DNA of 32,174 bases. Origin: Gemmatimonadota bacterium (lineage in GTDB: Bacteria > Latescibacterota > UBA2968). Made by a program: the position numbers and the translations under genes. A model generated the notes under the pieces. That model worked only from the letters and a program-made list of their open reading frames with translations. It was not told where the DNA came from and ran no database searches. Positions 1 through 32,174 of the stretch are shown piece by piece. Location of the stretch: the NCBI GenBank assembly GCA_026706845.1, contig JAPOXY010000037.1, forward strand, positions 1-32,174, given 5' to 3'. Position 1 is the stretch's first letter. Every line of letters starts with the position of its first letter.

Positions 1-654
1 TCTGGCATCGAGGATCAGGGCTTTTCCACTCACCTTCTCCCGCGTGTGTCGCCATTGTCCTTCAAAATTCAAATAGGTTTCTGTATTGGCTCGCCGATAA
101 TCTGAGTATGCGGCCGAAGGCGTCGCCATCAGGTATCTAAACGATCGCCAGATACCGCCCATGTTCGATACGGGCATAAACGCCAGGAGCAGTATCACAA
201 CCACGGCCAATACAGTACCCTCCCCCATAAGGGATCCTGTCTTGACCCTGTATTTCGCACTGTTAGGAAAAACGCAAACCGCAGAATGGGGATAAAACAG
301 AGGCACGCCGCTTTTGGTCGTACAATCGGCGATCAAGTGGCTCATATAGCCCAGGAGTATGGCCGCATAACACGCGGTTTCCCAGGCGAGTAAAGGCAGA
401 GTGACAACCGATAGGGCGAGCATACAGAGCAGCGAATGCGTAATCGTGCGGTGCCCCCATCGCCGCTCAATCGGGATGGAAGCAAAAGGCATCACCCGAC
501 CTATAGAACTCCTCGGCGAGTCCAAATCCGGAAGCAGGCTCCCTATAATCGCGCATGCGACCGCGGGAAGATTGCGGTGAAAGGACATGGAAAAGAGCGA
601 AAAGGAACTCGCCACAGTGAGCAGCCCAAATGCAATGTGTGTAGGTGCAGTCAT
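1..654 (-). CDS. YdjM/DUF457-family membrane-bound metal-dependent hydrolase, partial (C-terminus off left edge)
   Basis: The reverse strand is open from an ATG at 654 to the window edge, giving 218 codons without a stop. The N-terminus reads MTAPTHIAFGLL, followed by LLPDLDSPRSSIGR, the segment RRWGHRTITHS and GYMSHLIADCTT. These His/Asp motifs and the interspersed hydrophobic segments are the signature of the YdjM/YbcI inner-membrane hydrolase family (DUF457). The family's true substrate is unknown; the metal-dependent hydrolase label comes from the conserved His/Asp residues. The start codon overlaps the stop of the upstream recombinase-ATPase gene (ATGA), so the two are probably co-transcribed and translationally coupled. 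Family assignment is firm; the role with the recombinase is inference. Confidence 0.85.
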   Translation of the reverse strand, partial: MTAPTHIAFGLLTVASSFSLFSMSFHRNLPAVACAIIGSLLPDLDSPRSSIGRVMPFASIPIERRWGHRTITHSLLCMLALSVVTLPLLAWETACYAAILLGYMSHLIADCTTKSGVPLFYPHSAVCVFPNSAKYRVKTGSLMGEGTVLAVVVILLLAFMPVSNMGGIWRSFRYLMATPSAAYSDYRRANTETYLNFEGQWRHTREKVSGKALILDAR

Positions 655-2168
655 CGTTTGAACCTGTACATGAAGAATCGAATGCCTACCAGAATCGCAC
701 TGCCAATACCTGCCAGCACATAACCCTCCATACTCCCGATACCGCGCATAAAAAATCGCGCCGCGACCACGACCAGCAGGATCAGCACCACGGCGAACGT
801 GAGATCGATCTGATCTCGCGCGCCGGTGTGGGACACATCTCGTACCGCGGATCGCGTCACTGCCGGTTCTTTGCGAAGCCGTTCCACAATCTCAATAATA
901 GCGCGCGGATTGCCGGCACTCTGTTGTAATACGCGAGTCTCGGTCAGGGCGTAGTCTTCTATGTCGGCGCCCGCGGCACACTGACGGATGAGTTTTTTCG
1001 CGTCCGCGGCACACAGGTGCTCTATTTCTACGCGGTCGAACCTCCAGAAGTATTTCTCGTATGGCTTCCGTACTTCTGGCAGAGCAGCGATAATGGTAAA
1101 CTTGCGGTTGAGTTTGTCGATCAATCGCCCGACGGAGGCGGTCATATCCGACAGGTCATCCACGATCAACACGAACTCATTTTTCTTCACCGAGCCGAGC
1201 ACCATATCTGTCCAGCCCTGAATGGTTGTGCGGGTGTGTTGCTTTTTGATCGTTTCAAAGTCTGGACCATCCGGACATAGCCTACCGATTTTGTGCAGTT
1301 CCTTCGCAATATTTATCAGGGCTTCCTTCGCCGGCGAAAGCGTCTTTACCACGAGCACATTTTCCGCATTGAGCAACGCGAGCAAATGACTTTTGCCCAC
1401 GCCAATCGGACCGAGCAATAGTGTGTCAATACCCTTGCTCAAGTTGTCTGTGAGTTGACACAATTCCTCATCGCGTCCCACTGTCTTTCCCATCTCGACT
1501 CTCGACCGCGCAAAAAATCTGTAATTGCGATTCTTCTGGCGCGACCACCACCGCGACAACCGCGACCTGCGGTCAATGCGATCAACAGAACGCCGCTTTT
1601 GCTCTTCACTAATAGAGATATAGATGGAGGCCGTCTCAATGGACGCATGCCCCATCAGGTCCTTGATCCGCTCGACCGGCACATCCCGATCTGCCAGGTC
1701 AGTGCCGAAGGTATGCCTGAGCATGTGCGGATGGACGTGGCGGATCCCAGCGCGCTGCGCGCAGGTCTTCAGGGCTGCCCACACGGTCTTGCGGCTGAGT
1801 TGCTGTCCATTGCGGAGATTGCAAATGACGTACTCGGAATCCGAAAACCGACGGGACTCCAGCCATTCTCGGAGCACATCCTGCACCTCGGAGTTCATCG
1901 GAACAACGCGCTCTTTGCCACGCTTATCCGCAAAGCGAAGGCTCGGTGTGTCCGTTGACCAGTGGATATTGTCAACCGTGAGTGAACACGCTTCGGATAC
2001 GCGCAGACCACACATCGAGAGCACGGCAATGAGCGCGCGATCACGCGAATTCATGCGTACGGATTTGAGTGCTTCAAGCTCGTGTTGCGCGAGAGCTTTT
2101 GGCAGCTTCTGTGATGGAACTGCACGGGGTGGTACTGCTGGACGAGTTACGAGTGATTGGTGAACCAT
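651..2168 (-). CDS. Tyrosine recombinase-AAA ATPase fusion with two C-terminal membrane helices
   Basis: This 505-aa protein has three parts. Residues about 25-200 are a tyrosine recombinase (phage integrase/XerC-D) catalytic domain with the full set: R56 in GLRVSEA, K85, H148 and R151 in HPHMLRHTFG, H174 in LMGHAS and nucleophile Y183. The N-terminal core-binding (SAM-like) domain is missing; only about 25 residues precede the catalytic fold. Residues about 226-450 form a P-loop ATPase with Walker A GPIGVGKS (253-260), Walker B FVLIVDD (332-338) and a C-terminal helical piece around GNPRAIIEIVERLR. Two hydrophobic helices (about 455-475 and 484-503) end the protein. The ATG is supported by AGGAGGG 8 nt upstream. 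An internal start at M226 could produce the ATPase alone, but the frame is continuous. It is preceded by a sigma-54 promoter and overlaps the YdjM-like gene. Catalytic competence and membrane anchoring are predictions. Confidence 0.88.
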   Translation of the reverse strand: MVHQSLVTRPAVPPRAVPSQKLPKALAQHELEALKSVRMNSRDRALIAVLSMCGLRVSEACSLTVDNIHWSTDTPSLRFADKRGKERVVPMNSEVQDVLREWLESRRFSDSEYVICNLRNGQQLSRKTVWAALKTCAQRAGIRHVHPHMLRHTFGTDLADRDVPVERIKDLMGHASIETASIYISISEEQKRRSVDRIDRRSRLSRWWSRQKNRNYRFFARSRVEMGKTVGRDEELCQLTDNLSKGIDTLLLGPIGVGKSHLLALLNAENVLVVKTLSPAKEALINIAKELHKIGRLCPDGPDFETIKKQHTRTTIQGWTDMVLGSVKKNEFVLIVDDLSDMTASVGRLIDKLNRKFTIIAALPEVRKPYEKYFWRFDRVEIEHLCAADAKKLIRQCAAGADIEDYALTETRVLQQSAGNPRAIIEIVERLRKEPAVTRSAVRDVSHTGARDQIDLTFAVVLILLVVVAARFFMRGIGSMEGYVLAGIGSAILVGIRFFMYRFKR

Positions 2169-2176
2169 GAGAAATA

Positions 2177-2183
2177 CCCTCCT
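2177..2183 (-). promoter_or_regulatory. Strong Shine-Dalgarno for the recombinase-ATPase gene
   Basis: On the minus strand AGGAGGG lies 8 nt before the ATG at 2168. It fixes the start of the fusion protein and shows that the short N-terminus, lacking a core-binding domain, is not an annotation artefact. Confidence 0.8.
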
Positions 2184-2221
2184 GTATGGGTTAGAATTGA
2201 AACTTCGTGCCCTTCAAATAG

Positions 2222-2237
2222 TGCAAAAACCGTGCCA
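2222..2237 (-). promoter_or_regulatory. Sigma-54 (-24/-12) promoter of the recombinase-ATPase operon
   Basis: The minus strand reads TGGCACGGTTTTTGCA, which matches the RpoN consensus TGGCACRNNNNTTGCW at every position, with GG and GC separated by 10 nt. Transcription would start near 2211, leaving a leader of about 43 nt before the ATG at 2168. Sigma-54 promoters need an activator ATPase bound upstream, and a fitting operator array lies at 2315-2372. Confidence 0.85.
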
Positions 2238-2314
2238 AAATTCGCAAAAAACCCGTAACTGCTTGCAGGAGAGCGTGTTTTTAAAAAATGCCCAAAAAAG
2301 GACATGCAGAGAAG

Positions 2315-2372
2315 TGTGTCATATGACACAGTTGGTGTTTCAAATGAAACAGTAACTGTTCCAAATGAAACA
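2315..2372 (-). promoter_or_regulatory. Three tandem 16-bp palindromic operators, 21-bp period (candidate sigma-54 enhancer array)
   Basis: Three copies of a TGT-N10-ACA dyad occur at 2315-2330 (TGTGTCATATGACACA, a perfect palindrome), 2336-2351 (TGTTTCAAATGAAACA) and 2357-2372 (TGTTCCAAATGAAACA). Starts are exactly 21 bp apart, two helical turns, so all sites face one side of the DNA. They lie about 100-160 bp upstream of the predicted start site, the usual position of enhancers for NtrC/NifA-type activators, and A-tracts between operators and promoter could help looping. The TGT-N10-ACA form is that of NifA enhancer sites, but which protein binds here is unknown. A regulator with a Fis-type DNA-binding domain of this class is encoded next door at 2651-3341. 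Confidence 0.8.
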
Positions 2373-2409
2373 GTTTGATTAGAAGAAAATAAGTGAGTTA
2401 TTAGAGAGA

Positions 2410-2637
2410 TTACACAAAAAATGCCCTGAAGAACACAGGGCATAAGGGAATTAAAAATCCCGAAGGTGAGATAAATTTACCGATAATTTGTGCGTTGCCA
2501 GAAGCATCAGAGGATGTTTTCTCTTCACCCCCAAATTGGCTTGAGTTTGATGGCGGAATTATTTCATCTTTCGGAGACCAACCACAATTGATATCGCATA
2601 GGATAAGAGCGGTGAAAAATAAATGATTCAAAGGCAT
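2410..2637 (-). CDS. Doubtful small ORF (75 aa) with hydrophobic N-terminus
   Basis: An ATG lies 13 nt after the stop of the response regulator remnant and opens a 75-codon frame starting MPLNHLFFTALILC. The first 15 residues are hydrophobic, signal-like; the rest is polar and not recognised. No Shine-Dalgarno is visible, and the last codons run through the terminator hairpin at 2421-2443, which speaks against a real gene. It may simply be the 3' untranslated region of the regulator transcript. Confidence 0.2.
   Translation of the reverse strand: MPLNHLFFTALILCDINCGWSPKDEIIPPSNSSQFGGEEKTSSDASGNAQIIGKFISPSGFLIPLCPVFFRAFFV
2415..2443 (-). terminator. Rho-independent terminator, minus strand
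   Basis: On the minus strand an 8-bp perfect stem ATGCCCTG/CAGGGCAT with a 7-nt loop is followed directly by a run of six T. It would end transcription coming from the response regulator remnant and insulate the sigma-54 controlled unit downstream. Confidence 0.75.
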
Positions 2638-2650
2638 AGCGCGAGATGTG

Positions 2651-3341
2651 TCAAAGCAATCCGCACCTTTTCATTTTATTCCTCAAAACCATCCTCGAGA
2701 TACCCAGGATCTCAGCCGCGTGGGCTTGATTCCCACCTGTTCGCCGCAATGCTTCTTGGATCAGTGCCTTCTCGACCGCGGGCCAATTCATCTGTTTATC
2801 GGATAGGGATTGCACCACCTGGTCAACGACACGCTCCGCGGGCATTGATGATATTTCTGTGATCGAGGAATTCTCAACGAGATCAAAACCCAGATCTTCC
2901 GCCTCGCTCCTGCGCCACAAACCGATCCAGTCTGGCTTGCACCCTACTCGCCTCTTTGCGAAGAGCCTGGTAGCGCACCGTGCGCTGGATAGCGGCATTC
3001 AGGTCCTCTACCTTGAAGGGTTTGCTGAAGAAATCAAACGCCCCTTCTCGCAACGCGCGAAACGCATTCTCGGACTCTTTAACCCCGGTAATCACAATCA
3101 CCTCGGTCTCAGGAGCGACAGACCGCACCCGCCGAAACACCTCAAGTCCATCCATCTTAGGCATCTTCACATCCGTAATCACAATATCCACAGCCTGGCT
3201 CTCCACCACCTCCACCCCCTTCTCGCCATCTGCCGCTTCGATAACCGTATGCCCCCTCGCAATGAGGAACTTCCCGATCGAAGACCGAATATGTGCATCG
3301 TCATCGATCACCAGAACCGTCATGCTAACCTGATCATTCAT
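2651..3341 (-). pseudogene. Response regulator remnant: receiver domain plus Fis-type HTH, frameshifted, AAA+ domain absent
   Basis: From the ATG at 3341 (GGGGGAA as ribosome site) the frame encodes a complete receiver domain: acidic DDD near the start, phosphoacceptor in DIVITDVKMPKMDG, T in VIVITG and K in FFSKPFK. That frame stops at 2883. A different frame, open across the join at about 2890-2940, continues to 2651 and ends with a Fis-type helix-turn-helix (ALRRTGGNQAHAAEILGIS). This order is that of NtrC-family activators of sigma-54 RNA polymerase, but the central AAA+ domain of about 240 residues is missing and the two halves are out of frame. It is therefore most likely a decayed regulator, or less likely a receiver-Fis protein with a single frameshift or sequencing error. 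The partner kinase remnant lies in the same orientation at 8837-9404. Confidence 0.75.
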
Positions 3342-3443
3342 TCTTATTTCCCCCAATTATTCGCAAGCGTTTGTTCGAGATTTTGAAAAAATAAGACGGG
3401 AATGGCAAAAAGCAAGATCACGCAACCAGAATACAGGCAGATT

Positions 3444-3475
3444 ATGTTTTTGTGCATTTTAATGTTTTTATGCAT
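3444..3475. repeat. Direct repeat of a 14-mer, 18-bp period
   Basis: ATGTTTTTGTGCAT (3444-3457) and ATGTTTTTATGCAT (3462-3475) differ at one base and are spaced by 18 bp. The site lies between the response regulator remnant and the cassette, so it could be an operator of either or a chance AT-rich repeat. Confidence 0.5.
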
Positions 3476-3546
3476 CTCGGCGCATATGATACCACCATTG
3501 ACGACCCAGGATGGCTAAAAGTGAATCAGCAAAGCTGGGACAAGTG

Positions 3547-3574
3547 TTGACAGACGCCCGCAGCATGTTATTTT
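3547..3574 (+). promoter_or_regulatory. Candidate sigma-70-type promoter of the ACP-radical SAM-FAAL cassette
   Basis: TTGACA (3547-3552) and TATTTT (3569-3574) are separated by 16 bp, on the strand of the cassette and about 200 nt ahead of the ACP gene. The -35 box is perfect, the -10 box is weak, and the long leader is unexplained. Confidence 0.4.
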
Positions 3575-3779
3575 TTTATGTATCGGGAAGTTCTGAGAAT
3601 ACACACTCGAACACCGGAGATTCGAAAATGAAAATTCAACAAAATAGTCATCGAGGCTATCGAAGATCTGGTCAATGAACAAGAGACGGAACAGAGGATC
3701 GAAGAACGTACTCAGAAGCCGTCGTCGATTCGGTAGCGTCAAAAACTTGTCAGGAGTGCCAATTTAAGAGAGGTAAGGT

Positions 3780-4052
3780 ATGGAAAAATTAAAATTATTT
3801 GAGCAAGTCGTTAAATATATTGGCGAATACCTCGAGACCGATGTGACCCATCTTAAAATGGAGTCTCGAGTAGCTTCTGCTATTCCAGATCTGGATTCCC
3901 TTAAACTCTTTGAGATGATTCTATATTTGGAGGATTGCTTCGAAATAGAATTTGATGAATCCATTATAGCAAATATCGACACAGTACAGGAGTTGGTAAC
4001 ATATATCCAAGTTCTAAGAACATCTAAAGCGTCTTCTGCTTCAACGGTTTAG
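3780..4052 (+). CDS. Acyl carrier protein
   Basis: The 90-aa product is a stand-alone carrier protein. The four-helix pattern is clear and the phosphopantetheine attachment site is D39-S40-L41 in DLDSLKLFEMILYLEDCF. The C-terminal dozen residues (KASSASTV) are a flexible tail. A GAGAGG-type ribosome site precedes the ATG. It is the first gene of a plus-strand cassette with two radical SAM enzymes and a fatty acyl-AMP ligase, so it probably carries the acyl chain activated by the ligase at 7098-8777 rather than serving general fatty acid synthesis; no fab gene is near. The gene is clearly AT-richer than the surrounding chromosome. Confidence 0.88.
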   Translation: MEKLKLFEQVVKYIGEYLETDVTHLKMESRVASAIPDLDSLKLFEMILYLEDCFEIEFDESIIANIDTVQELVTYIQVLRTSKASSASTV

Positions 4053-4095
4053 CACGCCAAAGTAAGAGTTCGATCCCATTTAGGAGATTTAAACA

Positions 4096-5439
4096 ATGAA
4101 ACGAGTACTTTTGACGACGGTGCCTAAAGAGGCTCTCATTGAGTCAGATGGCGTGGGCGGAAACTGGTACGATAAAACAGATACGTACATGGCTTGGACC
4201 TGTGCTGTGGATATAGAAGACCGACTCTCTGTGACTTGTCCCCCAACTGGCTTGAAATTTATCAAAGCCAATGTACCGGATATTGAAATTCTGGAATATC
4301 CAACGTGGCAGGAATATCTTAACGCGCTACAAGCCGAAAACTGGGACATGGTGGGTATTAGCTTCTATACTTGGTCAACACCGGTTGCCATTGAGATGGC
4401 TAAAGTCGCCAAACTCGCAGGCATCAAAGAAATATGGGGTGGAAATTATGGTGCCATTGGCCCTGGATTGGAGCCGTATTTCACACGTCTCGTCAAAGGC
4501 CCCGGAGAATATGTTGTCCACCAATATGTTTATGACCGTCCGCTGACTCATATTCACCACCCGCCTCTGCTCGGTAAAAGCAGTTTTCGGGGTGTGAGTT
4601 CTCCTGTGGGTTACTTGTACTCAAAGCGGGGCTGCAATGTGGGGTGTACCTTCTGTTCGACTCCCATTTTTAATCCTCGTGAAGATGCAATCGCCATGAA
4701 CGACTTACAAGAAGCACTTGATGTCTATCAAGAAAAAAAAGTGGCTCATGTCATCATTTATGATGAGAGCTTCTTTCTGCGAAATCATCTTGCAAATCTT
4801 GTGGTTGATGCTTTGGCAGAACGAGACCTCCCGTGGATATGTTTAACACGGGCAGATTTGATCCGTGGGCGAATAGGGAAGTTAACGGATCGGTGCATGG
4901 ATGGCGCAATCATCGGAATAGAATCCTACAAGGATGCCAATCATGCTGATGTGCGGAAACGTGATGATGTTTATAATGTCCGCGAAACCATTAAAGAATT
5001 AAACCAATATGGCCGCAGAGCTTTGGGTACGTTTATGGTCGGGTTTGAGCGAGATAGTATTGAAGACATGGAGACCGATGTCAGACAACTTGCCCAAGAA
5101 GGTCTTTTTGCCTGTCAATTAACGCTACTAACACCCTTTCATGGTACCAAGCTTTACAAACAGATGGAACACCTTATCAATGAACCAGATCTAGGCAAAT
5201 TCGATCTCTACCATTTAGTCTGGGAGCATCCTAAGATGACAGCAGACGAAGCGAGAGAACTACTGGCTTGGGCTCAGAGACTTGTCAACGATCCTGCCTT
5301 AATCTCGCGTAAGATCAAGGCTGATTTTAAAGAAATGCTCCGAAAAAAAATCTTGTTAAAAAGAAAGTCTATGGCAAGAAGTAGTTTAAGAACAAATAAT
5401 CCACAATTAGCGGCCTCAGCAGAGGCAGCATCCACCTAA
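4096..5439 (+). CDS. Radical SAM enzyme with B12-binding-like N-terminal domain (first of pair)
   Basis: The 447-aa protein has an N-terminal Rossmann-like part (about 1-160) ending in GGNYGAIGPG and KGPGEYV, which resembles a cobalamin-binding domain but lacks the canonical GGPH. A radical SAM core follows, with the iron-sulfur ligands C180, C184 and C187 in GCNVGCTFC. SAM-binding elements follow around GAIIGIES and the strand TFMVGFE. Enzymes of this layout (BchE, HpnP, methylthiolases and C-methylases) cut SAM to start radical chemistry at unreactive carbons. The C-terminal 60 residues are basic and low in complexity. AGGAG lies 8-9 nt before the ATG. Class is firm; reaction unknown. Context suggests an ACP-bound acyl substrate. 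Confidence 0.88.
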   Translation: MKRVLLTTVPKEALIESDGVGGNWYDKTDTYMAWTCAVDIEDRLSVTCPPTGLKFIKANVPDIEILEYPTWQEYLNALQAENWDMVGISFYTWSTPVAIEMAKVAKLAGIKEIWGGNYGAIGPGLEPYFTRLVKGPGEYVVHQYVYDRPLTHIHHPPLLGKSSFRGVSSPVGYLYSKRGCNVGCTFCSTPIFNPREDAIAMNDLQEALDVYQEKKVAHVIIYDESFFLRNHLANLVVDALAERDLPWICLTRADLIRGRIGKLTDRCMDGAIIGIESYKDANHADVRKRDDVYNVRETIKELNQYGRRALGTFMVGFERDSIEDMETDVRQLAQEGLFACQLTLLTPFHGTKLYKQMEHLINEPDLGKFDLYHLVWEHPKMTADEARELLAWAQRLVNDPALISRKIKADFKEMLRKKILLKRKSMARSSLRTNNPQLAASAEAAST

Positions 5440-5577
5440 CATCGAATAACTCGGTACGTGGTGTGGTGGTTGCTTTAGCCGACTGTGCCTATGCTCCGGT
5501 AACCGATGTCAAAGTAATCTTGCGGGTACCAAACGTATGCAGGATAGAAACTACGCAGAATTGGCAGAGGAGACATC

Positions 5578-7101
5578 ATGAGACCTTTAAAGATTTTATT
5601 CGTGCAATTGGGATTTGACAAACGATATCCAGACGTATCAACACTGGCTACGACTTACAATGATGGAATTTATTACGTGGCATCATTTGTAATGCAACAA
5701 TTTCCTAACGCTCAGATTGACATGTGTCAAATGTTTTGGGACGAAGATCCCACTTCCTTTCCGATAGAAAGCTACGATTATATCATGGTGTCTGCATTGG
5801 CTACCCATTTTTGGTCTAATATTGGTATAATGGAATTCCTCAAAAGCTGCAAGTCTTCCCAATGTACGCTGATAATGGGTGGACCTCACGCGACTTTCGC
5901 GCCCTACGAAGCACTGGAGTACGCAGATTTTGTCATTTTAGGAGAAGGAGAAATTCCTGCAGTCCAACTGATCACCTGTTTGGAAACAGGCGGTCATCTT
6001 GAGGATGTGGAGAATCTCTGTTATATTGGGGAAGATGGTTTGTTAGTCATAAACAAATTTACCTACTATGGTGACATAGGGAACATGATTAATCCCACTC
6101 TGTTGAAGAAGGCCCCCCGACTTCATTGGGCAACGGTTTCGATGTCCCGTGGGTGTCCGTTTGACTGCTCGTTCTGCTATGCAATCCGTATCCTTGGGCG
6201 CAAATTTAGAACGAAAAGTGTTGAGAACATCCGGCAAGAACTCGATAGCATTTACCACCAAACGGGATGTCTCCGCTTCTATGTCACCGATCTCAATTTC
6301 ACGACTCGAAAAGATTTCTGTTATGATGTCGCCGATGCAGTCTGCGGCAGTGGGTACAAATTCATCGCCATGAGTCGCGTTGAGATTGCTGATTCTCTCG
6401 ACTTGCTCCTGACGCTTAAAGAAGCGGGATTTGGAGAATATTGCTTGGGGGTTGAGTCTGAAGATCCGGGCGTATTGAACGCTTTCAACAAACGTTACGA
6501 TGCAGCAAAACAGACTTCGCGCCTGTTGACGTTTGCAGAACACGATATTTTTACGCATTCGGCGATTATTTTTGGATTGGAGTCTCAGGATGAAAGTGCT
6601 ATGGAATATACTGCCCGCTGGTGTGCGGATGCGCGTCTTGTCCACCCGACCTTCGTATGCCTTGCAGAATATCCCTTCCAAAACTTGCTCTTTGGCTCCC
6701 GCCAAGATATAGAAGATTATCGTATTATCATGCATGTGCCGACGTATCAACACTACTCCTTCGTCGGTATTTTTCCGCGGCACATGCGGCCGAGCCACTT
6801 ACAGCGTGTGATTTATTCAAGTTATGAGATTTTCTTTAAGCGAGCGTTTGAGATTGAAAGCCGTCCACAAAGGCGCATGCGATTGAAAGCATACCAGCGT
6901 AGCGTCGCATTAAGTAAAAAGGGAATGGAAATGCATGCCCAGTTTCTGGAAACATTAGAAAAGCCCTACTATACACCCACAGGACAATTAAAAGAGGATC
7001 TCTTGAAAGCCGATTTTGAAGAGAAACATGGCTCCCTCCGAGAATGGCTTATCAAATCCACTAAACGAGATACACAATTTCTTACGGATTCCAGCAAATG
7101 A
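5578..7101 (+). CDS. B12-binding domain radical SAM enzyme (second of pair)
   Basis: The 507-aa protein carries a canonical cobalamin-binding domain: IMGGPHATFAPYEAL (about 99-113) and ILGEGE (120-125). The radical SAM core has the cluster ligands C193, C197 and C200 in SRGCPFDCSFCY. It belongs to the large B12-dependent radical SAM class that does methyl transfers, cyclisations and ring contractions. An AGGAG site precedes the ATG. Its stop overlaps the start of the fatty acyl-AMP ligase (ATGA), so the two are translationally coupled, which ties the enzyme to the acyl-activating step. The 138-nt gap before it holds no recognisable gene. The exact reaction cannot be read from the sequence. 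Confidence 0.9.
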   Translation: MRPLKILFVQLGFDKRYPDVSTLATTYNDGIYYVASFVMQQFPNAQIDMCQMFWDEDPTSFPIESYDYIMVSALATHFWSNIGIMEFLKSCKSSQCTLIMGGPHATFAPYEALEYADFVILGEGEIPAVQLITCLETGGHLEDVENLCYIGEDGLLVINKFTYYGDIGNMINPTLLKKAPRLHWATVSMSRGCPFDCSFCYAIRILGRKFRTKSVENIRQELDSIYHQTGCLRFYVTDLNFTTRKDFCYDVADAVCGSGYKFIAMSRVEIADSLDLLLTLKEAGFGEYCLGVESEDPGVLNAFNKRYDAAKQTSRLLTFAEHDIFTHSAIIFGLESQDESAMEYTARWCADARLVHPTFVCLAEYPFQNLLFGSRQDIEDYRIIMHVPTYQHYSFVGIFPRHMRPSHLQRVIYSSYEIFFKRAFEIESRPQRRMRLKAYQRSVALSKKGMEMHAQFLETLEKPYYTPTGQLKEDLLKADFEEKHGSLREWLIKSTKRDTQFLTDSSK

Positions 7102-8777
7102 GTAACAAACCTTACCCGACTGTCGTTCACGCCTTCGCCGACAGCCTTGAGAAAAATCCTGAGAAGACTGCAATTCATATCACTGACAGTGGACTTAAAG
7201 ATGTGTTTGCACTTTCGTATGCTGATCTTTATCGAGAGGCATGTTGTGTAGCGAAGGGGTTTAAGGCATTGCACATTGTCGCCAAAGACCGGTTAATCAT
7301 CGCATTGCCCACCTCACGAGAATTTTTCGCTGTTTACTTCGGTGCGTTGTTCACAGGCGTCATACCGATTATTGTGCCGGGGCCACAACGCAATTGGGAT
7401 CGAAAGTTTTACGCCGAAAGACTAGAGGAGGTTGCTCAAGCTGTCGACACTCGGTATGTCATCGTGCCTTCTGCTGTGCATGAGGAGAATGAGAGGGAAC
7501 AATTTTCTCTGCTAACTCTAATCACCATAGAACAACTCCGACAATATGGCGAGATATCAAACCTGAAGTTAGTCACCGATGAAACAGACATCGCCCATTT
7601 ACAAGCCACATCAGGATCTACAGGTATTCCTAAGTTCGCTATCGTTCGTCACGGCAATATCGCGGCGAATGTGTCTGCAATCGGGATAGCCATCCAACAT
7701 CGTGCTGAGGATTCGTTAGTGACTTGGTTGCCTTTTTTTCATGACATGGGGCTTATTGGCATTTCATACGCACTTTTTTGGCAGTGTCCACTTATCGCCA
7801 TGGATCCGATGAACTTTATTCGTAATCCCATCTCTTGGTTACGACTCATCACGCACTTCGGCGGCACGTTGTCGCCAGCACCGAATTCGGCGTTTCAAGT
7901 TTGTGCTCGTTTAGCAAGACGACGCAGATTCGAGGAATTAGACCTTACAAGTTGGAGAGTCGCACTCTGCGGAGCAGAGCCTGTTCACGAAGACACCCTT
8001 CGGCAATTCTATGAATCCTTCGAGCCTTATGGATTTCGTGAAACAACTCTGTTGCCGGTTTACGGTTTAGCTGAAGCCACATTAGCCGCAACTATCCCAG
8101 ATGTAAATAGTATTCCTCGCGTTGAAAGCATCGATACAGACGTGATGGAGTCCACCAGACGGTGTGTACCTCCAACATTAAAATCAAAACGACACTTAAG
8201 AATGGTATCCGTTGGCACAGCTATCCCCAGTCATCAGGTGAGGATTGTCACTGAAGAAGGACTACGTGCCAAAGAACGTGAAATTGGGGAAATTGAGTTT
8301 TCAGGGCCCAGTGTTATTGGTGGATATTGGAGCGATCCACAAAAGACGAGCACCTTAAAACGAGAGGATGGCTTCCTACGCACTGGCGACCTGGGATACC
8401 AAGCTGATGGACAGCTCTATATTACCGGAAGAAAGAATGATATCCTCATCATCAATGGGAGAAATCTGATTCCAAATCAAATTGAAGCCGTGGTCGAAAA
8501 AGTTATTAAAAGTCGCATTACAGGTGGCGTTGCTGCCTGTGGGATTTTTTCCACAGACGCTAAAACAGAGACATTGCACCTTATCATCGAATCTCGAGTT
8601 TTACCTCCCTCAGATCTGACAAGACTGGAAATATTGGTGCGAGATGCACTCGAAGCGATATTCGGTCTGAGCGGGATAACTATCCATTGGGTAGCCAAGG
8701 GCCAGATTCCAAAAACGACCAGCGGTAAAATCCAGTACTATCGCTGTAGAGACTTGATTAAGAAAGCTTTGACATAA
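7098..8777 (+). CDS. Fatty acyl-AMP ligase (FAAL-type adenylating enzyme)
   Basis: The 559-aa protein is an ANL-superfamily ligase with all core motifs: phosphate loop TSGSTGIPK (171-179), LPFFHDMGLI (211-220), YGLAEA (322-327), RTGDLG (428-433), GRKNDILIINGRN and the C-terminal catalytic lysine K544 in KTTSGK. The HDMGLIG segment and the GRKxDxIIxxGRNxxPxxIE form are typical of FAALs, which make acyl-adenylate and hand the chain to a carrier protein instead of CoA. The ACP at 3780-4052 is the obvious acceptor. It starts within the stop codon of the preceding radical SAM gene. No thioesterase, reductase or condensing enzyme follows, so the product release step must be elsewhere or the product stays ACP-bound. 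FAAL rather than acyl-CoA ligase is likely but not proven. Confidence 0.88.
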   Translation: MSNKPYPTVVHAFADSLEKNPEKTAIHITDSGLKDVFALSYADLYREACCVAKGFKALHIVAKDRLIIALPTSREFFAVYFGALFTGVIPIIVPGPQRNWDRKFYAERLEEVAQAVDTRYVIVPSAVHEENEREQFSLLTLITIEQLRQYGEISNLKLVTDETDIAHLQATSGSTGIPKFAIVRHGNIAANVSAIGIAIQHRAEDSLVTWLPFFHDMGLIGISYALFWQCPLIAMDPMNFIRNPISWLRLITHFGGTLSPAPNSAFQVCARLARRRRFEELDLTSWRVALCGAEPVHEDTLRQFYESFEPYGFRETTLLPVYGLAEATLAATIPDVNSIPRVESIDTDVMESTRRCVPPTLKSKRHLRMVSVGTAIPSHQVRIVTEEGLRAKEREIGEIEFSGPSVIGGYWSDPQKTSTLKREDGFLRTGDLGYQADGQLYITGRKNDILIINGRNLIPNQIEAVVEKVIKSRITGGVAACGIFSTDAKTETLHLIIESRVLPPSDLTRLEILVRDALEAIFGLSGITIHWVAKGQIPKTTSGKIQYYRCRDLIKKALT

Positions 8778-8817
8778 CTGGATAGACCCCCTCCAGTACA
8801 GGCGTCTGCAAATCCTG

Positions 8818-8845
8818 ATTCACCTTTAATCTGCGTTTATCTATG
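8818..8845. repeat. Short intergenic repeat-like sequence at the cassette/kinase border
   Basis: The plus strand reads AATCTGCGTTTATC and continues TATGG. It resembles, from memory, an interspersed motif with AATCTGCGTTTATCTGTGG seen in many environmental genomes. Here it covers the stop codon of the kinase remnant, so it may mark the right-hand insertion point of the cassette. Only one copy is present in the window. Confidence 0.3.
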
Positions 8846-9404
8846 GTTGCTTTCGTCCAAAATCGGCAACATCACCCTGAACATCGTCCCCACGCCTTGC
8901 TCGCTCTCCACGGTGATCTCCCCATCGTGATTGCGAACAATAGCGTAAATAATCGACAAGCCGATCGACCACACCTCGAACATCTTCCATCATCTCCCGC
9001 AACTCATCCGTCTCAAGCGGCAGGCCTTCTATCAAACGCAGACAAATATCCCCGGCGGTTGTCTCGACGACGGTCAGTGGCTGGTTGAGTTCGTGCGCCA
9101 CATCCGCAGCCATTTGCCCCAGCGATACCAAGCGCGCGGACTGCAAAAGCTGCATCTCGAGCTCTAGTGCTTCCAGTGTTCGTGCAAGCTGCCCCGCGGT
9201 CTCGTCTAAGAGTGCCCATTCCTGCCCTTCTGTGAGTTCTATGCCGCAGTGGAGTTCTCCAACCTCCCTCGCTCTTTTCCCGCAATAGAGATCGCCCGCG
9301 TATAGCTTCTCAGCCCATCCTGTATCCCATCTCCAAATTCCCATTGCTGTCCATCGAAAGAGACAGACGTCTGCGTTGGCCGTGCCTTTAGGACGGTCAT
9401 CATG
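8837..9404 (-). pseudogene. Sensor histidine kinase remnant, frameshifted and lacking most of the ATP-binding domain
   Basis: Three consecutive frames are needed to read it. From about 9404 to 9265 one frame shows the end of a GAF-like sensor region (VSFDGQQWEFGDGIQDGLRS, then YTRAISIAGKE). After a frameshift at about 9265 the next frame continues VGELHCGIELTEGQEW, a linker coiled coil and the phosphoacceptor H-box SLGQMAADVAHELNQPL. At about 8965 the reading moves to a third frame that gives the very end of a kinase ATPase domain: GLSIIYAIVRNHDGEITVES, then GVGTMFRVMLPI, stop at 8837. The N, G1 and F boxes, about 100 residues, are deleted. The gene cannot make an active kinase. Together with the broken regulator at 2651-3341 it looks like one former kinase-regulator pair. 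Confidence 0.78.
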
Positions 9405-9479
9405 ACGGCTCCCGCACGTTGCGCGCAGGTCTTCATGGACGCCCACACCGTCCTGCGGACATTGTTTGCGTTTTGCCAT
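9405..9479 (-). pseudogene. Fragment of a second tyrosine recombinase gene joined to the kinase remnant
   Basis: The minus strand encodes RRTVWASMKTCAQRAG, which matches RKTVWAALKTCAQRAG in the recombinase-ATPase fusion (residues 126-141). Nucleotide similarity is high over about 50 bp and fades on both sides; kinase-like sequence begins right after. An ATG at 9479, directly behind the stop of the beta-helix gene, opens a frame across this piece, but in a different frame from the recombinase similarity, so it is debris rather than a gene start. Confidence 0.65.
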
Positions 9480-11987
9480 TCAATTTCCCTCTCCGATCTG
9501 TGCTCTGGTCGCCACGGCTTTTACAGCTTCTATGCCCAGGCGGTCTTCGAGTTGTTTCAAGTACAAACTGCGCGGAGAGACCTTCCGCCCGTGTGATTCC
9601 CAATATCCATCTTCACGCCTGTACCAGCCGTCTCGTTTCTCGCCGATGCAGCCGATGGCGTAATTTTGCGATGTTGGGGGTTTTTGCACGATAAAGCTCT
9701 CTGCTTCGCAGTTCCACAATACTTTTTGTGCGCCCGCCCAACCGTGGCCAGTGCCCGAACCTTGCCGATCCTGAACATTGATGGCATTGCCGTTCACGGT
9801 CACATTGTCAAACAGGGTGCAAACAGACCACCGGTGATGAGGCCCTGAATCGGAATGCGCGATATCCGCCGTGCAATCCAAAAACACATTTGGTCCCGGT
9901 ACGCGGGCGTGTAGTACATAATCGTGGCGCCCCCGCCGGGTATAACACCGTTGCACGAGGGACAATTGCCCGTGGATGGGAAATGAATATCGCCGTCCCC
10001 CGGTGATCTGTGATACGGGATCCAGACACTGGCTATCCTGCACGGTCATCCATTTTGCCAGGTTGCCAATGGTTACACATGCATATCCAAAGTGAACCGA
10101 GGTGATATTGCGCGCCCACGCATTCTGCACGCGTGAAAATACGACAAAATTCCAGGCGTGATCTTCATCGATAAACTCATCCTCCCTACTTTCATCTTTT
10201 TCGCTGTCATCAAACTCCGATACGCCGCGCAAGTTCTCAATGCCGACCTGTTCAATGCGCCCGAGATATTCGTATTTGAGAACCCACCCGCCGCCGTATT
10301 CGCGTTCAAATGCATTGCCCATGGGCGCGTCGATTGTTATCCGGTTGCCTTCTATGGCAGTTATGGTGCGGTCAAAGCGAAAGTCGTAAGTGCCCGGTTC
10401 CCACTGCCGAACATCGGGATGTGACATCTCAATGCGATCCATCCCTATTGCCGCAATCCACTGTGCTGTGCTGGGTCGATGCACGAGGATGTCATCGCCA
10501 ACTGCAAAACCCGAAGCATCTGCGATGGCGAATGTTTTTGCGCCTACGGGGACATAATCATCTACAATGGCCTGTCGCGTTCCCCCTACCTCTTGCCAGA
10601 ATGATCTGCCTTCAAACTCGATCAATGTGCGCTGTTCTGTTCCCGTTGCAATCAATACCGTGTCGTTTTCACCTTCGCCTTCACCGCGCAGTACAACGCC
10701 ACTTGCCCGAATGTACAGGGTCCCACCAATCCGATATTTCCCGCGCTTGAGTAACAAGGCCCCGCGAAATCCATTGGCGTCCAATGCACGTGCAGATACG
10801 TCGTCAATTGCCGCTTGTAATCGCGCTGTGTCGTCTCTCCCGACCTGTGGCTGTATCGTCAGCGCCACCGGCACATCTGGCAGCGCCACACCACCACCCA
10901 TATAGCCACAGTGTGAAAAGTCTGGAATGATATTGCCCTTTTCGTCTGGTACATAGGCCAGTCGCCCGTCAGGTCCCGAATATACCAGTTTACTGTTCTG
11001 AGGAACGTAAGATACCGAACTGCTCCGCGTTTGGATAAAATCTGCAACTTGCGCCCAAATTGGGATGGGATATATGGAGGGGTCGCGTGAGACGAGAATA
11101 TCCCGAGGAATTGGCACGCGAATCCGGGTTGTTCCCGCCTCAATCGTCTGTGTCAATAAAATCTGCGTTTCGGTTCCCACCACAATGTTTAATGGTTGTG
11201 TGGTGGCGTTTTCAAATATGATGGGTATGTACCACTGCGTGCCACCAGATCCGAACCCAGCGGCAAAAGTGAGAAAATCCCCAAAACCGATTTGTCCGTC
11301 AGAATCGAGGTCGTAGAGGGGATTATATCCCGCATCGGTCTGGGTTGCACCGAATTTCTGAACAAAGAGGAGAAAATCACTAAAACCAACGGCTCCGTTG
11401 TCATCGAAATCGAGATGGTCAATGGGAGTTTTTTCATATACTGGCGCGTCAACTTGCCAGGAAAAGGTCTGATCGACGGTTGCAATATGATCGATGAACA
11501 GGCGCGCGTTTGAACTTTGACTGGTTTCGGTTCTATATGTGATGTATCGCCTGTTGTAATCGGGATCTCTGCCCCAGATATCGTGGGGTTTTGCCAGTTC
11601 CACAACGGCAAGTTGCCATCCCTGGGGTGGCGTTTGACCCGACCAGATTGTATATATGGCTTCCCTACCGCCGCCCAGAGGGTGGTTGCGAACCTTGATT
11701 TTGAGATCTCTCAGGCCATTGCCTTCCACTTTCCACCAGAAGCTCAGGCTGTGTCTTTGGGAGATGTCCTGCCCAGTGCTAAAAAAATTGTAGGTAAAGA
11801 ATCCCGTCTGACCTGCTGGTAGAGAAGCCGCGACGGCAAAGCGCCCCTCCTGGGCATCTCTGGATAACTGTACATTGTTGGACCAACCGGAGAGATTGTC
11901 GCAATAGGTTAGCGTTTGCACCGGATCGCTGGCAGCGCAAGGACAGGCCCACAGAAATAGAATTGTGCAGGTAATAATTGATCGCAT
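9480..11987 (-). CDS. Secreted right-handed beta-helix (pectate lyase-like) protein with dockerin-type calcium repeats
   Basis: The start is the ATG at 11987, with AGGAGA 8 nt upstream and a signal peptide (about 1-20, MRSIITCTILFLWACPCAAS). A further in-frame ATG at 12116 has neither. Of 835 residues, about 25-180 form a beta-sandwich like a carbohydrate-binding module. Two EF-hand loops follow at about 193-205 (DFDDNGAVGFSDF) and 226-238 (DLDSDGQIGFGDF), the paired form of dockerins and of related calcium modules common in FCB bacteria. A parallel beta-helix from about 353 starts with a pectate lyase-type motif GRDDTARLQAAID and ends near 800. It probably binds or cleaves a plant or algal polysaccharide outside the cell; catalytic residues and substrate cannot be assigned. 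The stop is immediately next to the recombinase fragment. Confidence 0.82.
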   Translation of the reverse strand: MRSIITCTILFLWACPCAASDPVQTLTYCDNLSGWSNNVQLSRDAQEGRFAVAASLPAGQTGFFTYNFFSTGQDISQRHSLSFWWKVEGNGLRDLKIKVRNHPLGGGREAIYTIWSGQTPPQGWQLAVVELAKPHDIWGRDPDYNRRYITYRTETSQSSNARLFIDHIATVDQTFSWQVDAPVYEKTPIDHLDFDDNGAVGFSDFLLFVQKFGATQTDAGYNPLYDLDSDGQIGFGDFLTFAAGFGSGGTQWYIPIIFENATTQPLNIVVGTETQILLTQTIEAGTTRIRVPIPRDILVSRDPSIYPIPIWAQVADFIQTRSSSVSYVPQNSKLVYSGPDGRLAYVPDEKGNIIPDFSHCGYMGGGVALPDVPVALTIQPQVGRDDTARLQAAIDDVSARALDANGFRGALLLKRGKYRIGGTLYIRASGVVLRGEGEGENDTVLIATGTEQRTLIEFEGRSFWQEVGGTRQAIVDDYVPVGAKTFAIADASGFAVGDDILVHRPSTAQWIAAIGMDRIEMSHPDVRQWEPGTYDFRFDRTITAIEGNRITIDAPMGNAFEREYGGGWVLKYEYLGRIEQVGIENLRGVSEFDDSEKDESREDEFIDEDHAWNFVVFSRVQNAWARNITSVHFGYACVTIGNLAKWMTVQDSQCLDPVSQITGGRRYSFPIHGQLSLVQRCYTRRGRHDYVLHARVPGPNVFLDCTADIAHSDSGPHHRWSVCTLFDNVTVNGNAINVQDRQGSGTGHGWAGAQKVLWNCEAESFIVQKPPTSQNYAIGCIGEKRDGWYRREDGYWESHGRKVSPRSLYLKQLEDRLGIEAVKAVATRAQIGEGN

Positions 11988-12103
11988 TGTGTGTTCTCCT
12001 GGCCGCTGACAGCTTGTTTCTATATTTGCAAATATCTGCAATTTACTCGAAAAAACAGGGGTTTGCAATGGCATTTTAGCGTATAATGCAGGCGTTGTTG
12101 GAG

Positions 12104-12205
12104 GTGTTCCTGACAAAACTATGGAGGTGTCCCTATTGAGATAGACAATTGTAGGATAGTGTCTCTTTTGAGACTGACAATTGCAGGATTATGTCTATAA
12201 CTGCG
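12104..12205. repeat. 32-bp tandem repeat with internal TGTC-N12-GACA dyads
   Basis: Two full units at 12127-12158 and 12159-12190 share about 26 of 32 bases. Each carries an inverted element, TGTCCCTATTGAGATAGACA and TGTCTCTTTTGAGACTGACA; the second contains the perfect stem GTCTC/GAGAC. Shortened copies flank them at 12104-12126 and 12191-12205. The array is about 120-215 bp upstream of the beta-helix gene on its strand, so it may be an operator cluster; it also lies behind the terminator of the ABC gene. Confidence 0.6.
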
Positions 12206-12224
12206 GAGGCATCCGTGAAAAACC

Positions 12225-12260
12225 AAAAAAAATAGGGCAGACCACATAAGGCCTGCCCTA
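12225..12260 (-). terminator. Rho-independent terminator of the ABC ATPase gene
   Basis: On the minus strand an 8-bp stem TAGGGCAG/CTGCCCTA (extended by imperfect pairs around a loop of about 12 nt) is followed by eight T. It lies 50 nt after the stop codon at 12311. Confidence 0.85.
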
Positions 12261-12310
12261 CTATTGGAATTATTTTGCTTCAGGTGAATCCAGAAACGCT
12301 TTAACGCTGT

Positions 12311-13090
12311 TTACTCAGCCGTGGGATCAAAACCTTCAATACGCCCTTCCTGAATCTCAATCTCATCGCGGCGTCTCACCCGTTCAACCTGTCCATCGCG
12401 CAAATCGACCACGCGATCAGACACCCCGAGCATCTTGTGGTCGTGGGTGTTGGTCACAATGGTCACACCGCTTTCGCCCTGCATCTTGAGCAACAACTCG
12501 ATAATTTCCTGTCCGGTCTTCAAATCGAGGTTCCCGGTCGGCTCATCAGCCAAAATCAAATCGGGATCATTGGCCATAGCCCTGGCAATTGCCACGCGCT
12601 GCTGCTGTCCACCCGATAATTCGTAGGGTTTGTGATGCAGACGGTCGGCAAGGCCCACCAGCGACAACTTATGTGCGGCTTTCTCTTCGTAATCACTGCG
12701 CGACATACCCGAAAACACCATGGGCAAAGCCACATTTTCAAGCGCCGTCATCACGGGAATCAGGTTAAACGACTGAAAAATATACCCCACACTGTGGCAG
12801 CGCAAATAGGCAATTTGCCCCTGGCTCATATCGCCCATATTGGCACCGTTGACCAATACGGTTCCCTTAGTAGGCGTATCCAATGCCCCGACCATGTTAA
12901 ACATCGTGGTTTTGCCCGAACCCGAAGGACCCATAATAGACAAATACTCACCGCGAATCACATCGAGGTTCACGCCTTGCAGGGCATGCACTTCCTGGTC
13001 GCCCATCCGATAGGTCTTCCAGACCCCTTGAACTTTGATAATATAATCTTCAGCATCAACCTGTTGTTCAGCAGCCGATTCCTGAGCCAT
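12311..13090 (-). CDS. ABC transporter ATP-binding protein, MacB/LolD type
   Basis: The start is the ATG at 13090 (MAQESAAEQQ), with AGAGGAG upstream; an in-frame ATG at 13132 lacks a ribosome site. The 259-aa ATPase has Walker A GPSGSGKT (54-61), the Q-loop FQSFNLIP, signature LSGGQ (158-162), Walker B DLILADE (177-183) followed by PTGNLD, and H-loop H216 in TNTHD. The motif pattern is that of the LolD/MacB/FtsE group, which drives lipoprotein or small-molecule extrusion through a MacB-like permease. No permease gene is adjacent: upstream is a divergent isomerase gene and downstream a strong terminator, so the partner must be elsewhere. The C-terminal 25 residues (RRRDEIEIQEGRIEGF) are an acidic extension. 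Confidence 0.9.
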   Translation of the reverse strand: MAQESAAEQQVDAEDYIIKVQGVWKTYRMGDQEVHALQGVNLDVIRGEYLSIMGPSGSGKTTMFNMVGALDTPTKGTVLVNGANMGDMSQGQIAYLRCHSVGYIFQSFNLIPVMTALENVALPMVFSGMSRSDYEEKAAHKLSLVGLADRLHHKPYELSGGQQQRVAIARAMANDPDLILADEPTGNLDLKTGQEIIELLLKMQGESGVTIVTNTHDHKMLGVSDRVVDLRDGQVERVRRRDEIEIQEGRIEGFDPTAE

Positions 13091-13281
13091 TGTGTACTCC
13101 TCTGAAACAATAAAGTTCACCATTGAACGCACGTATGGTAGCGAAAACCCCTGGGCATGTCAAGCCATTTTAATCCGCAAGAAAATTCTACGTGATTCCA
13201 CAAGCGTCTTCTACTATATTCTTAGCCTAATTTCTCTATAGACCTCTCGCATCACCAAAACCAATACGAAAGGACCGCATC

Positions 13282-14106
13282 ATGAAACTCGCAGTATGCA
13301 ATGAATTTTTTGAAGATTGGAAAATCGAGGACGTCTTTAACTACGCAGCGGAAATTGGCTGTGACGGCGTGGAAATCGCGCCTTTTACACTCGCGGAAAG
13401 CGTCACGAAAATCTCTGCCAAACAGCGCAGCGACATTCGCAAAGCCGCGGAAAAGGCTGGCGTGGAAATCGTTGGCTTGCACTGGCTACTCGCCAGTCCA
13501 CCGGGGCTTTATCTCACGCATCCGGACAAAGCCATCCGCGACAAAACTGAGGATTATATCAAAGCATTGATCAACTTTTGCGGCGATTTGGGCGGACAGG
13601 TTATGATCCACGGCTCACCGGCACAGCGCAACATCCAAAAAGGCTGGGACCGCGAAGAATGCTGGAAATACGCCATCGATGTCTTTTCAAACTGCACCGC
13701 AGAAATGGTACAAAACAACGTCACCTACTGCATCGAGGCACTCACGGGCAAAGAGACCAATATTCTGAACTCCATCTCTGAAGCCCTCAAAATGGTTGCC
13801 GATGTCGGCCACCCAAATTTCCAGACCATGGTCGATACCAAAGCCGCAGCCGCTGAAAACAAATCCCATGTGGATATAATCGCCGAAGCCGGCAAAGCCA
13901 TGCGCCATGTCCATGTCAACGACCCCAATTTGCGCGGTCCGGGATTTGGCGACTTGCAATTTGCATCCATCCTCCGCGCCCTCAAAGACCGTCACTACAA
14001 TGGTTATGTGTCCGTAGAAGTCTTTGACTTCACACCCGACCCAAAAACCATTGCCGCACGCAGCATCGGCTATCTGAAAGGTATTCTCGAAGGGTTAGAA
14101 AATTAG
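13282..14106 (+). CDS. Sugar phosphate isomerase/epimerase family protein (AP endonuclease 2-like TIM barrel)
   Basis: The 274-aa protein starts MKLAVCNEFFEDW and shows the xylose isomerase-like TIM barrel: GCDGVEIAPF in strand 2, GLHWLL in strand 3, VMIHGS, YCIEAL (metal-binding Glu), MVDTKA, HVHVND (metal-binding His) and a final VEVFDF. Such proteins bind a divalent metal and interconvert keto and aldo sugars or inositol derivatives; the substrate is not readable. AAGGA lies upstream of the ATG. It is transcribed away from the ABC gene, with a 190-nt divergent region between the start codons. Confidence 0.85.
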   Translation: MKLAVCNEFFEDWKIEDVFNYAAEIGCDGVEIAPFTLAESVTKISAKQRSDIRKAAEKAGVEIVGLHWLLASPPGLYLTHPDKAIRDKTEDYIKALINFCGDLGGQVMIHGSPAQRNIQKGWDREECWKYAIDVFSNCTAEMVQNNVTYCIEALTGKETNILNSISEALKMVADVGHPNFQTMVDTKAAAAENKSHVDIIAEAGKAMRHVHVNDPNLRGPGFGDLQFASILRALKDRHYNGYVSVEVFDFTPDPKTIAARSIGYLKGILEGLEN

Positions 14107-14116
14107 AAACTATAAA

Positions 14117-14161
14117 GGTAAGAGGTGAAAGGGCATAATGGGGATAACAGCTCACCTTACC
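14117..14161. repeat. Imperfect inverted repeat after the isomerase gene
   Basis: GGTAAGAGGTGA at 14117-14128 pairs with TCACCTTACC at 14152-14161, with a two-base bulge. No T-run follows, so it is a weak terminator candidate. The left arm is part of a 15-mer repeated exactly at 23781-23795. Confidence 0.4.
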
Positions 14162-14210
14162 CGCCTCCGCGACCTGATTCCGCACGGGACGGGGTGTCTG
14201 TTGTTTGGCT

Positions 14211-15059
14211 TTATCTACCATGCAATCCTCCGTGTTCCGGCAACCGCTCTGCCACAAAACCCAATTCTTCTTTAATTCGACTCACATCGTAAACGCTATC
14301 GTATTCATGCCCGGGCCGTTCAAAATGTGACAGATCCACCTCATCGCCCCACCAAGCGCGAAAAATCTCCGCCACGGGTACGGCAACCCACGCCTTTGGG
14401 CCAGCGGCATTCATAATGCGAACCCCGGGTTTGTGCGGTGATTGTGCAGACAGCGTGAAGACCCGAACAGCGTCTGGCAAATCCATAATGGTCATGGATC
14501 CCAAACCCCACTGTCGCGTCGGAGAAATATTGCGCAAAGGCGGCAATCCAGCGTGCGGCACCGAAGACAGTCGCAAATTGATCACATCGATATCGCCATT
14601 TTGCCGCGCATAGAACTTTGTGATCTCCTCCATCAAAAATTTCGACAAACCATACCCATTGCTGTCCAGACAGGGGTGTTCATCGGGAATGGGCAATGTC
14701 TGTGGACGAAAAGCCGGATTCTGCATCCCAACCGCTGCGATCGAACTCGCCATCACAAATTTGCGGCATCCGCGATCCATCAAATAGCGCATCAAACACC
14801 GCGTGCCCTCCACATTGACAATCAGCGCGTCGCGCTCCGAACAACCGCCGGTCACAGCCGCGAGGTGAATCACCACATCGATCACCTCATCATTGAGCTG
14901 TTGCAAATCTTCAAAAGAGCCAAACTCACCGTTCACATAGGGCAAATCCAATTCTGGATCTTTTCGGCTCATACAAATCACCCTGTGATCTTCCGCCATC
15001 GAGACCGACAGTGCTCGACCAATAAAACCGCTCGCCCCTGTAATCAGTACTGTACTCAC
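14211..15059 (-). CDS. NAD(P)-dependent epimerase/dehydratase (extended SDR)
   Basis: The most likely start is the GTG at 15059 (reading MSTVLITGASGFIGRAL), since a GAGGAGG ribosome site lies just upstream and the preceding gene ends at 15073. An in-frame ATG at 15101 would overlap that gene. The 282-aa protein has the glycine-rich NAD motif TGASGFIG, the active serine region VMASSIAAVG and the YGLSK motif (YxxxK). It is at the short end for extended SDRs. Substrates of this group are nucleotide sugars or sugar lactones. The gene follows the amidohydrolase by 13 nt, so they form an operon. Confidence 0.85.
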   Translation of the reverse strand: MSTVLITGASGFIGRALSVSMAEDHRVICMSRKDPELDLPYVNGEFGSFEDLQQLNDEVIDVVIHLAAVTGGCSERDALIVNVEGTRCLMRYLMDRGCRKFVMASSIAAVGMQNPAFRPQTLPIPDEHPCLDSNGYGLSKFLMEEITKFYARQNGDIDVINLRLSSVPHAGLPPLRNISPTRQWGLGSMTIMDLPDAVRVFTLSAQSPHKPGVRIMNAAGPKAWVAVPVAEIFRAWWGDEVDLSHFERPGHEYDSVYDVSRIKEELGFVAERLPEHGGLHGR

Positions 15060-15072
15060 AATCCCTCCTCGT

Positions 15073-16305
15073 TTAATCGCTAAAAATATCACTCGCCCCA
15101 CTTAAAACATCTGTAATAACCTCTCCCTCTTTCATCACCATCTTCACCTGCCGCAAGCATGCAATATCTTCAAGCGGATTGCCCGATAGTGCAATCACAT
15201 CTGCGAACATCCCAACGCCAAGGTGTCCAATGGAATCCGCCATGTCCAACATCTCAGCCGTATTCGTCGTTACCGCCTTCAGCGCATCCACTTCCGACAC
15301 CCCCAGCCCAACGAGTTCTTTTGCCTCGCGCCAGAGCGTTGCATGCGTGCTATCGGTCCCCAAACACACTTTCACACCCGCCCGCACGGCTTCGGGAATA
15401 TATTTTGCCGTCAATTCGCGCGCGCGTTCAACCCGTTCGCGCCACCAATCCCACGCCCACGTATCAAAAGACGCAAAACCCACTTCATCGTCGAAAAACA
15501 GTTGCAAATTTGGATCGCTTAAATACGCGCCCGATTTCACAAACAAAGCCACATCCTCTTCGGTCAACAAATTGGCGTGTTCAATACTATCGATCCCCGC
15601 TTCCATTGCCCAGCGCATTGCCGGTCCGCCAATCGCGTGTGCGGCCACGGGCAGTCCCAGATCGTGTGAAACGGCAATCGCCGCGTCAATCTCCCGCCTC
15701 GAATACGCCGCCACATCTGTCAGGTCGCCTCGAATATAGTCCTGATATGAATCGCCCTGCCGCACATTGGTAATAAACAACTTGGTCCAATCCGCACCCT
15801 GAGAAAAATTCTCTCGGATCTTCAGCGTCAACTCTTCTTCCCCATCCGCGGGAAAACACAAAAAAGGCGCGGTCCCATGACTCGGCCTCAATGCCCGCAC
15901 ACACACCTTCAACCTGGGCCCCACGGCTTCGCCGCGATCAATCGCACCCTGAAAAGCCTTCTCAACACCCGAACGATCTCCCAGCGTGCGCATGGTCGTC
16001 ACGCCAGTGCTCAGATCGCTTCGCAAATTCATCGCACCGCGCAACACAGCCGTTATCGCGTCCAGATCGAAATGCGCGCTCAAAGGCGTGTTGAACCGAT
16101 TGTTAATCGTAATATGCACATGGGAATCAATCAACGCCGGCATCACGGTATAGGACGAACAATCCACCACCTCGGCATTTGGAGGTACATCCACTTCCGT
16201 CCCGACATCGACCACGCGCCCCTTGTTCACCACAACCATCCCCTGCGGGACGGGTGCACAATCGGGATGAACAATCAACAATTTGGATTTAATCACTTTT
16301 GACAT
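15073..16305 (-). CDS. Metal-dependent amidohydrolase, imidazolonepropionase-like
   Basis: The 410-aa protein carries the metal ligands of the amidohydrolase superfamily: H62 and H64 in DSHVHI, K175 in DWTKLFITN, H223 in AAHAIGG, H243 in SIEHAN and D318 in LGTDSTH. The N- and C-terminal beta-sandwich parts (GRVVDVG and GMFADVIALSGNPLEDI) are typical. Members hydrolyse cyclic amides, peptides such as prolidase substrates, or related bonds; which one is unknown. No Shine-Dalgarno is seen before the ATG at 16305 and the region is A/T-rich, so the message may be leaderless. The start codon lies inside the -35 region of the divergent luciferase-like gene. It is the first gene of an operon with the epimerase. 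Confidence 0.87.
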   Translation of the reverse strand: MSKVIKSKLLIVHPDCAPVPQGMVVVNKGRVVDVGTEVDVPPNAEVVDCSSYTVMPALIDSHVHITINNRFNTPLSAHFDLDAITAVLRGAMNLRSDLSTGVTTMRTLGDRSGVEKAFQGAIDRGEAVGPRLKVCVRALRPSHGTAPFLCFPADGEEELTLKIRENFSQGADWTKLFITNVRQGDSYQDYIRGDLTDVAAYSRREIDAAIAVSHDLGLPVAAHAIGGPAMRWAMEAGIDSIEHANLLTEEDVALFVKSGAYLSDPNLQLFFDDEVGFASFDTWAWDWWRERVERARELTAKYIPEAVRAGVKVCLGTDSTHATLWREAKELVGLGVSEVDALKAVTTNTAEMLDMADSIGHLGVGMFADVIALSGNPLEDIACLRQVKMVMKEGEVITDVLSGASDIFSD

Positions 16306-16325
16306 ATTTATTTTGTTTGTATAAT
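16299..16325 (+). promoter_or_regulatory. Sigma-70-type promoter of the luciferase-like gene
   Basis: TTGACA (16299-16304) and a perfect TATAAT (16320-16325) are 15 bp apart, slightly short, and 50 nt ahead of the ATG at 16375. The -35 box overlaps the divergent amidohydrolase start codon, so transcription of the two may interfere. Confidence 0.55.
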
Positions 16326-16374
16326 GTAGGGGGAAAAACAGAACACTGTTATCTCGATCACCGGAGATCTATCC

Positions 16375-17622
16375 ATGCAATTTGGCATCTTTTACGAACA
16401 CCAGATTCCCCGCCCCTGGGCAGAAGGCGAAGAATACCAGCTTTTCAAAGACGCGCTCGAGCAAGTCGAAGTTGCCGACAGAACTGGCATTGAATATGTT
16501 TGGGAAGTTGAACATCACTTTTTGGAAGAATATTCCCACTCCTCAGCACCCGAAGTCTTTCTCGCTGCATGTAGCCAGCGCTCCAAAAATATCCGCCTGG
16601 GACACGGCATTGTACTCATGCCCCCCAATTACAACCATCCGGCTCGCGTTGCCGAACGCATCGCAACCCTTGACCTGATCAGCGACGGGCGCGTTGAATG
16701 GGGCACGGGTGAATCGGCCTCTCGCGCAGAACTCGAGGGCTTCAACGTGCCACCAGGAGAAAAAAAAGCAATGTGGGCGGAAACCGTAAGGGAAACCGCT
16801 AAGATGCTCGCATCAGACCCGTATCCCGGATACGACGGCGAATTTTTCTCCATGCCCGAACGCAACGTCTTGCCCAAACCCCTGCAAAAACCCCACCCAC
16901 CGCTGTGGGTCGCCTGTTCCAATCGCGAAAGCATTCGCTGGGCGGGAAAACACGGCATCGGCGCGCTCACCTTTGCCTTTATTGAACCCGAAGACGCCAA
17001 ATACTGGGTTGACGAATACTACACCGCATTTGAAAACGAATGTGAACCCCTCGGACAAGCTGTCAATCCCACCATCGCCATGGTCGCTGGATTCATGTGC
17101 CACGAAAACGGAGAAAAAGCGCGAGCACAGGGCCTCGAAGGATTCCAATTTTTCGGCTATGCGCTCTCCCATTACTACCGCCACGGCACGCACATCCCCG
17201 GCAAATTTGACATCTGGGCAGACTTCCAGCAAAACAAACCCGAACGAAAAAAAGGTTCGGGATCAGGCTGCATTGGCTCCCCAGATGAAATACGCGCTCA
17301 CCTCGAATCAATGGAAGAAATCGGCGTCGATCAGGTCGTCTTCCTCCAGCAAGCTGGCAACAACAAACACGATCATATATGCGAATCGCTCGAATGTTTC
17401 GCACAAAATGTATTGCCAGACTTCAAAGCGCGACATGAAATATACGCCGCACAAAAAGCAGAACGACTCGGTCCCGCCATTGAAAAAGCACTCTCTAAAA
17501 TTCCACCGATAGACAAACCCAAATCCACACCCTTCGAAGCCTATCCACTCCTGAAATCACCCGACGAAAAGCAAGAAGACCTCGAAATTGTAGAATCCGT
17601 TGCGGGGAAAAAATCCTCATAG
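16375..17622 (+). CDS. LLM-class flavin-dependent oxidoreductase (luciferase-like monooxygenase)
   Basis: The 415-aa protein begins MQFGIFYEHQIPRPW and shows the bacterial luciferase-type TIM barrel: EVADRTGIEYVWEVEHHF, the strand IRLGHGIVLMPP, PARVAERIATLDLISDGRVEWGTGE and the PLQKPHPPLWVA segment. These enzymes use FMNH2 or F420 to oxidise organic substrates. The length is above the usual 330-370 because of a polar tail after about 360. GGAG precedes the ATG. The neighbours (amidohydrolase, aminotransferase) suggest breakdown of a nitrogen-containing compound, which is inference only. Confidence 0.87.
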   Translation: MQFGIFYEHQIPRPWAEGEEYQLFKDALEQVEVADRTGIEYVWEVEHHFLEEYSHSSAPEVFLAACSQRSKNIRLGHGIVLMPPNYNHPARVAERIATLDLISDGRVEWGTGESASRAELEGFNVPPGEKKAMWAETVRETAKMLASDPYPGYDGEFFSMPERNVLPKPLQKPHPPLWVACSNRESIRWAGKHGIGALTFAFIEPEDAKYWVDEYYTAFENECEPLGQAVNPTIAMVAGFMCHENGEKARAQGLEGFQFFGYALSHYYRHGTHIPGKFDIWADFQQNKPERKKGSGSGCIGSPDEIRAHLESMEEIGVDQVVFLQQAGNNKHDHICESLECFAQNVLPDFKARHEIYAAQKAERLGPAIEKALSKIPPIDKPKSTPFEAYPLLKSPDEKQEDLEIVESVAGKKSS

Positions 17623-17625
17623 ACG

Positions 17626-18834
17626 TCAATCCAGATCCCCAATCGCCTCGCGCACCGCTTCTATTGTATCTTCAATATTCGCCTCTGTATGTGCCAGAGA
17701 GAGAAACATAGGATGCGAGGGATGCAAGTAATACCCCTGTGCAAGACATCCCCGCAACATCTCCATGCAGCGATCGCGGTCAGAATCGTCTATCACGGGA
17801 CGCGGCATTGGCCCAACGCCAATGAGATGATAACTCAACCCTGCTGCTTTGCAAACCGCGTTGATACCCTCGATCAATCGACTTCCAATTTTCCATTGAT
17901 AGGCAATGCCATTCCGCCTCCGTAGTTCCCCGATCACGACCTCCATTGCCGTCAAACTGAGCGGATCCCCATGCGCGGTACCTGTCATCCACACCGACTG
18001 ACACGCTTTTGACCCCAAAATCTCGCGCTTCCCGGCAATAAAACTTCCCGCATACCCATTGCAACACGCTTTGCCAAACGTCGCAATATCGGGTATAACG
18101 CCATAATATTCCCCCCCACCGCCCATTGCCACGCGAAAACCCACCTTTGTCTCGTCAAACACGCAGACTGCGCCATGTGCATGGGCCAGATCTACACACC
18201 CTTGCAAAAACCCATCTGGCGGTCCACTCCCTTGAATCGTCTCCATCACCACACACGCCACCTGATTGTCATATTTTTTTAAATGCGATTCCAGAGCATC
18301 CAAATCGCCGTAGGGAACCGCGCAGGTCAGTTCGCTGACGGATTTCGGAACACCCTCGTCGCCGGGACGCGCCCAATCGTGCCAGCCGTGATACCCGCAC
18401 GTAATCACTCTATCGCGCCCCGTATATACCCGCGACAAGCGCACCGCACTGGAAGTCGCCGCACTGCCCCCAATAAAAAAACCCACCATCTCCGCACATG
18501 GAATCACTTCAATGAGCAATTCTGCAACCGCCAACTCTCTGGGATGCGCCAGACTGTACACTGTGCCATTCGCCACCTGCTCGTGTATTGCACGGCACAC
18601 AGCAGAATCATCATACCCCAGAACAATCGGCCCGAAACCCATTACATAATCCAAAAACTCATTGCCATCCACATCCCAAAATCGCGCCCCCGACGCGCGC
18701 TGTACAAATGAGGGATAGTCCATATCGACCTGACCAAAAATATTCTTATGGGGAATGTACCCGCGAACCAGAACATCGCCATAGCGATTCAGCAGAGCCT
18801 TTGACTTTGCAATGGTGTAATTCTTTTTTGCCAT
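17626..18834 (-). CDS. PLP-dependent class III aminotransferase (glutamate-1-semialdehyde aminomutase-like)
   Basis: The start is the ATG at 18834 (MAKKNYTIAK) because GGAGGAGG lies 5 nt before it; an in-frame ATG at 18876 lacks a ribosome site. The 402-aa protein has the fold-type I features: DVDGNEFLDYVMGFG, the phosphate-binding GGSAATSSAVRLSR, CGYHGWHDW, D227 in VFDETKVGFR and the PLP lysine K255 in ATFGKACCNGY. It resembles the glutamate-1-semialdehyde aminomutase/omega-aminotransferase group, but as a stand-alone copy away from heme genes it is more likely catabolic. The usual hydrophobic pair before TGFR is changed to TKVGFR. It converges tail-to-tail with the luciferase-like gene, with 3 nt between stops. 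Confidence 0.87.
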   Translation of the reverse strand: MAKKNYTIAKSKALLNRYGDVLVRGYIPHKNIFGQVDMDYPSFVQRASGARFWDVDGNEFLDYVMGFGPIVLGYDDSAVCRAIHEQVANGTVYSLAHPRELAVAELLIEVIPCAEMVGFFIGGSAATSSAVRLSRVYTGRDRVITCGYHGWHDWARPGDEGVPKSVSELTCAVPYGDLDALESHLKKYDNQVACVVMETIQGSGPPDGFLQGCVDLAHAHGAVCVFDETKVGFRVAMGGGGEYYGVIPDIATFGKACCNGYAGSFIAGKREILGSKACQSVWMTGTAHGDPLSLTAMEVVIGELRRRNGIAYQWKIGSRLIEGINAVCKAAGLSYHLIGVGPMPRPVIDDSDRDRCMEMLRGCLAQGYYLHPSHPMFLSLAHTEANIEDTIEAVREAIGDLD

Positions 18835-18958
18835 TTCGACCTCCTCCGCGCGTAAATTGAACCTCTTATTCAACAAATAAACTTCTCAGACAGACACAAG
18901 CACAAAATAGACTGCTTCTGCGCTCCTATTGTACTTGCCCCTCGTCTTTTCTTGTCTT

Positions 18959-18976
18959 ATCCTATTTTAATAGGAT
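18959..18976. promoter_or_regulatory. Palindrome upstream of the dehydrogenase gene (possible operator)
   Basis: ATCCTATT and AATAGGAT form a perfect 8-bp inverted repeat around a TT centre, 26 nt before the dehydrogenase ATG. A repressor site in the -10 region or a small leader hairpin are both possible. Confidence 0.45.
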
Positions 18977-19002
18977 CGCCCTCACTTCTAACCGGAGAAC
19001 TT

Positions 19003-20037
19003 ATGCCACGCGAACTCATTGCAGACCGGCCGGGACACACGACATTGCGAGAATACGACGAAGAGCCCCTCAAACGCGATCAAGTGCGCGCAAAAAGCTC
19101 GTTTTCAGCAGTAAAACACGGCACGGAGTTCCGGGGTTTTCAGGCAAATACACTCGATGCGTCCGATATTTTTAGCTGGGAATGGCGCATGCACCTGCGC
19201 GGGCAAAAACAGAAAGATGCATTCCCAAAACGGTTGGGCAATATGTATGTCGCCGAAGTGACAGACGTGGGACGAGACGTGTCAAATATTCGGGTGGGAG
19301 ATCGGATTTTTGGCCATGGTCCCGTTCGAGAGACGCATACACTTTCGGCGGATCGCGTAGAAAAATCTCCGGATGGTGTATCGTGGCAGGCTCTAATGGC
19401 TACAGACCCCGCAGGCGTTGCCCTCGGCGGCGTCAGAGATGCCAATATTCGCATTGGGGATCGCGTCGCAGTCTTTGGTCTGGGAGCGATTGGATTGATG
19501 ACCGTACAACTCGCCCGCATCGCAGGCGCGCGCTGGGTCGCGGCAATTGATCCCATTGAAAAGCGATGTCTGATTTCAGAAGCCTACGGTGCAGACGTCG
19601 TCCTGGACCCGCGCGAAGCCGATGTGGGCATGGTCATTAAACAAGCCACCGCAAAACTCGGCGTCGATGTATCCATGGAAACCAGCGGATCGTCCGCCGC
19701 AATGACCGATGCACTGCGTTCAACGCGCTATCAGGGCACCGTTGTATCCACAGCATATTACAATGCCCCCATGCAAAGTCTGCATTTGACCGGCGAATGG
19801 CATCGCAATCGGATTCGCATTATATCCGTGAGATCAGACAGCGAACCCTGGCTGGATTACGGATGGGACAAAAAGCGCGGAAATAAAGAAGCCTTCGACC
19901 TGCTCGTTGAAGGCCGTCTAAACGCCGAGGGCTTAATCGATCCCATCGTGCCTCTTAACCATGTTGCCGAAGCCTATATGCAAATGAATGAACACCCGGA
20001 AACGGGCATTAAACTCGGTGTTGATCATTCCCTCTAA
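19003..20037 (+). CDS. Medium-chain (MDR) zinc-type alcohol dehydrogenase-like protein
   Basis: The start is the ATG at 19003 (MPRELIADRPG), with CGGAGA 6-7 nt upstream, in preference to an in-frame ATG at 18952. The 344-aa protein has the MDR Rossmann motif VAVFGLGAIGLMTVQLARIAGA followed by an acidic residue (AAIDP) that favours NAD. The catalytic N-terminal half keeps GHG in the position of the GHE zinc motif but lacks the structural-zinc cysteine loop. It probably oxidises a sugar alcohol or related polyol. It is followed after 22 nt by the outer-membrane CBM9-DUF5916 gene, so the two may be one transcript. Confidence 0.85.
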   Translation: MPRELIADRPGHTTLREYDEEPLKRDQVRAKSSFSAVKHGTEFRGFQANTLDASDIFSWEWRMHLRGQKQKDAFPKRLGNMYVAEVTDVGRDVSNIRVGDRIFGHGPVRETHTLSADRVEKSPDGVSWQALMATDPAGVALGGVRDANIRIGDRVAVFGLGAIGLMTVQLARIAGARWVAAIDPIEKRCLISEAYGADVVLDPREADVGMVIKQATAKLGVDVSMETSGSSAAMTDALRSTRYQGTVVSTAYYNAPMQSLHLTGEWHRNRIRIISVRSDSEPWLDYGWDKKRGNKEAFDLLVEGRLNAEGLIDPIVPLNHVAEAYMQMNEHPETGIKLGVDHSL

Positions 20038-20059
20038 TGGATGATTTCAACATTTACTC

Positions 20060-22525
20060 ATGCCAAAAATTCAAACCATAGCATTATGTCTATCCATCCT
20101 GTTGACCACCACAGACCTGCTGGCGAATGAGGGCACAGTACAGCAAGTCTCAGGAGACCTCGTTTACGTCACGGGCATGAATGGTCTGGCGCCACTGTGG
20201 TCAAATCTCACAGTGCAGAACGGACAGGACACAGGCGCAAAACTCGAAGTCATCAAAGAACTGCCAGAACTGGTCGTTACAAGAGTCGTAGAAGCCAACG
20301 GAACAGCGGTGAATACCGGCGATGCAGTAGTGCTGAGCAGCACACAACCAGATGCATCAGCGCGAAGAGCGAGGCGGATTGTTTACGCTACCCGCGTTGG
20401 TAAAAATCCAAATGTAGATGGCGTACTGGACGATCCCGTATGGTCGCAGGCAACGCCGATCAGGGGTTTTGTACAGCGCGATCCAAACTACTGGATGCCG
20501 AGTCCCGAACAAACAGTCGCGCGGATTATTTACACGGACAAGAGCATCTACTTTGGCTTTGAATGCCTCGTCCCGGACTCCTCTCAATTTATCGCAAACA
20601 ACATGCGACGAGATTCCGAAATTTCCGGCGATGACAATGTTCAAATCCTGCTCGACACGTACAATGATCGCCAGAACGGCTTCTTTTTCTTTGTCAACCC
20701 CCTGGGGGCGCAAAGCGACTTGATGCTCTCCAACGAGGGGCGAACCTATAATCGCGATTGGGACTGCAATTGGACCGCCCGTACCAAGCACTATCCCGAC
20801 CGATGGACGGCTGAAATCGAAATCCCGTTTAGCCAACTGCGGTTTAAGCAAGCAGCCGACGCCACCTGGGGCATCAACCTCGCGCGCTATATTGCCCGAA
20901 AAAATCTGGCGACCCAGCTCGTCGTCGGCCAGCAGACTTCTTCATCCACAGAGCGTTACCGCACGGCGGACATCGGCGAACTTCACGGCCTCCAACACAT
21001 TCGCGCCAGGCGCCCGATATACATCAAACCCTACGCCTTGCCGGGCACGACCATCGACGATCAGGCAATCAATCCCTCTGAAAGCCGCACATTTGAAACG
21101 GGTCTCGATCTGCGCTATGGCATCACGTCAAACATCTCGCTCGACTTATCCTACAACACGGATTTCGCACAGGTAGAAGGCGATCAGGAACAAACCAACC
21201 TGACGCAATTCCGCCTCTTCTTCCCCGAAAAACGCGAATTCTTCCTCGAAGGAGCCAACCTCTTCCAATTTGGCGAACAAGCGCGAAGAACCGGCAGCGG
21301 TACCAGACCTCCCACCCTCCTCTTTTATACCAGACGCATCGGCCTTGAAAAAGGAAAAAAAATCCCGATTATCGTCGGGTCAAAAATTGCCGGGAAAGAG
21401 GGACGAACCAGTATTGGCGGCCTCAATGTACTGACCGACGCGGCATTGTTTGCAGAAGATGGCGATACAGTCCAGGTACACCGCACCAACTACTCAGTAG
21501 TCAGAATAAGACGCGACGTATTCGCGCGGTCAAACTTTGGTTTCATCATGGTCAACAAACAAATTGATGACCCTCGCGAGGGATGGAACCAGTACAATCG
21601 CGCGGGCGGTGTTGATTTCAACTATTCTCCAACGCCAAACCTGAATTTCCAGGCATTTGTAGCGCGAACATGGGATTCGCAAATCGGAGATGCAGACGAT
21701 GCGCGATTTGTATCTATGAATTATCGCGGCACCAGGTACTGGGCGCGTTTCAAAGTCCTCGATGTCGAGGACCAATTTGAGCCCGCCGTGGGATTCATCA
21801 ATCGCAGAAGAGGATTGGATGGTTTCAAACGCTATGATCTCTATACACGCTACCGCCCCAGACCGAAATTTGGCAATATTCGCTACATGTCAATCGGTCC
21901 TGAAGCACAAATCTTTACAGACCACAACAACAAGGTGAAATACTGGACAGTCGAACTCTCGGCATTTACCATTTTTAATACCGGTGACTACTGGCGGAAC
22001 GAATTAAAACGCACTCGCGACGTGGTCGATGAAGAATTCTCTCCCTCTGCTCGAAACAAAGATGTAGTCATCCCTCCTGGGGAATATACCTTCACATCAT
22101 TTATCACGGGACCGCGTCCCAGCCGATCCCGAAAACTGCGCCCTGGCATCACCTTTGAGGCCGGCACGTATTACACGGGAAGACGCTATACCATACGCTC
22201 GGAAAGCTCTTTTCGCCCCTCTGGCCAACTGTCTTATGAAGTGGAATATCAGGGCGACTGGGTCCGACTTCCGCAGGGGAACTTTAATATCCACACACTC
22301 AGCAATCGCCTGCAATACTCCTTTTCCACAGACTTTTTTGTCAAACTCTTTGTCCAGTGGAACAACGACAAAGAATTCGCCAGCGCGAATTTTCTCCTCA
22401 ACTACCGGTATCGCCCCGGCAGCGACATCTTTCTCGTCTTCGACAGCGCTTATGGCACCGATCCGACCTTAACCCGACGAAATCGCTCAGTACTCCTTAA
22501 GCTCTCCTATCTCCTGGGTCTGTGA
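20060..22525 (+). CDS. CBM9-like/DUF5916 outer-membrane beta-barrel protein
   Basis: The 821-aa product has a signal peptide (about 1-22, ending TTTDLLANEG), a short beta-rich segment, then a CBM9-like domain at about 115-290 (NVDGVLDDPVWSQA, the PFSQLRFKQAAD...WGINLAR motif). A long region follows with the DUF5916 hallmarks DFAQVEGDQEQTNLTQFRLF and FPEKREFFLEGANLF and alternating beta strands to the end (LKLSYLLGL), consistent with an outer-membrane barrel. Such proteins are frequent in FCB bacteria and are thought to take part in capture of carbohydrate or other ligands; no direct function is known. No Shine-Dalgarno is obvious. It ends one base before the stop of the convergent thiolase gene. 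Confidence 0.87.
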   Translation: MPKIQTIALCLSILLTTTDLLANEGTVQQVSGDLVYVTGMNGLAPLWSNLTVQNGQDTGAKLEVIKELPELVVTRVVEANGTAVNTGDAVVLSSTQPDASARRARRIVYATRVGKNPNVDGVLDDPVWSQATPIRGFVQRDPNYWMPSPEQTVARIIYTDKSIYFGFECLVPDSSQFIANNMRRDSEISGDDNVQILLDTYNDRQNGFFFFVNPLGAQSDLMLSNEGRTYNRDWDCNWTARTKHYPDRWTAEIEIPFSQLRFKQAADATWGINLARYIARKNLATQLVVGQQTSSSTERYRTADIGELHGLQHIRARRPIYIKPYALPGTTIDDQAINPSESRTFETGLDLRYGITSNISLDLSYNTDFAQVEGDQEQTNLTQFRLFFPEKREFFLEGANLFQFGEQARRTGSGTRPPTLLFYTRRIGLEKGKKIPIIVGSKIAGKEGRTSIGGLNVLTDAALFAEDGDTVQVHRTNYSVVRIRRDVFARSNFGFIMVNKQIDDPREGWNQYNRAGGVDFNYSPTPNLNFQAFVARTWDSQIGDADDARFVSMNYRGTRYWARFKVLDVEDQFEPAVGFINRRRGLDGFKRYDLYTRYRPRPKFGNIRYMSIGPEAQIFTDHNNKVKYWTVELSAFTIFNTGDYWRNELKRTRDVVDEEFSPSARNKDVVIPPGEYTFTSFITGPRPSRSRKLRPGITFEAGTYYTGRRYTIRSESSFRPSGQLSYEVEYQGDWVRLPQGNFNIHTLSNRLQYSFSTDFFVKLFVQWNNDKEFASANFLLNYRYRPGSDIFLVFDSAYGTDPTLTRRNRSVLLKLSYLLGL

Positions 22526-22526
22526 A

Positions 22527-23714
22527 TTACTTCTCGCGTTTCACATTCTCAACAGCCAGCGCGACGGCCTCGCCTCCACCAATGCAGAGTGAGGCAATGC
22601 CAATGCGCTTGTCGGCGTGTTTCAGGGCGTGAATAAGCGTTACGAGAATGCGCGTACCGCTCGCCCCAATGGGATGCCCCAGCGCGACAGCCCCGCCATT
22701 GACATTGAGTTTTTCCGCCGGAATGCCCAGATCCTGAGTCGCTGCCATTGGAACGCCGGAAAAGGCTTCGTTAATTTCAAACAGATCGATATCCGAGACC
22801 GCAAGGGAGAGTTTGGACAAAAGTTTGGAGATGGCACCGATAGGCGCAAGTGTGAACCACTCAGGCTCCTGTGCGTGTGTAGCATAACCCAAAATCTCAA
22901 CTTCGGGTGTAACACCGCAATCTTCTGCTTTTTCGCCTGAAAGGACGATAACAGACGCTGCGCCATCGTTGATACTCGACGCATTTCCAGGCGTCACAGT
23001 GCCGTCTTTTGAAAACGCAGGGCGCAGTTGGCGGAGTTTGTCCTCGTCAAATCTCAGGGGTTCTTCATCCTGGTCTATGGACGCAATTATCTTGCCAGAG
23101 GGTGCTTCTACGGGTACAATCTCGCTGCGGAATCGACCTTCGCTATCGGCGCGAAGTGCTCTGTTATAGCTACTAATGGCAAAATCATCCTGGTCTTCGC
23201 GCGAAAAATCGTAGCGCTCAGCACATCGGTCACCACAGGTCCCCATGTGCAAATCATTGTACACATCCCATAAGCCATCGCGGATCATTGAGTCAACGAG
23301 TTCGCCTGCCCCCAGTCTATAACCCGTCCGCGCGTTTTCGAGAAGATAGGGCGCGCGGCTCATGTTTTCCGTGCCTCCTGCGAGAATCAATTCGGCATCG
23401 CCACATTGGATGGCCTGCGCAGCGAGCATGATGGATTTGAGGCCCGAACCGCAAACTTTGTTGACCGTTGTCGCCCCCACCGACGTATCGAGACCCGCGC
23501 CAATGGCGACTTGACGCGCGACATTTTGGCCCAGTCCGGCGCTGAGCACATTGCCAAAAATTACTTCATCGACTTCATCGCCAATGATGCCCGCCTGCGC
23601 TATCGAAGCTGCCGCGACCACACTACCCAATTCAGGTGCAGACACCTCGGCAAAACCGCCCATAAATCCACCAATAGCCGTGCGCTTGCTCCCGGTGATA
23701 TAAATGTGTTTCAT
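22527..23714 (-). CDS. Acetyl-CoA C-acyltransferase (thiolase)
   Basis: The start is the ATG at 23714 (MKHIYITGSKRTAIG), 7 nt after GGAGG; two upstream in-frame ATGs are poorly placed. The 395-aa protein has the thiolase triad: nucleophile C88 in NKVCGSGLKS, H347 in GGAVALGHPIGASG and C377 in ASLCIGGGEA. It makes or cleaves acetoacetyl-CoA or longer 3-ketoacyl-CoA. No beta-oxidation partner (hydratase, dehydrogenase) is adjacent, so synthetic versus degradative use cannot be decided. Confidence 0.93.
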   Translation of the reverse strand: MKHIYITGSKRTAIGGFMGGFAEVSAPELGSVVAAASIAQAGIIGDEVDEVIFGNVLSAGLGQNVARQVAIGAGLDTSVGATTVNKVCGSGLKSIMLAAQAIQCGDAELILAGGTENMSRAPYLLENARTGYRLGAGELVDSMIRDGLWDVYNDLHMGTCGDRCAERYDFSREDQDDFAISSYNRALRADSEGRFRSEIVPVEAPSGKIIASIDQDEEPLRFDEDKLRQLRPAFSKDGTVTPGNASSINDGAASVIVLSGEKAEDCGVTPEVEILGYATHAQEPEWFTLAPIGAISKLLSKLSLAVSDIDLFEINEAFSGVPMAATQDLGIPAEKLNVNGGAVALGHPIGASGTRILVTLIHALKHADKRIGIASLCIGGGEAVALAVENVKREK

Positions 23715-23780
23715 AGTCATTCCTCCATTTTTCAAGACTATCAAGATACATCCAGACCTGGAAATAACGCAAGAAATAAG

Positions 23781-23795
23781 AGGTAAGAGGTGAAA
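23781..23795. repeat. 15-mer shared with 14116-14130
   Basis: AGGTAAGAGGTGAAA occurs identically at both sites. Here it provides the ribosome site and GTG start of the cytochrome gene; at 14116-14130 it lies after the isomerase gene. Confidence 0.5.
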
Positions 23796-24140
23796 CATCT
23801 AATCGCCATTGCCCTGTGTAGTATTTTATGTGCATTAATCCTCATGATGGCCTGTTCTACACCCCCCGATGGCAAAACCGTATTTATCGAATCGGGCTGT
23901 ACAAGATGCCATGAAATCAACGGCTCTGGCGGTTCGCAAGGACCGCGGTTAGAGGGCTTGCAAAGCAAATGGACACCCGAATCACTGGAAGAATTTTTGA
24001 TTGATCCCCCTGCGTACGCAAAAGACAATGCCCGATTGCTGGCGTATCAAAAAAAATACCCAACGCCAATGCCCAGACTTGAAATCGCGCCTGCACAGCG
24101 AAAAATACTCGTCCAATATCTACTTAAAAGGTATCCATGA
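23790..24140 (+). CDS. Small c-type cytochrome lipoprotein
   Basis: A GTG at 23790 behind AAGAGG starts a 116-aa protein. It has a hydrophobic signal ending in the lipobox MMAC (Cys near 22), then a single heme site CTRCH in ESGCTRCHEINGSGGSQGP, and a candidate distal Met in TPMPRL. It is a membrane-anchored class I cytochrome c facing the periplasm or outside, probably an electron shuttle. The divergent thiolase starts 75 nt away. Its stop overlaps the next start codon (ATGA). Confidence 0.87.
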   Translation: MKHLIAIALCSILCALILMMACSTPPDGKTVFIESGCTRCHEINGSGGSQGPRLEGLQSKWTPESLEEFLIDPPAYAKDNARLLAYQKKYPTPMPRLEIAPAQRKILVQYLLKRYP

Positions 24141-24457
24141 AAAATCAGATCGACAAAAAATACGAGCGGATATACAGAGAGGTCGCCAAAATTCCCGAAG
24201 GTACTGTGGCAACTTATGGGCAGATTGCCGATCGGGTTGGATGTGGACCGCGCGAAGTGGGCAGAGCACTATCGGAATTGCCGCCGCATACATCCTGTCC
24301 CTGGCACCGGGTCATCAATGCGCGGGGAATGGTGTCCATTCGCAGTGGGAATCACATGGCACATCACGACCAGGAAGCCCGCCTCGAACGAGAAGGCATT
24401 GTATTTGTCAATGGCCGCGTCGATCTCGAAATTTACAGGTGGGAAGCAGATTTTTAA
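24137..24457 (+). CDS. Alkyltransferase-like protein (ATL), MGMT family without the active cysteine
   Basis: The 106-aa protein is the DNA-binding half of O6-alkylguanine-DNA alkyltransferases: GTVATYGQIADRVG with the recognition helix GPREVGRALS. The active-site motif PCHRV is changed to PWHRV (W56), the mark of ATL proteins, which bind O6-alkylguanine and hand it to nucleotide excision repair instead of removing the alkyl group. It is translationally coupled to the cytochrome gene, an odd pairing with no known functional reason. Confidence 0.9.
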   Translation: MKNQIDKKYERIYREVAKIPEGTVATYGQIADRVGCGPREVGRALSELPPHTSCPWHRVINARGMVSIRSGNHMAHHDQEARLEREGIVFVNGRVDLEIYRWEADF

Positions 24458-24480
24458 GGCTTGAATTGGAAATTTGTGTA

Positions 24481-24509
24481 TTGACAAGGATAATCGGTTT
24501 TTTTATCAT
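24481..24509 (+). promoter_or_regulatory. Sigma-70-type promoter of the HU gene
   Basis: TTGACA (24481-24486) and TATCAT (24504-24509) are separated by the ideal 17 bp, with a T-run in the spacer, about 50 nt ahead of the HU start. Confidence 0.7.
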
Positions 24510-24560
24510 TCACGCGCTTAGGGGAGAAATACATCTGTAAATACTGAGAAAGGGGATGCA

Positions 24561-24857
24561 GTGACCAAAGCTGATATTGTCAATCAGATTGCCGAAGCCA
24601 CGGGGTTGACCAAAACAGATACCTCTATTGTAGTAGAGGGTTTTCTCACCTCGCTCATTGCGGCAATGGAACAAGGTGAACACATTGAGATTCGCGGTTT
24701 TGGCACGTTTAAGGTTGTTCATCGCGCACCGCGCACAGGTCGCAATCCCAAAACGGGCGAGGTTGTCAAAATCCCCTCGCGCGCAATGCCCGTGTTCAAA
24801 CCCTCACGCGAACTGCGTAATTCTATTGCTGAAGTTTCTGTTCTTCCATCCAGCTAA
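24561..24857 (+). CDS. HU/IHF-family DNA-binding protein
   Basis: A GTG start behind AAGGGG gives 98 residues with the complete HU fold: MTKADIVNQIAEATGLTKTD, the helix EGFLTSLIAAMEQGEHIEIRGFGTF and the DNA-contacting arm RTGRNPKTGEVVKIP, followed by VFKPSRELR. It is a nucleoid protein that bends DNA. IHF versus HU cannot be told from sequence alone. The mS38-like peptide gene follows 18 nt downstream and shares the promoter. Confidence 0.93.
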   Translation: MTKADIVNQIAEATGLTKTDTSIVVEGFLTSLIAAMEQGEHIEIRGFGTFKVVHRAPRTGRNPKTGEVVKIPSRAMPVFKPSRELRNSIAEVSVLPSS

Positions 24858-24875
24858 AGCAACAGGAGGTAGCTC

Positions 24876-24968
24876 TTGCCCAGCGGAAAAAAGCGCAAAC
24901 GCGCAAAAATCGCAACGCATAAGCGAAAAAAAAGGCGCCGAAGAGACCGACATAAAAAGAGGCTCTAA
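24876..24968 (+). CDS. Tiny AURKAIP1/COX24 (mS38-like) basic protein
   Basis: A TTG at 24876 with AGGAGG 6 nt upstream opens a 30-codon gene ending in TAA. The product begins MPSGKKRKRAKIATHKRKKR and continues RRRDRHKKRL, nearly all Lys and Arg. The MPSGKKRKRxKxATHKRKKR start is the signature of the bacterial AURKAIP1/COX24-domain small proteins of the FCB group, related to mitochondrial ribosomal protein mS38. A role on the small ribosomal subunit is expected from the family. The gene is easily missed because of its size and TTG start. Confidence 0.85.
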   Translation: MPSGKKRKRAKIATHKRKKRRRRDRHKKRL

Positions 24969-25088
24969 AGGCGAGATACCTGTCATTCATACGGATGTTA
25001 TGGATTTAGCCCCTGACCTTGTACTATATTTCGGTATAGACCATGAGGCAGGGGCCTATCCATAGTCTGTCCGTTAGAGAGGTCTTCT

Positions 25089-25165
25089 GCGGCATTAGCT
25101 CAGTTGGATAGAGCACTGGTCTCCGGAACCAGAGGTCACAGGTTCGAATCCTGTATGTCGCACCA
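25089..25165 (+). tRNA. tRNA-Arg (anticodon CCG)
   Basis: The cloverleaf is complete: acceptor GCGGCAT paired with ATGTCGC (one G-T), D-loop AGCTCAGTTGGATAGAGC, anticodon stem CTGGT/ACCAG around loop CTCCGGA with anticodon CCG, T-loop GGTTCGAATCC, and an encoded CCA end. It decodes CGG. The 3' end sits 6 nt before a strong terminator. Confidence 0.97.
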
Positions 25166-25171
25166 CAAGCA

Positions 25172-25211
25172 ATGGGGCGAGAGTCACGAACGACTCCCGC
25201 CCCATTTTTTT
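25172..25211 (+). terminator. Rho-independent terminator after tRNA-Arg
   Basis: ATGGGGCG-A-GAGTC pairs with GACTC-C-CGCCCCAT around a six-base loop, followed by seven T on the plus strand. It ends the tRNA transcript and faces the convergent Obg gene. Confidence 0.92.
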
Positions 25212-25227
25212 GTCTCATTCGCTACGC

Positions 25228-26208
25228 CTATGCATCTATCTGTCTTATCAGCCCCCACAACTTCTGAATAAGCGCATCCAGACCCTGACCTGTGACAGAG
25301 GAAATTCCCATATCTGTTTGTCCCTGAAAAAATGGGCCCCTGCGATTTTCGGGTGGCAACAAGTCCAGCTTGGTGGCAATGAGCATCGCGGGTTTCTCGC
25401 GCAATTTGGGACTGAAACGATCGAGTTCTTCTCTCAAAACTGTTAGATCGTACTCGGGATTGGGGCTGGTGATATCGACCATAAAAAGGAGAACGCGTGT
25501 GCGTTCAATATGGCGCAAAAATTGAAACCCAAGCCCTTTGCCGAAATGCGCCCCTTCAATCAGGCCGGGAATATCTGCCATAACAAAGCTATCGTAATCG
25601 CCGCATTTGACAATGCCCAGATTGGGTTGCAGAGTCGTAAAGGGATAATCGGCGATTTTGGGTTGCGCCGCAGACACTCTGGATAGAAGGGTCGATTTTC
25701 CCGCATTTGGATGACCGACCAGACCGACATCGGCGATGAGTTTGAGCTCGAGTTCCAGATGGCGTTCTCGCCCCGATTCTCCGGGCTGAACATACTCTGG
25801 CGCTCTATTTGTCGGCGTGGCAAAACGCGCATTGCCACGACCACCGCGCCCGCCCTCGACCAAAACAACGCGCTGACCAGGCTCGGTCAAATCCGCGAGA
25901 ATTTCGCCCGTTTCTGTATCCTTGATAAGCGTGCCAATCGGCACGGGAATTTCTGCATCTTCGCCCCGTCGCCCTGCTCTCTTTTGTCCCGACCCATGTT
26001 CTCCATGCCCTGCGCTCAGGTGTTGTCGATACCGATAATCGAGCAGTGTGGAAAGGCGCGGGTCCGCTATAAAAGCGACATCTCCCCCCTTGCCGCCATC
26101 GCCACCATCTGGGCCCCCTCGCGGTACATGCTTTTCTCGGCGAAAACTTTTGCATCCATTGCCGCCGTTGCCCGAACGGGCATAAATTCTGGTTAAATCG
26201 ACAAACAT
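25228..26208 (-). CDS. obg: GTPase Obg/CgtA
   Basis: The start is the ATG at 26208 (MFVDLTRIYARSGNGGNG), which fits the family N-terminus; an in-frame ATG at 26250 would overlap the upstream gene. The 326-aa protein has the glycine-rich Obg fold (GGPDGGDGGKGGDV, then GGRGGRGNARF) and the G domain: G1 GHPNAGKS, G3 DIPGLIEGA, G4 TKLD and G5 SSVTGQG. The C-terminal OCT domain is absent, as in many short Obg proteins. It acts in 50S ribosome assembly and the stringent response. It follows the NYN-domain gene by 22 nt; no clear ribosome site is seen, so coupled translation is possible. Confidence 0.95.
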   Translation of the reverse strand: MFVDLTRIYARSGNGGNGCKSFRREKHVPRGGPDGGDGGKGGDVAFIADPRLSTLLDYRYRQHLSAGHGEHGSGQKRAGRRGEDAEIPVPIGTLIKDTETGEILADLTEPGQRVVLVEGGRGGRGNARFATPTNRAPEYVQPGESGRERHLELELKLIADVGLVGHPNAGKSTLLSRVSAAQPKIADYPFTTLQPNLGIVKCGDYDSFVMADIPGLIEGAHFGKGLGFQFLRHIERTRVLLFMVDITSPNPEYDLTVLREELDRFSPKLREKPAMLIATKLDLLPPENRRGPFFQGQTDMGISSVTGQGLDALIQKLWGLIRQIDA

Positions 26209-26230
26209 GGGAAAATTGAGTGAACTGAGG

Positions 26231-26989
26231 CTATGTTGCGGACTCTGCATGTGCGTTATGTCTCAAAAGCAGAGCCTCTTCAATGGGGATGTGCTCATCT
26301 GCGCTGTTGATGAGGTCCCTCGCCGTATTGTAGGTAAAGGAAATGACCTCAACGCGCGGTCCCAGAGTCTTGACGAGATCGACCAGAGGCACGAAATCAC
26401 CGTCACCACTCACGAGAACCACGACATCGAGCTTATCGACAAATCTCATGATATCAATGGCCATGCCCATGTCCCAATCGCCTTTGGCCGAACCATCGCT
26501 GCGCTGCCGCAAATCTTTTCTTTTTACTTCATAGCTCTTTTGTTGGAGCATCGAGATAAAGTTACTCTGGTCAACATCTGGCGATTGCACGACATAAGCA
26601 ATCGCGCGGATCAAGCGGCGTTTGCCCACACTGAGTTCCAGCAGTTTTTCAAAATCGAGACGCGCATTAAACGGTTTTGCGGCATAAAAGATATTCTGTA
26701 CATCGACAAATATCCCAACCCGCAATTCAGTCGGGGGAATATCTGTGCGCCGGTCTAACCGGGCGCGGGCATTGGCCTGTAGAGCAGCGATATTTTTTTG
26801 AATAGCGTCGAGAGTAGCAAAAATTTCCCGGCGTTCTCGAGCACCGCTAATCGCTTCTTTATAGACTCTGTTCTTAATCTCTCGAAGGTCTCGAATTGAA
26901 GCCTGTGCTATGTTAATCTGATCTAATTTTTGCTCAATACGCGCTATTGCCTCTTGTATTTGCACAATCTGATCTTTAAAGTCTGCCAT
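26231..26989 (-). CDS. NYN (LabA/DUF88-like PIN-fold) domain protein with N-terminal coiled coil
   Basis: Residues 1-80 are a heptad-rich coiled coil (IQEAIARIEQKLDQI, then RERREIFATLDAIQKNIAAL). Residues about 90-240 are an NYN nuclease domain with the acidic residues in place: D96 in GIFVDVQN, D171 and D173 in KGDWDMG, D179, and D196/D198 in VSGDGDF. NYN proteins are predicted metal-dependent RNases; LabA is linked to circadian gene regulation in cyanobacteria. The 252-aa length and coiled coil suggest an oligomer. It lies between the PilM-like and Obg genes, all minus strand. Confidence 0.85.
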   Translation of the reverse strand: MADFKDQIVQIQEAIARIEQKLDQINIAQASIRDLREIKNRVYKEAISGARERREIFATLDAIQKNIAALQANARARLDRRTDIPPTELRVGIFVDVQNIFYAAKPFNARLDFEKLLELSVGKRRLIRAIAYVVQSPDVDQSNFISMLQQKSYEVKRKDLRQRSDGSAKGDWDMGMAIDIMRFVDKLDVVVLVSGDGDFVPLVDLVKTLGPRVEVISFTYNTARDLINSADEHIPIEEALLLRHNAHAESAT

Positions 26990-26992
26990 GGG

Positions 26993-27847
26993 TTATGGAG
27001 TCTCCGATATAAGTTTGTGTAACCCTGCGCCAAGGGCAAGGGCAAATCTGCTCGCCTGTCCGAGTTTTGCGCGATCTCGTTTTGGCAAGTGCGCGGTATC
27101 TATACCGCGGAATATTGGATGTTCCGCAAGGCTGAGGTCCGTTGGTGGATCAATGGCCTGTATGTCCCCCGACAGATAAACCCGTTTGCAGGGGCGGTGA
27201 GGAGAACTGGCGATAGAGAACCAGCGTTGCAGACTTGAAACATCGGGAATAGCTGTTTCAACACCGATTAATATACCATTTTCGACGGAAATATAAAAAG
27301 CCCCAGAGGAGTCGCTGTGAATAGCCATTTGCCTACCTGCCTCCCATACGCGAGCGGGCAGTCCCGCACAAAATAGAGATAGTGGAGCGACGGAGAGATG
27401 CAGGTGGGTTTCGCCCAGTGCAGAACATAGAGTTTCGTGTGCGTCAATCACCCTATTGCGTACTGCGGTCCAAAAAGCCACGCGCCCCACCGCAATAAAA
27501 TCGATCACGCAATTGTCAACAGGGGAAATAAGTGCCTGCGATGCTTCCCAAAAAATCTGCTCGCGGCGATCTTCTTCCCCCGCGACTTCGAGAGGGATTT
27601 TTTGAATGTGATACAGACCACCCGAAAGACAAAAAGAAAGCGTGCCAATCGGTTTTGGCAGGCTTTCAAGTGCCTGACCCAATTCCTCAACAAAGGATTT
27701 GGGTACTTCTTTTTCGGGATCAAAATCAAAAGCCTCTGACACGCGCTGGTCAATAAGCCCCCTGAGAGAATACGCATTATCCAATTTTTCAAGATGGACC
27801 ACGCGCAAGGTGTTGCCCGAAATATGAATGCCCGTCGCTGTACTCAT
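26993..27847 (-). CDS. PilM-like actin-fold protein (uncertain)
   Basis: The 284-aa protein begins GIHISGNTLRVVHLEK, the pattern of the first beta-hairpin of the actin/PilM fold. It has a mid part LSFCLSGGLYHIQKIPLEVAGEEDRREQIFWEASQ similar to PilM (conserved P-L then E/D and bound W), and ends FALALGAGLHKL. PilM is the cytoplasmic ATPase-like adaptor of type IV pilus and type II secretion platforms. Here nucleotide-binding residues are hard to place and no pilN/pilO follows, so it may be a divergent or solitary member. Its start overlaps the stop of the ComEA-like gene (ATGA). Confidence 0.55.
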   Translation of the reverse strand: MSTATGIHISGNTLRVVHLEKLDNAYSLRGLIDQRVSEAFDFDPEKEVPKSFVEELGQALESLPKPIGTLSFCLSGGLYHIQKIPLEVAGEEDRREQIFWEASQALISPVDNCVIDFIAVGRVAFWTAVRNRVIDAHETLCSALGETHLHLSVAPLSLFCAGLPARVWEAGRQMAIHSDSSGAFYISVENGILIGVETAIPDVSSLQRWFSIASSPHRPCKRVYLSGDIQAIDPPTDLSLAEHPIFRGIDTAHLPKRDRAKLGQASRFALALGAGLHKLISETP

Positions 27848-28275
27848 GGCGTGCTCATCGTAAGGTGTGGTCGCAAGCGCTCGAGGGTTTTGGGACCAAT
27901 ACCCTTGACCTTTGTAATATCGTCAATGCGTTTAAATGCCCCATTCTTTTCGCGATAGGCCACAATGCGTCCCGCAATTTGAGGCCCAATACGGGGCAGC
28001 CGCTCGAACTCTTTTGCCGTTGCCGAGTTGATATCGATCAATTCCCCCGCTGGGGCAACTTCTACTTTTTCTTTTCCGTCCGCCTCAACTGGCGACAGGG
28101 ATTGGTGAACTTTTGCCTCTTCTCGAGGTGGAACTTCCACGGCGTTTTTACGCACCTCAAAATCGGGAATGCGATCCGGATCTCTACTGTCGAGATAACG
28201 GATAACAATGCCCACAATCAGAACGCCGCAAAGCATCAACAGAATAATTTGTTCGTTGCGGTTAAAGGTAAACAT
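27844..28275 (-). CDS. ComEA-like helix-hairpin-helix protein, membrane anchored
   Basis: The start is taken at the ATG at 28275; a TTG at 28287, directly after the preceding stop, is the alternative. The 143-aa protein has one N-terminal membrane helix (ILLMLCGVLIVGIVIRYL), a charged linker and a C-terminal tandem HhH domain: LIDINSATAKEFERLPRIG, then GAFKRIDDITKVKGIGPKT. This is the ComEA/helix-hairpin-helix DNA-binding layout, anchored to the inner membrane, as in DNA uptake. It follows the SprA-like gene with no spacer and overlaps the PilM-like gene, so the three form one operon. Confidence 0.83.
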   Translation of the reverse strand: MFTFNRNEQIILLMLCGVLIVGIVIRYLDSRDPDRIPDFEVRKNAVEVPPREEAKVHQSLSPVEADGKEKVEVAPAGELIDINSATAKEFERLPRIGPQIAGRIVAYREKNGAFKRIDDITKVKGIGPKTLERLRPHLTMSTP

Positions 28276-28287
28276 GGGAAAGTCCAA

Positions 28288-31200
28288 TTATTGAAAACTG
28301 ATTTCACCCCAGAATCGAAAATCCCAGGTCACATTGGTGAGGTCGCGCAGTTCGTCTTTGCGCCGTTCATGGCGAAACGAGGTACCGCCTGTAAATCGCG
28401 AGCTAAAGGCATATTGCGTACCCAGGCTAACGGACCAGGATGTCGAGTTTTGGCGGATAATGGGCTCGGCTGGCACATCGGGTTCGGCACTTCGGGGCAT
28501 TTCGGTTTGTGTATTCAAATTGCGCGAAAAGGAAAGCGAGAGGTCGAGAGTGCGCTGAAATCTTCCGCGCAGCGAATAGCGCACATCTGCTTGCAATGTA
28601 CCGTTTTCCGTCAAAGTGGTCCCGATCAGGCGGTCGGCAAGGGTCGGTTGAACAGAAGCTGTATCGGCAGTCACATTGCGCTGATAGCGGATTTCGTCAT
28701 TGTTGCTCTGGCGGCGGCTAAATGTCGTCTTCACATCGCCTTTCCAGTTCGCGCTCCACTGAAAAAGCGGATTGTATGATATTTCTCTCGCATCACTTGT
28801 CAGATAACGCGACGAGAGACTGAGACTGCCATCCCCCCGTCGGGTGCGCGATTCCTGATACCCGAAACTGGCATTGGAACTGACCCAGAACCAGCCGATC
28901 AAAGGCACGCGCTCAAGGCCGCGCCAACTCGCGTCAAATTTGGGAAAGATGACCTGATCGTCTTTGCCGAGTGTATTGCCCGTGCGTTCGTTTTCGGAAT
29001 AATTGGCAGAGGTATTGAAATTCAGGCCCAGAGGCAACCGAATACCACTGGATACTTGCGCCTGTCTTCGCACATTGGTGGCGTTGGTTCTCGTTCCCGT
29101 AGTCGCGACCACAATGGGGATCTGAATCGTATCTTGAAAGCCAAATTGATAGGCCAATGAGGGACGGACCGTGAGACCAAACAAATTATTTGATTTGTTC
29201 TGAGAAACACTGCTCGTCACATTCTGAAGGCGCCCCCCCACCTTTCCAATCCATTGCAAAATGGAAAAACCACCGTCTTTACCGGATCTGCGCGTCCAGC
29301 GTTGAAATAAGCTGGGCAGGTTGAGATTGATGCGCGCATTCGCCGTTTGCTGGCTATTGATCGTGAGTCCGCGCCGAATGCTGCCGTACTGCACGCGCTC
29401 CCCACCGATTTCAAAGCGATCCGTGTACGTAGCCGAATACGACGGATTCACCGTAATCCAGTTTGAGATGCGCGGCGTATATCTGAAGTTGAGCGACTGG
29501 TTGCGCGATATTTCGCGTCCAAATTGGAGTTGGGTCAGGGCATATCCATTTCGCAAATCGCGGTTGATAGTGAGCGAATAATCGGCATTCAGGCTGCGAA
29601 ATGGCGATAGTTTAATGGCATAACTCTCGGTCAGATTGAAAGTCTCTCGCACTGTATCAATCACATTTGACGTGTCGCCTGCGATGGCGCGAAATGAGGT
29701 TTGATCCGACACCCCGCGATTAAAACGCAGGTTGTAATTGATGCTGGAGGGCAGGTAAAAAAATTGTGCATCTTTGAGCGTTTTGAAAAAGGGCACCCAC
29801 TTGAAAATGGCGAGCGCTTCGCGCTGAGACCACACCTGATTATAGGTCATATTGCCGTTTAAGTTCTGGTTCAGGCTCCGCCTCCGCTGTGTAATCGCAC
29901 CCGTTGTCGATGCGTCAGAACTGTAGTTGAGTGACGTGGAAGCTTTGTCAAACAAAATGCGAGATATCAGGCTCGGGTCTTCGCGTGCTGGCCGCTTTCT
30001 CAGCGAAATAGTAAAGCGCGTCTGAGACCGCACATCGCTTTCGTTGATTTTTTGTTCGGGAGTGAGCACAATATCCGATCCCGGGCGTATGCGAGGGCTT
30101 GATGTATAGCGATTATAGCTGAATCGGACGGGTATGGAGGTGTTCCACTCTTTGGGAAAAAATTTGTCGATATTGAGCTGGCTGTCAAAGTTGAAGCGCG
30201 TGGTGGTATTGCCCGAAGCCCTGCCCTGCAGATCTTGAAAATCACCGCTTCGACGTTCCAGATTGACCGTCAGATTGCCCAGATCGGCGAGGGTTATGCG
30301 CGTGTCAGCCAGGGCAGATAAGGCGGGCTTTTTGCGGATATCATCAACGCGCAATTCATCCATCCAAACTTCGTTTTCTCCAATGAGAATATCATCGCCG
30401 CGGTTGCGAATCCCCACGGTAAAGGCTCTGATCGAAGACAGCGCGGGATTACCGCGCACGATATAGGTGCGACCATCCACGTCGATCTCTATGCGAGTGC
30501 CCTCTCTGTCGTAGCGAGCGAGAAAATCGCCACGGAGAAGCGACACACTAACGGTGTCAGATACTTGCTCGATGGATTGAAGATCCAGCAATTGGCCTTT
30601 GAGTTGCGACATTATCTCGAGGTCTAAACGGACGGTATTGGTTTCTTCTGCCCAACCGCGATAAACCCGCGAGCGGTATTCGTAAAAGTTGAGAGAATCT
30701 TCATTGATAGGGGCAAAGCGCATAAAAAATTCGATAGGGCTGGGGCCCGTGCTCACGGAATCTGCGGCGTCTGAAAAATTGGTGCTATACGTGGGATCGG
30801 CCGGATTTCCGCCGTGCAAAAACAGCGTCATAACACCGTATTCGGTATAGTCCTCGCCATTGGCGAAGCTGCGGGATGCCGAGATGGATTCGCCCGGGTA
30901 GAGATCGACAAATTCGAGCACCAGAGAATTTTCAGACAAACGAATACCCGTGGTGGGGTCAATTTCTCGCTCGAGACCCGGAGGAGATTCGTAAAAGGAG
31001 TTGTTCGTGCCGATAGTCGAAACCTGAAAATCGCCCGATAACTGCCCGAAAGCGACCGGGTCTTCCTGCCATTCACTGCCGGTCGCACTAAATGTATAGA
31101 TTTCGACAGAGGTGGTGTCGTTGTGTTCGAACCAGACGCGCACAAAGTCAATCGTGCTGGCAAATGTGGTGTCGGGATTCCCCTCAAAGGTGCGCGGCGC

Positions 31201-32174
31201 GTCTTGCCCCTTGAGGGGAATGCGCAATAAACGCCACGGAGGATCCGCAATGCCCCCCAATTCCGGAAAGAGATCGGATTCCGTGCCGGGCACAAGCGTA
31301 GATGGGCCGGTAAAGGTGCCCGATGCGGGAGACAGCCCCCTATTGCTGGACAAATCGACGCTGTATCGGATAAAACTATCGCGCTCGTCGAGAAAACCAT
31401 TGCCGTTGAGATCTTCGGTATCGGGTCGAGATTGGCGCTCTGCCCTGTTGCCCTCTGTTCCATTGAGACCAGAGGGATAGCGACGCAGGATATCCGTCGT
31501 GTTTTGATCCACGTCTTCAAAATTATCGCCCGAAGGGTCGCTGGGCACAGTGATACCTGGAAATATTTTTCGAAAGACCTCAGCCTCTTCGGCATCGGTC
31601 AATCCATCCAGGCCAATGTCTTCTTCGTCAATGACGATATCGTCTCCTGTGGGCAAGCCACCGATGGGTTTGTCTTCTGTGCGAAAGCCGCTTGGAAATC
31701 GCTCTCGGTCGCCGGGATCGTTGTACATGGGGTGATCGAGGGGCAGGAGGACGCGCTCAGAAACATCGCCCAAATCGATGTGCAGATGCCCATCATCTCC
31801 TCGAATCCAGAGTTCGAGAAATTTGGACCGCGACAAATCGAGACCATTGACATAGCGCATAATCCCCGCCCATGATTGTTGGGGAATGCCATTTTCATTG
31901 TTCTGCGAGCGGATGGGAAATCCATTACTGCGCGCGGGATCAAATCGCAGTTTAAGAACATCTACAATGTCTTGTTCCGCGCTTATGTCATCGCGGGTGG
32001 GCTGAATTCGGGAAAGAGATGCCCTGTCGCGGTCAATGGGATTATACCACGTAAGCCGCCCCTGTGGCAATGTGAGCATTCTGCTGTTGCGGATGGGAAT
32101 ACTTGCGCGGTTCCACCCTATTTTGCCAATCGCAAACGCCGTACTGTTCAGAGCGCCTTCAAAATCATCGATAT
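28288..32174 (-). CDS. SprA/Sov-type outer-membrane protein, partial (N-terminus off right edge)
   Basis: The frame is open to the right edge, with 1,294 codons in view. Near the edge lies the DDFEG motif followed about 40 residues later by LTWYNPIDRD, characteristic of SprA. Further features are DLNGNGFLDERDSFIRYSVDLSSNRG, the MTLFLHGGNPADPT stretch, EVWMDELRVDDI, and a long C-terminal run of beta strands ending WGEISFQ, typical of the 36-stranded SprA barrel. In Bacteroidota SprA is the type IX secretion translocon. Downstream, minus-strand ComEA-like and PilM-like genes follow directly. Whether this lineage has a full type IX system cannot be judged from the window. Confidence 0.9.
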   Translation of the reverse strand, partial: IDDFEGALNSTAFAIGKIGWNRASIPIRNSRMLTLPQGRLTWYNPIDRDRASLSRIQPTRDDISAEQDIVDVLKLRFDPARSNGFPIRSQNNENGIPQQSWAGIMRYVNGLDLSRSKFLELWIRGDDGHLHIDLGDVSERVLLPLDHPMYNDPGDRERFPSGFRTEDKPIGGLPTGDDIVIDEEDIGLDGLTDAEEAEVFRKIFPGITVPSDPSGDNFEDVDQNTTDILRRYPSGLNGTEGNRAERQSRPDTEDLNGNGFLDERDSFIRYSVDLSSNRGLSPASGTFTGPSTLVPGTESDLFPELGGIADPPWRLLRIPLKGQDAPRTFEGNPDTTFASTIDFVRVWFEHNDTTSVEIYTFSATGSEWQEDPVAFGQLSGDFQVSTIGTNNSFYESPPGLEREIDPTTGIRLSENSLVLEFVDLYPGESISASRSFANGEDYTEYGVMTLFLHGGNPADPTYSTNFSDAADSVSTGPSPIEFFMRFAPINEDSLNFYEYRSRVYRGWAEETNTVRLDLEIMSQLKGQLLDLQSIEQVSDTVSVSLLRGDFLARYDREGTRIEIDVDGRTYIVRGNPALSSIRAFTVGIRNRGDDILIGENEVWMDELRVDDIRKKPALSALADTRITLADLGNLTVNLERRSGDFQDLQGRASGNTTTRFNFDSQLNIDKFFPKEWNTSIPVRFSYNRYTSSPRIRPGSDIVLTPEQKINESDVRSQTRFTISLRKRPAREDPSLISRILFDKASTSLNYSSDASTTGAITQRRRSLNQNLNGNMTYNQVWSQREALAIFKWVPFFKTLKDAQFFYLPSSINYNLRFNRGVSDQTSFRAIAGDTSNVIDTVRETFNLTESYAIKLSPFRSLNADYSLTINRDLRNGYALTQLQFGREISRNQSLNFRYTPRISNWITVNPSYSATYTDRFEIGGERVQYGSIRRGLTINSQQTANARINLNLPSLFQRWTRRSGKDGGFSILQWIGKVGGRLQNVTSSVSQNKSNNLFGLTVRPSLAYQFGFQDTIQIPIVVATTGTRTNATNVRRQAQVSSGIRLPLGLNFNTSANYSENERTGNTLGKDDQVIFPKFDASWRGLERVPLIGWFWVSSNASFGYQESRTRRGDGSLSLSSRYLTSDAREISYNPLFQWSANWKGDVKTTFSRRQSNNDEIRYQRNVTADTASVQPTLADRLIGTTLTENGTLQADVRYSLRGRFQRTLDLSLSFSRNLNTQTEMPRSAEPDVPAEPIIRQNSTSWSVSLGTQYAFSSRFTGGTSFRHERRKDELRDLTNVTWDFRFWGEISFQ

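Follow-up and report, generated by a model that had tools for sequence, protein, structure and literature searches.

A tyrosine recombinase fused to a membrane-anchored ATPase in Latescibacterota: a conserved architecture within an apparently undescribed plasmid module

The DNA analysed here (the window) is a stretch of 32,174 nucleotides from contig JAPOXY010000037.1 of a Latescibacterota assembly (GCA_026706845.1). Near its start, on the minus strand, lies a gene (651..2168) for a protein of 505 amino acids, in which a tyrosine recombinase catalytic domain is followed by an ATPase and a hairpin of two transmembrane (TM) helices. The assignment draws on the open reading frame listing, on Pfam and on relatives with the same order. 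The reading frame starts with ATG and is intact, while the plus-strand reading of 651-2168 contains stops. A ribosome binding site (AGGAGG, 2178..2183, minus strand) is located 9 nt upstream of the ATG in the sequence. A preliminary description of the locus had recognised this single uninterrupted frame and its ribosome site, and had named a stop or frameshift near residue 220 as the result that would undo the fusion. No such interruption is present, and the same junction is read through in five other congeneric assemblies, which rules out an assembly or frameshift artefact as the source of the fusion. Among seven congeneric copies, dN/dS is 0.08–0.25 for the recombinase, 0.08–0.19 for the ATPase, and 0–0.16 for the TM part; purifying selection acts on every part of the fusion in this genus.

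The recombinase catalytic domain spans residues 30-190 (1599..2081, minus strand). Pfam PF00589 (Phage_integrase) is matched as a full domain over residues 30-188 (E 3e-39), Xer chains in the PDB match by sequence (E 1e-28), and an R-K-H-R-H-Y active site within the PF00589 fold identifies the protein as a tyrosine recombinase. R56, H148, R151, H174, and Y183 are, like the Walker A core, invariant across the aligned Latescibacterota and Bacteroidota proteins. These five residues, which lie outside the beta-hairpin, had been correctly placed in the preliminary description, but the sixth, the catalytic lysine, is K82 rather than K85. K82 is invariant in the alignment of relatives and corresponds to K172 of XerD. 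Two decayed copies, L040 and L056, interrupt that alignment, either at R56 or in the H148-R151 box. In L056, one of the multi-copy fusions (C48 of genome G031), recombinase residues 138-168, the H-x-x-R region, are missing, which indicates that copies of the fusion decay.

In 16 fused proteins, no more than 34–59 residues of the sequence used stand ahead of the first catalytic arginine (Arg I). This leaves no space for a core-binding domain, which is thus absent throughout the fused family, as had been noted for the window protein. The fusion consequently departs from the plan of simple tyrosine recombinases, which have two domains, including an N-terminal core-binding domain (PMC8138268). It had been argued that DNA clamping would therefore have to come from the ATPase part or from a partner. 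This need not follow, because recombinases of the FimB/FimE type are also of catalytic-domain size; the corresponding NCBIfam model (NF007370, invertases of about 200 aa) matches the fusion recombinase with E 3e-16. The NCBIfam XerA, XerD, and XerC models match with E 1e-42 to 1e-37, although at 129–144 bits against cut-offs of 220–335.

Residues 229-435 (864..1484, minus strand) form an AAA_16/STAND-like ATPase. The Walker A (253-260) and Walker B (332-338) motifs proposed earlier are both confirmed, and are joined by a GNPR motif (419-422). AAA_16 matches residues 230-345 weakly (Pfam, E 8e-5, under the curated cut-off), nSTAND and NB-ARC profiles are also matched, and a PDB profile search returned generic AAA+/STAND matches. 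The window protein has no FtsK match, its best being AAA_16. Across 18 aligned relatives, G256, G258, K259, G419, and P421 are invariant, and Walker A is accompanied by a C-terminal hairpin of the type 'RY...G.G...LY..GG.G.A'. In the window protein, this hairpin occupies residues 454-500 (669..809, minus strand), with hydrophobic helices at about 454-474 and 484-500. Their hydropathy (2.9 and 2.0) bears out the two C-terminal helices of the preliminary description. Two helices and a basic tail occur in nearly all of the 16 fused proteins, the Flammeovirga protein having a single helix above the threshold. The L038 and L039 ATPases contain in-frame linker insertions between Walker A and Walker B, with a repeat-like peptide (SNNPRNPRNPSHPRSD), and those of genomes G031 and G039 have different long linkers in that position. 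An AlphaFold model built from 11 close sequences was too poor for use (mean pLDDT 43).

The next gene downstream (1..654, minus strand), cut by the contig end, encodes a YdjM/DUF457 membrane 'metal-dependent hydrolase' (PF04307, E 8.5e-29; relatives have the same neighbour). Its start overlaps the fusion stop (ATGA). The partner, 414 aa at full length in L034, carries a further C-terminal domain beyond the N-terminal PF04307 domain. Aligned partners share H6, PD43xD45, S49, G52, H68-R69, H73-S74, D110, R136, and E145; a PDB profile search of YdjM returned nothing useful. In Latescibacterota, a gene for an HlyD adaptor directly follows YdjM, whereas Thermus YdjM (L133:3818-5449) has an HlyD-like coiled-coil extension of its own. 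Together, these arrangements hint at a YdjM-adaptor complex.

Contigs that match the fusion are mostly Candidatus Latescibacterota metagenome-assembled genomes. Within the genus, the fusion is present in G001, G002, G003, G009, and G010 (87–94% identity), and G007 has a truncated copy. The host genome has a second copy (C148), without the recombinase, at 73% identity and beside its own YdjM gene. In another family of Latescibacterota, fusions occur in G031 (54%) and G039 (47%). The ATPase-2TM part is present in only 13 of the 64 genomes of the phylum examined. Outside the phylum, tblastn detects the complete architecture at 24–29% identity and 92–94% coverage on the plasmids Flavobacterium pA5BP1, Haliscomenobacter pHALHY01 and pHALHY02, and Spirosoma pTS, and on a Flammeovirga plasmid. 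On Thiospirochaeta pSpe, a Spirochaetota plasmid, the fusion spans the record origin. It is the sole annotated recombinase on pA5BP1 and pTS, both of which also carry ParA. The possibility that the window gene is an isolated fusion, with separate genes in all relatives, fails against these fused relatives in two Latescibacterota families and on Bacteroidota and Spirochaetota plasmids, and recurrence likewise rules out a chance fusion. The order of recombinase, ATPase, and two TM helices is a genuine architecture with an intact active site. The preliminary description knew of no characterised system with this order; no characterised counterpart was found here, and a literature search that reached few subscription papers returned no description. 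A viral origin was also considered and rejected: scanning IMG/VR with the ATPase profile gave no relatives, and full-profile matches in IMG/VR and in phage records (none covering 80% of the query) were confined to the recombinase part.

A search with the ATPase part alone recovered plasmid relatives without the recombinase, in Thermus, cyanobacteria, Nitrosococcus, Allochromatium, Methylobacter, Desulfocapsa, and a Fusobacteria bacterium. Thus, a core of ATPase-2TM and YdjM is kept without the recombinase. A YdjM-type 'metal-dependent hydrolase' gene is near the ATPase-2TM gene in all 23 plasmid loci inspected, mostly as the next gene. The window genes conform to this module, as their ATPase has the conserved C-terminal hairpin and lies next to a YdjM gene, with the ATGA overlap. 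In the loci read, ParA or ParAB genes are close to the pair on several plasmids (a raw occurrence), including a ParA-type gene on the Fusobacteria plasmid (Pfam). A KfrA_N protein is encoded immediately upstream of the ATPase on Anabaena, Calothrix, and Dolichospermum plasmids. Genes for thermonuclease-family or non-specific DNA/RNA endonucleases lie near the pair in unrelated plasmid hosts (L130, L133–L135, L139, L140, and L257). The observation made in the preliminary description is borne out, and its interpretation holds in part. It was incomplete in that the YdjM partner, the plasmid context, the recombinase-less relatives, and the sigma-54 control described below had all been missed.

In the ATPase tree, fused and Latescibacterota solo proteins form one clade (99/98) as against the plasmid solo proteins, with the Latescibacterota solo proteins nested inside it. 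In the recombinase tree, which has long deep branches, the Latescibacterota fused proteins group together (97). The AU test does not reject a single clade for all fused recombinases (p 0.67), and the likelihood is higher when they are constrained together. The simplest history would be one fusion, followed by several losses of the recombinase in Latescibacterota. Such losses have occurred repeatedly (G004, G005, and solo paralogs), so the recombinase is not essential to the module. In G003, an Rce1-like protease gene sits between the leader and the recombinase, and in the G004 protein, which has no recombinase, the leader runs into '...HPTPDVL', which matches the start of that protease gene. 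This retained scar supports loss. At L039:7612-8247 and L038:1394-1750, the shared leader peptide and the recombinase are separated by all or part of an Rce1-like (CPBP) membrane protease gene. In comparisons within the genus, four pairs (of 21 tested, p uncorrected) show less synonymous divergence in the recombinase than in the ATPase; between the window and G001 it amounts to 14/159 against 55/248 codons (p 0.0004, uncorrected, 21 pairs). The lower recombinase divergence suggests domain-wise recombination within the genus.

Upstream of the fusion is an exact match to a sigma-54-type promoter (TGGCACGGTTTTTGC, 2223..2237, minus strand), conserved in the aligned loci. Three palindromes of the TGTTTCATTTGAAACA type lie 78 bp further upstream (2315..2372, minus strand), at 2315, 2336, and 2357 with an exact spacing of 21 bp. 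A search of the whole genome that allowed up to one mismatch finds the palindrome at the two paralogous loci alone, and a reversed control gave none. The same block of promoter and palindromes precedes both fused and solo genes. The palindromes are likely activator binding sites. They are disfavoured as recombination sites, because recombinase-less loci keep them and because of their position 78 bp ahead of a sigma-54 promoter. Beside the operon, open reading frames, Pfam, and relatives reveal an NtrC-like response regulator (2651..3356, minus strand) whose AAA+ domain is deleted, leaving the receiver (2883-3356) and HTH_8 (2651-2998) in different frames. The deletion is about 740–790 bp relative to L034 and L037. 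An intact NtrC-type regulator of 470 aa is encoded in L034 (6247-7659), and the gene is adjacent to the operon there and in other relatives. By inference, the NtrC-type regulator would bind the 21-bp palindromes, and the operon in this genus is apparently controlled by a dedicated NtrC-type regulator and sigma-54. The window copy of the regulator should no longer activate sigma-54.

The architecture is a conserved family within a broader plasmid module, and apparently an undescribed one. Rather than a one-off fusion, the fused protein is probably a machine, not described before, for the anchoring, separation or movement of plasmid DNA. Our preferred reading, to which we give a probability of roughly 0.4, is that it is a member of an undescribed family of membrane-anchored ATPases, paired with a YdjM-type hydrolase and typically plasmid-borne, which may serve DNA anchoring or segregation and has acquired an Xer-like recombinase. 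ATPase-2TM and YdjM would form an envelope complex that holds plasmid DNA (chromosomal DNA in Latescibacterota) at the membrane during segregation. Contact with DNA would be made by a DNA-binding partner, either N-terminal or upstream. This partner could be a KfrA-like protein in several cyanobacterial plasmids, and the fused tyrosine recombinase in the Bacteroidota, Spirochaetota, and Latescibacterota clade. The role of the recombinase is probably to resolve or tether DNA: gated by ATP, it might resolve multimers, or invert or excise a local segment, at the membrane. Evidence for this reading includes the same fusion on plasmids, its place as the sole annotated recombinase on two that carry ParA, the constant YdjM partner, nearby ParA or ParAB, upstream KfrA_N, the single fused clade, purifying selection, and dedicated regulation. 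Against it, the gene is seemingly chromosomal in Latescibacterota, where plasmid maintenance is not needed, no recombination site of the fusion was found, and the recombinase has been lost repeatedly. A search for dif-like sites upstream of the plasmid copies yielded only a terminator-like hairpin, within a 284-bp block common to pHALHY01 and pHALHY02. In the window genus, the system appears to be chromosomal and the recombinase part dispensable.

The closest functional analogy is Xer recombination controlled by FtsK. The catalytic domain of the fusion is nearest to the Xer type (XerC/XerD, XerH, XerA), and in both cases a membrane-anchored ATPase acts, or would act, with a recombinase. However, the fusion is a single polypeptide with a YdjM partner and is mostly plasmid-borne. 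It is not a member of the Xer/FtsK system, because it fails the equivalog scores, lacks a core-binding domain, and has an AAA_16/STAND-like ATPase rather than one of the FtsK/HerA type. FimB/FimE-type DNA invertases resemble it as stand-alone recombinases of catalytic-domain size, but have neither an ATPase nor a membrane part, and no invertible element, their defining feature, was found here. Plasmid stability regions with KfrA and ParA share its gene neighbourhood; kfr and par loci are not known to include a pair of membrane ATPase and YdjM. The Escherichia coli inner-membrane protein YdjM (DUF457) equates to the N-terminal domain of the partner (PF04307), whereas the partner has an additional domain at its C terminus and is linked to the ATPase.

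A wider version of the preferred reading, held more tentatively, is a pan-phylum plasmid machine of a hitherto undescribed kind. Here, a two-gene membrane complex of ATPase-2TM and YdjM, with optional HlyD/TolC-like and TrwB-like partners, would tether or move plasmid DNA at the envelope; in one clade, a recombinase fused to the motor would carry out strand exchange at the membrane under ATP control.

It is also conceivable, if rather unlikely, that the recombinase is only a DNA-binding module, no longer catalytic in vivo, the system being a membrane tether for plasmid or chromosome, or a membrane complex under sigma-54 control. The repeated disappearance of the recombinase from loci that keep ATPase and YdjM, KfrA-like proteins in the equivalent position, and the dedicated sigma-54 control are all consistent with such a tether. 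Yet the catalytic residues are conserved between proteins that are only about 25% identical, and the dN/dS of the recombinase part is low.

An improbable alternative is an envelope-spanning apparatus for export or DNA transfer, serving plasmids classed as non-mobilizable. The ATPase, YdjM, an HlyD-type adaptor, and a TolC-like coiled-coil protein would form the channel, a TrwB/HerA-like ATPase would drive DNA through it, and the recombinase would close or process the transferred circle. The Latescibacterota adaptor gene and the HlyD-like extension of Thermus YdjM are in keeping with this, as are an outer-membrane-efflux-type coiled-coil gene between ATPase and YdjM in Thermus, a TrwB/HerA-like ATPase downstream of YdjM in cyanobacteria, and the nuclease genes nearby on several plasmids. 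Moreover, 44 of the 45 carrier plasmids are typed non-mobilizable. These partners are not universal, however, and gammaproteobacterial and Bacteroidota loci contain the pair alone. Relaxase, mating-pair or pilus genes, the first two of which define conjugative (T4SS) systems, were not seen in the plasmid loci read, and transfer has never been observed.

Less probable again is a membrane-linked antiviral or plasmid-conflict system, comprising a STAND-like sensor ATPase, YdjM as membrane effector, and an N-terminal domain that acts on DNA. The nSTAND-type profile matches, the exchangeable N-terminus, and the restriction-modification, DruA, and toxin genes near the module on some plasmids point this way. 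On the other hand, the ATPase has no repeat sensor region, and the linkage is instead to partition and DNA-binding genes. No PADLOC model rises above noise for ATPase or YdjM (the best, mad8, has E 0.003 over a short stretch), and without a PADLOC family match as a STAND NTPase, filing as a defence system was rejected.

Least probable is an integration or transposition device, in which the ATPase would select targets like TniB, TnsC or IstB and the recombinase would be the integrase of a mobile element: G031 and G039 have three to four copies of the fusion, several on short contigs, and IstB profiles match weakly (IS21 helper, E 0.002, 17.8 bits against a cut-off of 200), but a membrane hairpin and a YdjM partner do not belong to such elements, neither ends nor direct repeats nor cargo were found, and the fused locus is syntenic across species in genus g1. 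The TniB/TnsC/IstB/MuB ATPases are soluble and serve DDE transposases. They are similar as AAA+-type ATPases that work with a recombination enzyme; the fusion has a tyrosine recombinase and a membrane hairpin instead, no significant match to these families, and no conserved transposase partner for its ATPase.

If the preferred reading is true, recombination and its control by a membrane ATPase, which are separate proteins in Xer/FtsK, are united in one chain that can be purified and tested. Whatever the mechanism, the ATPase-2TM and YdjM pair is a conserved plasmid module without an assigned role, shared by hosts as different as Thermus, cyanobacteria, and Bacteroidota. Cultured hosts are available for testing it (Synechocystis pSYSX, Thermus plasmids, and Spirosoma pTS), and it provides a lead on the function of YdjM/DUF457.

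Further along the window, a segment of about 6 kb (3475-9450), with an acyl carrier, two radical SAM B12-type genes, and an AMP-ligase gene, is absent from this place in L034, L037, and L054. It ends in a broken histidine kinase fragment (8841-9479). Right at the edge of a synteny block, a 48-bp fragment (9411-9458) is 90% identical to the L038 recombinase gene, and is probably the remnant of another copy.
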